This document shows, in pieces, positions 1-64,000 of a stretch of DNA of 64,000 bases. Each line of letters opens with the position of its first letter. Within the stretch, counting starts at the first letter, position 1. The notes under the pieces were generated by a model. That model ran no database searches, had not been told where the DNA came from, and was given only the letters and a program-made list of their open reading frames with translations. The translations under genes were made by a program, and so were the position numbers. Source of the DNA: an uncultured Prevotellaceae bacterium (lineage in GTDB: Bacteria > Bacteroidota > Bacteroidia > Bacteroidales > Bacteroidaceae); NCBI GenBank assembly GCA_947169245.1, contig CAMVPA010000004.1, forward strand, positions 47,478 to 111,477, written 5' to 3'.

Positions 1-68
1 TTCTTCAGGAGCAGCCCACCCTACCCGTTGAGCAGGTGGTGAAGCTGGCGCTGAAGCAGATCAAGTAG
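1..68 (+). CDS. ruvA: C-terminal end of a probable RuvA (partial)
   Basis: An open frame enters from the left edge (first full codon at 3) and ends in TAG at 66-68. Its 21 residues, ending EQVVKLALKQIK, resemble the C-terminal helices of domain III of Bacteroidales RuvA, the Holliday-junction subunit that binds the RuvB motor; many of those proteins end in a similar VEKVIKLALK-type tail. The assignment rests on this short tail from memory, so another protein with an amphipathic C-terminal helix is possible. Confidence 0.45.
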   Translation, partial: LQEQPTLPVEQVVKLALKQIK

Positions 69-224
69 CCTCACGCGCTCCACAGTCAGACAAACGCCTT
101 GCCATCTCGTTGAGGTCCATCAAGCACGTATGGAATGGCAGAGGTGCGAAGGAGGAAGGAGGGTCTTGCCTTTATTTTAGGCCGAATTGCGTTAATCTTC
201 CAAAATCGCTTCGCTTTTACAAGC

Positions 225-314
225 TTTTTTCGTAACTTTGGCTACGCCGAACTTACTCTGCACTCAGAAAAGCTCAAATATTTTTGGCTTTTCCTTCGTT
301 TTTTCGTAACTTTG
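225..314 (+). promoter_or_regulatory. Tandem Bacteroidetes promoter boxes upstream of the GH28 gene
   Basis: The string TTTTTTCGTAACTTTG occurs twice, at 225-240 and 299-314. The second copy supplies a TAACTTTG -7 box (307-314) with a TTTG -33 box at 283-286, a 20-bp spacer typical of the primary sigma factor of Bacteroidetes. Transcription would start near 320, about 20 bases before the ATG at 342. The first copy may be a second promoter or part of a dispersed promoter-like repeat. No gene was seen between 69 and 224. Confidence 0.7.
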
Positions 315-341
315 CAGCCAAACACGAAAAAACAGCCACGC

Positions 342-1757
342 ATGAAACGTATTGCACTCTTGTTGTTCTGCATAACAGCCCTCGTCAGCAGTCGGGCCGC
401 CAACTACAAACAGTACTACGACGACCTGCCCACACCCGTCAAAGCGGTGGAGCCCTTCACGGTTCCTGAACGTACTGTCAGTCTGCCGGCATTCGGCGGT
501 GTGGCGGATGGCGTAACGCTGAACACCGAGGCTTTCAGCAAGGCCATTGCAGTGCTGTCGAAGCAAGGCGGCGGCCGCCTCATCGTGCCTGAGGGTGTGT
601 GGCTCACGGGACCCATCGTGCTGAAGGACAATATCGAACTGCACCTGAACCGCGGCGCCATCATCTACTTCACGCCCGACAAGCGTCTCTACCTGACGCC
701 TGAGGGAAGGTCGAAGCGCGCCAACCCCTGCATCAGTGCCTCGAAGTGCCGCAACATTGCCATCACCGGCGAAGGCGTGATTGACGGCAACGGCCAGCAG
801 TGGCGCCCCGTGAAGCGCAGCAAGATGAGCGACGTGGAGTGGAACCTATATCTCGACATGGGCGGACAGGTGACGGAGAAGGGAGACCTGTGGTATCCGT
901 GGCAGATGAAGAACGGCTATCCCGACATTGCCACTGACGCCAAGACGCAGGAAAGCATGCGCAACGACCTGTTCCGCATTGAGCAGTGCGAGAACGTGCT
1001 GCTGCAGGGTGTGACCTTCCAGAACTCGCCACGCTTCCACGTTCATCCCTGCTACTCGCGCAACATCATCATAGACGGCATCACCGTACGCTGTCCGTGG
1101 AACGTCCAGAACGGCGACGGCATTGACCTGAGCGACTGTCACCAGGCGCTCATCGTGCGCTCGACGGTCGACGTCGGCGACGACGGCATCTGCATGAAGA
1201 GCGGTTCGCAGAAGAAGAACTGGGACGTGTGGGGCTGTCAGGACATCGTGATCGAGGACAACACCGTGTTCCACGCCCACGGCGGCTTCGTGCTGGGCAG
1301 TGAGACCATCGGTGGCGTGCGCGACATGGTGGTGCGCCACAACCGCTTCCTCGGCACCGACGTGGGCCTGCGCTTCAAGAGCGGCGTTGGCCGCGGCGGC
1401 AAGACGGAGCGCATGTTCATCAGCGACATCATGATGACCGACATCAAGGACGAGGCCATCTCGTTCCAATGTGACTACGTGAACCGTGCTGCCGGAGACA
1501 ACGGCAAGGAGCCTATCATCACCGAGGAGATGCGCCGCCTGGCACCACAGTTCCAGGACATCCACATCCAGAACGTCGTCTGCCGAGGCTGCCACACGGG
1601 CATCAAGGCCGGCGGTATTCCTGAGCTGGACTGCGTGAAGGACATCGACATCAGCGACTGCTCCATCGTCTACAACACGACGGCGAAGAACATAGACGAG
1701 AGCACCGCCAAACTGCGGCTGACGCGCGTCACCCTGACACCGTCGAAGGCACAATAA
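342..1757 (+). CDS. Exported glycoside hydrolase family 28 (polygalacturonase-like)
   Basis: A 471-residue exported right-handed beta-helix glycosidase of the GH28 type, which hydrolyses galacturonan or related pectic chains with inversion. The start at 342 is preferred over an upstream in-frame ATG at 135 because it follows the promoter and opens a signal peptide (MKRIALLLFCITALVSSRA). GH28 signatures are visible: NGDGIDLSDC near residue 257 and GDDGIC near 279 (catalytic aspartates), the histidine-glycine site AHGGF near 312, and RFKSG near 343 for substrate binding. There is no SusC/SusD pair nearby, so it is not in a recognisable polysaccharide utilisation locus. parC follows after 24 bases and may be co-transcribed. 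The exact substrate cannot be read from sequence. Confidence 0.88.
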   Translation: MKRIALLLFCITALVSSRAANYKQYYDDLPTPVKAVEPFTVPERTVSLPAFGGVADGVTLNTEAFSKAIAVLSKQGGGRLIVPEGVWLTGPIVLKDNIELHLNRGAIIYFTPDKRLYLTPEGRSKRANPCISASKCRNIAITGEGVIDGNGQQWRPVKRSKMSDVEWNLYLDMGGQVTEKGDLWYPWQMKNGYPDIATDAKTQESMRNDLFRIEQCENVLLQGVTFQNSPRFHVHPCYSRNIIIDGITVRCPWNVQNGDGIDLSDCHQALIVRSTVDVGDDGICMKSGSQKKNWDVWGCQDIVIEDNTVFHAHGGFVLGSETIGGVRDMVVRHNRFLGTDVGLRFKSGVGRGGKTERMFISDIMMTDIKDEAISFQCDYVNRAAGDNGKEPIITEEMRRLAPQFQDIHIQNVVCRGCHTGIKAGGIPELDCVKDIDISDCSIVYNTTAKNIDESTAKLRLTRVTLTPSKAQ

Positions 1758-1781
1758 GAAGCGAATAACTAAAAACCAGAT

Positions 1782-4523
1782 ATGGACGACGAAATAAAAG
1801 ACACCCAACTGCCGGAATCAGCGGAAAGCCCGGCGACAACGGACACTGGGGAAGCCCACTCCGACTATAAACCTGTCAACCGCTTCGACGCAGCGGTCGT
1901 ACACCACCTCTCGGGCATGTACCAGAGCTGGTTTCTGGACTACGCCTCATACGTCATTCTGGAACGTGCCGTACCCAACATCGAGGACGGCTTCAAGCCC
2001 GTGCAACGACGCATCATGCACTCCATGAAACGCATGGACGACGGACGCTACAACAAGGTGGCGAACATCGTGGGACACACCATGCAGTTCCACCCTCACG
2101 GCGACGCCAGCATAGGCGACGCCCTGGTGCAGCTGGGACAGAAAGACCTGCTGATAGACACGCAGGGAAACTGGGGAAACATATTGACGGGCGACCGCGC
2201 CGCAGCCCCGCGATACATCGAGGCACGCCTGTCGAAGTTTGCACTTGACTGTGTCTTCAACCCGAAGACCACGGAGTGGCAGCTCAGCTACGACGGCCGC
2301 AACAAGGAGCCCATCTCCCTGCCCGTGAAGTTCCCACTGCTGCTGGCACAGGGTGCCGAGGGCATTGCCGTGGGATTGTCGTCGAAAATCCTGCCCCACA
2401 ACTTCTGCGAGATATGCGACGCCGCTGTCAGCTACCTCCACGACGAGCCCTTCCAGCTCTACCCCGACTTCCAGACGGGCGGCAGCATCGACGTGTCGAA
2501 GTACAACGACGGCCAGCGCGGCGGCGTCCTGAAGGTGAGGGCAAAGATTGAGAAACTCGACCAGAAGACGCTCGTCATACGCGACCTGCCCTACTCCAAG
2601 ACCGTGGAGAGCCTCATCGAGAGCATCAAGAAGGCTATTGAGAAAGGTAAGATCAAAGCCAAGCGTGTGGACGACCTGACATCGGCACAGGTAGAGATAC
2701 AGATACACCTGATGCCCGGCGTGTCATCGGACAAGACGCTCGACGCCCTCTATGCCTTCACCGACTGCGAGATCAATATCTCGCCGAACTGCTGCGTCAT
2801 CAGCGACCAGAAACCACAGTTCCTCACCGTCAGCGACGTGCTGCGCCACAGCGTAGAGCGCACGAAGGACCTGATACGCCAGGAGCTGGAGATACGCAAG
2901 GGCGAACTGCTGGAGCAGCTGCACTTCTGCTCGCTGGAGAAGATCTTCATCGAGGAGCGCATCTACAAGGACAAGAAGTTCGAGCAGGCGCCAACCATCG
3001 ACGCCGTCTGCGAACATATTGACGAACGGCTGACACCCTACTACCCGCAGATGGTGCGCGAGGTGACGAAGGACGACATCCTGAAACTGCTGGAAATCAA
3101 GATGCAGCGCATCCTGAAGTTCAACAAGGACAAGGCCGACGAGCTGATGGCACGCATCAAGGCCGAGATTGACGAGATAGACCGCGACCTGGCCAACATG
3201 ATTGAGGTGACGGCCTCGTGGTTTATGTTCCTCAAGGACAAGTACGGCAAGGACCACCCGCGCCTGACGGAGATACGCAACTTCGACACCATCGAAGCCA
3301 CAAAGGTGGCCGAGGCCAACCAGAAGCTCTACATCAACCGCACGGACGGATTCATCGGCACAGGACTGAAGAAGGACGAGTACGTGTGCAACTGCTCTGA
3401 CATCGACGACATCATCATCTTCTACCGCGACGGCAAGTACAAGGTGGTACGCGTGGCCGAGAAGCTGTTCGTAGGCAAGAACGTGCTCTACCTGCAGGTG
3501 TTCAAGAAGAACGACTCACGCACCATCTACAACGCTGTCTACCGCGACGGCAAGAAAGGTCCCTGCTTCATCAAGCGCTTCAACGTGACCTCGATGACCC
3601 GCGACAAGGAGTATGACCTGACACAGGGCACGCCGGGCTCGAAGGTGATGTACTTCACCGCCAACCCCAACGGCGAGGCCGAGATTATCAAGGTGACGCT
3701 GGAGCCAAACCCAAAGCTGAAGAAGATATTCGTGGACAAGGACTTCTCGGAGGTGCTCATCAAGGGACGCGCCTCGAAGGGTAACCTGCTGACGAAGATG
3801 CCCGTACATCGCATCGGACTGAAGAGCCACGGACACTCCACGCTCGGCGGGCGCAAGGTGTGGTACGACCCCGACGTGAACCGTCTGAACTACGACGAGC
3901 ACGGCCGACTGCTGGGCGAGTTCTACGACGACGACCAGATTCTCGTGGTGCTCGACAACGGCGACTTCTACCTGACGAGCTTCGACGTGAACAACCACTA
4001 CGAGGCCAACATCCTGCGTATCGAGAAGTGGGAGCAGGACAAGGTGTGGAGCGCCGTCCTCTGGGATGCCGACAACCAGGGCTACCCCTACGTGAAGCGA
4101 TTCCTCATGGAAGCCACGAAGCGCAAGCAGAACTTCCTGGGCGAGAACCAGCTGTCGAAGCTCATCCTGCTGACCGACCAGGTATACCCGCGCCTGCAGG
4201 TTGTCTATGGCGGCAACGACGAGTTCCGCGGAAGCGAGGAGATAGACGTCGAACAGTTCATCACGGTCAAGGGCTTCAAAGCCAAGGGCAAGCGACTCAC
4301 CACCTACCAGACGGAGAGCATCACCGAGCTGGAGCCGACACGCTTCCCAGAGCCGCCGGAGGAATCTGAAGAGACAGAAGACACAGAGCCGCAGGAAGAA
4401 CAGGAACTACCTGAAAACCAGGAGGCACCAGAAGCACTGGACATCCCTGTAATCCCGGAGCCCCCTCTCCCACACGACCTAACAGCCCAACAGACGAGCC
4501 TATTCACAGATGAAGACTTTTAG
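1782..4523 (+). CDS. parC: DNA topoisomerase IV subunit A (ParC/GyrA family)
   Basis: 913 residues. Type IIA topoisomerase A subunit that breaks and rejoins duplex DNA for decatenation, with ParE supplying ATPase. The N-terminal winged-helix and tower region includes YASYVILERAVPNIEDGFKP, the quinolone-resistance-region stretch HPHGDASIGDALVQL, and AAAPRY with the catalytic tyrosine near residue 144. The C-terminal half has beta-pinwheel-like repeats and ends in an acidic Pro/Glu-rich tail (about residues 850-900). The sequence looks like the Bacteroidetes ParC type rather than GyrA (no GyrA box recognised), though a GyrA label cannot be fully excluded without alignment. The stop overlaps the next start by 14 bases. 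Confidence 0.93.
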   Translation: MDDEIKDTQLPESAESPATTDTGEAHSDYKPVNRFDAAVVHHLSGMYQSWFLDYASYVILERAVPNIEDGFKPVQRRIMHSMKRMDDGRYNKVANIVGHTMQFHPHGDASIGDALVQLGQKDLLIDTQGNWGNILTGDRAAAPRYIEARLSKFALDCVFNPKTTEWQLSYDGRNKEPISLPVKFPLLLAQGAEGIAVGLSSKILPHNFCEICDAAVSYLHDEPFQLYPDFQTGGSIDVSKYNDGQRGGVLKVRAKIEKLDQKTLVIRDLPYSKTVESLIESIKKAIEKGKIKAKRVDDLTSAQVEIQIHLMPGVSSDKTLDALYAFTDCEINISPNCCVISDQKPQFLTVSDVLRHSVERTKDLIRQELEIRKGELLEQLHFCSLEKIFIEERIYKDKKFEQAPTIDAVCEHIDERLTPYYPQMVREVTKDDILKLLEIKMQRILKFNKDKADELMARIKAEIDEIDRDLANMIEVTASWFMFLKDKYGKDHPRLTEIRNFDTIEATKVAEANQKLYINRTDGFIGTGLKKDEYVCNCSDIDDIIIFYRDGKYKVVRVAEKLFVGKNVLYLQVFKKNDSRTIYNAVYRDGKKGPCFIKRFNVTSMTRDKEYDLTQGTPGSKVMYFTANPNGEAEIIKVTLEPNPKLKKIFVDKDFSEVLIKGRASKGNLLTKMPVHRIGLKSHGHSTLGGRKVWYDPDVNRLNYDEHGRLLGEFYDDDQILVVLDNGDFYLTSFDVNNHYEANILRIEKWEQDKVWSAVLWDADNQGYPYVKRFLMEATKRKQNFLGENQLSKLILLTDQVYPRLQVVYGGNDEFRGSEEIDVEQFITVKGFKAKGKRLTTYQTESITELEPTRFPEPPEESEETEDTEPQEEQELPENQEAPEALDIPVIPEPPLPHDLTAQQTSLFTDEDF

Positions 4524-5289
4524 CATAGCACTACTGCTGACAGCAGCCACTACACTGAGCGCCCAGACGGTGAACACATCGGTCTGGCAGATTGGTGCGG
4601 GACCTACATACATCCTCGACACCTTCCTGTCGCAGGAGAAATTCAGCGGCTCGGGCCTGACGCTGCTGAACACCACGGAACGGCAGCGCGACGACAAGCG
4701 ATGGTGTACCATCATGGAGCATGAGCTGAACATGGCCACGGCCGACGACCGATCAGGCAAACGAGAAGAACTACAAGCCAGTTATACCGCCTTCGGAGGT
4801 GCCCTGCACAACTGGCAGCATGGCAAGCTGCAGCTTCAGGCCGGCGCTGTTGCAGCGCTCGATCTGGGTGTCATCTACAACACCAGCAACAGCAACAACC
4901 CCGCTCAGGGCCGGTTCTCGCTGCAACTCATGCCGACAGGCACAGCAGCCTACAACCTGAAACTGTGGCGCCGGCCGCTCAAGCTGCGCTACGAAGTACA
5001 ACTGCCGTTAGCCGGTGTGATGTTCAGCCCCAACTACGGACAGTCGTACTACGAGATTTTCTCCTTAGGCGACTACGACAACAACATCGTACAGACGACC
5101 TTCGTCACGGCTCCCAACATGCGTCAACAGCTGTCGGCCGATTACCTCGTCGGCAAGAATCTGACACTGAGGCTAGGCTATCTGGGACACTACCAGCAGG
5201 CAAAAGTTAACAACTTGAAGTCGCACATCTACAACCATCGACTGATGATTGGTATCGTGCGCCGATTCTCTATCATACCACGCCCATGA
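4510..5289 (+). CDS. DUF3316-like exported protein
   Basis: 259 residues. It begins with a signal peptide (MKTFSIALLLTAATTLSAQ), followed by alternating hydrophobic and polar strands with many Tyr, Gly and Asn residues, suggesting a small outer-membrane beta-barrel. The overall pattern (mature N-terminus VNTSVWQIGAGPTYILDTF, C-terminal RLGYLGHYQQAKVNNLKSHIYNHR) resembles the Bacteroidetes family DUF3316. No catalytic motif was seen. Its first 14 bases lie inside the end of parC and its stop overlaps the start of the S41 protease gene, so the three are probably translated from one mRNA. Function unknown. Confidence 0.75.
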   Translation: MKTFSIALLLTAATTLSAQTVNTSVWQIGAGPTYILDTFLSQEKFSGSGLTLLNTTERQRDDKRWCTIMEHELNMATADDRSGKREELQASYTAFGGALHNWQHGKLQLQAGAVAALDLGVIYNTSNSNNPAQGRFSLQLMPTGTAAYNLKLWRRPLKLRYEVQLPLAGVMFSPNYGQSYYEIFSLGDYDNNIVQTTFVTAPNMRQQLSADYLVGKNLTLRLGYLGHYQQAKVNNLKSHIYNHRLMIGIVRRFSIIPRP

Positions 5290-6344
5290 ACACCACCATA
5301 CAAGCAAGACACCGACTACCACACTGGTTGAGCTGCGCTGTCCACTCGCTCTGCTGCGGCATTGCTGCAGCGCTACTCCTCACTGCCTGCGTCGACGAAG
5401 ACGATTACCCCGACACACCGCAGGGCAACTTCGAGGCACTCTGGCAGATCATCGACCAGCACTACTGCTTCCTTGACTACAAACAGCACGAGATAGGATT
5501 GGACTGGCAGCAAGTTTATAATAAATATAAGGTACGCGTGAACAACGACATGAGCAACTACCAGCTCTTCGAGGTGCTCGCCGACATGCTCTCGGAACTG
5601 CGCGACGGCCATGTCAACATGACGGCAGCTCACGACTATGCACGCAACTGGTCGTGGTTTGAGGACTATCCCACCAACTACAGCGACTCGCTGGAGCGCA
5701 TCTATATGGGCCGCGACTACAAGATTGCGGCAGGAGTGGACTACCGCATACTCGATGACAACATAGGCTACATACGCTATGAGTCGTTCCAGCAGGGCGT
5801 CGGCGAAGGCAACATGAACGAAATGCTGACAGAACTGCTCACCTGCACGGGCATTATCATCGACATCAGAAACAACGGTGGCGGCGACCTGACCAACGCC
5901 AATAGCTTTGCTGCACGTTTTGCCAACGAGAAGACACTCGTAGGCTACATACAACACAAGACGGGCAAGGGACACAGTGACTTCTCGGAAATGAAACCCC
6001 GATACCTGGAACCGTCGAACCAGCTACGCTGGCAAAAGCCCATCTGCGTGCTCACCAACCGCCATGTCTATTCCGCTGCCAACGAGTTCACGCTCTACAT
6101 GAAGTCGTTGCCTAACGTCAAACTGGTGGGCGACCATACTGGCGGCGGCTCGGGCATGCCCTTCAGCTCGTCGCTGCCTAACGGCTGGTCGGTGCGCTTC
6201 TCGGCCGTACCGATGTACGACACGCAGCGCAATCCAACAGAATTCGGCATTGAGCCCGACTATCGGGTCGACATGACTGAAGAGGACTTCAGGAGAGGAA
6301 AGGATACGATTATCGAGTTTGCGCGCCAGTTGTTAACAAAATAA
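5286..6344 (+). CDS. S41-family (C-terminal processing) protease lipoprotein
   Basis: 352 residues. A hydrophobic N-terminus with a lipobox-like end (LLLTACVDEDDYP) predicts a lipoprotein anchored in the cell envelope. A tail-specific-protease core follows: GYIRYESF, IIIDIRNNGGGDL near residue 197, and VYSAANEF near residue 261, which carries the probable nucleophilic serine. A PDZ domain is not obvious, as in many Bacteroidetes S41 lipoproteins. These enzymes cleave periplasmic or surface proteins near their C-termini; the substrate here is unknown. It overlaps the DUF3316-like gene by 4 bases and is followed by the tRNA pair. Confidence 0.85.
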   Translation: MNTTIQARHRLPHWLSCAVHSLCCGIAAALLLTACVDEDDYPDTPQGNFEALWQIIDQHYCFLDYKQHEIGLDWQQVYNKYKVRVNNDMSNYQLFEVLADMLSELRDGHVNMTAAHDYARNWSWFEDYPTNYSDSLERIYMGRDYKIAAGVDYRILDDNIGYIRYESFQQGVGEGNMNEMLTELLTCTGIIIDIRNNGGGDLTNANSFAARFANEKTLVGYIQHKTGKGHSDFSEMKPRYLEPSNQLRWQKPICVLTNRHVYSAANEFTLYMKSLPNVKLVGDHTGGGSGMPFSSSLPNGWSVRFSAVPMYDTQRNPTEFGIEPDYRVDMTEEDFRRGKDTIIEFARQLLTK

Positions 6345-6405
6345 AAAAACGTACTGCGTGAGCAAAAATTTCTCATTTCTTATCACTCATTTCTCATTTT
6401 TTTAG

Positions 6406-6413
6406 TACCTTTG
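6406..6413 (+). promoter_or_regulatory. -7 box for the tRNA-Leu/tRNA-Val operon
   Basis: TACCTTTG lies 29 bases upstream of the mature tRNA-Leu, in a T-rich tract made of TTTCTCA-like repeats (6367-6403). No exact TTTG -33 box was found at the usual distance. Confidence 0.6.
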
Positions 6414-6442
6414 CACCCGCAAATGACAACAGAGCCTGTTTT

Positions 6443-6524
6443 GCGCCTGTGGCGGAATTGGTAGACGCGCTAGACTTAGGATCTAGTTTCTTCCGAAGTG
6501 CAGGTTCGAGTCCTGTCAGGCGCA
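6443..6524 (+). tRNA. tRNA-Leu (anticodon TAG)
   Basis: The acceptor stem GCGCCTG pairs with CAGGCGC, with discriminator A at 6524. The anticodon stem CTAGA/TCTAG encloses loop CTTAGGA, giving anticodon TAG for leucine. A variable arm of the class II type and a T-arm with GTTCGAGTC are present. The 3' CCA is not encoded. Confidence 0.95.
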
Positions 6525-6533
6525 CAAAGACAA

Positions 6534-6607
6534 GTCGGCATAGCTCAGCTGGTTAGAGTATCACCTTGACATGGTGGGGGTCCTTGGTTCGAATCCAAGT
6601 GTCGACA
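6534..6607 (+). tRNA. tRNA-Val (anticodon GAC)
   Basis: The acceptor GTCGGCA pairs with TGTCGAC (one G-T wobble). The anticodon loop TTGACAT gives GAC for valine, and the T-loop contains GTTCGAATC. It lies 9 bases after the tRNA-Leu, so the two are almost certainly one transcript. Confidence 0.95.
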
Positions 6608-6612
6608 CAAAG

Positions 6613-6640
6613 AAAAGCGAAGTCCTCGGACTTCGCTTTT
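6613..6640 (+). terminator. Rho-independent terminator after the tRNA pair
   Basis: A perfect 13-bp stem (AAAAGCGAAGTCC paired with GGACTTCGCTTTT) around a two-base loop, with T residues at the end of the right arm. It sits directly after the tRNA-Val and could also serve the convergent lipoprotein gene. Confidence 0.85.
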
Positions 6641-6662
6641 TCGTTGTCGACTCACTCTCTGC

Positions 6663-7136
6663 TTACTCGCGACGCTCCGTAGAATAGCGCACGGTGACCG
6701 TGGGCGAGTAAGTGTTCAACAATGTCAGCAGGACGGTGCCTTTGTCGTTCTGGAACGTGGCCTCCTTGTGCAGGTCGCCATGCTTACCCATGTTAGGCCA
6801 GCCAAACTCCTTCTCGAAACTGTCGTGCAGCGACTGCCACAAGTTGGAAGTCGAGTCATTGTACGTAGCCGTGTAGTTCTCCAGAATGTCGAGGATCGTG
6901 TCGTTCTGATGATAGACAGCCACGGTGAAATTATGAGCCAGGGTGTCGGTCAGCACGTAGCGGTCATCATACTGCGTGGTGTCCAACCAGAGGTTCGGCA
7001 GCTTCTGCTGCAGAGAGTCAACCATCGACTTAGCCGACATGCCCATAGTCATGCCGCGATAGTCAATATACCCGCGCTCACTTGAGCAAGCGCACATCAG
7101 ACACAGAGCCGTAAAGGCCATCATGAGTTTCTTCAT
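6663..7136 (-). CDS. Small lipoprotein of unknown function
   Basis: 157 residues. The N-terminus MKKLMMAFTALCLMCACSS is a lipoprotein signal with Cys at about residue 17. The mature part (MGMSAKSMVDSLQQKLPNLW and following) is soluble, mixed alpha/beta and without a motif I recognise. It is monocistronic: its own promoter lies at 7172-7179 and it converges on the tRNA terminator. Function unknown. Confidence 0.8.
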   Translation of the reverse strand: MKKLMMAFTALCLMCACSSERGYIDYRGMTMGMSAKSMVDSLQQKLPNLWLDTTQYDDRYVLTDTLAHNFTVAVYHQNDTILDILENYTATYNDSTSNLWQSLHDSFEKEFGWPNMGKHGDLHKEATFQNDKGTVLLTLLNTYSPTVTVRYSTERRE

Positions 7137-7171
7137 AACAATTACAGTTTAGGTGGGCACTATACCCGCTG

Positions 7172-7179
7172 CAAAGTTA
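7172..7179 (-). promoter_or_regulatory. -7 box for the 157-residue lipoprotein gene
   Basis: On the minus strand this reads TAACTTTG, preceded by a T-rich stretch (TTTTTTG). It lies 36 bases upstream of the lipoprotein ATG and is divergent from the promoter of the metal/flavin operon. Confidence 0.65.
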
Positions 7180-7254
7180 CAAAAAACTCGTTAACCAGCA
7201 AGCGTTTTTCAGAACATTAACGTATCGCCGCATGGAAAGTTGAAGAAAATTGTG

Positions 7255-7262
7255 TATCTTTG
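7255..7262 (+). promoter_or_regulatory. -7 box for the HMA-TonB-DUF4876-FMN operon
   Basis: TATCTTTG followed by GCA, 22 bases upstream of the chosen ATG at 7285. A weak GTTG lies near the -33 position. No other promoter-like sequence was seen before the terminator at 15510, so the whole six-gene operon may depend on this one. I saw no Fur, Zur or CueR operator that I could defend. Confidence 0.65.
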
Positions 7263-7284
7263 CAGCCAAAAGAATGACTACGTC

Positions 7285-8043
7285 ATGAAAAGGACTACAT
7301 TGCTACTAACAGGACTGCTGATGGCCATTGCCATGCAGGCCGCTACCGCAACTGATACTATTACTGTACGCATCAAAGGCATGCGCTGTGAGGAATGTGC
7401 ACACAAAGTGAACACAGTGCTGCACAAGTTGAATGGCGTGAAAAGCATTGACTACAACTTGGAACGACGCACGGCAACCATTGCCTACGACAAGGTACTG
7501 ACGTGTCGCGACACCATCGAGGCACGGCTGGCTGCCACCGGCCGCTACAAGGCATCGGCCTATAGTAAGGACGAGGTGATACGCCGTGGCATGGGACTGC
7601 AGATGAGCGACATGCACTGTCAGAAGTGTGCCGACCGCATCACGAAACGACTGGAGCAGATAGAGGGCGTCGACAGTCTTGCACCAAAGGTGGACAAGCA
7701 ATACGTCTTCGTGCGCTACGACGCCAACCGTACCAACAAGGACATCATCCGCCAGGCACTGGCAGACCTGGGCTTTACCCCAGTGAACTACTACACGAGC
7801 ACGGACATCAGCTTTGCCTACTTCCTGATTCCAAAGGAGGCGGCCAACGACGAGACCATTGATACAGTCCTTGCGCTGGACGGTGTCGACGATGCCAACG
7901 TCAACGCGAAACGCGGATCGCTGGCCATCACCTACATCAACACCGAGACAAGCACGGAGAAGCTGCAGGAACAGCTGAAGGCCGAAGGCATCGATGCTAC
8001 CCTGCCGCCTGCCCACGAGTGTAAGGAAGAGAAACAACAGTAA
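7285..8043 (+). CDS. Exported protein with tandem heavy-metal-associated (HMA) domains
   Basis: 252 residues from the ATG at 7285; an earlier in-frame ATG at 7240 lies upstream of the -7 box and is not credible. A signal peptide (MKRTTLLLTGLLMAIAMQAA) is followed by two HMA domains with intact CxxC metal sites, GMRCEEC and DMHCQKC, each in the usual beta-alpha-beta context (residues about 28-95 and 100-170). A third degenerate repeat (about 175-240) lacks the cysteines. HMA domains bind soft metals such as Cu(I), Zn(II) or Cd(II); most are cytoplasmic or the N-termini of P-type ATPases, so an exported tandem version is unusual. It is first in an operon with a TonB receptor 5 bases downstream, suggesting a periplasmic metal carrier. 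The metal is unknown. Confidence 0.82.
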   Translation: MKRTTLLLTGLLMAIAMQAATATDTITVRIKGMRCEECAHKVNTVLHKLNGVKSIDYNLERRTATIAYDKVLTCRDTIEARLAATGRYKASAYSKDEVIRRGMGLQMSDMHCQKCADRITKRLEQIEGVDSLAPKVDKQYVFVRYDANRTNKDIIRQALADLGFTPVNYYTSTDISFAYFLIPKEAANDETIDTVLALDGVDDANVNAKRGSLAITYINTETSTEKLQEQLKAEGIDATLPPAHECKEEKQQ

Positions 8044-8047
8044 GCCT

Positions 8048-10753
8048 ATGCGACAACTACTACTGATACTCGCCATGGCATGCTGCACAGCAGTCTCGGC
8101 GAAGAACTACAGCATTAGCCTGACCATTACGGAACAGGACACGCAGGAGGCTGTCGTCATGGGCAACATCAGCCTGAAGCCGGCAGGCATCCTCGCCGTC
8201 ACCGACGCCGACGGCAAAGCCCTCATCCAGAACGTTCCCGAGGGCGAATACACACTGACCATCACGTATGTGGGCTATGAGACCATCAGCCGCCGAGTCA
8301 GGGTCGACCGCGACCTGACAATGAACCTGAAGATGACACCCACGTCGCTGGCCCTGAAGGAGGTGACGGTGACGGCAAAGACCCGTGAGAGCGGTGCCTC
8401 GACAAGCAGCGTCATCGGCCGACAGGCCATTGACCACCTGCAGGCCACCTCACTGGCCGACGTCATGCAACTGATTCCCGGACAGCTCATCGACCGTCCT
8501 GACCTGACGCAGCAACAGGGTCTGCAGCTACGCACATTACAGAACAACTCGACGATGGCCTTCGGCACAAGCATCGTGGTCGACGGCATGCCGATGTCGA
8601 ACAACGGCAATGTGGGCCAAGGCACTTTCACAGGCTCGGCTTTCGCGGGCACCGACCTCAGACAGGTAAGTGCTGACAACATCGAAGAGGTGGAGGTCAT
8701 ACGTGGCATCCCCTCGGCCGAATATGGCGACCTGACCAGCGGCCTCGTCGTGGTACACTCGAAGGTTGGCGTGACGCCATGGCAGGCAAAGGCGAAAATC
8801 AATCCCGGCCTGCAGAATTACAGCTTAGGCAAGGGTCTGAGGCTGGGTAAGGGAGGTGTCGTCAATGCCAACATCGACTACGCCAAGGCATGGGGCGACC
8901 CACGACAGAAGACCCGCTCGTTCGACCGCTATACGGCCAACATGGGCTGGGGCTACGACATCAGCCGCAAGTGGCACACCGACACAAAGCTGCGTTTCAT
9001 GCAGGCCAAGGACTGGACGGGTAACGACCCTGACGCCATCCAGGACGGGACCGAGAACCGCTCTACGAACACCAACTTCGGACTGACACACAACGGCAAG
9101 CTGCAGATGGACCTGCCACTGATGCGCTCACTGAAATACACCATTGGCCTCAGCCTGTCGAAAGCCGATACCAAGAACACGAGCTATGTTGCCGTGAGCA
9201 GCGGACTGCTGCCCATACTGACCGCTATGGAGACGGGCTACTACAGCGTGCCCTGGAAGACGACGTCGTATCTGGCAACAGGACGGACGGAGAGCCGACC
9301 GGGCAACGTCTTCCTGAAGGTGACCGACGACTTCTTCATGCGTAAGGGCAAGACGGTGCAGAGCTTCAAACTTGGCGTAGACTACCACTACGACTGGAAC
9401 AACGGCAAGGGCTACTATAACGAAATCGACACGCTGCCCTACCGTCCGAACGCCAACGGTCGTCCCCGTGCTTTCAGCGACATTCCCGGACTGCATCAGC
9501 TGTCGGTCTTCGCCGAGGACCAGTTCACGTATAATATTAATAAGGTGAACCGCCTGCGCGTGAACTTCGGTCTGCGCTTCACGTCACTGCAGCCCTTCAG
9601 CGACCTGGCCACCACGGCACTGTCGCCACGACTGAACATGGCCTTCACGGTGACGAAGTGGCTCGACCTGCGAGGAGGCATCGGCATGAACTCGAAGACG
9701 CCCGGCCTGAACCACCTCTATCCTGACAAGAAATACATCGACGACGTCGTGGGCAGTTACACGCTGAGCGATCCTGCCGCCTACTACGTACACACCGAGG
9801 TGTACGACGTGCAGCGCTCGAAGGGTCTGAAGAACGCGACGACGACAAAGGTGGAAGCGGGCATCGACATCAAACTGCCCAAGAACCGCAAGATCAGCGT
9901 GCTGGCCTATCAGGACCGTACGCCCAACGGCTTCGAGGTGGCCTCCGACTACTTCACATACACCTACAACTACTTCGGCGAGGGCAATAGGCCAGCCATC
10001 GTCAACGGACAGCCCGACTTCACGACGGGCTACACAGAGCAGTTCACCTGCTTCGCCACGACGGGACAGCTGGAGAACACCAACAAGACCATCAACCGCG
10101 GTGTGGAGTTCGACTTCGACCTGGGCGAGATTCGTCCGCTGCGCACCACCCTCTTCTTCAGCGGTGCGTGGAACGAGACGAAGACCGACTGGAGCACGCG
10201 CATGAACAACACTGCCGTGCCCGCTTCACTGCTCAGTGGAACAAAATATGTCGGCAAGGGCATCTCGCCCGTCCGCATCGTCTACCCATCGGGACTGGAC
10301 TACACGCGCCTGCGCCGGTTCATCAACACCCTGCGCGCCGTCACCCACATACCACAGCTGAACATGGTAGCCTCGTTCACGGGACAGGTTATCTGGCATA
10401 ACTCCACCTGGAGCTACACGGCCGACAAGGACCCGATAGGCTGGATTACGAGCGACCTGCAGTACCACGACATCAATTCGGCAGAGTACATCGTCTTCGA
10501 TGGCGGACAGATAGCCACCAACGACGAAAAGCTGAAGCTGCGCTACACTGACAACGAGCCGACGAAGAACCCCGTGACATGGAACCTGTCGGCACGACTG
10601 ACGAAGGAATTTGACAAGATGGGCGCTTTGTCGCTCTTTGTAGACAACTGTCTCTTCTACGAGCCCTACCTGAAAGGCAATAACACCACGACGCTGTCGC
10701 AGCGCAACACAGGCAAGTTTGCCTTCGGCGCTGAACTCTCCATTAATCTGTAA
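8048..10753 (+). CDS. TonB-dependent outer-membrane receptor
   Basis: 901 residues from the ATG at 8048. Signal peptide (MRQLLLILAMACCTAVSA), carboxypeptidase-like regulatory domain (about residues 25-105, with ADGKALIQNVPEGEYTLTITYVGYE), TonB plug (about 110-240, with VVDGMPMSN and VIRGIPSAEYGD), then a beta-barrel rich in aromatic and Gly strands to the C-terminus. It is not a SusC partner: no SusD follows. Between an exported metal-binding protein and two DUF4876-like proteins, it probably imports a metal, metal complex or cofactor using TonB energy. ATG selection avoids the longer frame overlapping the HMA gene. Confidence 0.92.
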   Translation: MRQLLLILAMACCTAVSAKNYSISLTITEQDTQEAVVMGNISLKPAGILAVTDADGKALIQNVPEGEYTLTITYVGYETISRRVRVDRDLTMNLKMTPTSLALKEVTVTAKTRESGASTSSVIGRQAIDHLQATSLADVMQLIPGQLIDRPDLTQQQGLQLRTLQNNSTMAFGTSIVVDGMPMSNNGNVGQGTFTGSAFAGTDLRQVSADNIEEVEVIRGIPSAEYGDLTSGLVVVHSKVGVTPWQAKAKINPGLQNYSLGKGLRLGKGGVVNANIDYAKAWGDPRQKTRSFDRYTANMGWGYDISRKWHTDTKLRFMQAKDWTGNDPDAIQDGTENRSTNTNFGLTHNGKLQMDLPLMRSLKYTIGLSLSKADTKNTSYVAVSSGLLPILTAMETGYYSVPWKTTSYLATGRTESRPGNVFLKVTDDFFMRKGKTVQSFKLGVDYHYDWNNGKGYYNEIDTLPYRPNANGRPRAFSDIPGLHQLSVFAEDQFTYNINKVNRLRVNFGLRFTSLQPFSDLATTALSPRLNMAFTVTKWLDLRGGIGMNSKTPGLNHLYPDKKYIDDVVGSYTLSDPAAYYVHTEVYDVQRSKGLKNATTTKVEAGIDIKLPKNRKISVLAYQDRTPNGFEVASDYFTYTYNYFGEGNRPAIVNGQPDFTTGYTEQFTCFATTGQLENTNKTINRGVEFDFDLGEIRPLRTTLFFSGAWNETKTDWSTRMNNTAVPASLLSGTKYVGKGISPVRIVYPSGLDYTRLRRFINTLRAVTHIPQLNMVASFTGQVIWHNSTWSYTADKDPIGWITSDLQYHDINSAEYIVFDGGQIATNDEKLKLRYTDNEPTKNPVTWNLSARLTKEFDKMGALSLFVDNCLFYEPYLKGNNTTTLSQRNTGKFAFGAELSINL

Positions 10754-10759
10754 AGCAAT

Positions 10760-11971
10760 ATGAAGAAGATACTATTCACCTTGGCAACACTGCTGTCGCT
10801 GGCATCGTGCATCGACTACAACGATGCCACCACGGAAATAACGGCCCGCGTACAGCTGGCGATGCCGGCAGAGTTCGTCAACGGCACTGACCTGGCAGGC
10901 CACACCATCACGATGCAGCAGGGCAGCACGCTGCTGACGGCGACCACCGACGAGGACGGCGTGGCGACATTTGCCAATCTCATCCCCGACGTCTACGACA
11001 TCAGCTGCTCGTGGGAGCTGACAGCCGACCAGTACCATGCACTGACAGGCGACGAGCAGGTGGTCAGCGGCTGCACCGTCAGCGGTTCGCTGAACAGCCA
11101 CCTCATCCGTGAGGAGCAGACCATCGAACTCGGCACAAACCTCAGCATCAACCGCGACATCATCATCGGCAAGATATACTACGCCGGCTCGAAGGACAAC
11201 AACAACCGCAGCTACATGCCAGGCAAGTACATTGAGCTCTACAACCAGAGCAACAATGCCGTTGACGTCAGCGGACTATACATCGGACTCGTCGAGGCAG
11301 AGAGCACGCAAGCCTATACGCTGGAGAACCTGCACGAGGCCTTTGCCGACACGGTGGTGCTGGTGAAGCAGGTGTTCCGTATTCCTGCCGACGTACCCTT
11401 CATGGTACAGCCCGGCGCTACGGTGCTCATTGTGAACAGCGCCACGGACCACCGTAACAACAACGACATGGAGAACGACCTGAGCGATGCCGACTTTGAG
11501 GCAAAAGATGCCACTGGCAAGACGCAGAACAACCCTGACGTGCCTGCGCTGGAGCTCATCTACACGATGTACCCCAGTGTCTCGAACATGAATCTCGTGC
11601 AGAGCGGCCCCTGCTCCGTAGTCATCTTCCGCACCGACGACGACATAGCGACGTGGGCCACGACCTACCCCTACGGCAAAACCTCCGGCAACCAGTGGAA
11701 ACTGCTGCCCAAGCGCCACATCATTGACGGCGTGGAGGTGCTGCGCAACAAGAACACGGGCATTGACGTGAGCTCCAAGCGCCTCTACAGCGAGATAGAT
11801 GCCGGCTATACGAACATCGAAGCCATCTCGGGCTACACCGGAGAGGTCGTCTACCGCCGCACCAGCGACAAACGGGGTGACGACGGCCACAAGATTCTCA
11901 TCGACACCAACAACTCGAGCAACGACTTCCAGGTCTCCAAAACGATAAAACCGCGCGAATATGACGAATAA
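10760..11971 (+). CDS. DUF4876-like lipoprotein (first copy)
   Basis: 403 residues. A lipoprotein signal (MKKILFTLATLLSLASC, Cys 17) is followed by an Ig-like/carboxypeptidase-regulatory segment (about residues 30-115) and then a domain beginning IIIGKIYYAGSKDNNN. Its KYIELYNQSNNAVDVSGLYI stretch resembles the lamin-tail (LTD) fold. The pattern matches my recollection of DUF4876. It starts 6 bases after the receptor gene and overlaps the next gene by 11 bases. The second half is clearly paralogous to the protein at 13529. A surface lipoprotein acting with the TonB receptor, as a lid or substrate-capture subunit, is a reasonable inference but not shown. Confidence 0.8.
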   Translation: MKKILFTLATLLSLASCIDYNDATTEITARVQLAMPAEFVNGTDLAGHTITMQQGSTLLTATTDEDGVATFANLIPDVYDISCSWELTADQYHALTGDEQVVSGCTVSGSLNSHLIREEQTIELGTNLSINRDIIIGKIYYAGSKDNNNRSYMPGKYIELYNQSNNAVDVSGLYIGLVEAESTQAYTLENLHEAFADTVVLVKQVFRIPADVPFMVQPGATVLIVNSATDHRNNNDMENDLSDADFEAKDATGKTQNNPDVPALELIYTMYPSVSNMNLVQSGPCSVVIFRTDDDIATWATTYPYGKTSGNQWKLLPKRHIIDGVEVLRNKNTGIDVSSKRLYSEIDAGYTNIEAISGYTGEVVYRRTSDKRGDDGHKILIDTNNSSNDFQVSKTIKPREYDE

Positions 11972-13502
11972 GTTCCGCACATTGGCCTTATTGGCCCTAT
12001 TAGCCCCATTGGGCCTATTCGCCCCATTGGCCGCATTAGCCCAAGAAGGCAGCTACCGCCACGCCGACGCCACGCAGCTGTGGCGCCTGTCGGGCAACGC
12101 TGCCGGACTGGCGCTCGACAGCAGCGCCAACCGTGGCTATGCGCAGTTTGAACTGCAACACCGCGAGGGCGACTATCACCGTGTACAGGAGGGCGGACAG
12201 CGTAACCAGCTTCAGTTCTACACGGAGCGCTACCAGCAGATTAACCCCCTGCTCGTGAGCTACGGCTCGTTCCGTTTCAATATGGACCACACCAAAGGCC
12301 GAGCCTGGTGTGACGTCATGCGGCCCTACAACAGCAACCCGTTCTTCTCGGGCAGCAGTGTCAGTGGCAAGTACGACACCCAGCAGTTCGACCTCACCGC
12401 CGCCGTGGGAACCCGGCAGATGTGGGGCTTCACGGGTGGTCTGCGCCTGGACTACAGCGTAGGCGACCTGAGTCGTCTGCGCGACCCGCGCTCCCGCTCT
12501 GAGCTGCTCGACTACAAGCTGGCACCATCGCTGACCTACAGCACGGGGAGCCACACTGTGGGTATTGCCGGCCACTACAACCGCCGTAAGGAGAAGATAC
12601 CCAGCATGACCACCGTCCAGCAAGACCCTGACCTGAAGTACTACCTCATGACAGGTATGGAGCAGGCCACGGGTACCACCGGCGGCTACAGCGGTTACAA
12701 CCGCGAGTGGGTGGACCACCGCTTCGGTGCAGAACTGACCTACGGCTACAACAACGGCGCCTTAAAGAGCCTCAGCAGCGTCACCATAGAACGCGGCTCG
12801 GAGGACGTGCTTGGCACGTATAAGTATGAGCCGGGCCACTACATGAGCTACCGCTACGGGCTCACCTCCCACAACCGTATAGATTTGCACCAGATAGACT
12901 TCGCCGTCGGCTACGAGCAGGCCTACGCCGACGAATACCGCCAACAGCTTGTACAAGAGCGCGATGCCGAGAAAGGCTATACCAGCTACTGGTACGAGAC
13001 GCTTATCACCTTCAAGAAGCGCTACCAGGTGAAACAGCTCAACGCAGAGCTCCACTACCGCTACAACATGTACTTGCATATCGGTTGTACCCCCGACAGC
13101 TATTTCGGAATAAAAGCCGCTCTGAACCAGGCAGAAAACAAACACCTGCTGCCGACATCAAGCCTCGAGTACACTCATCTCGACCTAACCGGCGAGGGCG
13201 GCACATCGCTGCTGTTTGAACATCTTTGGATTGACGCCAAGGCCGGCTACCACATCGCTTCGAAAGCCGACCTGCAGCTGGCCGACGCCACCACCGACTA
13301 TGCCATCCAAGTGCTGCTGCCCGACATGCAGTACTACGATGCCAACTACTGGCGCGGTCATCTCTCCCTGACCTACCAGTTCCCGCTGTCGCTGAAGGGC
13401 AAGCGCACCACCGCCTTCGTCCGTGCCTACGGCGACTACCTCAGTGCCGACCACGGCCTCAACGGCTCTACCGTCGGTCTCTCCTTCGGACTATTCAACT
13501 AA
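11961..13502 (+). CDS. Outer-membrane beta-barrel protein (DUF6850-like)
   Basis: 513 residues. The signal peptide is built almost wholly from a 9-bp DNA repeat and reads as L-A-L and L-A-P tripeptides up to about residue 27 (cleavage near ALAQ). The mature protein is a run of amphipathic beta-strands ending in a Phe-containing strand (LSFGLFN), as expected for an outer-membrane barrel of about 20 strands. I associate this arrangement, between DUF4876 genes, with the family DUF6850, with moderate confidence. It overlaps the upstream DUF4876 gene by 11 bases, so translation is coupled. Its role beside the TonB receptor is unknown. Confidence 0.75.
   Translation: MTNKFRTLALLALLAPLGLFAPLAALAQEGSYRHADATQLWRLSGNAAGLALDSSANRGYAQFELQHREGDYHRVQEGGQRNQLQFYTERYQQINPLLVSYGSFRFNMDHTKGRAWCDVMRPYNSNPFFSGSSVSGKYDTQQFDLTAAVGTRQMWGFTGGLRLDYSVGDLSRLRDPRSRSELLDYKLAPSLTYSTGSHTVGIAGHYNRRKEKIPSMTTVQQDPDLKYYLMTGMEQATGTTGGYSGYNREWVDHRFGAELTYGYNNGALKSLSSVTIERGSEDVLGTYKYEPGHYMSYRYGLTSHNRIDLHQIDFAVGYEQAYADEYRQQLVQERDAEKGYTSYWYETLITFKKRYQVKQLNAELHYRYNMYLHIGCTPDSYFGIKAALNQAENKHLLPTSSLEYTHLDLTGEGGTSLLFEHLWIDAKAGYHIASKADLQLADATTDYAIQVLLPDMQYYDANYWRGHLSLTYQFPLSLKGKRTTAFVRAYGDYLSADHGLNGSTVGLSFGLFN
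11981..12043 (+). repeat. Seven tandem 9-bp units (ATTGGCCCC-like) inside a signal peptide
   Basis: Seven consecutive 9-bp units, for example ATTGGCCCT, ATTAGCCCC and ATTCGCCCC, occupy 63 bases and encode the hydrophobic core of the signal peptide of the barrel protein. The same unit occurs at 33771, 56444 and 58416. Confidence 0.9.
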
Positions 13503-13528
13503 ATACTAACTTATAAAAAGAAACACTT

Positions 13529-15100
13529 ATGAGAATAACTACTCCACTGAAAGCGCTGGCCATCGCTGCCGGCCTGTTACTGACCGCTAACGCTGCAGAA
13601 GCCAAGCTTGTGAAGCCAAGCACCTACGCCAACGATGTCGTCATCGGCAAGGTTTACTACGCTGGCGCCAAGGACAATGGCAACAAGAACTACCTCAATG
13701 GCAGATACATTGAGCTCTACAACATCTCGACAGACACGCTCGACATCTCAGGCATGTACATCGGTCTCGTTGAGAGCGACGCAAAGGCCAGTGCATGGAC
13801 TGCAGAACGACTGACTGAAGCCCACAAGGACTCCGTAGCACTGAAGCAGCTGTTCCGTATTCCAGCCAACGCCAAGATGGATCCCTACAGTAGCATCGTC
13901 ATCGTTAACAGCGCCATCGACCACTCGGCCAACGGCGAGAACTTCCCCAATTTGACTGACGCCGACTTCGAGGCCAAGGATGCCTCTGGCAAGACGCAGA
14001 ACAACCCCGAAGTGCCTGCGCTCGAACTGGTCTACACAGCCTTCGACGCCATTTCTAACATGAATTTGGCTCAAGGCGGTGCTTGTGCCGTAGTGTTGCT
14101 GACACAGGACACCAAGACCGACGATTTGACAAAGACCTTTGCCTACGGCAAGGAGAAGGGTTCTGTATATGTGCTGCTGCCGAAGAGCAAGGTGATCGAC
14201 GGCGTGGAAATCGTCAAGATGGGTGAAGCTGAGGAAGGAATACTGCGTCTTGACAATAGCCTGGACGCCGGTAACATCGCCATCACCTCCAAGACGGGCT
14301 ACAACGGTGAGGTCGTCTACCGTAAGACCGCATTCGTCGTAGGCGGCAAGGCCGCTCTCTTCGACACGAACAACTCGACCGTCGACTTCGCTGTGTCAAC
14401 GACCATCCAGCCCCGCCAGTATGACAGCGAGGCCAGCGGTCTGACGGCACAGAGCATCACCATCCCCGAAAGCGGCTATCTGGCCATCAACATTGACAAA
14501 CCATTCTTCGGACCGAAGGACATGCTCTTCTGCTTTGTCAACGCCAGCAACAACGACGCCACCACCGACCTCAAGTACACGGAGATTCCCGGCGACAGCA
14601 CGCTGCTGCTGAAGGGCGACTGGATTGCCATCGCCAAGCCCGGCACATACGACCTGCAGCTGTCGGCTTCACAGGGTGTGATGAAGAGTCGCTCGTCTAT
14701 CCAGTCGTGGAGCGACGAGGACACCAAGACCATGAAGCAGACCAACCGCCGCTACTACAAGTTCTTGAATACAACAGGTAAGGTTGGCTTCCAGCGCGTG
14801 CCTGCTACAGCCGAAGGAAACTACAACGTGGCCGACTGTACTGACGGTAACCGTCTGATTGTCACCATCACCGATGCCATCGGCGCCCGCATCTTTGCTG
14901 CTAACGGTGCAGCAAGCTGGGACGAACTCGAGTTCATTCCCTGGCACGGTGCAACGCCAGAGCAAGCTGCTGCCAGCGTACAGGGCATCACGGTACAGCC
15001 CATCAGCAACGGAGCCATCTACGACCTGCAGGGTCGTCGCGTCGTTAAACCTTTGAAGGGTATTTACGTCAAAGATGGTAAGAAGATGATTATCAAATAA
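13529..15100 (+). CDS. DUF4876-like secreted protein (second copy) with C-terminal module
   Basis: 523 residues. It has a plain signal peptide ending in ANAAEA rather than a lipobox. The first roughly 290 residues are paralogous to the upstream lipoprotein: VVIGKVYYAGAKDNGN, RYIELYNISTDTLDISGMYI and the shared KTQNNPEVPALELVY segment. An added C-terminal half (about 300-500) ends in YDLQGRRVVKPLKGIYVKDG, the short Bacteroidetes C-terminal module related to type IX sorting or anchoring tails. Tandem duplication with divergence of anchoring (lipid versus C-terminal module) is the simplest reading. It lies 26 bases after the barrel gene and 6 bases before the FMN-binding gene. Confidence 0.8.
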   Translation: MRITTPLKALAIAAGLLLTANAAEAKLVKPSTYANDVVIGKVYYAGAKDNGNKNYLNGRYIELYNISTDTLDISGMYIGLVESDAKASAWTAERLTEAHKDSVALKQLFRIPANAKMDPYSSIVIVNSAIDHSANGENFPNLTDADFEAKDASGKTQNNPEVPALELVYTAFDAISNMNLAQGGACAVVLLTQDTKTDDLTKTFAYGKEKGSVYVLLPKSKVIDGVEIVKMGEAEEGILRLDNSLDAGNIAITSKTGYNGEVVYRKTAFVVGGKAALFDTNNSTVDFAVSTTIQPRQYDSEASGLTAQSITIPESGYLAINIDKPFFGPKDMLFCFVNASNNDATTDLKYTEIPGDSTLLLKGDWIAIAKPGTYDLQLSASQGVMKSRSSIQSWSDEDTKTMKQTNRRYYKFLNTTGKVGFQRVPATAEGNYNVADCTDGNRLIVTITDAIGARIFAANGAASWDELEFIPWHGATPEQAAASVQGITVQPISNGAIYDLQGRRVVKPLKGIYVKDGKKMIIK

Positions 15101-15106
15101 ACGAAA

Positions 15107-15505
15107 ATGAAGAAAATAATACTTGGCGGACTGGCGCTCATCGCGCTGGCCGCAACACTACAGAGTGCCCTGCCTAAGGGCGATGACATCATCACGAAGG
15201 AGGATGGCATGACCGTTGTCAACACCACAGAGTTGGGTAAGGATGTCGTCGGCTATGTCGCCACCACACCCCTGAAAATCTACATTCAGAAGAATAAGGT
15301 GGTGAAGGTCGAGGCACTGAAGAATCAGGAGACGCCCAAGTACTTCGTGAAAGTGAAGAAGCAACTGCTGGACAAGTGGAATGACAAGAAGGTGAGCGAG
15401 GCCGCCAAGATGAAGGTCGACGGCGTCACCGGCGCCACGTTCTCGTCGGACGCTGTCATCAAGAACGTCCAACTGGGACTGGAATACTACCAGAAGAACA
15501 AGTAA
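15107..15505 (+). CDS. Exported FMN-binding (flavinylated) domain protein
   Basis: 132 residues. An N-terminal hydrophobic segment (MKKIILGGLALIALAATL) exports or anchors a single FMN_bind domain of the RnfG/NqrC type. The flavinylation motif is visible near the C-terminus as DGVTGATFSS, where the second Thr of TGAT is the usual site of covalent FMN attachment by ApbE. No apbE, RnfG membrane partner or NADH dehydrogenase subunit lies in the window. Last gene of the operon, 6 bases after the DUF4876 gene, so an extracytoplasmic flavin redox step is tied to this uptake system. The electron donor and acceptor are unknown. Confidence 0.85.
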   Translation: MKKIILGGLALIALAATLQSALPKGDDIITKEDGMTVVNTTELGKDVVGYVATTPLKIYIQKNKVVKVEALKNQETPKYFVKVKKQLLDKWNDKKVSEAAKMKVDGVTGATFSSDAVIKNVQLGLEYYQKNK

Positions 15506-15509
15506 TAAG

Positions 15510-15537
15510 AAAAGCCCTCGCGATTGCGGGGGCTTTC
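15510..15537. terminator. Bidirectional terminator between the FMN gene and asd
   Basis: The hairpin AAAGCCCTCGC / GCGGGGGCTTT has a 4-base loop and T/A-rich flanks on both sides. It would end the rightward metal/flavin operon and the leftward asd transcript. Confidence 0.85.
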
Positions 15538-15557
15538 TTATTATTCACTAATTGTAT

Positions 15558-16571
15558 TTACTTTACATTTCCCACCTTGATGAGATACTCTCCGATTTGT
15601 ACGGCGTTGAGGGCAGCGCCCTTACGAATCTGGTCGCCAGAAAGCCAGAACGTCAGGCCATTCTCATCGCTCAGATCCTTACGCACACGACCCACAAAGA
15701 CATCGTCCTTGCCTGCCGTCTCGAGCGGCATGGGATAGACGAGGTTGGCGGGATCGTCGACGAGCGTACAGCCGGGAGCGGCGGCAATAGCCTGCTGTGC
15801 CTCCTCGACGCTGATGGGACGCTCAGTCTCAATCCAGACACTCTCGGAATGGCTGCGCAGCGACGAGACACGTACGCACATGGCCGAGCACTTAGCGTCG
15901 GTATGCATGATTTTCTGCGTCTCGTTGAACATCTTCATCTCCTCCTTCGTGTAGCCGTTGGGCTGGAAGACGTCAATCTGGGGAATGACATTGTAAGCCA
16001 GCTGGTGGGGGAACTTCTTGACGGTCTTCACCTCGCCTGTCTCGACCATCTCCTTATACTGCTGCTGCAACTCGGCCATGGCGGCAGCACCGGCCCCCGA
16101 GGCACTCTGATAAGAGGCGACATGGATGCGCTTGATGTGGCTCAGCTGCTCTAAGGGCTGCAGCACGACAACCATCATGATGGTCGTGCAGTTGGGATTG
16201 GCAATGATGCCGCGCGGACGGTTCAGCGCATCGGCGGCGTTGCACTCGGGAACCACCAAGGGTACGTCGGCGTCCATACGGAAAGCCGAGCTATTGTCAA
16301 TCATCACGCAGCCGTACTTCGTGATGTCGGCAGCAAACTCCCTCGACGTGCCGGCACCGGCCGATGTGAAGGCGATATCGATGTCCTTGAAATCGTCGTT
16401 ATGCTGGAGCAGCTTCACTGTCAGCTCCTTTCCACGGAAGGTATACTTAGTGCCAGCCGAGCGCTCAGAGCCGAAAAGCACAAGTTCGTCCATCGGAAAA
16501 TTTCTCTCATCAAGCAGGCGCAGGAACTCCTGACCCACGGCGCCCGAAGCGCCAACAATTGCTACTTTCAT
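15558..16571 (-). CDS. asd: Aspartate-semialdehyde dehydrogenase
   Basis: 337 residues. NADPH-dependent reduction of aspartyl phosphate to aspartate semialdehyde, for lysine/diaminopimelate, threonine and methionine synthesis. The N-terminal Rossmann motif is [18 protein letters not shown]. The active-site cysteine lies in ANPNCTTI near residue 128 and further active-site residues in SYQSASGAG. Length is typical. Monocistronic, with its own promoter at 16607-16614 and the shared terminator downstream. Confidence 0.96.
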
Positions 16572-16606
16572 GTCTTCTTTTCTTATGAATTGTTACTTTG
16601 CGGGTG

Positions 16607-16614
16607 CAAAATTA
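16607..16614 (-). promoter_or_regulatory. -7 box for asd
   Basis: Minus-strand TAATTTTG, 36 bases upstream of the asd ATG, arranged divergently from the antiporter promoter 75 bases away. The interval between them contains TTTCTCAT/CCCATTTC-type repeats. Confidence 0.6.
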
Positions 16615-16688
16615 CGAAAAATTTCTCATTTCCCATTTCTTTTTAGGAAAAAAGCGGCAAAGCCGAGTGCTCATTACTCATTTTTTTG

Positions 16689-16696
16689 TACCTTTG
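16689..16696 (+). promoter_or_regulatory. -7 box for the antiporter-LolD-CvfB operon
   Basis: TACCTTTG ends 8 bases before the chosen ATG at 16705. The 5' leader would be only a few bases, so the mRNA is nearly leaderless. Confidence 0.65.
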
Positions 16697-16704
16697 CAGA
16701 CAGA

Positions 16705-18891
16705 ATGACGACTTTGGCTGCCTATTTTCCCATCACTGACCCCACACTCATCTTTTTCGTGGTGTTGCTGATAGTCCTGTTTGCCCCAATCATCATGGGC
16801 AAGCTCCGAATACCGCATATCATCGGCATGGTGCTGGCCGGCGTCATCATAGGACAGTACGGACTGAACATCTTGGAGCGTGACAGCTCGTTTGAGCTCT
16901 TCGGGCGTGTCGGACTGTACTACATCATGTTTCTGGCCGGCTTAGAGATGGACCTGGAGGGCGTCAAGCGCAACAAACGGCGCTTCCTCATCTTCGGACT
17001 GCTGACCTGTCTGGTGCCGCTGGGACTGACCTACGTCATGGCCATCTACCTGCTGCACTATTCACCGGCTGCTGCGTTTCTGTTAGGATGCATCATGGCG
17101 TCGAATACGCTTATCTCCTACCCCATCGTCAGCCGCTACGGACTGCAGCGCCACTCCAGCGTCACACTCTCCGTAGGTTCTTCGATGATCAGCCTCTTCC
17201 TGGCGCTGGTCATGATTGCAGCCCTCGCCGCCGCCTTTGCCGCCGCCTCCGATAGCACAGGTCCCGCCGCAGCTACCACCGGTTTTCCGGCAGGCAGCTG
17301 GCTTTTCTGGCCGCTCTTCGTACTGAAGCTGACTGCCTATATTGCCGCGATGCTGTGGCTCATCCCGCACCTGACGCGCTATTTCCTGCGCCGCTATAGC
17401 GATGCCGTCATGCAGTTCATCTTCGTACTGTCGGTGATGTTCCTCAACGCGGCCCTTACTGACTTTATCGGACTGGAGGGCATCTTCGGCGCCTTCTTCT
17501 CAGGCCTGATCATGAACAGGTTCATACCGCAGGTGTCGCCGCTGATGAACCGTCTGGAGTTCATCGGCAACGCCCTGTTCATCCCCTACTTCCTTATTGG
17601 TGTGGGCATGCTCATTAATGTGCGCACGTTGATGACAGGGCCTCACGTCTTGTGGGTGGTGCTGCTCATCGCCTTCTTTGGGACATTCGGCAAAGCTGTG
17701 GCGGCCTATATTTCCAGTCTGCTGTTCCAGCTGCCGAAGCACGACGGACACATGATGTTCGGACTGACGTCTGCACATGCAGCCGGCGCCATTGCCATGG
17801 TTATGGTAGGTATGCGACTGGAGGTGGCGCCAGGCGTCTATCTGGTCAGTGACGACATGCTTAATGGTGTGGTCATGATGATTTTGGTCACCTGTATCAT
17901 CTCCACACTGATGACAGAACGCGCCTCACAGCAAATAGTTATTGCCAACAGCCAGCAGCCGACAACGGGCAACCAACGGAAGGATGACGAGAAGATTCTG
18001 CTCTGTGTGAAATATCCCGAGATTGCACCACAGCTACTGGAACAGGCCATACTCATGCGACGCACAGACAGCCAACGGCCAAAAGCCAACAGTCAGCAGG
18101 GATTGGTGGCCCTGAACGTGGTATATGACGACCAGACAGCAGCCAAGCACCGCGAGGAGGGGTTGCAACTGCTGGAGAAACTGGAGCGTCAGGCTACAGC
18201 GTCCGACGTGCAAATACAGACTCAGGTACGACTGGCCACAAATATTGCCAATGGCATCAAGCACGCCTTCCGTGAGTTCGCCTGCTCAGAAATCATATTG
18301 GGCATGCACGTACACACCGAGCGCAACGCAAAGTTCTGGGGCGACTTCCTGCAGAGCCTCTATAACGGCTTGAACCGCCAGATCATGCTGTCGCGCTTCG
18401 TCCAGCCACTGAACACCCTACGCCGCATACAGGTGGCAGTGCCCAGTCGTGCCGAATTCGAGCCGGGCTTTCACCGCTGGCTGGAACGGCTGTGCAGGCT
18501 GGCCGGACAACTGGACTGCCGCATACAGTTCCACGGGCGTGAAGAGTCTCTGACACTCATTGCAGAGTACATCAACAACCTGCATCCCTCAGTACGTACG
18601 GAATATACGCCAATGGCTCATTGGAACGAGCTGCCACAGCTCGCTGCCAACATTGCCGACGACCACCTCTTCGTTGTCGTCACAGCCCGTAAGGGAACCA
18701 TCTCCTATAAGAACGCGCTGGAACGCCTGCCAGACGAGCTGCAACGCTACTTCTCAGGCAAGAATCTCATGATTATATTCCCCGACCAGTACGGCACACA
18801 GAAGGAGGAGAGCATGACATTTACCGTAGCCCAGCACCAGGAGGAGAGCTCCATCTACGACTGGCTGTTACATAAAATCAACAAGCTATGA
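16705..18891 (+). CDS. CPA2-family cation:proton antiporter with C-terminal Usp-like region
   Basis: 728 residues from the ATG at 16705; the longer frame from 16570 would begin upstream of the promoter. About 12 membrane helices fill residues 10-415, with family motifs such as [19 protein letters not shown] and [21 protein letters not shown]. The cytoplasmic C-terminal 300 residues have an alpha/beta layout resembling paired universal-stress-protein domains, as in Bacteroidetes KefB/NhaS-like exchangers. It exchanges Na+ or K+ for H+ in the inner membrane; the ion cannot be decided here. Its stop overlaps the LolD-like start (ATGA). Confidence 0.9.
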
Positions 18892-19622
18892 TTACAACAG
18901 AAAATATTACCAAGAGCTTCGGCTCACTACAAGTTCTCAAGGGCATCGACCTGCACATAGACCGCGGCGAGGTCGTCAGCATCGTTGGCCCCAGTGGTGC
19001 CGGCAAGACGACACTCCTACAGATTATCGGCACACTCGACCGGCCAGACGGCGGCAGTGTACGTGTTGACTCCGTTGACGTGACCACTCTCTCACAGAAA
19101 GCGCTGGCCGACTTCCGAAACCGCCACCTCGGCTTCGTCTTCCAGTTCCACCAACTGCTGCCAGAGTTCACAGCCCTGGAGAACATCATGATACCCGCCT
19201 ACATTGCTAAGACGCCGCAGCGACAGGCCAAGGAGCGCGCCAAGGAGCTGCTCGAATTCATGGGACTGGCCGACCGTGCCTCACATAAGCCTGCAGAGCT
19301 CTCTGGCGGCGAGAAACAGCGCGTGGCAGTAGCGCGCGCGCTCGTCAACAACCCTGCCATCATTCTGGCCGACGAGCCCTCCGGCTCACTCGACACCCAG
19401 AACAAGCAGGAGCTGCACCAGCTCTTCTTCGACTTGCGCGACAAGTTCGGACAGACCTTTGTCATCGTCACCCACGACGAACAGCTGGCCACCCTCACCG
19501 ACCGCACCATCCATCTGCGCGACGGCATGATAGAATATCCGGAAATCCCGGAGAGCCACGACAGCCCCGAGGATCTGCCCAATACGATCCTCCAAGAACC
19601 AACATCTCTGCCCAATGATTAA
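18888..19622 (+). CDS. ABC transporter ATPase, LolD/MacB type
   Basis: 244 residues with Walker [13 protein letters not shown], signature [15 protein letters not shown], Walker [13 protein letters not shown] and the H-loop VTHDE. Sequence and length match LolD/FtsE/MacB-type ATPases, which drive mechanotransmission through MacB-fold permeases, for example lipoprotein release to the outer membrane. No permease gene is adjacent, so it must work with one encoded elsewhere. Translationally coupled to the antiporter (4-base overlap) and to the downstream CvfB-like gene (8-base overlap). A short acidic C-terminal tail follows the core. Confidence 0.9.
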
Positions 19623-20274
19623 ACTCGGTGACTATAACCTCTTGCGCATCGTCAAGCAAGTAGACTTCGGGCTCTACCTGTCACCCATTGCCGATGGTTC
19701 ACAAGGTAGCGAGGATGCCGCTACCCCCTATGACGAAATTCTTCTGCCCAAACGTTACGTCACAGCCACGATGCACATAGGCGACGAAATAGAAGTGTTT
19801 CTCTATCTGGACCACGACGAGCGTATTGTAGCCACTACCGAACACCCCATAGCCAAGGTTGGCGAGTTCGCCTATCTGGAATGTGCTTGGACCAACGAGT
19901 TTGGCGCATTCCTGAACTGGGGTCTCCAGAAGGACCTGTTCTGCCCGTTCCGCGAGCAGAAACAGCGCATGGAGAGGGGAAAGACCTACTATGTCTACGT
20001 CATGGAAGACGAGAAGACACACCGGCTCATGGCCACCGCCAAGGTGGAGCGTTTCCAGAAAGGAGACAGTCGTCGACGCGTGCTCGACTTCGCCGAACAG
20101 CTATTGCGATACCTCCATGAGAACGACGGCTACTGCGAACTGGGCGACCACTCCGATGCCGAGGCCATCAGCGCCCGCTTCCAAGTGTCAAAGAAAGCCT
20201 ATAAGCGGGCTGTAGGTGACCTTTACAAACGACAGCTTATCACCATCAGCGACGACGGCATCCACCTCGTCTGA
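19615..20274 (+). CDS. CvfB-like S1 RNA-binding protein
   Basis: 219 residues. It opens like CvfB proteins ([22 protein letters not shown]) with S1-type beta-barrel segments (about residues 1-65 and 70-140, the second with [16 protein letters not shown]). It ends in a winged-helix-like region (about 155-219). Homologues are often near 280 residues, so one S1 repeat may be missing. The family binds RNA and affects virulence-factor expression in Gram-positive bacteria; the role in Bacteroidetes is unclear. The frame after the TGA at 20272 stays open through a tandem heptapeptide-like repeat. Confidence 0.82.
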
Positions 20275-20283
20275 CGGAATATA

Positions 20284-20370
20284 GCCAACTTCCAGCAAAA
20301 AGGAGCCGACTTTCTACAAATAGAGGCCGACTTTCAGCAAAAAGGGGCCGACTTTCGCGCGAAAGTCGGC
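20284..20370 (+). repeat. Four tandem 21-bp units ending in a terminator palindrome
   Basis: Four units with an exact 21-bp period start at 20284, 20305, 20326 and 20347. Each opens with GCCGACTTTC (GCCAACTTCC in the first); two then read AGCAAAAAGG. The last unit is followed by GAAAGTCGGC, the inverse of its own start, making a hairpin. Read in the CvfB frame after its stop, the units give ANFQQKG, ADFLQIE, ADFQQKG and ADFRAKV. Confidence 0.88.
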
Positions 20371-20376
20371 CCCTAT
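20344..20376. terminator. Bidirectional terminator between cvfB-like gene and ompA
   Basis: GGGGCCGACTTTC pairs with GAAAGTCGGCCCC around GCGC (13-bp stem), with TATATTTT on the right and AAAA on the left. It serves both converging transcripts and is built from the fourth 21-bp repeat. Confidence 0.85.
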
Positions 20377-20393
20377 ATTTTGGGAAAAACAAA

Positions 20394-21536
20394 TTACTCT
20401 GCGATACAGATAGACACACGGTTCATGTCGTTCTCGGCGAACGGCTGTACGCGGCTACCCTTTGAGTCGTAGCTGATACGGCTCTCTGCGATACCATACT
20501 GCTCCTTCAGAGCCTTCACAACGACGTCAGCACGCTGAGCGGCCAGACGGTCATTGATCTTGTCGTTACCAGTGCCGGCGTCAGCATAGCCAGTCACAGT
20601 AACCTTAGCCTTCGGATACTTGTTCAGATAGTCAGCGATATCCTTCACCTTCTGAGCCTCCTCTGCACGGATGTCAGTCTTGTTGATCAGGAAGAAGATG
20701 TCGCGACGGATTGGCTCAATCTTCTCAACCACGGGTGTGGGAGCGGGAGTAACAGTTGCGGGCTGGGGCTCGGGCTCAGAGACAGCAACGGGCTCGGGAA
20801 CAGCTGCAACAGGCACAGTCTTGGTATAGGTGCTACCAAGGTTGATGCGTACACCTGCCAGTGCATTGAAGTACCAGTCTGCGTTTTCAGCCTTCTTTGA
20901 GTTGTAGTGGTCAGAGAGGATATTAGCGTTACCCTCGAGAATGATGTTAACAGCGTCGCTTACACGGAAGCCGAGCTCGATACCACCACGACCGAAAGGA
21001 CGAATCTTTGAACCATCCCATACATACTCCAGCTCGTACTTAGCAGCGTTCTTGCCAAGAGCAGCGTTGATGTCTTGAACCTCGTCGTTGCCGAAGCCCA
21101 AGTTAATGCCACCACCCAGGAAAGCCGTCACATTGAAAGTGCGGAGGGGGTTGTAGCCACAGATAAGGTTCGACAGGTTGAACATCACGTCGATGCCAGG
21201 AGCCACATAGTTCCACTTGTAAGTCTCAGTGTGAGCAGGCTCGTTACCAATCTGGAAACCGTTCCAGCCACCCTTCGACTGCCAAGCATTAGCCTGCAGA
21301 CGGGCTGCAACGATGGGCGAGAACTGATAGCCCAGACCCAGCTGTACGTTCGGAGACAGCAGGTCAGAGAACTTGGCCTCACCAAGTGTGTACTGAGCAC
21401 CAGCTCCCAGGTTCAGGAAGAAGTGCTTCTGGAACTCGTAATTGTTGCCCTCGGCATCGGTATACGTTGCCTGAGCGTTTGCTGTCAAACCCATCGCGAG
21501 CAGCACAGCGGTAAAAATAGTCTTCAATGTTTTCAT
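20394..21536 (-). CDS. OmpA-family outer-membrane protein
   Basis: 380 residues. Signal peptide (MKTLKTIFTAVLLAMGLTANAQA), an N-terminal beta-barrel of about 220 residues, a Pro/Glu/Val-rich linker (about 240-265), then a C-terminal OmpA peptidoglycan-binding domain (about 275-380) with VTVTGYADAGTGND, LAAQRADVV and the closing NRVSICI. It tethers the outer membrane to peptidoglycan. Own promoter at 21583; probably highly expressed, as major OmpA proteins are in this order. Confidence 0.93.
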   Translation of the reverse strand: MKTLKTIFTAVLLAMGLTANAQATYTDAEGNNYEFQKHFFLNLGAGAQYTLGEAKFSDLLSPNVQLGLGYQFSPIVAARLQANAWQSKGGWNGFQIGNEPAHTETYKWNYVAPGIDVMFNLSNLICGYNPLRTFNVTAFLGGGINLGFGNDEVQDINAALGKNAAKYELEYVWDGSKIRPFGRGGIELGFRVSDAVNIILEGNANILSDHYNSKKAENADWYFNALAGVRINLGSTYTKTVPVAAVPEPVAVSEPEPQPATVTPAPTPVVEKIEPIRRDIFFLINKTDIRAEEAQKVKDIADYLNKYPKAKVTVTGYADAGTGNDKINDRLAAQRADVVVKALKEQYGIAESRISYDSKGSRVQPFAENDMNRVSICIAE

Positions 21537-21582
21537 AACTATATTACTAATAATGTTGTTAGATATCTACACTTTTCGGGAG

Positions 21583-21590
21583 CAAAGGTA
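21583..21590 (-). promoter_or_regulatory. -7 box for ompA
   Basis: Minus-strand TACCTTTG 47 bases upstream of the ompA ATG, within a strongly A/T-rich leader. Confidence 0.65.
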
Positions 21591-21665
21591 CATAAAAATT
21601 TCGATTCGCCTACATTTTTTAGCAAAAATATTACATTTCCCCCGCGTTTTTTCCGTTTTCGACGC

Positions 21666-21686
21666 AAAAAGGCTGTAAAAAAGCCA
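21666..21686 (-). terminator. Possible weak terminator after the surface-protein operon
   Basis: On the minus strand GGCT-TTTTTAC-AGCC is followed by TTTTT. The stem is short, so the confidence is modest, but the position fits the end of the five-gene leftward operon. Confidence 0.45.
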
Positions 21687-21715
21687 TCATGTTCCGAAAG
21701 GGAAATACAAATATA

Positions 21716-24028
21716 CTATTTAGTCACAGGTCGGATGGGCAAACCAATATTACGCTCCAGATACTTGAGTTTCTTTTCACTCTCGTTGAATTGAAGGATA
21801 TACGCATTCTTATTATAATGCTCCTCTGCAACTCCATAATAAACATAGTCTGACCAATAATAGCCAATATCATCCAGTTTATACACTTGAGGCGAAGTAT
21901 CCGTTGTAACCATACGCCCAGCAGCAGGCAGGAAGATGCTCCTACCATTCTTACCCTTCACCTCATAGCCCCATATAGCACCATGTTTGGTGTCAGTTCG
22001 CGACGACCACGTCCAAGTACATTCCTCTATCAGTTCGTTAATCTCTGACTGAGTAGGCAGACGCCATGTTCCACCCCAGCGTACATGAGCAGCGTCATAT
22101 TGGGTTCCTGCAATAGAATAAGAATTTCTTTTCTGATCATTCGGATCAGTATAAGTTCCAAGGTATTTCATACCACCAATATCACTACTGTTACCATAGA
22201 TATAACTTGCTACGGTATACTGCTCCTGAATCTCAGTTGCACCCCACGTCAAGTAGTCACCAGCAAGATCTTGTGAAGTACCTCCAATATTACGGTCAGC
22301 CCACTTGGTGCCACTGGTAAGTCCCAAACTCACCGCAGTACCAGCAACTGCCGTTTCAGGTGTAGGCTCAACATAAGGATCATCGTTTCCGCCTTCTCCG
22401 CTGCCGCTGCCACTGCCGCTATCGCCACCACTGCTACCGCCTTGAGAACTTGAAGCTTCTTCATAGACGGCACGAATAGGCATTCGGTACCACATCGGTT
22501 GTGTCTGGATGCTCGGACTAACATTATTGTAAAGAGCTGCGAGATATGGTAACTTCTCATCATCACATTCTGCCGTCCAATACCATCCGTAATTAGTTTT
22601 TTTGTAGTCAGTATTACTTTCAGAATATTGCGTTATCAAACCACAATACGGAATGGAGATGCTATTACCGTTTGAGGCTGTAAACACATTACACTTTGTA
22701 TCATTATCAAATGTAACAGTTGTTTTCGCAAAGAGTTCCTCAAACTCTGCACGGGTCGGCATACGCCACTTCTTTCCCCACTTGGCGTAGGGTGTGTCAT
22801 AGTTCTGGTTAAAGCCTATATTCTTCGACGTTGTGCTATAACCATAATCATCGTAACTTCTCGATTCCTTCATGCCTGTTGGATCACCCCAACCAATATA
22901 GCGGCCTGCCTCGGAAGGCGATGTGGCTCCAACATTGAAGCTTGCCCATTTCACACTCAGACCCAGATCAACAATAGCAGGCTCAGGGAACAGGGTAGTT
23001 GCAAAGTTCTTCGACTCCTCCTGCTGATAGATACGTTGGCCGTTGCTCATCTCAACAAATGCACAGTACCAATAAGGCACATCGGGCGTCAAGTTGGTCA
23101 ATTCAATCTCACAGCTGCCATCTAAACATGTCTGCGTAGGCGTTTCACGACGGGCGTTATCATTTTCCAAGTCCTTTTGCGTTCCATAAACAAGTCCGAC
23201 TCTCAAACCGCCATAATTAGTATATGAGCCAGACAGCTGAACCCTCACCTTTGCAGAAGTAGTACCTAAGCTGTAAGCCTCACTTGACGAAACGCTTACA
23301 TCAATCTTTGGCGCACCATGTACAGCACGCAGAGCACAACCCATGTAGCGCATCAAAACACCAACAGTCGGCTTATTGCCATTACCGTATGCAAACATCA
23401 TAGCTTTAGCCATAGATTTGTCCGTCTTATTCAGCGTGCCACTCCAATAGTTTAGTGCAGTACCCTGTCCAGACACGGCATCACCGTCACGGCTACCGGC
23501 GGCAGGCAGGAAAATAGTATTGCCATTAGAACCTGTCACAGTAAAACCAGCACCATCCTGACCATTAACCCATTCCCAGGTACAACCGTCAATTAATTCC
23601 TGAAGCTCTTCATCAGTAGGCAGGCGCCATACATCGTCGCCCGAACTCCAATACTTCTTAATAATGTCATTACCGAAGCCCGAAATATCGCCGGCAGGCT
23701 GTTCTACAGGATACCACTTCAGCTTCTTCGATTCATTCAAGCCTGTTACATCGCCCCAGCCCACAAGCCAGCCGGGATTAGTAACTGACGTGGCGCCAAG
23801 GTTGATGTTGGCCCACTCAACCGAGAGACCAAGGTTAACAGCCGTGGGAGCAGGAGCGCCATCGGGTAGTTTCCTATCCTCAATAGCTTCGAAGTAGATA
23901 GAATCTACATCCCAAACGTTCTTCTCGAACATTGTACCGTCGTCATAGCGGATAATCAGCTTATGCTGAGCCTGTGTACTGAGGGGCAGCAGAATTGCTG
24001 CAAGCAGTGTTATGATTGTCTTCTTCAT
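21716..24028 (-). CDS. Surface protein with three FISUMP-like domains
   Basis: 770 residues. After a signal peptide (MKKTIITLLAAILLPLSTQAQ) come three copies of a domain beginning VxLGLSVxWAxxNxGA and running through WRLPT/WRMPT, FLPAAG or IPYCG to a closing RPV-like strand (about residues 62-250, 345-525 and 562-770). The pattern is that of the Fibrobacter succinogenes major paralogous (FISUMP, TIGR02145) domain, common in Bacteroidetes surface proteins. An Ig/Fn3-like segment lies between copies 1 and 2 and a Gly/Ser linker before copy 3. Ligand unknown. The start overlaps the stop of the upstream gene (ATGA). Confidence 0.8.
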   Translation of the reverse strand: MKKTIITLLAAILLPLSTQAQHKLIIRYDDGTMFEKNVWDVDSIYFEAIEDRKLPDGAPAPTAVNLGLSVEWANINLGATSVTNPGWLVGWGDVTGLNESKKLKWYPVEQPAGDISGFGNDIIKKYWSSGDDVWRLPTDEELQELIDGCTWEWVNGQDGAGFTVTGSNGNTIFLPAAGSRDGDAVSGQGTALNYWSGTLNKTDKSMAKAMMFAYGNGNKPTVGVLMRYMGCALRAVHGAPKIDVSVSSSEAYSLGTTSAKVRVQLSGSYTNYGGLRVGLVYGTQKDLENDNARRETPTQTCLDGSCEIELTNLTPDVPYWYCAFVEMSNGQRIYQQEESKNFATTLFPEPAIVDLGLSVKWASFNVGATSPSEAGRYIGWGDPTGMKESRSYDDYGYSTTSKNIGFNQNYDTPYAKWGKKWRMPTRAEFEELFAKTTVTFDNDTKCNVFTASNGNSISIPYCGLITQYSESNTDYKKTNYGWYWTAECDDEKLPYLAALYNNVSPSIQTQPMWYRMPIRAVYEEASSSQGGSSGGDSGSGSGSGEGGNDDPYVEPTPETAVAGTAVSLGLTSGTKWADRNIGGTSQDLAGDYLTWGATEIQEQYTVASYIYGNSSDIGGMKYLGTYTDPNDQKRNSYSIAGTQYDAAHVRWGGTWRLPTQSEINELIEECTWTWSSRTDTKHGAIWGYEVKGKNGRSIFLPAAGRMVTTDTSPQVYKLDDIGYYWSDYVYYGVAEEHYNKNAYILQFNESEKKLKYLERNIGLPIRPVTK

Positions 24029-26652
24029 TTTCTGTATACCTTGAACGAGTTATTATTTACCTTAATTATATAGAGTCCCTGCGGCTGACGGGCCAAACGG
24101 ACGATGATGTCGCGGTCAAAGCGTACCACCTCAGCAGCCACCTGCTGGCCACGGGCATCGAACACGCTGACAGGAGCCGTCTCACGCGCACCAAGTACGC
24201 GTACTGTCTGACCGTCAACAACCTCAAAGCGCAAGTTCTGGAGCCTGCTGTCACTGATGCCCAAAGCAACACTGTCAACCGAGAATACTGCCTTGATGGC
24301 AACAACACCCTCGTCAGGAACGACGAAGCGATAGTGTCGTAGCTGGCTCAAATCATCTGGATCGGCGCCTATCAGGTCTACTCCCGTAATACTATCCTTC
24401 TTGATATAATAGTAAGACTTGGGAGTCACTGTAAGCATCACAGTAGAACCTGCCAATGCATAGTAGTTATCTACAATGATGGTAGCCTGCTCACTGTCGA
24501 AGGTGGCAGGAGCGCTATTGTTCAACAGTTCATCAACTGTAGGCTTAATCAACAAATCGTTAACAACGATACTGACGCTCGGCCTCAGATAGATGACAAA
24601 CGTCGTGTCAACCTTGTTGAAATAGTTACCCTGACCCTCAATGGTCAATGTAGCAATGCCAGGCTCAGTATTGTTGTCAGGCGTTACAGTATAGTCGGTT
24701 CCCTCAATCAGTGTTGCAGAACCACACTGTACTGTAAGAGTAGGAAGGACTGACTGGCCTGTGTAGGCAACGCTATCGGCCATCGTCACCGTGGCATCTT
24801 CAATGGAGCGCGGAGTGACTTCCAACGTAGCATTGACATAGCTGAAGTCATAATTCTGAGCCTCACCGCCACTGACGATAATAGCATACTCGCCAACGGG
24901 ACTGTCTTTCTGACATTCAATCGTGACAGTTGGCATTACAGTGATAACCGAATCATTTTCGTTATTGACGAAGCCTGTTATCGTAGTAGCAGGTTCCGGA
25001 TTCTCATCACCATATACCTTTGTCAGAGCATCTGCCTCTACGGTCAGCATCACCTTCGAAATAACAAAGGTCGTATCAAGAATTCCCTCATAATTGCCTT
25101 TACCCACAATCAATAGATGAGCAACACCTGCATCTTTATTATCAGTAGGGGTTGCAGTGAAATCAGTACCCTCAACCAAAGCGACTCCATTATGTTCCAA
25201 TCTATAGGTGGGTACGATGGGCTGTCCGGTATATGCAAACGACTCACCATCAATAGTCAACACTGTCGTAGCCACCAAGTCGTAAATAAGCGGTTTAATG
25301 ACGAAGGTTGTATCAATCGTTCCTGTATAGTTGCCCATACCCGTAATGATGAGTTGTGCTAAGCCAGGAGCATCGTTGTTGCTACAAGCTATTGTATAAT
25401 CCGTGTCTTCTAACAACACTGTCGTGCCGTGCTTAACCGTTACGTCAGGAGTGACAGGGGTACCGCTGATAGTATATAGCGGTTGTTGGAAACTGACAAT
25501 GATGTCCTCACTTGACAAATCGATGACATGAGGCTTGATGACAAAAGCAGTTTCAATAGTACCCACATATCGACTGATGCCACTCAACGTCAGCGTAGCA
25601 GTACCAATTGCATCGTTATCATTGATAGTAATGGTATAGTCTTCACCTGCCTTGAGCGTCACATCATTGTGCTTTAACGTAACAACTGGGACAATGGGGG
25701 TTCCTTCGTAAATATAGAATACCGCATCAAGAGTCACTTGATCGTTCGAGATATCAATGCGCTTGTAGAAGTTAACATTCATCTCCACCGTGCCAGAGGC
25801 AGGGACCGTATAGGTATAACTGCTCATTTGACTTAAATCAATGACATCTTTAACCATAAGCTGAACATTGACGCTGTCCCTAGATGTCCAATAGCCATCG
25901 GCAGGCAACAACCACACCGTTACAGTTTCACCTGGCAATGCGTAATAATTGCTCAATAAGACGGTACCTGAGGAAGTATAATAGGTAGCAGATGTTACAC
26001 CATATTCCTGTGTAAGCTCTGGTTTAACATTTTGCTCATTGATAGAAACAATGAAAGTAGGCTGAATTGTTATCGTAAACGTTGCAATAACACTATCAGT
26101 ATAGTTTCCTTTGCCAACAATGGTGACTGTGGCTTCGCCTGGATTAATGTTATTGGAGTATGCGACAGTATAATCCGTGCCTTCTGTCAACACCTCATTG
26201 TCGTAAGTAACAGTAACAGTAGGCTTGATTTCACTACCTGTATAGTCAAACTGTGTCCGCGACAGCGTAATAGAAGCCATCGTGATAGAGGTTGGAACAA
26301 CAGGGAAAGGATCATTCTTGGGAGTTTGATCATAGTCAGGTACCCTTGGAACATAGTCGTTGCCTACAGGTATCGTGGTATCAGGAGCTACTGAACCGGA
26401 ACTGGATTCAGAAACTTCCGAAGGCAAAAACTTCAGGCTAACTATATTGTCAATCGATTTACTAAACGATTTAGAATCGATTTCCAATTTCTCATTAGTA
26501 AAGCGGACGGTGGGCTTCTCCACAAGGTTATAGGCCACACTGTCACTACTCGTCATTTTGATGACGAGTTTTGTCTCTGTGGCTGCCTTTGCGAACAAAG
26601 ACGGCCATAGGGACAAAATCAAGAGTGCGAATATTGTATGTATGTTCCGCAT
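24025..26652 (-). CDS. Surface protein with MBG/Ig-like repeats and C-terminal sorting-like domain
   Basis: 875 residues. A signal peptide is followed by five repeats of a roughly 75-residue Ig-like module with the pattern YTG..I.P.V.....L.EGTDYT...NN..G.A.L.I.G.GNY.G..DTTFVI. One MBG-type repeat (TKVYGDENPEPATTITGFVN, about residue 545) lies among them, plus two spacer domains with YYALPGETV/YYALAGSTV. The last 75 residues (VSVFDARGQQV to LYIIKVNNNSFKVYRK) resemble a type IX secretion C-terminal sorting domain. Probably a repetitive adhesin or stalk at the cell surface. It overlaps the DUF1573 gene by 34 bases. Confidence 0.8.
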   Translation of the reverse strand: MRNIHTIFALLILSLWPSLFAKAATETKLVIKMTSSDSVAYNLVEKPTVRFTNEKLEIDSKSFSKSIDNIVSLKFLPSEVSESSSGSVAPDTTIPVGNDYVPRVPDYDQTPKNDPFPVVPTSITMASITLSRTQFDYTGSEIKPTVTVTYDNEVLTEGTDYTVAYSNNINPGEATVTIVGKGNYTDSVIATFTITIQPTFIVSINEQNVKPELTQEYGVTSATYYTSSGTVLLSNYYALPGETVTVWLLPADGYWTSRDSVNVQLMVKDVIDLSQMSSYTYTVPASGTVEMNVNFYKRIDISNDQVTLDAVFYIYEGTPIVPVVTLKHNDVTLKAGEDYTITINDNDAIGTATLTLSGISRYVGTIETAFVIKPHVIDLSSEDIIVSFQQPLYTISGTPVTPDVTVKHGTTVLLEDTDYTIACSNNDAPGLAQLIITGMGNYTGTIDTTFVIKPLIYDLVATTVLTIDGESFAYTGQPIVPTYRLEHNGVALVEGTDFTATPTDNKDAGVAHLLIVGKGNYEGILDTTFVISKVMLTVEADALTKVYGDENPEPATTITGFVNNENDSVITVMPTVTIECQKDSPVGEYAIIVSGGEAQNYDFSYVNATLEVTPRSIEDATVTMADSVAYTGQSVLPTLTVQCGSATLIEGTDYTVTPDNNTEPGIATLTIEGQGNYFNKVDTTFVIYLRPSVSIVVNDLLIKPTVDELLNNSAPATFDSEQATIIVDNYYALAGSTVMLTVTPKSYYYIKKDSITGVDLIGADPDDLSQLRHYRFVVPDEGVVAIKAVFSVDSVALGISDSRLQNLRFEVVDGQTVRVLGARETAPVSVFDARGQQVAAEVVRFDRDIIVRLARQPQGLYIIKVNNNSFKVYRK

Positions 26653-27062
26653 GTATCACTTGCTACGTTTGGAGAAAGCACCTTCACCTTGAAATAGAAG
26701 GATGTAGGGCTATCATCCGAATTACTATATATCTTGACCTCGCGAGTCATCTCTGAAGGGAAGAATTCCTTACCACTGAACGTTAGGTGAAGTGTGACAG
26801 AACGACCACCCTTGATGGGATCCTTAGGATAATCAACAGTCGTACAGTGGCATGTCGTCTCAACATCACTGATTATCAGTTCATCATCACCAGTGTTACG
26901 TAACTCCACTTCAAAGGCTTTGGGGTCGTCCGTTATCAATACTGTGCCAATATCGACCATCTCTTCACCAAGTTGTAGGTGAGCAGGCTTGTGCTCACAA
27001 GAACACAGTCCAATAAGACAGAGCGACACGGCAACTGTAAAAAATGATTTATGAATCATCAT
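26619..27062 (-). CDS. DUF1573 lipoprotein
   Basis: 147 residues. A lipobox (CLIGLCSC, Cys near residue 22) is followed by one Ig-like DUF1573 domain: VDIGTVLITDDPKAFEVELRN, then TTCHCTTVDYPKDPIKGG, the diagnostic cysteine-containing turn. DUF1573 domains are common in Bacteroidetes exported proteins; the function is not established. The C-terminal 34 bases overlap the next gene, and the start overlaps the upstream stop by 4 bases. Confidence 0.85.
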   Translation of the reverse strand: MMIHKSFFTVAVSLCLIGLCSCEHKPAHLQLGEEMVDIGTVLITDDPKAFEVELRNTGDDELIISDVETTCHCTTVDYPKDPIKGGRSVTLHLTFSGKEFFPSEMTREVKIYSNSDDSPTSFYFKVKVLSPNVASDTCGTYIQYSHS

Positions 27063-27574
27063 AAATTAAACAAATTTTCTGTCCCTTCCTGTTCCATATC
27101 AAGCAACGTCAGAAACCACTGGCCATCCTTGAGAACGGGGTTAAGATAAAACTTCATCACGCCTTCTTCTTTCTCCAAACTACCCGAAGAGGATACCTGC
27201 AGCATGTAGATAAGACGGTTGTTTTTATTTGTATAGAGAGCTATTCCCTTTAACTTGCAACCATAATTGGGCAACTGACGCATGGTATTGAGATAACTTC
27301 TTCGCTCTTCAGCATTCAACTCACGAACCGTGTCTTTCTCATACTTGAAAAGCATATCGGCAGCAGCCTCATAGTCTTTCGCAGCAAAAGAAGCAAGGTA
27401 GTTGTTGGCCAATGTAACTACGGCTAACGAATCGTCAGCCGAGAAATCAAGCGAGGGAGCACGCATCTCCTCAGACGTGACCTTTTTCTTGTTGTCACTG
27501 GCACCAGAACAGGCAGCAAACAACAAAGGGGCAGACAACGCAAAAAATAAAAATCTTGTAAGTTTCATTGTCAT
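27059..27574 (-). CDS. Lipoprotein of unknown function
   Basis: 171 residues (or 169 from the second ATG at 27568, which gives the better signal peptide MKLTRFLFFALSAPLLFAAC). The mature part has a cone-like NTF2/DUF4878-type outline: helix LANNYLASFAAKDYEAAADMLF, then strands ending VLKDGQWFLTLLDM. I do not recognise a specific family with confidence. It is second in the surface-protein operon, just behind a hairpin at 27586-27613. Confidence 0.75.
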   Translation of the reverse strand: MTMKLTRFLFFALSAPLLFAACSGASDNKKKVTSEEMRAPSLDFSADDSLAVVTLANNYLASFAAKDYEAAADMLFKYEKDTVRELNAEERRSYLNTMRQLPNYGCKLKGIALYTNKNNRLIYMLQVSSSGSLEKEEGVMKFYLNPVLKDGQWFLTLLDMEQEGTENLFNL

Positions 27575-27585
27575 TTTAATGAATA

Positions 27586-27613
27586 AAGGGGAGGAGTAAA
27601 CACCCCTCCCCTT
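27586..27613 (-). terminator. Hairpin (probable attenuator) inside the surface-protein operon
   Basis: A perfect 9-bp stem (AAGGGGAGG with CCTCCCCTT) with a 10-base loop sits between the 1390-residue lipoprotein gene and the next gene. On the minus strand it is followed by TATTCATT, a poor U-tract, so it likely terminates only part of transcription or protects the upstream mRNA. Confidence 0.6.
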
Positions 27614-27637
27614 GGATTAGTATTTCAATTCTAAGAT

Positions 27638-30600
27638 TTAGAATTTACGAGCACCATTGTTCTTCGTGCACTTCACCTTCACGTTGACAGTAGTGAAGAC
27701 CTCACCCCAGATGTACTTCACCTTGACGGGGAGCTTCAGAGTGAACTTCTGAACATTCGAACCGAGGTTCGTGTAAGTCAGAGTACCAAAGTCACCCTCC
27801 TCCGGAGCCTTATTGGCAACAGGAGTCCAAGACTGAGGATTGTACTGGAGCTCAACCATCTCACTGACTTCGCTAAGCGGCTTGGTAGGCTCTGCGTCAG
27901 GATCAAGCGACATGTTGGTAAGAACGTCGTCGTTAGAAGCAAGGTTTGCACCAGCAGCCACACCAACAATCTGGATATCAGTTACACCATAGTAGAACCA
28001 GTAGTTGGTCTTGAAGGGCTCATCGCGCCAGTCGTCGAGCTTCACGATGTCGCGCAGGAAGATAACCTGCTTGCCATTGACAGAAGCATCCTCGACTTCA
28101 GCCTCATTCTCCTTCACGTTAATCGGGCGGAGGAAGCGGATGTTGATAGGATCACCACTCAGCTCAATCTCACAAGTACCGATCTTTGCCTTAACAGCAA
28201 CGTATGCAGTCAGGACGTCGTCATTCAGAACCTTGTGCGGCCAGTAGTTCAGCAGAGCCTTAGCAAAGTCAGTCTTCAGATACTCAACACGCATGTGGTT
28301 GATATCCTGATTACTGTTATCAGTGTAGACGAGATTTGCAACTGCCTGCTCCGTTTCACCAGCATCCTGAACGCCATTCTTGTTCTTGTCCTGGAAGACA
28401 TTTAGCGTCAGACCATTGTTAACAATCTTCGGAACGAACTGGTAAATCTTACCGTCTGTGTAGATACCCTTGAAGGTGTTCAGAGCACCCTTGACGAACT
28501 CAAGACGCAGAGTCAGATCCTTACCAGTATGTCCAGCTCCATTTGTCAGAGTGATGAATGCATCCTTATCAGCAGTACTGGTCAAGTCAACAATCTTGTT
28601 GGCCATGAAGGTAGCGGCAATAGTCTGCTGCAGCTCAGTGGTCTGACCGGTCCTCTCCTTCTCATCCTCAACGCCATAGACGTTAGCGTGAACCTCAACA
28701 AGACCTGTGCGCTCCTGCCAGCCATTCTTATCGTACCAGTAGTTCGGGTTCTTGCGACCATCCCAATTGATAGCACCAGTAATCTTACCAGCCTCAGTGA
28801 TAGAGATAGTACCAGTATTAAAGATGACATAGATATCGTTGGCCTCATTACCATCCTTACTCTTATAACGTACTGCAATTGTACGAGATGTCGGACGCGG
28901 GCTCTTATCAATGAAGGCAGCCTTAGCCTGAGTAGCAGTAACAATCCACTCAAGGACGTTGGTCTCAGGATCGTTCGGGTTAGGTTTCTCAGTCACAGTA
29001 CCAAGAGCAGCCTCAGTAGCTGTGGGCAGAGCAGTGAACTTAGCCTTACCATTGCGAGCACCTTCGTTATTAGTCTTGTCAGAAACAGCGTACTGCTTAG
29101 CAGCATTGCCATCCATCTCAAGCTCCCAATTGTTAATGAACTCGTTGTGAGAGATACCAGCAAATGCATAGATGTCGAGCTGCTGGTCAATCCAAGAGTT
29201 ACTGAAGCGGAAATCAGGATTATTCCAAGCCTCGCAACCATTCTTCACAGTCCAAGGAATATTATAGCTGTAACCACCTGCAGTGTACTCAACGAAGCGA
29301 CGATACGGGCTAGGATTATCAGGAGTTGTGTCCGTAATCAGGATACGGATGTAACCATAGTCAAGAACATTACCCTCAGCATCCTTCAGGCTGACACGTA
29401 CCAGCGGGGTACGACCAATGAGCTGACGTGTCTGGAACTTCTCCTTGTCGGCCTCGTATGTGTCGAGGTTGAACTCATTAGGCTCACCATCATTCTGACC
29501 GATATTCTCATTGGTCTTCTTAGGAGCCCAAGGTACGAGATAGTACTTACCATCCTTCTTATAGATAGCAGCGTGAGCAGACTCAGAGGTCTTATTACCA
29601 CCATAGCGGAGATAAGTCAGTTCGAACTCATAATGCAGACCATACTTGCTGATATCCTTCATCAACATGTGCTTGTTACTGTTGACATCACGATAGTGGG
29701 TCTCCACAAGCTTATTGAGCTCCAGACCAGGGCTGGTGTACTCGACTGCATCCTGAGGAGCAAAGCCATCAGCTTCAGTCTTGATGTCCTCACCCTTACC
29801 GGCAGCCTCAGTGATAGTAGCAAACAGGTGAGAGTTAGTACGATCGTATGTATCACCAGTACTAGTAATATTACACTTACCGCAGTGGGTATTGCGAACG
29901 TCGCGGAACGAAGTAGCAATCTGCTTCGGAGCGTGAGCCAGCACAAGGCTGTCAATGAACTTATTACGGAATGTAGCGTAGTCAGAAGTGATAGTCGTGT
30001 CAGCACCATTGGCCTTATAAGAAACCTGAGTTGTGAAGACAGTAATCTTGTTACCAGTCTCAATATTGTTAGGATTGGTCAGCTTATACTTAACCTGGAA
30101 GATTCCGGGCAGACCACCCTCATCAGAAGGCTTAATAATGTCATCAACAGACATACCAATGTTACCACGAGTAACGTCGAACCACTTGTCCTCAACGATA
30201 GGCTTCACATTATCCTTAGTAATCTTGTCAAGCTGAGCGTTAGAGGGATTCATATAGTACTGAGCAGTGAAGTCAAGAACGCGATACAAACCGACCTGCT
30301 TATTATAGCGAGAGGGGTGATCCAAGTCGCGATCCTTACCAGTGGCAGTCTTAACAAAACCAGTCTCGTTGTAAGCGTTTTTAGCGTTGGTCTTCTCGGG
30401 CTGCTTCCAATACCAATCCTTAGTAGCATCGGTAGAAAGATCAATCCATGTGCTACCAGTGAAGTTGTTGTAACGCCAGTAGTTCAGAGAGAACACCTCA
30501 AGAGCCTCAACACCGTCAATATATCCCTCGGGGATGAAGACGAGGCTACGGAGCTGCTTGACAAACATATTCAAGACGTTCAGTTCGCTCTGAAGATTGT

Positions 30601-31810
30601 CGATACGATTGCTCAGAGCCTTCAGCTCGTTGTCCTTCAGCTTCTGAATCTCAGTGTCGGTATAGCTCTTAGCAGCAGACTCGGCAGCATCAGCAAGCTT
30701 CTTGGCCTCAGCAATAGCCTCAGCCTTTGCAATAGCAATCTTCTGGTCAGCATAAGTCTGAGCAGCGGTCAAAGTATTCTGACCGACTTCATCAGCATAT
30801 GCCTTAGCCTGAACGAGCAACTGGTCAGCATAAGCCTCAGCAGCAGCCTGAGCAGCATCAGCCTTCTTCTGAGCCTCGGTCAGAGCCTCATTATACTTCT
30901 GGTCAGCATACTTCTTGGCATAAGCCTCGGCAGCAGCCTGAGCAGCCTCGGCCTGAGCCTTAGCCTCTTCAGCAGCATACTTCTTGGCATTAGCCTCAGC
31001 CTCATTAGCCTTATCCTGAGCAAAGCTCTTGGCAGCAGCCTCAGCAGCGTCAGCCTTCTTCTTAGCGTCGTCAGCAGCGTCCTTCAGAGCCTGGATGATA
31101 GCCTTGTTGATCTCTTCATTGGTATACTGCTTTGCGTCAACCAGAGCCTGAGCAGCCTTCGTAGCTGCGTCAATAGCGGCACGACCTTCGGCAGCAGCAA
31201 TCTCCGTACCAACATAGTTCTTGGTAGCAGCACCACCGTCCTTGTCCAAACCAGCCTGCCATGCCTCGAGAGCAGCAATCTGGTTCTCCAAGTTCTTCAA
31301 GTAGAGACGAATCTTTGAAGAAGGATCATCAAGATTCAAGTCAGTCTCCAGAGTGGTCAGGCGTTGGCCCAAACCAGTCTCGACAGACTCAATCTTAGCC
31401 CAAGTCTTCTCCAGAGCCTCCTTGTAGGTCTTGCAATCAGCGAAATTGGCTGACTCCTTGATGTCACCACCAATCAGAGTGTTCAGGTCGTCGATGGCGT
31501 CCTGAGCGGTCTGGATGCGAGTGCTCAGAGCAGCTTCAGCAGCCTCAGCACGAGCCTTCTCAGCCAGGATGGACTTGTTCAGAGCATCCTCAGCATTTGC
31601 GAGTGCAGTCTTGGTGGCATAGTTTGCCTCCAGGTCAGCACGAAGTTTGGCGATCTCTTTCTCAAGATCGACCTTAGCGGCCTCAAGGACTGTTACGCGA
31701 TCGCTGACATTGTTAATGTCGTCATCGTAGTCCTTACAAGACACGAACACGCTTGTAGAAGACACGAAAAGTGCCCCCAGAAGCAATGTACCAATTAATC
31801 TTTTTTTCAT
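27638..31810 (-). CDS. Giant alanine-rich coiled-coil surface lipoprotein
   Basis: 1390 residues. The lipobox VFVSC is followed directly by KDYDDDINN, an acidic sequence of the kind that exports Bacteroidetes lipoproteins to the cell surface. Residues about 30-430 are heptad-rich coiled coil; from 200 to 400 they are dominated by A, K, E, Q and D with repeated AAAEAYA and KKADAA blocks, so this part may form a long stalk. The remaining 950 residues are beta-rich with many Tyr, Trp and Asn (SLNYWRYNNFTGSTW onward), probably several globular domains. It resembles proteins annotated by their PL29-like N-terminal domain, but no lyase residues can be assigned. It heads a five-gene operon behind a canonical promoter. 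Function unknown; a major surface-layer or adhesive protein is plausible. Confidence 0.85.
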   Translation of the reverse strand: MKKRLIGTLLLGALFVSSTSVFVSCKDYDDDINNVSDRVTVLEAAKVDLEKEIAKLRADLEANYATKTALANAEDALNKSILAEKARAEAAEAALSTRIQTAQDAIDDLNTLIGGDIKESANFADCKTYKEALEKTWAKIESVETGLGQRLTTLETDLNLDDPSSKIRLYLKNLENQIAALEAWQAGLDKDGGAATKNYVGTEIAAAEGRAAIDAATKAAQALVDAKQYTNEEINKAIIQALKDAADDAKKKADAAEAAAKSFAQDKANEAEANAKKYAAEEAKAQAEAAQAAAEAYAKKYADQKYNEALTEAQKKADAAQAAAEAYADQLLVQAKAYADEVGQNTLTAAQTYADQKIAIAKAEAIAEAKKLADAAESAAKSYTDTEIQKLKDNELKALSNRIDNLQSELNVLNMFVKQLRSLVFIPEGYIDGVEALEVFSLNYWRYNNFTGSTWIDLSTDATKDWYWKQPEKTNAKNAYNETGFVKTATGKDRDLDHPSRYNKQVGLYRVLDFTAQYYMNPSNAQLDKITKDNVKPIVEDKWFDVTRGNIGMSVDDIIKPSDEGGLPGIFQVKYKLTNPNNIETGNKITVFTTQVSYKANGADTTITSDYATFRNKFIDSLVLAHAPKQIATSFRDVRNTHCGKCNITSTGDTYDRTNSHLFATITEAAGKGEDIKTEADGFAPQDAVEYTSPGLELNKLVETHYRDVNSNKHMLMKDISKYGLHYEFELTYLRYGGNKTSESAHAAIYKKDGKYYLVPWAPKKTNENIGQNDGEPNEFNLDTYEADKEKFQTRQLIGRTPLVRVSLKDAEGNVLDYGYIRILITDTTPDNPSPYRRFVEYTAGGYSYNIPWTVKNGCEAWNNPDFRFSNSWIDQQLDIYAFAGISHNEFINNWELEMDGNAAKQYAVSDKTNNEGARNGKAKFTALPTATEAALGTVTEKPNPNDPETNVLEWIVTATQAKAAFIDKSPRPTSRTIAVRYKSKDGNEANDIYVIFNTGTISITEAGKITGAINWDGRKNPNYWYDKNGWQERTGLVEVHANVYGVEDEKERTGQTTELQQTIAATFMANKIVDLTSTADKDAFITLTNGAGHTGKDLTLRLEFVKGALNTFKGIYTDGKIYQFVPKIVNNGLTLNVFQDKNKNGVQDAGETEQAVANLVYTDNSNQDINHMRVEYLKTDFAKALLNYWPHKVLNDDVLTAYVAVKAKIGTCEIELSGDPINIRFLRPINVKENEAEVEDASVNGKQVIFLRDIVKLDDWRDEPFKTNYWFYYGVTDIQIVGVAAGANLASNDDVLTNMSLDPDAEPTKPLSEVSEMVELQYNPQSWTPVANKAPEEGDFGTLTYTNLGSNVQKFTLKLPVKVKYIWGEVFTTVNVKVKCTKNNGARKF

Positions 31811-31909
31811 ACGATTAATAATTTAAATTAATAAAAAAACTAAGTTATTTACTTCTTTTCTTTCTCTCAATTCTTCGCGTAGCTCCCGTTAGAAGCCACA
31901 TTTTTGGTG

Positions 31910-31941
31910 CAAATATAGATATAAATCTGAAATCTTGCAAA
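31910..31941 (-). promoter_or_regulatory. Canonical promoter of the giant lipoprotein operon
   Basis: On the minus strand TTTG (31938-31941), a 20-bp spacer and TATATTTG (31910-31917). It gives an A/T-rich leader of about 95 bases before the ATG at 31810. Confidence 0.82.
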
Positions 31942-32089
31942 CAATTTCGAATATTTTTTCGAAAATCGCCCAAAAAATTGAGCAAAATCCGTTATTCTGC
32001 CGATATTTTAACGTTTTTGAGTCGTTTTACTCTTTGTTTACAGGGGTTTGCTACCATAGGCAAATGGTTTTTTGTTTTACGTTATACTA

Positions 32090-32145
32090 TATATAATAAG
32101 GTGTAGGGGTTTTGCCCCCCATTCACCTCGGGTTTTCCGATTTCA
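32090..32145 (-). ncRNA. Candidate short leader or small RNA
   Basis: A start predicted near 32145 from the promoter at 32151-32181 would give a short RNA containing a hairpin: AGGTG and GGGG pair with CCCC and CACCT (32099-32128), followed by TTATTATATATA. No start codon with a credible reading frame follows. It could be a separate small RNA or the terminated leader of the lipoprotein mRNA. The rest of the 399-bp interval 31811-32209 is A/T-rich with no gene. Confidence 0.35.
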
Positions 32146-32150
32146 AGGTG

Positions 32151-32181
32151 CAAAGATACGACTTTTTCTTGAATCAGCAAA
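32151..32181 (-). promoter_or_regulatory. Second canonical promoter, upstream of the lipoprotein leader
   Basis: Minus strand TTTG (32178-32181), 19-bp spacer, TATCTTTG (32151-32158). It lies just beyond the asnS stop and points away from it, 240 bp upstream of the operon promoter at 31910. Confidence 0.75.
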
Positions 32182-32209
32182 CATTTTTTAAGTTTTTTTG
32201 TTTTCCAGT

Positions 32210-33748
32210 TTAGAAATCTGCCGACTTTGGCGTTCTTGGGAACGGAATGACATCACGAATGTTCTGCATACCCGTAACAAAGAGGATGAGTCGCTCGAAG
32301 CCCAAACCGAAACCGGCATGTGGGCAAGAACCCCAACGACGGGTATCGAGATACCACCACAGTTTGTCTGTCTCCATCTGACGGCGATTAATCTCTGCCA
32401 TAAGTTTGTCGTAGCTCTCCTCACGGACAGAACCACCGATAATCTCACCTATCTGTGGGAAGAGAACATCGGTACCTTGCATGGTGGGACCAGGAGCAAT
32501 GCATCCCTGATAGCCGACGCTTCCGACGGCAGAACCGCCGGATGCACTGTTCTGCTTCATGTAGAAGGCCTTGATGGCTGTGGGGTAGTCGGTCATGATG
32601 ACGGGTTTCTTGAAGTGCTCCTCTACGAGGTAGCGTTCATGCTCGCTGGCCAAGTCGTCGCCCCAGTTGCAAGGGAACTCAAACTTACGGCCATTCTTAA
32701 TAGCCTCCTGAAGAATCTCAATGCCCCTTGTATAGGTCAGTCGGACAAAATCCGACTGCACTGTGGACTGCAGGCGTTCAATGAGGGTCTTATCAATCAT
32801 CTTGTTGAGGAACTCAAGGTCATCCTTGCAGTTATCAAGTGCCCAACGGACGCAGAACTTGATGAAGTCCTCCTCAAGGTCCATCAACTCTTCCTGATCA
32901 AGGAATGCCACCTCGGGCTCTACCATCCAAAACTCAGCCAAATGGCGCGGGGTATTGCTATTCTCAGCACGGAATGTCGGTCCAAAGGTATAGATTGCGC
33001 CAAGAGCCGTGGCGCCCAGTTCGCCCTCCAGCTGTCCGGAGACGGTGAGTGACGTCTGCTGTCCAAAGAAGTCATCATCGTAGATAATCTTACCTGCCTC
33101 GTCCTTCTTCAGGTCGTAGAGGTTTTTGGTTGTCACCTGGAACATGTTGCCGGCCCCCTCACAATCGCTGGCCGTAATCAGTGGTGTATGGAAATAGTAG
33201 AAGCCATGATCATGGAAATAGGTATGGATGGCCATCGCCATATTGTGGCGGATACGCATAACCGCACCAAAAGTGTTGGTACGCAGACGCATGTGAGCAT
33301 TCTTACGCATAGCCTCAAACGACTGTCCCTTCTTCTGCATGGGATAGTCATTGCCACAGAGGCCATATATCTCAATGGAGGTAGCCTGAATCTCCGACGA
33401 CTGACCGGCCCCCTGGCTCTCCACCAGTGTACCTACAGCACAGATGCATGCACCTGTGGTAACGTCCTTCAGGGAGAACTGCGGCACCGCCGCAGCACAG
33501 TCAACAGTCACAGTGGACTGCGGAGCTGTACCATCAACCGTCACGGAGGACTGCGGAGCTGTCCCGCCGACAACTGTAACGTTGGCGGGATCAACGACAA
33601 TCTGAACGTTGTTGATGGTGGAACCGTCGTTCAAGGCAATGAAATCAACAGCCTTGGAAGAGCGATGGGTACGTACCCAGCCCTTCACACACACTTCTTT
33701 TCCGTATTCAGTGCTTTTCAGCACGTCAATTATCTTTGTTCTTTTCAT
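32210..33748 (-). CDS. asnS: Asparaginyl-tRNA synthetase with an 11-residue-repeat insertion
   Basis: 512 residues. Class IIb synthetase charging tRNA-Asn. An N-terminal OB-fold anticodon-binding domain (about 1-135) precedes the catalytic core with [21 protein letters not shown] (motif 2 region) and the C-terminal [21 protein letters not shown] (motif 3). Between VVDPAN and LKDVTTGA, where relatives have roughly 10 residues, there is a roughly 33-residue insert (about 58-90) made of 11-residue units: [30 protein letters not shown]. The insert corresponds to a palindromic repeat also found between genes. Last gene of the purB-rluB-asnS operon. Confidence 0.95.
33479..33577. repeat. Palindromic element and 33-bp tandem expansion inside asnS
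   Basis: CTGCGGC (33479-33485), three bases, GCCGCAG (33489-33495), then CACAG. Two further GGACTGCGGAGCTGT units follow at 33515-33529 and 33548-33562, a 33-bp period. The same palindrome occurs at 35273, 36871, 41762 and 43202, with a decayed copy at 40313. Confidence 0.85.
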
Positions 33749-33770
33749 TGTTGTTTCATTTTGTGGAATC

Positions 33771-33815
33771 TATGGGGCTTATAGGGCTCATGGAACCTAT
33801 GGGACTTATAGACGG
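33771..33815. repeat. Five tandem 9-bp units between rluB and asnS
   Basis: TATGGGGCT, TATAGGGCT, CATGGAACC, TATGGGACT and TATAGACGG are consecutive 9-mers of the family seen at 11981, 56444 and 58416, here outside coding sequence and ending 1 bp before the rluB stop. Confidence 0.8.
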
Positions 33816-33816
33816 A

Positions 33817-35235
33817 TTACTCGTAGGCGCCCATACGCAGACGGTCGACCTCTTCCTCAGTAAGATAGCGCCAATCGCCACGTCGGAGGTTCTTCTTGGT
33901 GAGACCTGCAAACTGTACGCGGTCAAGTTTGAGAACCTTATAGCCGAGGCTCTCGAAGATACGACGGACGATACGGTTCTTTCCGCTATGGATCTCAATG
34001 CCAACCTGCTTCTTGTCGTTGGCATCGGCGTACTGTACATCATCTGCCTTGATCTCACCATCCTCAAGCTGAATACCATCAGCAATCTGTTGGAGGTCGT
34101 GAGCGGTTACGTTCTTGTCAAGGTAGACATGGTATATCTTCTTCTTGAGGAACTTCGGATGAGTGAGTTTTGAAGCAAGGTCGCCGTCATTAGTCAACAG
34201 AAGCACACCCGTGGTGTTACGGTCGAGTCGACCGACGGGATAGATACGTTCAGGACATGCATTCTTCACGAGATCCATGACAGTCTTACGCTGCTGCGGA
34301 TCATCGCTGGTCGTCACATAGTCCTTGGGCTTGTTAAGCAGGACGTATACCTTCTTCTCAAGAGTCACGGGATCGTCATGGAATTTCACCACATCAGTGC
34401 GCAACACTTTTGTACCCAGTTCGGTCACCACCTCACCGTTGACAGTGACGACACCTGCCTGGATGAACTCGTCGGCTTCACGACGGCTACATACGCCGGC
34501 ATTTGCCAGGAACTTATTCAGACGGATGGGCTCATTGGGATCGAAGTGCTCCTCCTTATACTCAATGCGCTTCTTCATGCTGTACTTCGCATTGGGATCA
34601 TAGTCAGCCGTGCGAGTGCGCTTGTTATAAGGACGATTGTTATTATATGGTTTGTTATAGCCACCCTGCTGATAGGGACGCTGACCATAAGGACGCTGCT
34701 GATAGCCGCCCTGCTGACGGGACTGATAGCCACCGCGCTGCTGGTAGCCGCCACGAGGCTGGTAGCCACCACGAGGCTGATAATCGCCTTGCTGACGGGG
34801 CTGGTAACCCTGACGAGGCTGATAGCCGGCGTCTTCAGAGTCTTGATTGTATGACTGATTGTAGGGCTTATAAGGCTTATAGCCCTGCTGGCCATAACCT
34901 TGGCGACCCTGGCCATAATCGCCCTGCTGGCGAGGACGGTAACCGCCACGCGGCTGACCATAATCTCCCTGCTGGCGGGATGCGGCCGACTGAAGACCAG
35001 CTCCGAATCCTTCAGGACGGAAGCCACCCTCATCGTTATTACGATTATACGCAGGACGGTCCTGTCCGTATGGACGGGGCTGCCCTGTATGAATACGGGG
35101 ACGCGGGGAACGGCCCGGACGATACTCACGTTGGAAATTGTTTCCTGAATGGTCGGTTGACTGATAGCCCTCACGGCTACCTGCTGTCTGTTCTACTGAC
35201 TTCTCTTCGAAGTTCTTCTCGTTTTCTAATTCCAT
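33817..35235 (-). CDS. rluB: RluB/RsuA-type pseudouridine synthase with long disordered N-terminus
   Basis: 472 residues. The last roughly 238 residues are a standard large-subunit rRNA pseudouridine synthase: S4 domain (RLNKFLANAGVCSRREADEF) and catalytic domain with GRLDRNTTGVLLLTNDGDLA, whose Asp is the nucleophile. The first roughly 230 residues are low-complexity, rich in G, Q, R, Y, P and N, with repeats such as GGYQPRGGYQQRGGYQ. Such RG/GY-rich tails bind RNA and can drive condensation; a ribosome-assembly role is inference. It lies between purB and asnS in one operon. Confidence 0.92.
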   Translation of the reverse strand: MELENEKNFEEKSVEQTAGSREGYQSTDHSGNNFQREYRPGRSPRPRIHTGQPRPYGQDRPAYNRNNDEGGFRPEGFGAGLQSAASRQQGDYGQPRGGYRPRQQGDYGQGRQGYGQQGYKPYKPYNQSYNQDSEDAGYQPRQGYQPRQQGDYQPRGGYQPRGGYQQRGGYQSRQQGGYQQRPYGQRPYQQGGYNKPYNNNRPYNKRTRTADYDPNAKYSMKKRIEYKEEHFDPNEPIRLNKFLANAGVCSRREADEFIQAGVVTVNGEVVTELGTKVLRTDVVKFHDDPVTLEKKVYVLLNKPKDYVTTSDDPQQRKTVMDLVKNACPERIYPVGRLDRNTTGVLLLTNDGDLASKLTHPKFLKKKIYHVYLDKNVTAHDLQQIADGIQLEDGEIKADDVQYADANDKKQVGIEIHSGKNRIVRRIFESLGYKVLKLDRVQFAGLTKKNLRRGDWRYLTEEEVDRLRMGAYE

Positions 35236-35272
35236 GGATGTTGTTGTTTTGTAATTGCTTTCTTAGTGGGGG

Positions 35273-35294
35273 CTGCGGTACCACCGCAGCACAG
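35273..35294. repeat. Intergenic copy of the palindromic element
   Basis: CTGCGGT, ACC, ACCGCAG, then CACAG, in the 69-bp gap between purB and rluB. It matches the asnS copy except for a compensating pair change (C-G to T-A) that keeps the stem, which suggests selection for the hairpin or simple symmetry of the source. Confidence 0.8.
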
Positions 35295-35304
35295 CCGATA
35301 GTTA

Positions 35305-36654
35305 TTATAGGCCTGTATAGTTGGCTGGGGTGATGACGCGGAGCTCATCCTTGACATCTTCGCTGACGTCCAGTGTCTCAATGAAACGAGCAATAGTCTC
35401 AGCCGTCATCCGCTCGTTAGTTCGTGTAAGAGCCTTGAGCGTCTCGTACGGATTAGGATAGGCCTCACGGCGGAGGATGGTCTGAATGGCCTCGGCCACA
35501 ACAGCCCATGTGTTATCCAGGTCTTCCTGCAGTTTCTGTTCGTTGAGAATAAGTTTGCGCAAGCCTTTGAGTGTTGACTGGAACGCGATGACAGCATGCC
35601 CCATAGGCACACCAACATTACGGAGAACAGTGGAGTCTGTGAGGTCACGCTGCAGACGGCTGACAGGAAGTTTGGCGGACAAGAATTGCAGGATGGCATT
35701 GGCAATACCAAGATTACCCTCCGAGTTTTCGTAGTCGATGGGATTGACCTTATGTGGCATAGCACTGGATCCCACCTCACCAGCCTTAATCTTCTGCTTG
35801 AAATAATCCATTGAGATGTACATCCAGAAGTCACGGTCAAGGTCGACGACAATCGTATTGATGCGCTTCATGGCATCAAAGATGGCAGCCAACCAGTCAT
35901 AATTAGATATCTGCGTCGTGTACTGCTCGCGTTCCAGCCCCAGTTTCTCGCTGACGAACTTATTACCAAACTCCTTCCAGTCGTACTGGGGATAGGCCAC
36001 ATGGTGGGCATTGTAGTTGCCCGTAGCGCCGCCAAACTTCGCGGTGATGGGAGTCTCTTTCAGCGAGCGGAGCTGCTCTTCGAGACGGTAGACGTAAACC
36101 ATAATCTCCTTTCCCAGACGGGTGGGAGATGCAGGCTGGCCATGGGTCTTGGCAAGCATGGGAACCGTCTTCCACTCCTCAGCGTAGTCGTTGAGCTGTT
36201 CTATCAGTTCTTCAACAAGGGGGTAATAGACATCTTCCAGTGCCTCCTTGATGCTCAAGGGAACGCTGGTATTGTTAATATCCTGAGAAGTGAGGCCGAA
36301 GTGGATAAACTCTTTTGCCTGAACGGGGAAACCGTTCAGCGCATCGATTTTCTCCTTGATAAAATACTCGACAGCCTTGACGTCATGGTTGGTGACGGCT
36401 TCGATGTCCTTGACGCGGGCGGCATCCTCAACGGTGAAATTTCGATAGATGTCGCGTAGTGGTTCAAACAGGCAATGGTCGAAATCCTGCAGCTGTGGCA
36501 GCGGCAGTTCACAGAGCGTGATAAAGTATTCGATTTCCACGCGGACGCGATAGCGTACGAGTGCATACTCTGAAAAATAGGCGGCAAGCGGTTCCGTCTT
36601 ACCGCGGTAGCGGCCATCAATAGGCGAAATGGCTGTTAGTTCTCTCAATTCCAT
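35305..36654 (-). CDS. purB: Adenylosuccinate lyase
   Basis: 449 residues. Cleaves adenylosuccinate to AMP and SAICAR to AICAR in purine synthesis, releasing fumarate. The superfamily signature is present as GSSAMPHKVNPIDYENSEGN, along with TSQDINNT and KTHGQPASPTRLGKE, which carries a catalytic His. Length and motifs match the E. coli-like PurB form. First gene of the purB-rluB-asnS operon, downstream of tRNA-Val. Confidence 0.96.
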   Translation of the reverse strand: MELRELTAISPIDGRYRGKTEPLAAYFSEYALVRYRVRVEIEYFITLCELPLPQLQDFDHCLFEPLRDIYRNFTVEDAARVKDIEAVTNHDVKAVEYFIKEKIDALNGFPVQAKEFIHFGLTSQDINNTSVPLSIKEALEDVYYPLVEELIEQLNDYAEEWKTVPMLAKTHGQPASPTRLGKEIMVYVYRLEEQLRSLKETPITAKFGGATGNYNAHHVAYPQYDWKEFGNKFVSEKLGLEREQYTTQISNYDWLAAIFDAMKRINTIVVDLDRDFWMYISMDYFKQKIKAGEVGSSAMPHKVNPIDYENSEGNLGIANAILQFLSAKLPVSRLQRDLTDSTVLRNVGVPMGHAVIAFQSTLKGLRKLILNEQKLQEDLDNTWAVVAEAIQTILRREAYPNPYETLKALTRTNERMTAETIARFIETLDVSEDVKDELRVITPANYTGL

Positions 36655-36726
36655 TTTAGATAATTATCTCTTCTTGCGCATACTTAAATCCGCAACCTCC
36701 CCGGCTGCGGAATACCAATCTTTTTG

Positions 36727-36801
36727 TGGGCGTTGACGGATTCGAACCGCCGACCCTCTGCTTGTAAGGCAGATGCTCTAAACCAGCTGAGCTAAACGCC
36801 C
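36727..36801 (-). tRNA. tRNA-Val (anticodon TAC)
   Basis: On the minus strand acceptor GGGCGTT pairs with AACGCCC, discriminator A. The anticodon stem TCTGC/GCAGA carries loop CTTACAA, giving TAC for valine. The T-arm has GTTCGAATC; CCA is not encoded. A GC-rich inverted repeat downstream (about 36692-36713) may form its terminator. Confidence 0.95.
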
Positions 36802-36820
36802 TTGTCTTCGTTAGCGGGTG

Positions 36821-36852
36821 CAAAGGTACGAAGTTTTTCTTTAACTGCCAAA
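36821..36852 (-). promoter_or_regulatory. Canonical promoter for tRNA-Val
   Basis: Minus-strand TTTG (36849-36852), 20-bp spacer, TACCTTTG (36821-36828), 20 bases upstream of the mature tRNA 5' end. It may also serve purB by read-through. Confidence 0.85.
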
Positions 36853-36870
36853 TTTTTAGGGAGTTTTTTG

Positions 36871-36892
36871 CTGCGGCAGCGCCGCAGCACAG
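36871..36892. repeat. Intergenic copy of the palindromic element next to a purine tract
   Basis: CTGCGGC, AGC, GCCGCAG, CACAG, followed by ACGAC. Bases 36899-36961 beyond it are almost pure purine on the plus strand (GGCGGGGGAAGAAGG and similar). No gene was seen between the tRNA promoter and the mutL stop. Confidence 0.85.
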
Positions 36893-36963
36893 ACGACAAC
36901 GGCGGGGGAAGAAGGAGCGGCGGAGGAAGAGGGAACGGCGGGGAGAGAGAGGGAGCAGAGGTA

Positions 36964-38808
36964 TTACCCGAGCAACTGTTCGATATCGTGCTGGGGGAGA
37001 ATACAGAGGATGGCTCGACCATCGGGCGTATAGTTGACGTTTGAACAGGAGAACAACTGATTGACGATTGTCTCCATCTCCTCATTGGAAAGCACCTGCC
37101 CATGAGGCACCGCGGTATTACGGGCAAGAGTCAGCGAAAGTGTTGTATGCACCCCGTCAAGGGAACTGCCTTGTGCAGAGGTGGTCGTTTCATGTTCCGC
37201 AGCATCGGCAATAATATTACGGACGAGGGCTATCGGGTCGCCGTCAACGCCAGCAGGCATCGCATTCACGGCAAAACTTCCACCACCAAGGTCTGAGAGT
37301 TCAAAGCCCATGTTTGTCAGGTCGGGAAGCATCTGCCGGAGCAGTGCTGCTTCCGCCGGTGAGAACTGTACCGCCTCTGGAAACAATACTCGCTGGGGCA
37401 CCGCCGTATGGTCAGTCACCTGAGCCATGTATCGCTCGAACATGATACGGACCGATGCACGATACTGGTCAATAATCATCAAGCCCGACTTAACAGCAGT
37501 CATGATATAGCGGCCTTTATACTGATAATGAGCCGGCGACTTTTCCTGCAGGAGAGCATTGGCAGAGACGGGCTCATCGAAGAACTGCACCTCTTCCGGG
37601 GCTTTCTTCTCGGCAAAAGCCGCCTCATAAAGGGCCGTCCAGTCCTGCTGGGGACGGCTACCTGATGCCGACGACGTGTGACGTGGGCTTGAGCCGGAGG
37701 TGAAAGGATTGTAGCTGGGATTGAAAGAAACCTTCGGTACATGAGGGCTATCCTGTGTTGGATTGAACACAGGAATATCCGGACGCCCTTCCGTATCGAA
37801 ATCGATGGTCGGCACATCACAGAACTTACCGATGGCCTCCTTGACAGCAGCAGAAAGAATCTGCCAAATGGCCTGCTCATTCTCGAACTTGATTTCGGTC
37901 TTCGTCGGATGGATGTTGACATCAATATCTGCCGGTGCAACCTCGAAATAGAGGAAATATGGAACCTGAGTTCCTTCAGGTATCAACCGTTCATAAGCAT
38001 TGAGTACAGCCTTATGGAAATAAGCATGCTTCATAAAGCGGCCATTGACAAAGAAAAACTGATGGGCTCCACGCCGACGTGCCGCCTCCGGCTTTCCAAC
38101 GAAGCCTGTCAGTCGGCACAAGGCTGTCTCCACCTCAACAGGCAGGATATCCTGATTGAAGCGATGGCCATAGACGTCACAAATACGCTGGCGCAACGAG
38201 CCCTGTTTCACATTCATCAACTCCGATCCATTGCTATGCAGCGTGAAGCTAATGTCAGGGTAAACCAAGACAATACGCTCAAAAGCTGTCAAGATATTGT
38301 TCAGCTCCGTAGCATTCGACTTCAGGAACTTCCTGCGCGCGGGTACATTATAAAATATATTCTCTACCTTGAAGTTTGAGCCGACAGGACATGAGGCCGG
38401 TTCGTGACTCATCACCTTCGAAGCAGCTATGGTCAGGCGAGTTCCTATCTCGTCATCAGCCGAGCGCGTCGTCAGTTCGACCTGAGCGACGGCAGCAATC
38501 GACGGCAACGCCTCACCGCGGAACCCCATCGTGTGTAGGTCAAAGAGATCGTCGGCCTTACGGATCTTCGATGTGGCATGTCTTTCGAAAGCCAGTCGAG
38601 CATCGGTCTCAGACATGCCACTACCGTTGTCGATGACCTGAATGGAAGTGCGTCCCGCATCGACTACCAACACATTGATGGTGGTAGCACCGGCATCTAC
38701 TGCATTCTCTACCAGCTCCTTAATGACGGAAGCCGGCCGCTGGATAACCTCGCCTGCCGCAATCTGGTTGGCGACAGTATCAGGTAGTAGGTGGATCAGG
38801 TCACTCAT
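36964..38808 (-). CDS. mutL: DNA mismatch repair protein MutL
   Basis: 614 residues from the ATG at 38808; the longer frame to 38874 lies inside the upstream gene. The GHKL ATPase domain shows [39 protein letters not shown] and [11 protein letters not shown]. The C-terminal dimerisation domain follows a Ser/Pro linker (about 370-410). At the place of the endonuclease motif DQHA(x)2E it reads DQYRAS, so the metal site looks altered or absent. MutL couples MutS mismatch recognition to strand removal. It overlaps the ostA-like stop by 8 bases. Confidence 0.95.
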
Positions 38809-40384
38809 TCTTCTTCGGGCGCCATATAAAGATATCGCTCTTGGATATCGGACGGATATAGTCATACCATGCAAAGCCGGGGAGCTTCTTCTTGTCAGGC
38901 GGTATCTGACTCATCGGGTATAGCGTTCCCTCGGCTTTGGGCATCCAGATTTTCTGCATCTTACCATTCTCCATGAAGATGTGTAACTCCGACGTCTCAG
39001 TGTAGTTAAGTCCAATAAGAGTACTGTCGGCCTCGTCTTCCGGGAAATATATGACCAGCACATTGTCCTTAGCCTGTGCCTGCTTCATCTTTCCATTCTC
39101 AAAAAAGGCAAACATCTCCTTCGAGGATATCTGGTTGTAGTTCACGCTGTCAGGCAGTTGCTCGATGGAGAATGCATCCCCCGTGACATGGGCATGGTCG
39201 ATGACGGAGTCTTTCATAAACACCAGGATTTTGTCACCGATCAGTTGCTGTCTCATGTTCCAGACCATAGGATCGCGGTACATTGTCATACACGAATCCT
39301 GCGAATTGTATACCAGTGAGTCGCATACAGCCTGCACGTCAATGCGGTAAGCACGCACATGGTTATAGGCATGTATCATACGATAGACCGAATCCGTATT
39401 GATATTATACGTAAAGACCTTAAACGTATCGGCATGCATGAAGAGCGAGTCTTTCTGCGAGTAGTCAATAGCCACTGCACTATCGGTAAAGAGCGCATAG
39501 CCTGTTTCCTCATGATACTCCCCATATTCACCCGTGAGCTGGTTCTTGTTCACAGAATCAGTATAGATGACATTTCGGAACGCCTTGCTCAGACCCGACT
39601 TGCTGTCATAATAGACACTGTCACCTATCAGTTGCTTCCCCTTGTTGTTCAGCACCGACCGATTCATCAGTCTGGCACGTTCGAGCTTCGTGTCATAATA
39701 ACCTTGTTCAGAATAGATGTGGGAACTACCTGAGGTGATGTCCGACGGTCCCACGATATGGGCCATCGAGAGATTCGTGTCATAGTAGAGCGTGTCTGTC
39801 GTCAGATAGAACTTCTTGTTGCGCATCTTCACGTCGTAGTTGAAGACGGCCATCTTCGTTTTGGTGTTATACTCACCCCAGTCTGACGTCAGCGTCGTCC
39901 CCTGGTCAACCATCTTTCCGCCCTCAAAGAAGTAAGCATTGTCATACAAACGGTCAAAATTGAGGGAGTCCGTATAAAGGGTCATCTTGCGATTCTTCAG
40001 CACCACATTATTACGTGCCTCAGCCATCTGGTCGTTGCCGTCGTAGAACGCATAGTCCGAAAACAGCGACAGCGTATCACCCTGATACATCTTTACATGT
40101 CCAAAAGCCTCAAAAGAGTTGGTCTGCTCATAGAAATAGGCACTGTCGCAATACAGCCGGGCACCGGCATGGGTAAAATGCACATGGCCGTTCAGTATCT
40201 GGGCATCACGGTTCTTGTACTCATCGTAATGCAACACATCGGCATGGACAAGGTACACACGCTTGTCCTCCACCTTGGTACGGCGCGGCTGACGCTTCCT
40301 ACCCTTACGCTGCTGTGGAGCCGTCGCGGCACAAACCACGGCGACAGCAAGGGCAACAAGAATCAAAGGGAGCAGGCGTCTCAT
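38801..40384 (-). CDS. OstA/LptA-like periplasmic protein
   Basis: 527 residues. A signal peptide ending in [10 protein letters not shown], which overlaps a degenerate palindromic element, precedes a basic stretch ([12 protein letters not shown]). It is followed by OstA/LptA-type repeats of short beta strands ([58 protein letters not shown] and so on). The family forms the beta-jellyroll bridge that carries lipopolysaccharide from inner to outer membrane; this long Bacteroidetes form may be the LptA counterpart. Located between SurA-like isomerases and mutL. Confidence 0.88.
40313..40334. repeat. Degenerate palindromic element in the ostA-like signal peptide
   Basis: CTGTGGA, GCC, GTCGCGG, CACAA, followed by ACCACGGCGAC: recognisable against the consensus but with several changes. 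It encodes VVCAATAPQ on the minus strand. Confidence 0.5.
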
Positions 40385-40396
40385 TAGCAGAAATTA

Positions 40397-41824
40397 TTAT
40401 CTGATCCAACCCTCGTACTCAAACTCACAGTCACGGTACTGAGGATTAACGCGCACGTAAGTCGACTTTATTTTGCTAACCACCCAATTGTGGAGTATCT
40501 CCTCACGACGCTTTGCCATGACGACATCCTTCATCACCTGGAAGTCCTCGGTAATGGTAGCTTTATGTCCCTCCGTGCGGTTCTTCAGCTTGGCAATGGC
40601 ACAGACCGTCTTTCCTTTCTCGTTGATCATCTGGAATGGACGGGAAACCTGTCCAACCTGCATGGTGTCAACGACACGTGCAACCTCCTGAGGCAAGTCC
40701 TGCATGCGGAAGCGCGACGTACGTCCGTCCTCTGTAAGCAACGACATCAGACCATGATTATTACGTGTATCTTTATCATCAGAAGCCAGTGCCACACCGT
40801 CCTCAAAGGTAAAATGATCTGCTACGACACGCCCCTGCAGTGCGATAGGCAGCCGGTCGGCAACAATATCGGCAGCAAGTGTATCGAGACGCGCAAGCGA
40901 CTGCTCTATAGCCTCATCCGAGACGTGCGGTTTACGGAGGATATGACGCACCTTTATCTTATCGCCTCGTTTGTCAATAAGCTGGATGATATGGAAGCCG
41001 AACTCCGACTCGACGACCTTCGAAATTTTAGTGGGGTCAGTCAGGTTGAAAGCCACAGCAGCGAAGGCAGGGTCAAGGACACCTCTGCCAGTGTAGTCGA
41101 GTTCACCGCCCTGACGAGCTGAAACCGGGTCTTCCGAGTATAGGCGTGCCAGCGTCTGGAACGATGTCTCGCCCTTAGTGACACGATCGGTATAACCACG
41201 CAACTCCTCTTTCACGCGATTGATTTCTTCCTCTGCTATACGAGGTGTCTGGGTAATAATCTGTACCTCCACCTCTGTTGGCACGTAAGGAATGCTGTCT
41301 GGAGACAGGTCTTTGAAGAAGCGGCGCACCTCGGCAGGCGTCACCTTGATGTCCTCAACCAGCTTCTCCTGCATTTTCTGAACCATCAGGCGGTCACGAT
41401 AGTCGTCATGCAGGCTGCTACGTATCTGACTGATAGTCTGCTTCTTGTACTCTTCCAGCTTCTCACGCGAGCCGATCATCTGTGTCCAGTTCTCTATCTG
41501 GCGGTCAATGCCGGCAGAAATCTCTGCCTCGGTGACCTCTATACTGTCAATGGCAGCCTGATGAAGGAACAGCTTCTGGACGGCTATCTGCTCGGGAATA
41601 GCACAGTCAGGGTTTCCCTTGAAACGAATACCATCCTGAGCCGCCTGAAGACGCAGCTGCTCAACGTCACTTTTGAGGATTGCCTCATCGCCGACAACCC
41701 AGATGACCTCATCGACAATGGAGGCAAGTGAGTCTTTGGCAGAAGCAGTGGCGGCAGAAGACTGCGGCACCGACGCAACACAGGCGACGGCGGCAAACAC
41801 TGATATCACAGCAATTCTTTTCAT
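40397..41824 (-). CDS. SurA-like periplasmic peptidylprolyl isomerase
   Basis: 475 residues. A signal peptide (ending VASVPQSSAATA) precedes a SurA-type N-terminal chaperone region (about 30-180). A parvulin domain follows with FQTLARLYSEDPVSARQGGELDYTGRG and ESEFGFHIIQLIDKRG, then a second, partial parvulin-like segment starting VRHIL. Assists folding of outer-membrane barrels. Directly after a second PPIase gene (3-base gap) in the guaB operon. Confidence 0.92.
   Translation of the reverse strand: MKRIAVISVFAAVACVASVPQSSAATASAKDSLASIVDEVIWVVGDEAILKSDVEQLRLQAAQDGIRFKGNPDCAIPEQIAVQKLFLHQAAIDSIEVTEAEISAGIDRQIENWTQMIGSREKLEEYKKQTISQIRSSLHDDYRDRLMVQKMQEKLVEDIKVTPAEVRRFFKDLSPDSIPYVPTEVEVQIITQTPRIAEEEINRVKEELRGYTDRVTKGETSFQTLARLYSEDPVSARQGGELDYTGRGVLDPAFAAVAFNLTDPTKISKVVESEFGFHIIQLIDKRGDKIKVRHILRKPHVSDEAIEQSLARLDTLAADIVADRLPIALQGRVVADHFTFEDGVALASDDKDTRNNHGLMSLLTEDGRTSRFRMQDLPQEVARVVDTMQVGQVSRPFQMINEKGKTVCAIAKLKNRTEGHKATITEDFQVMKDVVMAKRREEILHNWVVSKIKSTYVRVNPQYRDCEFEYEGWIR
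41762..41783. repeat. Palindromic element in the SurA-like signal peptide
   Basis: CTGCGGC, ACC, GACGCAA, CACAG, followed by GCGACGGCGG. It encodes ACVASVPQSSA on the minus strand, at the signal-peptide cleavage region. Confidence 0.7.
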
Positions 41825-41827
41825 CGT

Positions 41828-43273
41828 TTAGTGGTTATTGACGGTATTAAGAACCTCCGTATTCACAGAATATGTGTACTTACGACGCAGGTTGGCCACC
41901 CACTCGCGTTCCAGCATGTCCTGATAATCCGTGACGACGAGGCCGCGCACGTCGGTATAGTCCTCAGGTCCGTTCTTCAGTATCTTTCCATACACGGCAT
42001 CGATAGGATAGTCCTTCAATTTAGTGACAGTGGTATCCTTCTTGAACACCGCACTGTCGACGAGGGCGTTGTCGCCCTGACGGAAGATGCCCTTCTCCAC
42101 GCGGATACGGATGATGGAGTCACCATTGAACGTCTGGCGCAGCGCCTCTGCCCACTGGCCGAACTTCAGTTTCTTGACACAGTTCTTCACACCCTCGACG
42201 TCAGCCTGCTCCTTCACGTGGTAGGCAATTCCCTTGAAATGGGGCTTATCCCAGCGGTATTTCTTCTTGTTCTTCTTGAAATACTGAGCCAGACCAGCCT
42301 CGTCCTTGGCGGCCTTGTCCCACACCAGCTGGTTGCTGATTTCGTAGAGCAGCAGACCGTCGTGATACTCCTGGATAAGGTATTTCATCTCATTGTCGTT
42401 GGCCGAGAGTTTCCTTGCCTCCTGCTGCATCAGCGTCTCCTTTGTCAGCTTACCCTCCGACTGCTTCACCAGTGAGTCCACCTTACGGTCGGCCAGCTGT
42501 TCGCGGATGCCACGCTGTTCCATATATTTCAGGATACTCTCTTTGTGGTAATCGAACGGTTCAAAGTCCTTATGCTCCTTCATCAGGATGATGTGATAGC
42601 CGTATGGTGACTCCACGACGCCCGACATCTCGCCGTCCTTCAGGGCGAAAGCAGCATCCTCGAATTCCTTGATCAGCTGTCCGCGCGACACAAAGGGCAG
42701 TTCCCCACCCTGCTGGGCCGAACCGGGATCCTCGCTGACCTTCTGTGCCAGTTCAGCAAAGTCGGCACCTTTCTTCAAAGCGTTGTAGACAGAGTCTATG
42801 CGCTGACGTGCAGCCTGTCGCTCAGCGTCAGATGCCTGCTGATTCAGCCTCAACAGGATATGTGCCGTCTTGATCAGTCCCTCAGGACCAATGCTCTCCA
42901 CCGTACGGTCGTAGATACGATGCGCCTCTGCCAGCATGTCGGCGTCGGTGACAAGCGATGGTTTCACCTGCTGGTCACGATACTGCGCGAACTCCTGCTT
43001 GAAAGAGGTGAGCGTGTCGTACTTGGCATCCAAGGCAGCGCAGACCTTGAGCTTGTAGTTGACGAAGAGATCCACATACTCCAGAACGGTCTTCTTGTCG
43101 ATGACGCCTTCGGAGTTGTTCTTGTTATAGCTGTACTCGAACTCAGAGCGCAGCACAGGCTGTCCGTTAACCGTCATAATCACGGGATCATCGCTCTGGG
43201 ACTGCGGCAGCGCCGCAGCACAGACGACAGGAGCGGCGATAGCGAGTGCCGCTATAATGATATTCTTTTTCAT
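41828..43273 (-). CDS. Parvulin-type periplasmic peptidylprolyl isomerase
   Basis: 481 residues. A signal peptide ends VVCAAALPQSQS, encoded by a perfect palindromic element. One clear parvulin domain runs from AHILLRLNQQA through FAELAQKVSEDPGSAQQGGELPFVSRGQLI to ESPYGYHIILMKEHK (about residues 120-230). Long helical N- and C-terminal segments of the PpiD/SurA type surround it. Probably a chaperone for exported proteins. It starts 3 bases after the guaB stop. Confidence 0.92.
   Translation of the reverse strand: MKKNIIIAALAIAAPVVCAAALPQSQSDDPVIMTVNGQPVLRSEFEYSYNKNNSEGVIDKKTVLEYVDLFVNYKLKVCAALDAKYDTLTSFKQEFAQYRDQQVKPSLVTDADMLAEAHRIYDRTVESIGPEGLIKTAHILLRLNQQASDAERQAARQRIDSVYNALKKGADFAELAQKVSEDPGSAQQGGELPFVSRGQLIKEFEDAAFALKDGEMSGVVESPYGYHIILMKEHKDFEPFDYHKESILKYMEQRGIREQLADRKVDSLVKQSEGKLTKETLMQQEARKLSANDNEMKYLIQEYHDGLLLYEISNQLVWDKAAKDEAGLAQYFKKNKKKYRWDKPHFKGIAYHVKEQADVEGVKNCVKKLKFGQWAEALRQTFNGDSIIRIRVEKGIFRQGDNALVDSAVFKKDTTVTKLKDYPIDAVYGKILKNGPEDYTDVRGLVVTDYQDMLEREWVANLRRKYTYSVNTEVLNTVNNH
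43202..43223. repeat. Palindromic element in the PPIase signal peptide
   Basis: CTGCGGC, AGC, GCCGCAG, CACAG, followed by ACGAC: identical over 27 bases to the intergenic copy at 36871. Confidence 0.88.
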
Positions 43274-43276
43274 TGC

Positions 43277-44863
<1,587 letters not shown>

Positions 44864-44940
44864 TTAACGCTTCGCCGCGCATTTCTCATTCCTCACCCTT
44901 CACCTTTCACCACTCACTACTCACCCTTTACCACTCACCA

Positions 44941-44963
44941 GCGAAGCGCCAAAAGCGCTTCGC
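44941..44963 (-). terminator. Hairpin directly after recQ
   Basis: GCGAAGCGC pairs with GCGCTTCGC (9-bp perfect stem, CAAAA loop), starting 1 base after the recQ stop. It has no U-tract on the minus strand, so it may be a 3' stabiliser rather than a classical terminator. Confidence 0.55.
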
Positions 44964-44964
44964 G

Positions 44965-47151
44965 TCAGTTCGCCATCTCCGAGATGAACTTGATGCGAAC
45001 CAGCCTTATCTCGTCCTCGGAGTAGTCCTCGCCCAGTTCCTTGAGGGCTGCCTCAAGGTCGTCGGTCTCCGACTCGGCAAAATAGTCGTAAATGTCATCG
45101 ACATGGTCTTCGTCCATCACCTCCTCTAAGAAGTAGTCGATATTCAGTTTCGTACCACTATAGACGATGGCTTCCACCTCGTCCAATAACTCTTCGAAGT
45201 CAATGCCCTGAGCGTTGGCAATATCGTCGAGTGCCACCTGACGGTCGATACTTTGAATTATCTTTACTTTTAGCATCGATTTCTTGGCTACGGTACGCAC
45301 ACGCAGGTCGGCCTGACGGACAATATCGTTTTCCTCGCAATAGCGCTTGATCAGATTCACAAACTCCTTGGAATAGGGTTGCTTCACCTTGCCTTCACCC
45401 ACGCCTTGGATATTCTTCAGTTCCTCCAGCGTGACAGGATAGTCAGTAGCCATCTGTTCGATGCTGACATCCTGGAAAATGACGTATGGCGGACGCTCCA
45501 TCCGCTTCGACACCTTCTTGCGCAGGTCGCGCAGCATGGCCGACAGCACCGGATCAAGGGCGCTGGTACCACCTTCATGCTCGGGCACGCTGTCGTCGTC
45601 AGCCGTAAACTCATTGTCCTTGACTATCATAAACGATGTCGGATGTTTCAGGAACTTCTTGCCCGCCGATGTCAGTTTCAGCAGGCCGTAGTTCTCAACC
45701 TCTTTCTTCAGGAACCCGGCAATCAGGGCCTGACGTATCACGGGATTCCACAGCTTGTCGTCATCGTCCTCGCCAGCCCCGAAGAGGTCGTGGTCCTGAT
45801 GCTTATGGGCAATGATCTCCTCGGTCTCCTTGCCGACGATAAAGTCGATGATATAGTCGCTGCGGAAGTTTTCCTTCAATGCCTGTATGACCTGTAACGT
45901 GAGCACCAGTTCCTTCTCGGCCTCAATCTTCGTCTTCGGATGCAGACAGTTATCGCAGTTGTGGCAGTTCTCTTGCGTATACTCCTCACCAAAGTAGTGG
46001 AGAAGCATCTTTCGGCGACAGACGCTCGTCTCGGCATAGGCTGCCGTCTCCTGCAGCAACTGGCGGCCGATGTCCTGCTCTGCCACAGGCTTGCCTTCCA
46101 TGAACTTATCCAGCTTCTGCAGATCCTTGTAGCTGTAGAAAGCCAGACAGATGCCCTCGCCGCCGTCGCGGCCGGCACGACCGGTCTCCTGATAGTAGCC
46201 CTCCAGCGACTTCGGTATGTCGTAGTGGATGACAAAGCGCACATCGGGCTTATCAATGCCCATGCCGAAGGCGATGGTCGCCACGATGACGTCGATCTTC
46301 TCCATCAGGAAGTCGTCCTGAGTCTGCGAACGTGTGCCCGAGTCGAGGCCGGCATGATAGGCGGCCGCCTTGATCTCGTTGGCTTTCAGTATCTCGGCCA
46401 GCTCCTCCACTTTCTTACGCGAGAGGCAATAGATGATGCCGCTCTTCGACGAGTGCTGCTTGATGAAACGGATGATGTCCTTGTCGACGTCCTTGGTCTT
46501 GGGGCGCACCTCGTAGTAGAGGTTCGGGCGGTTAAAGGAGCTCTTGAACTCCACCGCATCCAGGATGCCCAGGTTCTTCTTGATGTCCGTACGCACCTTG
46601 TCAGTGGCAGTAGCCGTTAGGGCTATCACCGGCGCACGACCTATCTCGTTGATAATCGGACGGATACGCCGGTACTCTGGCCGGAAGTCATGTCCCCACT
46701 CCGAGATACAGTGAGCCTCGTCGATGGCATAGAACGAAATCTTTACCGCCTTGAGGAACTCCACATTGTCCTCTTTCGTCAACGACTCGGGAGCCACATA
46801 GAGTAGCTTGGTGGTGCCCGCCTTGATGTCGGCTTTCACCTGGTCAATAGCGGCTTTGTTGAGCGACGAGTTCAGGTAGTGGGCTGTCCCTTCATGTTCA
46901 CTGAGATTTGTGATGACGTCCACCTGGTTTTTCATCAGTGCTATCAAGGGCGAAATGACGATGGCTACCCCATCCATGAGCAGCGACGGCAGCTGGTAGC
47001 ACAGCGACTTGCCACCACCCGTCGGCATCAGCACGAAGCTGTCCTTACCATCCAGCACGCTGCGGATGATGGCCTCTTGGTCTCCCTTGAATTTGTCGAA
47101 GCCGAAGAATCTCTTCAGGGCATCGTTAAGATTAACTTTTCCTTCTTTCAT
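44965..47151 (-). CDS. recQ: ATP-dependent DNA helicase RecQ
   Basis: 728 residues. Superfamily 2 helicase for recombination and repair. Walker A PTGGGKSLCYQLP, DEAH box in FYAIDEAHCISEWGHDFRPEY, motif VI in QETGRAGRDG, a zinc-binding cysteine cluster (CRRKMLLHYFGEEYTQENCHNCDNC, about residues 375-400), RQC winged helix, HRDC domain (about 530-600) and a C-terminal acidic extension. Follows clpX by 19 bases in the tig-clpP-clpX-recQ group. Confidence 0.96.
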   Translation of the reverse strand: MKEGKVNLNDALKRFFGFDKFKGDQEAIIRSVLDGKDSFVLMPTGGGKSLCYQLPSLLMDGVAIVISPLIALMKNQVDVITNLSEHEGTAHYLNSSLNKAAIDQVKADIKAGTTKLLYVAPESLTKEDNVEFLKAVKISFYAIDEAHCISEWGHDFRPEYRRIRPIINEIGRAPVIALTATATDKVRTDIKKNLGILDAVEFKSSFNRPNLYYEVRPKTKDVDKDIIRFIKQHSSKSGIIYCLSRKKVEELAEILKANEIKAAAYHAGLDSGTRSQTQDDFLMEKIDVIVATIAFGMGIDKPDVRFVIHYDIPKSLEGYYQETGRAGRDGGEGICLAFYSYKDLQKLDKFMEGKPVAEQDIGRQLLQETAAYAETSVCRRKMLLHYFGEEYTQENCHNCDNCLHPKTKIEAEKELVLTLQVIQALKENFRSDYIIDFIVGKETEEIIAHKHQDHDLFGAGEDDDDKLWNPVIRQALIAGFLKKEVENYGLLKLTSAGKKFLKHPTSFMIVKDNEFTADDDSVPEHEGGTSALDPVLSAMLRDLRKKVSKRMERPPYVIFQDVSIEQMATDYPVTLEELKNIQGVGEGKVKQPYSKEFVNLIKRYCEENDIVRQADLRVRTVAKKSMLKVKIIQSIDRQVALDDIANAQGIDFEELLDEVEAIVYSGTKLNIDYFLEEVMDEDHVDDIYDYFAESETDDLEAALKELGEDYSEDEIRLVRIKFISEMAN

Positions 47152-47170
47152 AGGCTTTTCACCGCCATGT

Positions 47171-48394
47171 TCAGGCGGCCTTTAAGTGCGATTTATCCAA
47201 TTGTTCCTGTGCATACTCCGCAGTGACCTTGAACGTCTCCTGCTTCTTTGAAGGCACCTCGAACATCGCGTCCATCATGATATTCTCGACGATGGAACGC
47301 AGACCACGGGCACCGAGCTTGTACTCCACCGCCTTGTCGACCATCAGGTCCAGTGCTTCCTCCGTAAACGTCAGTTTGACGCCATCCATCTCGAACAGTT
47401 TCTCATACTGCTTGATGATGGAGTTCTTCGGCTCCACAAGGATGCGGCGCAGTGCGGCGCGGTCCAACGGATTCAGGTAGGTGAGCACCGGCAGACGACC
47501 GATAATCTCGGGGATGAGTCCGAAGGACTTGAGGTCTTGCGGCAGCACATATTTCATCAGTTCATTCTTGTCAATTTTCCTTACATTCTGTACAGAGTTA
47601 TAACCCACGACACGGGTGTTCAGGCGGTGGGCAATTTTCTGTTCGATACCGTCGAAGGCACCACCGCAGATAAACAGAATGTTACGGGTGTCAATGGAGA
47701 TATACTCTTGGTCAGGATGCTTTCGTCCTCCCTTGGGCGGCACGTTCACCGACGTTCCCTCCAGCAACTTGAGCAGTCCCTGCTGCACGCCCTCCCCGCT
47801 AACATCGCGCGTGATGCTGGGATTGTCCGACTTGCGTGCTATCTTGTCTATCTCGTCGATGAACACGATACCACGCTGTGCAGCCTCAACATTATAGTCG
47901 GCCACCTGTAGCAGTCGGGTCAGGATGCTCTCCACGTCCTCGCCCACATAGCCAGCCTCGGTGAAGACCGTAGCGTCGACGATGGTAAACGGTACGTCAA
48001 GCAGCTTGGCAATGGTGCGTGCCAGCAGCGTCTTGCCCGTTCCCGTAGAGCCCACCATGATGATGTTCGACTTCTCAATCTCAACGCCGTCCTCCGCCTT
48101 ATGCTGCTGCAGGCGCTTATAGTGATTGTAGACCGCCACCGACAGGTAACGCTTGGCCTCATCCTGACCAATGACATACTGGTCCAGATAGTCCTTGATC
48201 TCGCGGGGCTTAGGCACGTCTTGGTTCTTGCTCTCAGCCACGGCCTTGCGCTTGCCTTGCTTCGGTGCCATCTGCTCCTTGACAATGTTGTAAGCCTGTG
48301 TGGCACAGTCCTCGCAGATATAGCCGTCAAGGCCGCTAATCAGCAGTTTTACTTCCTTCTCGCTTCTTCCGCAGAAGCTACAGCATTTCTTCAT
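47171..48394 (-). CDS. clpX: ClpX, ATPase subunit of ClpXP protease
   Basis: 407 residues. The N-terminal zinc-binding domain has [11 protein letters not shown] and CEDC. The AAA+ domain has Walker [12 protein letters not shown], Walker [12 protein letters not shown], the pore loop [10 protein letters not shown] and an arginine-rich sensor 2 (GARGLRSI). Unfolds tagged substrates and feeds them to ClpP, encoded 4 bases upstream. Confidence 0.97.
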
Positions 48395-48398
48395 CTTC

Positions 48399-49061
48399 CT
48401 ACTTTCTCTTCAATACGTTGTCAATCATCCCGTACTCCTTGGCTTCCTCGGCCGTCATCCAGTAGTTACGGTCGGAGTCAGCATACACCTTGTCGTAGGG
48501 CGTGTGTGAGTGCTCGGAGATAATGGTATAGAGTTCCTTCTTGAACTTCAGTATCTCCTTGGCTTCAATCTCAATGTCCGATGCCTGACCCTGGACACCA
48601 CCAAGCGGCTGGTGTATCATCACACGGCTGTGAGGCAGCGCCGAGCGCTTTCCCTCGGTACCTGCCACAAGCAGGACAGCACCCATCGAGGCAGCCATAC
48701 CGGTACAGATGGTGGCCACGTCGCTGGCAATGAACTGCATGGTGTCGTAGATGCCCAGTCCGGCAGTGACACTGCCGCCAGGCGAGTTGATGTATAGCGA
48801 GATGTCCTTGCCTGAGTCTACAGAATCAAGGTAGAGCAGCTGTGCCTGCAACGTATTGGCGGTATAGTCGTCAATCTGTGTGCCGAGGAAGATGATGCGG
48901 TCCATCATCAGTCGGCTGTAGACGTCCATCTGTGTCACGTTGAGCTGACGCTCCTCAAGGATGTAAGGGTTCAAGTACTGTGCCTGTACCTTCATAACGT
49001 CGTCAAGGGCAAGGCCGTTCATACCCAAATGCTGGGTGGCATATTTTCTGAAATCGTTCAT
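48399..49061 (-). CDS. clpP: ClpP protease subunit
   Basis: 220 residues. Self-compartmentalised serine protease. The nucleophile Ser is in [11 protein letters not shown] and the catalytic His in [11 protein letters not shown]. It has its own canonical promoter (49084-49115), and clpX follows 4 bases later. Confidence 0.97.
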
Positions 49062-49083
49062 AGTCTTTCTTTCGTTGATAAGA

Positions 49084-49115
49084 CAAAGGTAATCATTTTC
49101 CGCGATTCCGCCAAA
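49084..49115 (-). promoter_or_regulatory. Canonical promoter for clpP-clpX
   Basis: Minus-strand TTTG (49112-49115), 20-bp spacer, TACCTTTG (49084-49091), 22 bases upstream of the clpP ATG. Confidence 0.85.
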
Positions 49116-49148
49116 TTATTTTAGAGATTTTCACCAAATCATTGCAAG

Positions 49149-49194
49149 AAAGACCACGCGGGTATCATCATAAAGACCACGCAGGTATGATAAT
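49149..49194. repeat. Two 23-bp direct repeats between clpP and tig
   Basis: Units at 49149-49171 and 49172-49194 both start AAAGACCACGC and differ at four positions; a third start, AAAGACAAC, follows at 49195. No spacer pattern of CRISPR type is present. Confidence 0.8.
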
Positions 49195-49269
49195 AAAGAC
49201 AACTTAGACAACTGGGGACAACACTTGCTTCTTCCATGGCAGGAAAAAAAGTTGTCCTAAGTTGTCTTT
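49195..49269 (-). terminator. Long imperfect hairpin after tig
   Basis: AAAGACAACTTAGACAACT (49195-49213) is the inverse of 49250-49269 except for one extra base. A 36-base loop separates the arms. The tig mRNA would read through it; the A-run at 49243-49250 gives U residues inside the right arm. Confidence 0.55.
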
Positions 49270-49324
49270 AATATCCTCGAAGAGATTTCTAAGTTGTCAT
49301 TATTATCTCAAAAGCGCGTTGCCG

Positions 49325-50683
49325 TTACTCGCCGCGCATCATTTTGTTAAAGTCCTCCAGAGAGACGGCTTTTTCGTTCAGTTTTACAACCGTCTTCAAG
49401 GCCTGTGTCAACTTCGCATCGATGGCACGGTCAACGAAGTTGTCAACGTTCTCACGCTTCTTCAATTGCTCGGCAGCATAGTTCTCCAGCACGTCGTCGG
49501 GAACGTTCTGCATGCCATACTGGGCAAACTGGGCACGGACGGCCTCCTTGGCGACAGCCTTCAGGTCGTCGTCCTCAATCTTGATGCCGCAGGCAGCAAC
49601 GATCTGCTCCTTGATGAGGTGCCATTTCAGCTCACGGATGCTGCCCTCGAAGTTCTTCTCAACATAGTCAGCACCCTTCTCCTTGTTGTTATTCAGCATG
49701 ACGCGCTTCAGCAGAGCCTCGGGGAACTGCAGGTCGCCCACCTTCTTCTCCAGATAGGCACGCACGTCCATCAGGAACTTATAGTCGCTGTTCTGCACCA
49801 GCTGGGCGCTGACACCGTCGCTGATCTTCTGGCGGAACTCCTTCTCGTCCTTGCAGGTACCCTCACCAAAGACACGGTCGAAGAGCTGCTGGTTCACTTC
49901 AGCGGGCTGGAAGTGACGAATCTCCGTCACTTGGAAGCTGAAGTCGGCCGCCAGGTCCTTCACCTGCTCCTTGTCAACCTTCAGCATGGCAGCCACCTCA
50001 GCGTCGTTGTCGGGATAGGCCTTCTTGGGGTTGAAGGTGATGATGTCGCCAGCCTTAGCACCGTCGAAGAGCTTGCGCTGGGCCTCTTCCTTGATGTAGG
50101 CAGGCATAATCATGGCGCTGTCGGTGGTGATGCCGCCTTCCAGAGTGTTGCCTTTGTCGTCGAGCTGACGCAGGTCACCCGTCATGGTGTCATTACCGCT
50201 GAACACCTCAGCCTTCACGAACTCGCCGGCCTGCGAGGCGTACATCTGCACCTGGTCGTCGATAAGCTTGTCGTCCACCTTGATGGTATAGAAATCTATC
50301 TTGTCCTTAGCTGTCAGCTCGGCCTTGAACTCGGGAGCCACAGCAATGTCGAAGATGAACGTGAAGGGACCGTCCTGCGACAGGTCCTGCTCCACCTGCT
50401 TCTCGTTAGGCAGGGGTTCACCCAGCATCTGTATCTTGTTTTCGCGGATATAGCCCATAAGCTTGTCGCCCAGCAGACGGTTGATCTCATCAACCTTCAC
50501 GGCTGTGCCATACTGCTTCTTAATCATACCCATCGGAGCCATGCCAGGACGGAATCCGGGCACATTGGCACGCTTACGATAGTCTTTCAGGGTCTTCTCG
50601 ACCTTCTCGTTGTAATCTTCCTTCTCGACAGTGATGGTGAGCACACCATTGATCTTGTCGGGGGCTTCAAATTGAATGTTCAT
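49325..50683 (-). CDS. tig: Trigger factor
   Basis: 452 residues. Ribosome-associated chaperone. The N-terminal ribosome-binding domain carries the signature as VPGFRPGMAPMGMIKKQYG (about residues 40-58; GFRxGxxP in most species). A divergent FKBP-like middle region (about 150-250) and the helical C-terminal chaperone arms follow. Bacteroidetes homologues have a similar length. It lies upstream of clpP in the usual order. Confidence 0.94.
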   Translation of the reverse strand: MNIQFEAPDKINGVLTITVEKEDYNEKVEKTLKDYRKRANVPGFRPGMAPMGMIKKQYGTAVKVDEINRLLGDKLMGYIRENKIQMLGEPLPNEKQVEQDLSQDGPFTFIFDIAVAPEFKAELTAKDKIDFYTIKVDDKLIDDQVQMYASQAGEFVKAEVFSGNDTMTGDLRQLDDKGNTLEGGITTDSAMIMPAYIKEEAQRKLFDGAKAGDIITFNPKKAYPDNDAEVAAMLKVDKEQVKDLAADFSFQVTEIRHFQPAEVNQQLFDRVFGEGTCKDEKEFRQKISDGVSAQLVQNSDYKFLMDVRAYLEKKVGDLQFPEALLKRVMLNNNKEKGADYVEKNFEGSIRELKWHLIKEQIVAACGIKIEDDDLKAVAKEAVRAQFAQYGMQNVPDDVLENYAAEQLKKRENVDNFVDRAIDAKLTQALKTVVKLNEKAVSLEDFNKMMRGE

Positions 50684-50732
50684 CGTTGTCTGTTTTATAC
50701 CTTATTATATTATATGTAGTCGAAACGGGGTG

Positions 50733-50740
50733 CAAAGGTA
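50733..50740 (-). promoter_or_regulatory. -7 box for tig
   Basis: Minus-strand TACCTTTG, 50 bases upstream of the tig ATG. No well-spaced TTTG was seen. Confidence 0.6.
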
Positions 50741-50836
50741 CGAATAAGTGAGCAAAATACAAAAGAAAAACCATTTTTTCTTTTATTTTCGAGCGAAAGT
50801 ACCTTCGAGACGCGTCTCAAAGGTACGAAAAAGCGG

Positions 50837-51640
50837 TCAAATAGCGGCGTCAGCTTCCTCGGCCTCGCGGCGGCGCTGTTCCTCCAACGCGGAGAAGTCC
50901 TTCTGGCGCAGCACGAACGACTCCGTCAGGTAGTTCTTGCGCACAACGGGGTTGGCTGCCAGTTCTTCAGGTGAGCCGTGGAACAGGATGCGACCCTCGA
51001 ACAACAGGTAGGCGCGGTCAGTGATACACAATGTATCCTCAACGTTGTGGTCGGTGATGAGGATACCGATGTTCTTGTCCTTCAACTTCCACACGATGAA
51101 CTGGATGTCCTCGACGGCAATGGGATCGACGCCGGCGAAGGGTTCGTCGAGCATGATGAACTTTGGTTCGATGGCCAGACAGCGGGCTATCTCCGTACGG
51201 CGGCGCTCACCACCGCTCAGCTGGTCACCCTTGTTGCGGCGCACCTTCTCCAGTCGGAACTCGGCAATGAGTTCCTCAAGCTTCTTAATCTGCTTGTCGC
51301 GCGGTTTGCCCGTCATCTCAAGAACGCTGAGGATGTTGTCCTCGACTGACATCTTACGGAACACAGAAGGTTCCTGCGCCAAGTAGCCAATGCCAGCACG
51401 GGCACGCTTGTAGACGGGGAAGGTCGTCACCTCCTCGTCGCCCAGGAAGATATGTCCGCCATTTGGCACTATCAGGCCCGTCGTCATGTAGAACGACGTC
51501 GTCTTGCCGGCACCGTTAGGTCCCAACAGTCCCACAATCTCACCTTGCCTCACGTTGAAACTGACGTCGTTCACCACGGTGCGCTTGCCATACCGTTTCA
51601 CCAGCCCTTCGGCACGCAGCACAATACTTTCTTGTTCCAT
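50837..51640 (-). CDS. lptB: Lipopolysaccharide export ABC ATPase LptB
   Basis: 267 residues from the ATG at 51640; an extension to 51661 would use a TTG overlapping the promoter. Walker [14 protein letters not shown], signature [15 protein letters not shown], Walker [21 protein letters not shown], and the LptB-like Q-loop segment [13 protein letters not shown]. Powers extraction of LPS by LptFG. The C-terminus has a Bacteroidetes-type charged tail ([15 protein letters not shown]). Confidence 0.94.
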
Positions 51641-51658
51641 CGTCAAAGATTTTGGCGA

Positions 51659-51666
51659 CAAAATTA
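51659..51666 (-). promoter_or_regulatory. -7 box for lptB
   Basis: Minus-strand TAATTTTG, 19 bases upstream of the lptB ATG. Divergent from the promoter of the neighbouring regulator 45 bp away. Confidence 0.6.
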
Positions 51667-51710
51667 CGAAATAATGCTGACATACGGAAGCAATTTTGGA
51701 GAATTATTTG

Positions 51711-51718
51711 TATCTTTG
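51711..51718 (+). promoter_or_regulatory. -7 box for the TPR/AraC regulator
   Basis: TATCTTTG ends 17 bases before the first ATG at 51736. Confidence 0.65.
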
Positions 51719-51735
51719 TCGCAAATTTCAACGAG

Positions 51736-53445
51736 ATGCCGATGAAAAGGACAATAAGGACTATTGTTTTAGCGCTGTATACGGTGTTAGCCTTGACGGG
51801 CTGCACGGGTCGAGGCGGTCGTGTGGCCGGCGGTGTTGCTGCCGACAGCATCTATACGTGGGAGAACATCCGACAGTCGATGATGGAGCAGCCGGAGCAT
51901 GCGCTCGGGCTGATTGACACCGCCGAGATGCGGGGACTGGCTGACATAAACCACGCCGACTGGATGCGGGCGCAGGTTTACTACAACGCACCGGCAGTCG
52001 AGGACATGGGCAAGGCCCGCGACTATTGTCTGCAGGTGCTTGAGCGCCAGAATCCCGCAGCCGACAGCGTGCAGAAGTTGAAAACGCTCTCGCTGCTTGT
52101 GAACATCTGCGCCTATCTCCCGGACACTTATCAGGATGCCGTGCGCTATGCCAAACAGGGTGCCGGGATGGCTCATCATGCCGGTGACATCCTGCAAGAG
52201 GCCAACTTCTATTTCGAGGCGGGCAAGGTGATGGAGCGCCTGCAGCAGGGCAGCGGCATGGACTATATGAACCGTTCGATGAATATCCTGCGCGAGGCCT
52301 CCCGCGACAGCATCCAGCCCCTGCCCACACTCTCCTCCGACCTTGGCAATACGGCACGCATCTTGGCCGGGCAGGAGAAATATGCCGCGGCCATCCCCCT
52401 GCTACAAGAGAAACTGCAGGTCATCAGCCGCATTGAGAAGGAGAATCCCAACGCCCCTGCCGGATGGGCCGACCAGCAGCGGGCCTACACCTATCCCGTC
52501 CTGGCCTACTGTCAGCAGATGGCGGGCGACAAGGCGGGCGCGCGCCGTTCCGCAGAAGCCTTCGAGCAGACGCAGGCCGCCCGGGAGCCTATCAACCAGA
52601 AGGATATGCTGAACTACTACGCCTTGGCGGGCAATGCCGGGCGCATCCAGCAGATATACAACCGCTTGGAGCCGCTTTTGCGTGAGAAGGAGGACACCAT
52701 TTCCTGGCGTTATGCCGACTTGCTCTACATGTATGCGATGGGGCTGAACAATATCGGCCGCTATCGTGAGGCCTACCAGACACAGCCCCGCTATCAGATT
52801 ATCAACGACAGTCTCGTGCAGCGCGAGCGTCAGGCCGAGGCGCTCGAACTGGCCCAGCAGATGAAGACGCAGGAGAAGGAACTGCAGTTGAAGGACGAAG
52901 AGGCGAAGACCACCGTCTATCGCATCCTCGCCTTCTCGCTTGTCGCCATCATGCTCGTCATCCTCGTCGCCCTCTGGCGGCTGGCCATCGCCCATCGCCG
53001 TGTGCTCATCAAGAACCGCGAACTCTTCGACCTGATCCAGCGTGAGCAGCAGCGCGAGGTATGCGACATCGAGCGCATCGCCCGACAGCCCGAACAGGAG
53101 CGCACACAGGGCGAGCAACTCTTCCTCCGTCTCGTCGAACTGATGAAGAAGGAGCAGCCCTATACCGACAGCGAACTGAACCGCGACACCCTCGCCTCGA
53201 TGCTCGCCACCAACCACCGCTACGTGGACGAGGCCATTCGCGAGTGCTCCGACAGCCCAAGCACTAAAGCCTTCATCGACGGCTACCGCGTGGACCATGC
53301 CGCCCGTCTGCTCACCGACACCGACGAGCCCATCTCCCTCATCGCCGAGATGAGCGGCTTCGCCAACCGCACCACCTTCAACGAGCGCTTCCGTGAGCGC
53401 TACAAGATGACGCCCTCGGAGTACCGCAGGGCAGCGAAGGCGTAA
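51736..53445 (+). CDS. Membrane-anchored TPR protein with AraC-type DNA-binding domain
   Basis: 569 residues from the ATG at 51736 (51742 is equally possible). A lipobox-like N-terminus (LALTGCTGRGG) leads into about 350 residues of TPR-like helical repeats (for example KARDYCLQVLERQNPAADSVQKLKTLSLLV). A single membrane helix (ILAFSLVAIMLVILVALWRLAI, about residues 395-417) follows, then a coiled coil and a C-terminal AraC helix-turn-helix (about 470-569, ending GFANRTTFNERFRERYKMTPSEYR). This layout matches Bacteroidetes one-component regulators with a periplasmic sensor region and cytoplasmic DNA-binding domain. Target genes and signal are unknown. Confidence 0.87.
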   Translation: MPMKRTIRTIVLALYTVLALTGCTGRGGRVAGGVAADSIYTWENIRQSMMEQPEHALGLIDTAEMRGLADINHADWMRAQVYYNAPAVEDMGKARDYCLQVLERQNPAADSVQKLKTLSLLVNICAYLPDTYQDAVRYAKQGAGMAHHAGDILQEANFYFEAGKVMERLQQGSGMDYMNRSMNILREASRDSIQPLPTLSSDLGNTARILAGQEKYAAAIPLLQEKLQVISRIEKENPNAPAGWADQQRAYTYPVLAYCQQMAGDKAGARRSAEAFEQTQAAREPINQKDMLNYYALAGNAGRIQQIYNRLEPLLREKEDTISWRYADLLYMYAMGLNNIGRYREAYQTQPRYQIINDSLVQRERQAEALELAQQMKTQEKELQLKDEEAKTTVYRILAFSLVAIMLVILVALWRLAIAHRRVLIKNRELFDLIQREQQREVCDIERIARQPEQERTQGEQLFLRLVELMKKEQPYTDSELNRDTLASMLATNHRYVDEAIRECSDSPSTKAFIDGYRVDHAARLLTDTDEPISLIAEMSGFANRTTFNERFRERYKMTPSEYRRAAKA

Positions 53446-53460
53446 TAAACACAGGCAAAA

Positions 53461-53492
53461 TTTGGAATTCTTATTTTTTTATTCTATCTTTG
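53461..53492 (+). promoter_or_regulatory. Canonical promoter upstream of the interrupted gene
   Basis: TTTG (53461-53464), 20-bp spacer, TATCTTTG (53485-53492), 21 bases before the ATG at 53514. An intact promoter for a gene that carries an in-frame stop. Confidence 0.8.
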
Positions 53493-53513
53493 CACTCGAT
53501 AACTTATTAGATA

Positions 53514-54197
53514 ATGAGCAATGGAAATCAAATTGAACGACTATCACAAAAAAGTGAACGCCGAGAAGATGGCAACAGTGGCATACTGGAGAGCGCATCC
53601 GCAGTCGCGCACCGAGTGCTTGAGGAGATTGAGGCTCTTGCGGGAACAACGGCTTGCAAGTCTGTCCAATTGGTAAGACTCCGCAAATGGGCCCAGGAGC
53701 AGGGCTGCTGGTTCGACGACCGCAGCCAATTCGGTGATTTCTTCGACCGAGGCTCCGAAAACGAAGTCTATCTCTCTCCCGACGGCACGGAAATTATCAA
53801 ACTCAACGATTTCCGCTATTCCGATGACAACCTTACGTCTTTCTTCGAGCGCATCTAGGCACACAACAATTATTTCCCTGATTGTGCCTATCGCATGACT
53901 GGCTTTGCCGAGAATCGTGACGGCAAAGTATGTGCGGTATTAGTGCAACCCTATATCAATGAAGCCCGCCTCGCCACCAGGCAGGAGATTCACGACGAGT
54001 TCCTGCGCCTCGGCTTCCATCCCGATAATCACGCCGAATACTACACCAACGGTCAACACGACATCTTTGACGCCGTCGATGGCAACGTGCTGGTAGGCAG
54101 CGACGGCCACCTATACTTCATCGACACCATTATCTATCCCTCCGACACGGGTGGTTACGATACCTATCGAAGTCTGTCGCCCAGATTCTCCTCCTGA
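53514..54197 (+). pseudogene. Polyvalent-protein-type kinase-like gene interrupted by an amber codon
   Basis: One reading frame of 228 codons is broken only by TAG at 53856-53858. Both sides continue without frameshift: before it GSENEVYLSPDGTEIIKLND and LTSFFERI; after it AHNNYFPDCAYRMTGF, QPYINEARLATRQEIHDEF and YFIDTIIYPSDTGGYD. The fold resembles a compact kinase-like domain with a Gly-rich strand and Lys (EVYLSPDGTEIIKL). I associate it with the kinase-like domain of polyvalent proteins in Bacteroidetes mobile elements, with moderate confidence. A one-base change from a sense codon (for example AAG or GAG) would explain the stop. A restart at ATG 53895 could give a 100-residue C-terminal piece. 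Confidence 0.75.
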
Positions 54198-54218
54198 TTC
54201 CCCCTTTTCCCCTCATAG

Positions 54219-54501
54219 CGCAGAAATCTCCGATGAATTCGGGGATTTCTGCGTTATGATTTCTTGCAATGAAGTGCAACGGACGCTGAAAGCGTCTCCG
54301 CTCAGTAACCGTAGTGTCCGAAGGACCTGCGGACAGATGGCGGCAGCGGAAAGCACTCTGACAGAGTGCCCCATCGGCGTAGTTGGGCGACTCCTCCAGA
54401 GTCGATACAGTGCATGCTTCTCCTCCGAGGGTGCTCGCTGCGCTCGTACCCTCGGTTATTGAGCGATGACGCTTTCAGCGTCCTCTAACACGGGGATTTC
54501 T
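54219..54501. repeat. Cluster of seven hairpins bounded by inverted and direct repeats
   Basis: No gene fits 54198-54595. Hairpins, in order: 54219-54253 (10-bp stem CGCAGAAATC, inner CCGA/TCGG), 54282-54296 (GACGCT/AGCGTC), 54316-54326 (GTCC/GGAC), 54353-54369 (GCACTCT/AGAGTGC), 54388-54404 (CGACTC/GAGTCG), 54425-54455 (CCGAGGGT/ACCCTCGG) and 54468-54482 (GACGCT/AGCGTC). The second and last are also each other's inverse over 16 bases, and GGGGATTTCT occurs at both ends (54241 and 54492). It may be a structured RNA or a mosaic of palindromic units. Confidence 0.8.
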
Positions 54502-54576
54502 TGGAAAAATGCTTTCCTCGTACTCGGTTTCCCACAAATAATTGACGAATCTGCGGTTCGTTTCAAAGAAAATGCG

Positions 54577-54584
54577 TATCTTTG
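54577..54584 (+). promoter_or_regulatory. -7 box for mlaE-mlaF
   Basis: TATCTTTG ends 11 bases before the chosen mlaE ATG at 54596. Confidence 0.65.
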
Positions 54585-54595
54585 CAGGCGAAAAG

Positions 54596-55342
54596 ATGTT
54601 AATCCACAAATGGCTGACCACCTTTGGTCGCTACCTGATGCTCATGGGGCGCACGTTCTCGGTGCCCGAGCGTATGAGGATGTTCTGGAAGCAGTACGTC
54701 AAGGAGATGGCGCAGCTCGGCGTCAACTCCATCGGCATCGTGCTGCTCATCTCCTTCTTCATTGGTGCCGTCATCTGCATTCAGATGAAGATGAACATCG
54801 AATCGCCCTGGATGCCACGCTGGGTGGCCGGATATACGACCCGCGAGATTATGCTGCTGGAGTTCTCCAGCTCCATCATGTGCCTGATACTGGCCGGCAA
54901 GGTGGGTTCCAACATCGCCTCAGAACTAGGGACCATGCGTGTAACCCAACAGATTGACGCCTTGGAGATTATGGGCGTCAACTCTGCCAGTTACCTCATT
55001 CTGCCGAAGATTCTGGGTATGCTCACCATCATGCCCTTCCTCGTCATCTTCTCGTCGGCCATGGGCATCCTCGGCGCCTATGGCACGGCCTACATCGGCC
55101 ACATCATGCCACCCGACGACCTGACGACCGGCCTGCAGCATGACTTTGTGCCCTGGTTCATGTATATGTCTATCATCAAGAGCCAGTTTTTTGCCTTCAT
55201 CATCTCCAGTGTCGCCAGCTACTTCGGCTACACCGTCGAGGGCGGCTCCGTCAACGTGGGCAAGGCTTCTACCGATGCCGTTGTCTCCAGCAGTGCTCTC
55301 ATTCTGTTCTCTGATGTATTTCTTACACAACTACTGTCATGA
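54596..55342 (+). CDS. mlaE: MlaE-family ABC permease
   Basis: 248 residues from the ATG at 54596; earlier starts lie across the promoter. An inner-membrane MlaE-type permease with about five helices: ISFFIGAVICIQMKMN, the conserved ELGTMRVTQQIDALEIMGVN coupling segment, then LGMLTIMPFLVIFSSAMGILGAY. It moves phospholipids between inner and outer membranes with MlaF and an MCE-domain protein, which is not in the window. The stop overlaps the mlaF start (ATGA). Confidence 0.92.
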   Translation: MLIHKWLTTFGRYLMLMGRTFSVPERMRMFWKQYVKEMAQLGVNSIGIVLLISFFIGAVICIQMKMNIESPWMPRWVAGYTTREIMLLEFSSSIMCLILAGKVGSNIASELGTMRVTQQIDALEIMGVNSASYLILPKILGMLTIMPFLVIFSSAMGILGAYGTAYIGHIMPPDDLTTGLQHDFVPWFMYMSIIKSQFFAFIISSVASYFGYTVEGGSVNVGKASTDAVVSSSALILFSDVFLTQLLS

Positions 55343-56103
55343 TTGAAGTCAAAGACCTATACAAGCGATTCGGAGACAAGGAGGTGCTGAAGGGTATCAG
55401 CACCGTATTCGAGGACGGCAAGACCAATCTTATCATCGGACAGTCGGGCTCGGGCAAGACGGTGCTCATGAAGAACCTTGTGGGACTGCTCGACCCGACC
55501 AGCGGACAGGTACTCTACGACGGGCGCGACTTCGTGGCGATGACGAAACGCGAAAAGGTCATCATGCGCCGCGAGATGGGCATGATTTTCCAGTCGGCAG
55601 CACTCTTCGACTCGCTTACTGTGCTGGAGAACGTCATGTTTCCGCTTGACATGTTCTCGACGATGACGCTTCGCGAGCGAACCAAGCGAGCCATGGATTG
55701 CCTGGACCGCGTGAACCTCGTGGGGGCCGAGCAGAAGTTCCCGGGAGAAATCAGCGGCGGCATGCAGAAGCGTGTAGCCATTGCCCGCGCCATAGCCCTG
55801 AATCCGAAGTACCTTTTCTGCGACGAGCCCAACAGCGGTCTCGACCCCAAGACGTCATTGGTCATCGACGACCTGCTGCACAGCATCACTCAGGAGTTCC
55901 AGATGACTACCATCATCAACACCCACGACATGAACTCCGTCATGGGTATTGGCGAGAATATCATCTTTATCTACGAAGGACACAAGGAGTGGCAGGGTGT
56001 CAGTGCCGACATCATGCGCAGCACCAACAAACGGCTCACCGACTTCATCTTCGCCAGCGACCTGCTGAAGGAGATGCGCACAGCGGTATTAGGGAATAAT
56101 TGA
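55339..56103 (+). CDS. mlaF: MlaF-family ABC ATPase
   Basis: 254 residues. Walker A GQSGSGKTVLMKN, signature ISGGMQKRVAIARAI (the GGMQKR form is typical of MlaF/Ttg2A), Walker B FCDEPNSGLDP. ATPase partner of the MlaE permease upstream. Its stop abuts the stop of the convergent lipoprotein gene with no gap. Confidence 0.93.
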   Translation: MIEVKDLYKRFGDKEVLKGISTVFEDGKTNLIIGQSGSGKTVLMKNLVGLLDPTSGQVLYDGRDFVAMTKREKVIMRREMGMIFQSAALFDSLTVLENVMFPLDMFSTMTLRERTKRAMDCLDRVNLVGAEQKFPGEISGGMQKRVAIARAIALNPKYLFCDEPNSGLDPKTSLVIDDLLHSITQEFQMTTIINTHDMNSVMGIGENIIFIYEGHKEWQGVSADIMRSTNKRLTDFIFASDLLKEMRTAVLGNN

Positions 56104-56511
56104 TCACTTCATTCGCCACCGTCCGTCGTGCTCCACCATAGGCACGACAATTTCTTCCTGCGTGCTGTCGCCGTATTCCAGAAGCAGGAACACCTGCATC
56201 AGGTGGAGTGTGGAGTCGGGACGGGCATTAGTGGTCTGCACGCTGCGGATGCCCCGATGAGCCGCCTGCTGTTGTGCCATGAACTGCTTATAACCCGAAA
56301 GCAACTGTTCACAGTAGTCAGCAGGCAGGCTGTCGGCGCCGGCCTTACCCTCCAAGAACTCTTTGTACTCGCCTGCCACAAGGTGGCGGTAGTAGCCCTC
56401 GGCTGCCAGCGATGCCAGCTCCTCGGGAGTAGCCTTGGCACAACCCATAAGGCCCATGAGCCCCATGAGGCCCATAAGCCTTATAGGTCTTATATGCCCC
56501 ATTCGCCTCAT
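56104..56511 (-). CDS. Small lipoprotein whose signal peptide is a DNA repeat
   Basis: 135 residues from the ATG at 56511 (GTG at 56512-56514 is less likely). The N-terminus [20 protein letters not shown], ending in a lipobox with Cys at about residue 24, is encoded by seven 9-bp units. The mature domain (LASLAAEGYYRHLVAGEYKEFLEG to EEIVVPMVEHDGRWRMK) has the outline of small Bacteroidetes lipoproteins with an NTF2-like fold. Start and der stop overlap (ATGA), so it depends on der translation. Function unknown. Confidence 0.78.
   Translation of the reverse strand: MRRMGHIRPIRLMGLMGLMGLMGCAKATPEELASLAAEGYYRHLVAGEYKEFLEGKAGADSLPADYCEQLLSGYKQFMAQQQAAHRGIRSVQTTNARPDSTLHLMQVFLLLEYGDSTQEEIVVPMVEHDGRWRMK
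56444..56506. repeat. Seven tandem 9-bp units (CCCATAAGG-like) inside a lipoprotein signal
   Basis: Units run CCCATAAGG, CCCATGAGC, CCCATGAGG, CCCATAAGC, CTTATAGGT, CTTATATGC, CCCATTCGC: exactly 63 bases, the same size as the block at 11981 but on the opposite coding strand. Confidence 0.9.
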
Positions 56512-57824
56512 CACTTCTGTCTGATAAAGATGTTGATGGGTGACCCCGTCAGTGTCCAGTTCTCGCGAATCTTGTTCTCCAAGAAGCGCTTGTAGGGTTC
56601 CTTAATGTACTGCGGCAGATTGGCGTAGAAGATAAAGGTGGGAATCTGCGTGTCGGGCACCTGCGACACATACTTGATCTTGATGTACTTACCCTTGATG
56701 GAGGGCGGCGGCGTGGCCTCGACGATGGGCAGCATCACCTCGTTGAGCTTCGACGTGCCAATCTTCGCCTTACGGTTCAGGTAGACCTCCTTCGCCGTCT
56801 CAAGCACCTTGAAGATACGCTGCTTCGTCAGCGCCGAGGCAAAGATGATGGGGAAGTCGCGGAACGGCGCCATGCGTTCGCGGATGGCATTCTCAAAGGT
56901 GTCGATGACCACCTGCGACTTCTCCTCGACGAGGTCCCACTTGTTCACCACCACGACCAAGCTCTTATTGTTCTTCTGGATGAGCTGGAAGATGTTCATG
57001 TCCTGTGCCTCGATGCCACGGGTAGCGTCGATCATGAGGATGCAGACATCGGAGTTCTCGATGGCGCGAATCGAGCGCATGACCGAGTAGAACTCCAGGT
57101 CTTCCGACACCTTGTTCTTACGGCGGATGCCGGCCGTGTCAACCAGATAGAAGTCGAAACCGAACTTATCGTAACGGGTATAGATACTATCACGTGTCGT
57201 ACCGGCAATGTCGGTGACGATGTGACGGTCCTCGCCGATGAAGGCATTGATAAGGCTCGACTTGCCGGCATTGGGACGACCCACCACAGCGAAGCGGGGA
57301 ATACCATCGTCGAGGTCGTCCCCGGACTTCTCGGGCAGCATCTCCAGCACCTTGTCCAGCAGGTCGCCCGTACCACTGCCTGTAGCAGCACTGATGCAGT
57401 AGGGATCGCCCAGGCCGAGCTTGTAGAAGTCATACTGCCCGTACAGGTCCTTGCCGTCGTCGGCCTTGTTGGCCACGAGCAGCGTGGGCAGCTTGGCACG
57501 GCGCAGGATCTGTGCCACGTCCATGTCCCAGTCGGTCACGCCGTTCTTGATGTCACAGAGAAACAGCACCAGGTCGGCCTCCTCAGTGGCGATGATCACC
57601 TGCTTACGAATCTCCTCCTCGAAGATGTCGTCGGAGTTCACCACCCAGCCGCCAGTGTCGACGACGGAGAACTCGCGTCCGTTCCATTCACACTTGCCGT
57701 ACTGGCGGTCACGCGTCGTACCGGCCTCGTCGCTCACAATGGCGTGACGAGTCTTGGTCAGACGGTTAAAAAGGGTCGACTTGCCCACGTTCGGGCGACC
57801 CACGATGGCTACTAAATTTCCCAT
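56511..57824 (-). CDS. der: GTPase Der (EngA)
   Basis: 437 residues. Two tandem G domains: first G1 [12 protein letters not shown] with NKAD, second [12 protein letters not shown] with NKWD, then a KH-like C-terminal domain ending IREN...[11 protein letters not shown]. Needed for large-subunit ribosome assembly. Downstream of era in the yceD-rpmF-fabH-era-der cluster. Confidence 0.97.
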
Positions 57825-57905
57825 ATCAATTACAATTTGGGTGCAAAGTTACGAAAAAAAATCCGAAACGACGATGCGTTTCGGAATAAAAGACGGAAAT
57901 GGAGC

Positions 57906-58826
57906 CTATTCCGGGTTATAGCCGAAGTTGTCGAGTTCCTTCTTCGACGAGCGCCAGTCCTTGTCGACCTTGACGAAAATCTCAAGATAGATGTGCTTGT
58001 CGAAGAACTTCTCCAGCGTCTTGCGGGCCTCGGTGGAGACTTTCTTGAGGGCTATGCCCTGGTGGCCGATGATGATACCCTTCTGGGTGTCGCGCTCCAC
58101 GTAGATGACGGCATTGATATGTATCTTCCGGTCGTCCTCCTTGAAGCGCTCAACAACGACCTCGACGGAATAAGGTATCTCCTTGTCGTAGTAGAGAAGT
58201 ATCTTCTCGCGGATAATCTCAGAGACGAAGAAGCGCGCGGGCTTGTCCGTCAACTGGTCCTTGTCGAAGAAGGCGGGACTCTCGGGCAACAGCTCCTGAA
58301 TGCGCTTGAGCAGTATGTCGACACCGAACTTGTTCTTCGCCGAGATGGGCAGGATCTCCGCGTTGGGCAGCAGCGTGTGCCACTTTTCGACGATTGCTGT
58401 AAGCAATTGTTGACTCCCATTAGCCCCATTAGCCCCATTGGCCCCATTGGACAACTCATCTATCTTATTGATGAGCAAGATGACGGGTATCGTCATCTTC
58501 TGCACCTTCTGCAGGAAGTCCATGTTCTTCTCGGGATTCTCCACCACGTCGGTGACGTAGAGCAGCACGTCGGCATCCTTAAGGGCCGACTCCGAAAACG
58601 CCAGCATCGACTCCTGCAGCTTGTAGTTGGGCTTCAGCACACCGGGGGTGTCCGAGAACACAATCTGCATGTCGGGCGTGTTGACGATGCCCATGATACG
58701 GTGGCGCGTGGTCTGCGCCTTGAAGGTGGCAATAGAAATACGCTCACCAACCAGCTGGTTCATGAGCGTACTTTTACCTACATTAGGATTGCCAACGATG
58801 TTTACAAATCCTGCTTTATGAGTCAT
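57906..58826 (-). CDS. era: GTPase Era with a repeat insertion after the NKxD motif
   Basis: 306 residues. G1 [15 protein letters not shown]3 DTPGV, G4 NKID at 120-123, then a KH domain with GHQGIALKKVSTEARKTLE. It binds 16S rRNA and acts in 30S assembly. Immediately after NKID come about 13 residues (SNGANGANGANGS, about 126-138) that are absent from the usual loop and are encoded by four 9-bp units at 58416-58451. Confidence 0.96.
   Translation of the reverse strand: MTHKAGFVNIVGNPNVGKSTLMNQLVGERISIATFKAQTTRHRIMGIVNTPDMQIVFSDTPGVLKPNYKLQESMLAFSESALKDADVLLYVTDVVENPEKNMDFLQKVQKMTIPVILLINKIDELSNGANGANGANGSQQLLTAIVEKWHTLLPNAEILPISAKNKFGVDILLKRIQELLPESPAFFDKDQLTDKPARFFVSEIIREKILLYYDKEIPYSVEVVVERFKEDDRKIHINAVIYVERDTQKGIIIGHQGIALKKVSTEARKTLEKFFDKHIYLEIFVKVDKDWRSSKKELDNFGYNPE
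58416..58451. repeat. Four 9-bp units inserted in era
   Basis: CCCATTAGC twice, then CCCATTGGC and CCCATTGGA, encoding NGA triplets on the minus strand. Confidence 0.92.
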
Positions 58827-58850
58827 TTCTCACTTCTCATTACCCATTTC

Positions 58851-59861
58851 TCATTTGGCGCTCGCGCCGTCGTACGCCCACCTGTAATAGCTGGCACCAT
58901 GGACGAAGCCGGCACCGAAGGCGGTGAACAGCATGTTGTCACCTTTCTTCAGACGGTGCTCGTTCTCCCAGATAGCCAGGGGGATGGTGGCAGCAGACGT
59001 ATTGCCGAAATGCTCGATGTTGACAATCACCTGATCCATTGAGACATCCAAGCGCTTGGCCACGGCCTCGATGATGCGCATGTTGGCCTGATGGGGGATG
59101 ACCCACTGGATGCTGTCCTTGTCCAGACCGTTGCGCTCAGCGATGAGGGCGCAGTCGTCGCTCATGTTGGTCACTGCATAGCGGAACACCGTGCGACCCT
59201 CCTGATAGAGGTAGTGCAGACGGTGGTCGACAGTGAAGTGACTCGGCGGACAGACAGAACCACCTGCCTTCATGTGCAGGAAGGGCAGACCCTTGCCGTC
59301 GCAGCGGAAGTAGCTGTCGCGACAGCCGTATCCTTCCTCTTCAGAGGCCTCCACCAGCACGGCGGCGGCACCGTCGCCGAAGAGCGGACAGGTCTGACGG
59401 TCTTTGTAGTCAACTATCGACGACATCTTGTCGGCGCCGATGACGATAATCTTCTTCATACGACCGCTCTCAATCATCATCGCAGCCTGATCGAGCGAAT
59501 AGAGGAATCCACAACAAGCAGCCCAGAAGTCGAACGCATAGGCGTTCTTCAGCCCGAGCTTACCCAGCACGATGCTGGCTGTGGAGGGGAATTTGTAATC
59601 AGCGGTTGAGGTGGTGACGATGAGGGCATCAATGGTGTCGGGGTCTACGCCCGTCTTCTGCAGCAGCTGCTTGGCGGCCTTGCGGGCCATGTAGCTGGTG
59701 CCGAGACCTTCCTCGGTGAGGATGCGGCGCTCCTTGATGCCTACTCGCGTCATAATCCACTCGTCGTTGGTGTCTACCATGCGCGACAGTTCCTCGTTCG
59801 TGAGGACATAGTCAGGCACATAGCCACCGACGCCGGTGATTATCGCGCTTATCTTACCCAT
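58851..59861 (-). CDS. fabH: 3-oxoacyl-ACP synthase III
   Basis: 336 residues. Condenses acyl-CoA with malonyl-ACP to start fatty acid synthesis. The catalytic Cys is in AACCGFLYSLDQA near residue 113, the His in WVIPHQANMRII and the Asn in NIEHFGNTSAATIP. Sits between rpmF and era, the common order in this phylum. Confidence 0.96.
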   Translation of the reverse strand: MGKISAIITGVGGYVPDYVLTNEELSRMVDTNDEWIMTRVGIKERRILTEEGLGTSYMARKAAKQLLQKTGVDPDTIDALIVTTSTADYKFPSTASIVLGKLGLKNAYAFDFWAACCGFLYSLDQAAMMIESGRMKKIIVIGADKMSSIVDYKDRQTCPLFGDGAAAVLVEASEEEGYGCRDSYFRCDGKGLPFLHMKAGGSVCPPSHFTVDHRLHYLYQEGRTVFRYAVTNMSDDCALIAERNGLDKDSIQWVIPHQANMRIIEAVAKRLDVSMDQVIVNIEHFGNTSAATIPLAIWENEHRLKKGDNMLFTAFGAGFVHGASYYRWAYDGASAK

Positions 59862-59863
59862 TC

Positions 59864-60055
59864 TTATTCAGCTACTTCGTCTTCCTTCTTGATAGCAACC
59901 TTACCACGGTAGTAACCACAGGTAGGGCATACGGTGTGGTAAACATAGTAAGCGCCACAGTTAGGGCATACTGCGAGTGTAGGTGCTACAGCCTTGTCGT
60001 GAGTACGACGCTTGGCCTGACGAGTGCTTGACTGTCTTCTTTTAGGATGTGCCAT
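59864..60055 (-). CDS. rpmF: 50S ribosomal protein L32
   Basis: 63 residues. N-terminus MAHPKRRQSSTRQAKRRTHD and a zinc ribbon with CPNCGAYY and CPTCGYY are diagnostic. fabH starts 2 bases after its stop. Confidence 0.97.
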   Translation of the reverse strand: MAHPKRRQSSTRQAKRRTHDKAVAPTLAVCPNCGAYYVYHTVCPTCGYYRGKVAIKKEDEVAE

Positions 60056-60067
60056 AATTCTATTAAT

Positions 60068-60589
60068 TTAATGTTTTAATTTTAATAATGCATCCCATCG
60101 GGGGTCTGTTGCGGGGCTGGACTCCTCATCACCGCTTCGGTCGGCTGACAGTTCTTCCAGAACTTGCGTCATAGCAGGGTTACACTTACCAGGTGCATGC
60201 ACATGCTGGATGGGTATGGCCAACGCAATAAACTCATAGATGAACCACGACATGTCGAGTATTCCTTCGTCCTCGTCAATTATCACGGTATCATCTTCCT
60301 CACGGGCTGTGCAACCCAGTTTTACGACCAGACGGTTGTCAGTCTCTATGGGCTGCTCCATCAGGTCGAGACAACGGTCGCACGGTATGTCTACGATACC
60401 GACGGTGTGGAACTGGAGTTCAAAAAAGCCGGATGCCTTGCGTATAGACACCGACACATGCAATACTCCGCTCTGCACGTCCGTCTCGTCAAGAGCGTCG
60501 AAGTAGTCCTTGTCGAGGTCGAACTCCAGCTTTGTCAGCTCATCCGTCAGCCCTTTCAGGTCTATCTTAAACTGCTCTAAACTACTCAT
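60068..60589 (-). CDS. yceD: DUF177 (YceD) protein
   Basis: 173 residues from the ATG at 60589; a TTG at 60610 overlaps the promoter. Conserved features: SGFFELQFHTVGIVDIPCDRCLD, with the CxRC site, an acidic DEDEGILDM segment, and the C-terminal RWDALLKLK. DUF177 proteins are linked to 23S rRNA and L32 expression in bacteria and plastids. Precedes rpmF by 12 bases. Confidence 0.92.
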   Translation of the reverse strand: MSSLEQFKIDLKGLTDELTKLEFDLDKDYFDALDETDVQSGVLHVSVSIRKASGFFELQFHTVGIVDIPCDRCLDLMEQPIETDNRLVVKLGCTAREEDDTVIIDEDEGILDMSWFIYEFIALAIPIQHVHAPGKCNPAMTQVLEELSADRSGDEESSPATDPRWDALLKLKH

Positions 60590-60607
60590 ATACACACTTT
60601 TGGGCTG

Positions 60608-60639
60608 CAAAGGTACGAAGATTTGAGGAAATAGCCAAA
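60608..60639 (-). promoter_or_regulatory. Canonical promoter for yceD-rpmF-fabH-era-der
   Basis: Minus-strand TTTG (60636-60639), 20-bp spacer, TACCTTTG (60608-60615). Confidence 0.85.
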
Positions 60640-60655
60640 TATTTCCCCTGTTTTT

Positions 60656-61771
60656 TTACTTTTTCAACTCGATGCGGAACGTTGTGCCCTTACCGACCTC
60701 GGACGATTTGACGTAGATGCGGCCATGGTGATACTCCTCCACAATGCGGCGGGCCAGCGACAGGCCAAGCCCCCACCCACGCTTCTTCGTGGTGAAACCG
60801 GGGGTAAAGACGCTGCCCACATCTTTCTTGCGGATGCCCTTGCCGTTGTCGGCCACCTCGATGGCCACCTGCTCGCCAGAGTCAAACAGCGTCAGGTCAA
60901 TACGTCCCAACCCTTCCATGGCGTCGACGGCGTTCTTGCAGAGGTTCTCGATGACCCATTCGAAGAGCGAGGCGTTCATCTTCACCTGCACGTCGTGGTC
61001 GGGGAAGTGACGCAGTATCTCCACCTTCTTCGACGTCCGGCGGTCCATATAGTCGATGACATGCTCCAGCACATCGTTCATCGACGACGTCACAGGTTCC
61101 GGCAGCGAGCCGATCTTCGAGAAACGCTCGGCTATCAGCTCCAGACGCTTCACGTCCTTGTCCATCTCGGGTATCAGCTCGTCCTGCGGGTAGTTCTCCT
61201 TCAGTATCTCCACCCATGCCATGAGGCTGGAGATGGGCGTACCCAACTGGTGGGCCGTCTCCTTTGACAGGCCTACCCACACCTTGTTCTGCTCGGCCTT
61301 CTTCGACGACAGCAGTGCGAAGATGGCCACAACGACGAAGATCATCACAATGCCCAGCTGCACGTAGGGCCATGCCTGCAGGCGTTTCAGCATGATCGAC
61401 TCGTCGTAGCACACAATCTGGGAGTCCACGCGGATGGTGTCGCCCGACTGCTGCATCCTCCGGGCATAGTCGGCCAGATGGAGTGTGTCGCTGATGTTAC
61501 GGTAGTCGTCGATGCCGCCTTCACTGTTCACCACGATGACAGGGATGGTGTTGTTACCCTTCATCACATCGAGTATCAGGGCCACGTCCGTCGTCTCGTC
61601 GGCATTGTTCAGGGCATGCAGTGCCTGTGCCCACACCTCCATGCGGTTGCGCTCCTCCTTCGAGAGGTCGCGCACCAGGAAGTGCGATATCAGCAGCGAT
61701 GCCACGGCTATCACCGCGGCAGCCACCACCAACAGGATTTTCACCTGACGAATACGGTCTGTCCACTGCAT
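60656..61771 (-). CDS. Sensor histidine kinase
   Basis: 371 residues. Two membrane helices (about 10-32 and 135-160) enclose a periplasmic region of about 100 residues. The cytoplasmic part has an H-box LSKETAHQLGTPISSL (His near residue 179), N-box NLCKNAVDAMEG, G1 VADNGKGI and G2 GWGLGLSLARRI. No response regulator gene lies nearby, so it is an orphan in this window. Signal unknown. Confidence 0.92.
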   Translation of the reverse strand: MQWTDRIRQVKILLVVAAAVIAVASLLISHFLVRDLSKEERNRMEVWAQALHALNNADETTDVALILDVMKGNNTIPVIVVNSEGGIDDYRNISDTLHLADYARRMQQSGDTIRVDSQIVCYDESIMLKRLQAWPYVQLGIVMIFVVVAIFALLSSKKAEQNKVWVGLSKETAHQLGTPISSLMAWVEILKENYPQDELIPEMDKDVKRLELIAERFSKIGSLPEPVTSSMNDVLEHVIDYMDRRTSKKVEILRHFPDHDVQVKMNASLFEWVIENLCKNAVDAMEGLGRIDLTLFDSGEQVAIEVADNGKGIRKKDVGSVFTPGFTTKKRGWGLGLSLARRIVEEYHHGRIYVKSSEVGKGTTFRIELKK

Positions 61772-61949
61772 ACCTTAATATAACGCATAAAAACTAAAAT
61801 TATTGTCAGCTGACTAATTTCGCTCAAGGCTCCACAGCTTTCGCTTATTGTCTTACTATAGAAACAGAAAAGTACCCACACGTCCCACACCTCCCACACC
61901 TAATATTTTTGTACAATACCGTTGAATTCTCCCGAGAATTGCGTGCTGC

Positions 61950-62032
61950 GGGGCCGCCGCAGAACTCCCAGGGGCCGCCGCAGAACTCCCAGGGGCCGCC
62001 GCAGAACTCCCAGGGGCCCCGCAGAACTCTCA
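61950..62032. repeat. GC-rich 21-bp tandem repeat (four copies)
   Basis: Units at 61950, 61971 and 61992 are identical, each GGGGCCGCCGC then AGAACTCCCA. The unit at 62013 has lost one base and changed another; a partial fifth starts at 62033. Open frames on both strands run through it and are considered artefacts. Confidence 0.92.
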
Positions 62033-62075
62033 GGGGCCGCCGTAGATTTGTCCCACGGCCTGGGACGAAAATGTG

Positions 62076-62162
62076 GTGTCGGTCAAGGAGGCTAAGACGG
62101 GCTGCGCAGTCCTTAAGTGCGACCAAGGGTGTGACCTACAGGTGCGACTGGAGTCCTAAAAT
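62076..62162. repeat. 87-bp direct repeat, left copy
   Basis: Matches 63838-63924 over 87 bases with one mismatch (A versus G). It contains a near-palindrome GGGCTGCGCAGTCC and repeated GTGCGAC motifs. It lies inside the MITE-like element. Confidence 0.93.
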
Positions 62163-62227
62163 GCATACTGATAATCAGCGACTTAAGTGTCGGGTGTGGG
62201 ACGTGTGGGTACTTTTCGGCTATTCGT

Positions 62228-62252
62228 AAAAAACTCACAGCCCCCCTGTGAG
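62228..62252 (-). terminator. Rho-independent terminator for the DUF4143 ATPase gene
   Basis: CTCACAG pairs with CTGTGAG (7-bp perfect stem, 5-base loop), followed on the minus strand by TTTTTT. Confidence 0.8.
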
Positions 62253-62388
62253 CGCACAAATAAGAAGTCCACATCACAGTGAACTCCTATTTTTTACACA
62301 AAAAGCGCTCGGCTCTGCCGCTACCGGAGGGACGCAAGAAGGTTTAGCTCGACGGCCCGAAGGGGAAAGTCAACCATCCCTTTTGTGT

Positions 62389-63717
62389 TCATTTCTTTAT
62401 GAGTGTCATCCATTTATTCAGCCATCCTGCCAATGGGGCTGGACTGCTTAGGAGACCACTATTGGCTTGGAGGTTCAACATAGAGAAACGCATGCGATAA
62501 CGGGGACTGTATGCCTTGAAATAGACAGAGAGGCTATTACCACTGATATTCTCTTCGGCCTTGACCTCCACGGGGATAATCTCATCATCCCACTGTATGA
62601 CGAACTCCACTTCCGCTGTTCCTGGTGATGTCCAATAATATGGCTTCTGGTCATCCATAAAAGGCATGATGGACTGCAGAACGGCATTTTCGGCCATGGC
62701 CCCCTTGATCTCCGTATAGTTGGCGATGGGGTCTGTGACAACGGTTGCAGGCAGATGAGCCAGACGGCGGAGCAGGCCACAGTCACAGGCATAAACCTTA
62801 AAGGCATTCGTTTCCTCGTATGCAGACAATGGCATGCCAGGCTTACTGATACTGAAGATACGATAGATCATTCCGGCATCCTCTAACCACATCAGGGCAT
62901 CTTCATAGTCCTTCGAGCGAGCACCACTCTTGATGACCCTATATATAAACTTACGATTCTCCTTCGACAACTGGGCTGGCAATGAGTGCCAGATGGCATG
63001 AATACGGGGAATTTCGCGAGGCTCGGCATATTTGGCAAAGTCCAGTTCGTAGAGGTCGAGAATGCCCTGAAGTGCAGATTCCACCTCACCAACACCTCTG
63101 TCTTCAAGCAGTGCCACAATGGCTTCCGGCATACCCCCAGACACCTGATAGCGTCGGTACTCCGTGCGCAACTTATTCATGATGATTTCGGGCAGATGAC
63201 GGATTTCATCCAAAGATTCTATATATTCGTATGTGCGCACATCGCTGGCACGAAGGAATTCACGGAAGGTGACGGGGAACATGTTGATGATCTTCACATT
63301 TCCTACAGGCACCGTCATCTTGCGCTTCTTGACTGCTACCCCCAATAGCGAGCCTGCGGCAATGATATGATACTGAGGTGCTTCTTCGCGAAAGTATTTC
63401 AGACTGTTCAGCGCTTCTTCGCACTCTTGTATCTCGTCGAAGATTATTAATGTCTCGCCTGCTACAATCGGCTGGTCGCAGTAGAGCGTCAATTCTTTGA
63501 TGAGTCGCTGAGGGTCCTTGGACACCTGAAACACCGACTTCAATTCGGGATGTCGGTCGAAATCAAACTTGACATAATATTTGAAACACTCTTTGCCGAA
63601 TGTCTCCATCGCCCACGTCTTGCCTATCTGACGGGCACCTTTCAGTAGGATAGGCTTTCTATTGGGAGCCTCTTTCCATGCCTTAAACTGATTGATAATG
63701 TCTCTTTCTATTCTCAT
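62389..63717 (-). CDS. AAA+ ATPase with DUF4143 domain
   Basis: 442 residues. Walker A in LLKGARQIGKTWAMETF (about residues 24-40), Walker B LIIFDEIQECEEAL, sensor 1 IIAAGSLLG. The C-terminal DUF4143 domain ends in a PD-(D/E)xK-like pattern, VEFVIQWDDEIIPVEVKAEE (near residue 375). These ATPases are numerous and scattered in Bacteroidetes genomes; their role is not established, though a nuclease-like tail and patchy distribution suggest mobile or conflict-related genes. The gene and its leader and terminator lie between two 87-bp direct repeats. Confidence 0.92.
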   Translation of the reverse strand: MRIERDIINQFKAWKEAPNRKPILLKGARQIGKTWAMETFGKECFKYYVKFDFDRHPELKSVFQVSKDPQRLIKELTLYCDQPIVAGETLIIFDEIQECEEALNSLKYFREEAPQYHIIAAGSLLGVAVKKRKMTVPVGNVKIINMFPVTFREFLRASDVRTYEYIESLDEIRHLPEIIMNKLRTEYRRYQVSGGMPEAIVALLEDRGVGEVESALQGILDLYELDFAKYAEPREIPRIHAIWHSLPAQLSKENRKFIYRVIKSGARSKDYEDALMWLEDAGMIYRIFSISKPGMPLSAYEETNAFKVYACDCGLLRRLAHLPATVVTDPIANYTEIKGAMAENAVLQSIMPFMDDQKPYYWTSPGTAEVEFVIQWDDEIIPVEVKAEENISGNSLSVYFKAYSPRYRMRFSMLNLQANSGLLSSPAPLAGWLNKWMTLIKK

Positions 63718-63726
63718 GTCTTACAT

Positions 63727-63775
63727 CCGAAAGTTGGATTTTGTGTAAGTTTTCTACACTTTCCCTAACTTTCGG
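63727..63775 (-). promoter_or_regulatory. 5' leader stem-loop upstream of the DUF4143 gene
   Basis: CCGAAAGTT (63727-63735) pairs with AACTTTCGG (63767-63775), and GTGTA/TACAC pairs inside it (63743-63747, 63755-63759). With a start near 63773 this would be nearly the whole leader, ending 10 bases before the ATG. Confidence 0.55.
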
Positions 63776-63778
63776 GTG

Positions 63779-63786
63779 CAAAGATA
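63779..63786 (-). promoter_or_regulatory. -7 box for the DUF4143 gene
   Basis: Minus-strand TATCTTTG. No well-placed TTTG -33 box was found. Confidence 0.6.
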
Positions 63787-63837
63787 CGATAATTTTCCGA
63801 ATAATGCTACGATTATACGTTTTTTCTTCCTTTATCC

Positions 63838-63924
63838 GTGTCGGTCAAGGAGGCTAAGGCGGGCTGCGCAGTCCTTAAGTGCGACCAAGGGTGTGACCTA
63901 CAGGTGCGACTGGAGTCCTAAAAT
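63838..63924. repeat. 87-bp direct repeat, right copy
   Basis: Same orientation as the left copy at 62076-62162. The flanks differ, so the shared unit is the 87 bases only. Confidence 0.93.
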
Positions 63925-64000
63925 ATGCAACACCCTTAATGGCACATGAATCCTTAGGGATGTCAGCGGGATTGACGAAAAAGAGCCCCAAGGATTTAAT
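63875..64000 (-). CDS. Possible C-terminal end of an unidentified gene (partial)
   Basis: A minus-strand frame is open from the right edge to TAA at 63875-63877: 41 residues including SLGLFFVNPADIPKD and HTLGRT. Its end lies inside the 87-bp repeat. It may be a real gene end fused to the repeat or a chance open frame; no family was recognised. Confidence 0.2.
   Translation of the reverse strand: MKSLGLFFVNPADIPKDSCAIKGVAYFRTPVAPVGHTLGRT

Follow-up and report, generated by a model that had tools for sequence, protein, structure and literature searches.

What would a bacterium import with an operon that joins a metal-binding HMA protein, a TonB-dependent receptor and a predicted flavin protein? 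The question is raised by six genes in a stretch of 64,000 nucleotides (hereafter the window) from an uncultured Prevotellaceae bacterium. They make up a real and conserved locus of the DUF4876/TonB iron-stimulon type, extended by HMA and FMN_bind proteins, and we estimate at about 50% the probability that it is an iron-starvation import system of this type, in which the metal is released by a flavin-based reaction.

The genes are co-directional, extend from 7285 to 15505 and are separated, in our reading of the frames, by 4, 6, -11, 26 and 6 bases (Table 1), a spacing from which a single transcript may be expected. TAnnTTTG is the consensus of the Bacteroidetes -7 box, and a box of this type precedes the first gene; a scan for sigma-70 promoters at the operon start found no site. 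The terminator scan is weak on its own (10 sites found versus 8.3 in shuffles), and we credit the stem behind the operon because it lies directly after the last gene. The initial annotation had described six co-directional genes with gaps of 26 bases or less, one promoter and one terminator, which the frames, the box and the stem bear out, and the gene order that it gave agrees with Pfam, which finds HMA, TonB receptor, DUF4876/LTD, DUF6850, DUF4876 and FMN_bind in this succession. The arrangement is not due to chance, since other genomes repeat the core and its HMA and FMN_bind partners in the same succession. The DUF3316 protein and S41 peptidase found by Pfam further 5' (4510-6344) were not counted in the operon because a gene on the opposite strand (6663-7136) intervenes. 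The genome is an estimated 75% complete, so that absences from it are weak evidence; both of its DUF4876 matches (n=2) sit inside the operon. The nearest named loci are those of an uncultured Prevotellaceae MAG (L033; 75% for DUF6850) and of Xylanibacter brevis ATCC 19188 (L034; 56%).

Table 1. Features of the operon, in window coordinates.
Feature	Position	Strand	Evidence
-7 box, Bacteroidetes-type, TATCTTTG	7255..7262	+	read from sequence; about 30 bases 5' of the HMA start
Exported HMA protein, 252 aa	7285..8043	+	Pfam HMA 4.8e-32
TonB-dependent outer-membrane receptor, 901 aa	8048..10753	+	Pfam CarbopepD_reg_2 6.9e-14, Plug 1.2e-13
DUF4876/LTD lipoprotein, lipobox LASC, Cys17	10760..11971	+	Pfam DUF4876 1.3e-26, LTD 5.9e-10
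DUF6850 protein, predicted outer-membrane beta-barrel without plug	11961..13502	+	Pfam 1.5e-87
Second DUF4876 protein, C-terminal sorting-type tail IYDLQGRRVVKPLKGIYVKDGKK	13529..15100	+	Pfam 3.4e-22
Exported single-domain FMN_bind protein, flavinylation motif DGVTGAT	15107..15505	+	Pfam 2.8e-13
Terminator-like stem (intrinsic terminator), 11 pairs	15511..15536	+	terminator scan

The core of the operon has the composition of a DUF4876/TonB locus: a receptor, directly followed by DUF4876 and then by the DUF6850 barrel. The receptor is counted here from the ATG at 8048 (a longer, mechanical frame begins at 7994), and its sole PDB matches are to ferric enterobactin receptors at the plug end. The lipoprotein, whose Cys17 is invariant across 26 aligned rows, is homologous over residues 72-391 to BT_1938, a protein of solved structure (PDB 4q1z; phmmer E 7.9e-12), and the same entry is the best Foldseek match (E 2.2e-18) of a weak model (pLDDT 66.7). 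It is likely a surface capture protein, although its exposure at the surface is inferred. The AlphaFold model of the DUF6850 protein (pLDDT 80) is a beta-barrel with short N-terminal helices and no plug. A fold search with it was discarded as a hint to function: among the 50 matches listed it gave generic TonB barrels only, with a TM over the query of at most 0.41 and an rmsd of 12.7-21.9. We found no paper on DUF6850.

Conservation was studied in 40 loci of the genus and 40 of the family, together with L033 and L034, using gene maps drawn with profiles made from the window proteins and a few Pfam-annotated neighbours. The genus loci are 40 of 44 near-full-length DUF6850 matches (G056 was already in as L058; G252, G197 and G280 were left out), and L099 and L033 were taken as the same contig. 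In the family sample of 121 genomes, 36 have DUF4876 and 21 have a homologue of DUF6850; in the genus sample of 200 genomes, DUF6850 occurs in 77. The core keeps the constant order TBDT-DUF4876-DUF6850 across the family, and direct comparison recovers a DUF4876 frame in all 40 genus loci. With the window set aside, HMA adjoins the core in 23 of the 40 (13 directly before the receptor, nine behind DUF6850 and one behind it on the opposite strand); it is absent from 16, and one further locus ends at a contig edge. FMN_bind follows DUF6850 in 11 of the 40, ten times directly after an HMA-first operon, the remaining locus (L112) being cut by the contig end. When the window is included and L112, which has lost its receptor to the contig end, is left out, 11 of the 14 loci in which HMA lies immediately 5' of the receptor have FMN_bind, versus none of the 26 others, an association whose Fisher value is not a clean probability because the loci share ancestry.

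The link between HMA and the core is also seen at the level of genomes. HMA homologues occur in 49 of the 200 genus genomes, and DUF6850 in 42 of these versus 34 of the 151 others, counting 76 rather than 77 genomes since this list leaves out seven short or second pieces. Of 50 HMA matches, 33 are no more than 9 kb from a DUF6850 match and 17 are not, some of the latter being on a different or a short contig. In the fetched loci, the HMA-first order together with FMN_bind is common to the window, L098-L101, L106, L113-L115, L117, L118 and L034, and outside the genus two loci (L083 and L084) read TBDT-DUF4876-DUF6850-unknown-M16 peptidase-FMN_bind. The six-gene set is not conserved as such: only L100, besides the window, has all six genes, second DUF4876 included. 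What the gene neighbourhoods support is an outer-membrane import locus for a metal ligand, with a predicted covalent-flavin protein, that recurs beyond the window genome.

The idea that paired DUF4876 proteins act as surface capture subunits did not generalize, as phmmer finds a second copy of the window type in only 5 of 41 genus loci (the window, L100, L109, L122 and L120, where its frame is on the opposite strand). In the window this protein has, by eye, a signal peptide without a lipobox. In this group, a C-terminal tail of its kind is typically a mark of type IX secretion cargo; here it was recognized by eye and with a regular expression, NCBIfam gave no match to it, and SprA is present in the genome. 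In other loci this slot, located between DUF6850 and FMN_bind, has no gene at all or, in several cases, encodes a secreted protein that has a tail of this kind but lacks DUF4876. Seven putative second copies (L098, L101, L104, L108, L119, L126 and L133) were withdrawn: phmmer, applied to all of them, and Pfam, applied to L098, L101, L104, L108 and L126, find no DUF4876, and most had matched via the common tail. The slot protein may be better described as a secreted helper with an exchangeable head than as one half of a DUF4876 pair.

The two proteins that extend the core have kept their active motifs. The HMA protein has three HMA stretches, with CxxC in the first two only and HxC near the C terminus; among 25 aligned homologues the first CxxC is kept in 25, the second in 23 and the HxC in 23. 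The HMA fold with MxCxxC is present with two sites, as in metallochaperones of the CopZ/MerP type. It scores 84.1 bits against the copper-ion-binding family TIGR00003 (cut-off 62), 91.4 against CopZ_Bs (cut-off 91, exceeded by 0.4 bits), and 93.6 against CopZ_Eh (below the cut-off of 95), scores in which several HMA stretches add up; against the mercury-binding MerP equivalog it scores 69.9, and the cut-off of 92.55 is not reached. A pair of CxxC HMA sites would favor Cu(I) or Zn(II) over iron. As for the FMN_bind protein, TGAT is kept in 15 of 15 homologues. Such proteins require an ApbE flavin transferase, and the window genome encodes one. With D-G-x-T-G-A-T in the protein and ApbE in the genome, both hallmarks of a flavinylated redox protein are present, and we predict from sequence that it carries a covalent flavin.

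The argument for iron comes from published relatives. On iron depletion, PG1019-22 is up 20.8-214.5-fold, BT3625-33 38.1-128.1-fold and BT1933-39 3.5-7.4-fold, and the iron stimulon of Porphyromonas gingivalis and Bacteroides thetaiotaomicron includes these loci, homologous to our core, with PIN17_RS07775-90 drawn as the Prevotella intermedia counterpart (relevant sections of PMC10434189). In PG1019-22, BT1938-39, BT3625-33 and PIN17_RS07775-90 the receptor adjoins DUF4876, as in the window; unlike in the window, HMA and FMN_bind are not named in those sections, and BT3625-33 has PepSY, ABC and DUF4857 genes in their place (PMC10434189). Also, a P. gingivalis DUF4876 gene shows a log2 fold change of -5.42 in a hemin comparison (extracts of PMC10470040), the lipoprotein PG_1019 is up 18-fold alongside flavodoxin and HmuY in a strain overexpressing an RNA-binding protein (extracts of PMC12119571), and transcripts of PG_1019 and PG_1020 are altered when PG_0686, a diguanylate cyclase induced by H2O2, is mutated (extracts of PMC10101095). 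DUF4876 loci rank with the strong responders to iron starvation that have been reported in Bacteroidota, and in the portions of this iron-stimulon work that we consulted we found no ligand or substrate assigned to them.

A shared promoter motif, TACC-N8-GGTATTG, lies about 20 bases before the -7 box upstream of operons of this kind. Its inverted half-sites TACCTA presumably resemble operators of the NarL/LuxR type. At least 11 of its 14 positions match in 34 of 75 non-redundant upstreams (77 less the near-duplicates L115 and L086) versus a mean of 0.49 and a maximum of 3 in 100 shuffles, a count that is not independent because the motif was derived from the same sequences. Counting sites genome-wide with a -7 box at fixed distance is a more independent test, and yields 110 sites in 40 of 61 genomes versus 9 for the reversed pattern. 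Only with this fixed distance does the motif separate from its control; the short pattern TACCN8RGTATTG, with 30 sites versus 20 for the control in 5 genomes, separated poorly and was rejected as a regulon marker. Of the 110 sites, at least 20 are no more than 1.5 kb away from a gene for a hemerythrin and LuxR regulator homologue, where even placement would give 0.13 (regulator places used: 53 of the stronger hemerythrin-containing ones among the matches listed), and a site is found upstream of 9 of 31 DUF4876 places in G000-G060 versus 0.12 expected, a 57-residue piece (G010:C8) being left out. The regulator homologue occurs in at least 57 of the 61 genomes, more than carry the motif. The single fixed-distance site of the window genome precedes the regulator gene itself, a hemerythrin-GerE fusion (L218), in agreement with what part of PMC10434189 describes for P. 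intermedia; the same paper calls the mechanism of this CdhR-type regulator unclear. We found no published operator for the control of DUF4876 loci, for which TACC-N8-GGTATTG is a candidate that the hemerythrin/LuxR (CdhR-type) regulator would bind.

Regions downstream of the motif were fetched for 40 of the 110 sites, besides the loci given with the site scan, and 20 chosen proteins were scanned. Among them are AhpC, TetR, TonB receptors, PepSY_TM, a methyltransferase and an HMA protein (L191), a set that resembles the published iron stimulon. Others have no obvious fit to it: a sulfatase, a phosphatase, a hydrolase, a cytochrome c assembly protein and five proteins with no Pfam match. The motif was not found at the window operon, whose promoter scores only 8/14. 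Among 11 non-redundant promoters of HMA-first operons with FMN_bind, the window and L034 included, at least 11/14 is reached in L100, L101 and L114 only, and L098 scores 10. Iron control of the window operon would thus be an extrapolation from its relatives.

How would the metal be released? Around the core, relatives carry M16 peptidases, C25/HEAT and C1 proteins, S46 peptidases, Met-zincins (DUF4953) and M6 peptidases. In 11 of 40 genus loci and 27 of 40 family loci, raw counts uncorrected for any background rate, a gene with a peptidase profile is found no more than four mapped genes away from the core, and in 6 and 20 of them, respectively, it is a direct neighbour; the counts include two pieces cut by the locus end (L075 and L120), labels beyond the Pfam-checked representatives are profile-based, and the C25 assignment is weak. 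In L076, L090 and L095 the partner is a PepSY_TM_like_2 protein with DUF4857 nearby (and an ABC ATPase in L076), the layout of BT3625-33. Pfam detects neither a peptidase nor a PepSY gene among the six proteins of the window operon (7285-15505). Because many relatives have one or the other near the core, the simplest reading is that FMN_bind is an alternative metal-release module.

On this basis, a mechanism can be proposed. An iron-bearing ligand would pass from the surface lipoprotein to the TonB receptor, with DUF6850 as a partner barrel; the predicted covalent-flavin protein would reduce Fe(III), releasing the metal in the periplasm; the HMA protein would take it up, and Fe(II) would pass onward via an inner-membrane importer. 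The ligand may be protein- or peptide-like, given the peptidases near the core in relatives, and FMN_bind would fill the role played elsewhere by peptidases or by PepSY membrane reductases (Xus and DUF4876 loci like BT3625-33). The initial annotation had proposed a machine for acquiring a metal or its complex, with flavin-driven reduction coupled to TonB transport and Cu/Zn-type metals in mind. A conserved import locus for a metal ligand is supported, ApbE is present and reduction is plausible, but copper or zinc appears less likely than iron.

The HMA domain, made for soft metals, is the weak point of iron import and keeps copper or zinc as a live rival. The receptor would then bring in a metal-peptide complex, the FMN protein reduce Cu(II) and the HMA protein carry Cu(I). 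The conservation of the first CxxC in all 25 homologues, the passing of TIGR00003 and, narrowly, of one CopZ cut-off, and the lack of the iron-linked motif in the window promoter all suit this scheme. Against it, loci homologous to the core are responsive to iron and to hemin (as seen in parts of PMC10434189 and PMC10470040), and the HMA gene of L191 and the DUF4876 operons share their motif with the hemerythrin/LuxR regulator and with AhpC and TetR genes, which are reminiscent of the published iron stimulon. Iron is the likelier metal because homologous DUF4876/TonB loci belong to a published iron stimulon, whereas the case for copper or zinc is drawn from the HMA domain, and we consider import of the latter metals unlikely. 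A low but real chance goes to the import of a xenosiderophore with reductive release, Xus-like in logic and built from other protein families. It is favored by the combination of lipoprotein, TonB receptor and redox module, by the PepSY proteins of DUF4876 relatives and by a receptor plug closest to FepA-type receptors; the recurrent peptidases have no obvious role on most siderophores, however, and none of the operon proteins has a Pfam match to DUF4374.

That the peptidases near the core come from several unrelated families could also mean that proteins or peptides are scavenged for their amino acids, with indirect iron control and HMA and FMN_bind as passengers. We hold this to be quite improbable in view of the strong iron response of relatives (as given in part of PMC10434189) and of the active motifs that both supposed passengers retain. 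Less probable still is that the operon senses metal or redox conditions and protects the envelope, HMA and FMN proteins shielding it from soft metals or oxidants. AhpC does share the promoter motif, and PG_1019/PG_1020 change in the PG_0686 mutant (extracts of PMC10101095), but a TonB receptor, a lipoprotein and a barrel are parts of import systems, and the gene order is tight. Returning to iron import, we would tentatively take it one step further, to a version that is possible rather than probable: a self-contained reductive iron-piracy machine, in which a TonB system has its own covalent-flavin reductase and a periplasmic HMA acceptor, peptidase, PepSY and flavoprotein are interchangeable release modules on a DUF4876-DUF6850-TonB core, and a hemerythrin/LuxR iron sensor controls the relatives via the TACC-N8-GGTATTG operator.

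Comparison with known systems shows which part of this is new. XusABC of B. thetaiotaomicron also has a surface lipoprotein, a TonB receptor and a metal-reducing module, the reductase XusC, which frees iron from siderophores; it differs in that XusB is a DUF4374 protein, a family with no Pfam match in the six window proteins, in that the reductase is an inner-membrane PepSY protein, absent from the window operon, and in that HMA and DUF6850 are not among the three named parts (per the sections of PMC13142918 on this system). PepSY families PF03929/PF16357 and flavinylated partners have been tied to iron reduction, and 231 of the flavinylated PepSY clusters include a TonB receptor, the proposed task being the extraction of siderophore-bound iron (extracts of PMC8238504), so that the notion of coupling TonB uptake to flavinylation has a precedent in print. 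In those clusters the membrane protein is of the PepSY type and the flavin carrier is mostly DUF2271 (same extracts); the window operon has a single-domain FMN_bind protein, no membrane electron carrier, and HMA, DUF4876 and DUF6850. The earlier statement that no such system had been described holds in part: the core figures in transcriptome papers and flavinylated PepSY/TonB clusters are in print (PMC8238504, in part), but a literature search joining HMA, FMN-binding, TonB and Prevotella did not find the composition with HMA and FMN_bind. This branch offers a direct handle on the question, as one soluble flavoprotein and one soluble HMA protein can be purified and assayed.

Peptidases beside a TonB receptor call to mind Fus and Ydd-PqqL. 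Fus and Ydd-PqqL, described for Proteobacteria, pair a TonB receptor with a peptidase in an iron-linked context (extracts of PMC6793856), as do relatives of the window operon; the window operon itself has no peptidase, and those of its relatives are of several families. The PDB contains PqqU with PQQ; we take PqqU to be YddB, so that protein import by this member is a possibility rather than a given. In addition to the peptidases counted above, the four nearest relatives (L098-L101) encode an S8 subtilase immediately behind FMN_bind. An operon-linked subtilase was rejected for the window, as the sole relative found in its genome sits on another contig; this protein is 42-46% identical to the operon subtilases, versus 52-59% among the latter.

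A pattern scan of 61 genomes found 110 sites at which TACC-N8-GGTATTG stands at a fixed distance from a -7 box, a candidate operator that may define the CdhR-type iron regulon of Bacteroidales. In 18 of the 61 genomes, a gene for a hemerythrin(/LuxR) regulator lies no more than 1.5 kb away from it. The motif also repeatedly precedes an outer-membrane-like protein (regions L199, L201, L204, L212, L222 and L226, fetched around motif sites), whose N-terminal string reads IGGYGEA...SRNF(F/Y)SDNYLRY, with variants; a Pfam scan of the L201 protein gave no matches.

Six loci (L072, L077, L080, L088, L091 and L093) carry, directly 3' of the receptor gene, a short separate frame of 126-131 aa that matches the DUF4876 profile and is followed downstream by an M16 peptidase gene; the DUF4876 domain seems to be split or duplicated there. 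Two loci, L120 and L132, hold two tandem TonB receptor-DUF4876-DUF6850 sets, each of a different subfamily, with an HMA gene between the sets and a divergent M16 gene upstream, the L120 copy being cut by the locus end.

Secreted-looking proteins lie between DUF6850 and HMA in two further loci (see table), the dockerin-type C terminus in L111 scoring slightly below the Pfam cut-off. Just upstream of the window operon, an opposite-strand gene separates it from S41 peptidase and DUF3316 genes.

Coordinates of features in the window and in fetched regions
Feature	Position	Strand	Basis
S41 peptidase with Tricorn_C1 domain	window 5286-6344	operon's strand	Pfam
DUF3316 protein	window 4510-5289	operon's strand	Pfam
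Region with candidate operator example, window's genome	L218:1-1024 = G000:C13:51662-52682		
Secreted-looking protein, dockerin-type C terminus	L111:11021-12190		
Secreted-looking protein, dockerin-type C terminus	L130:4881-6083
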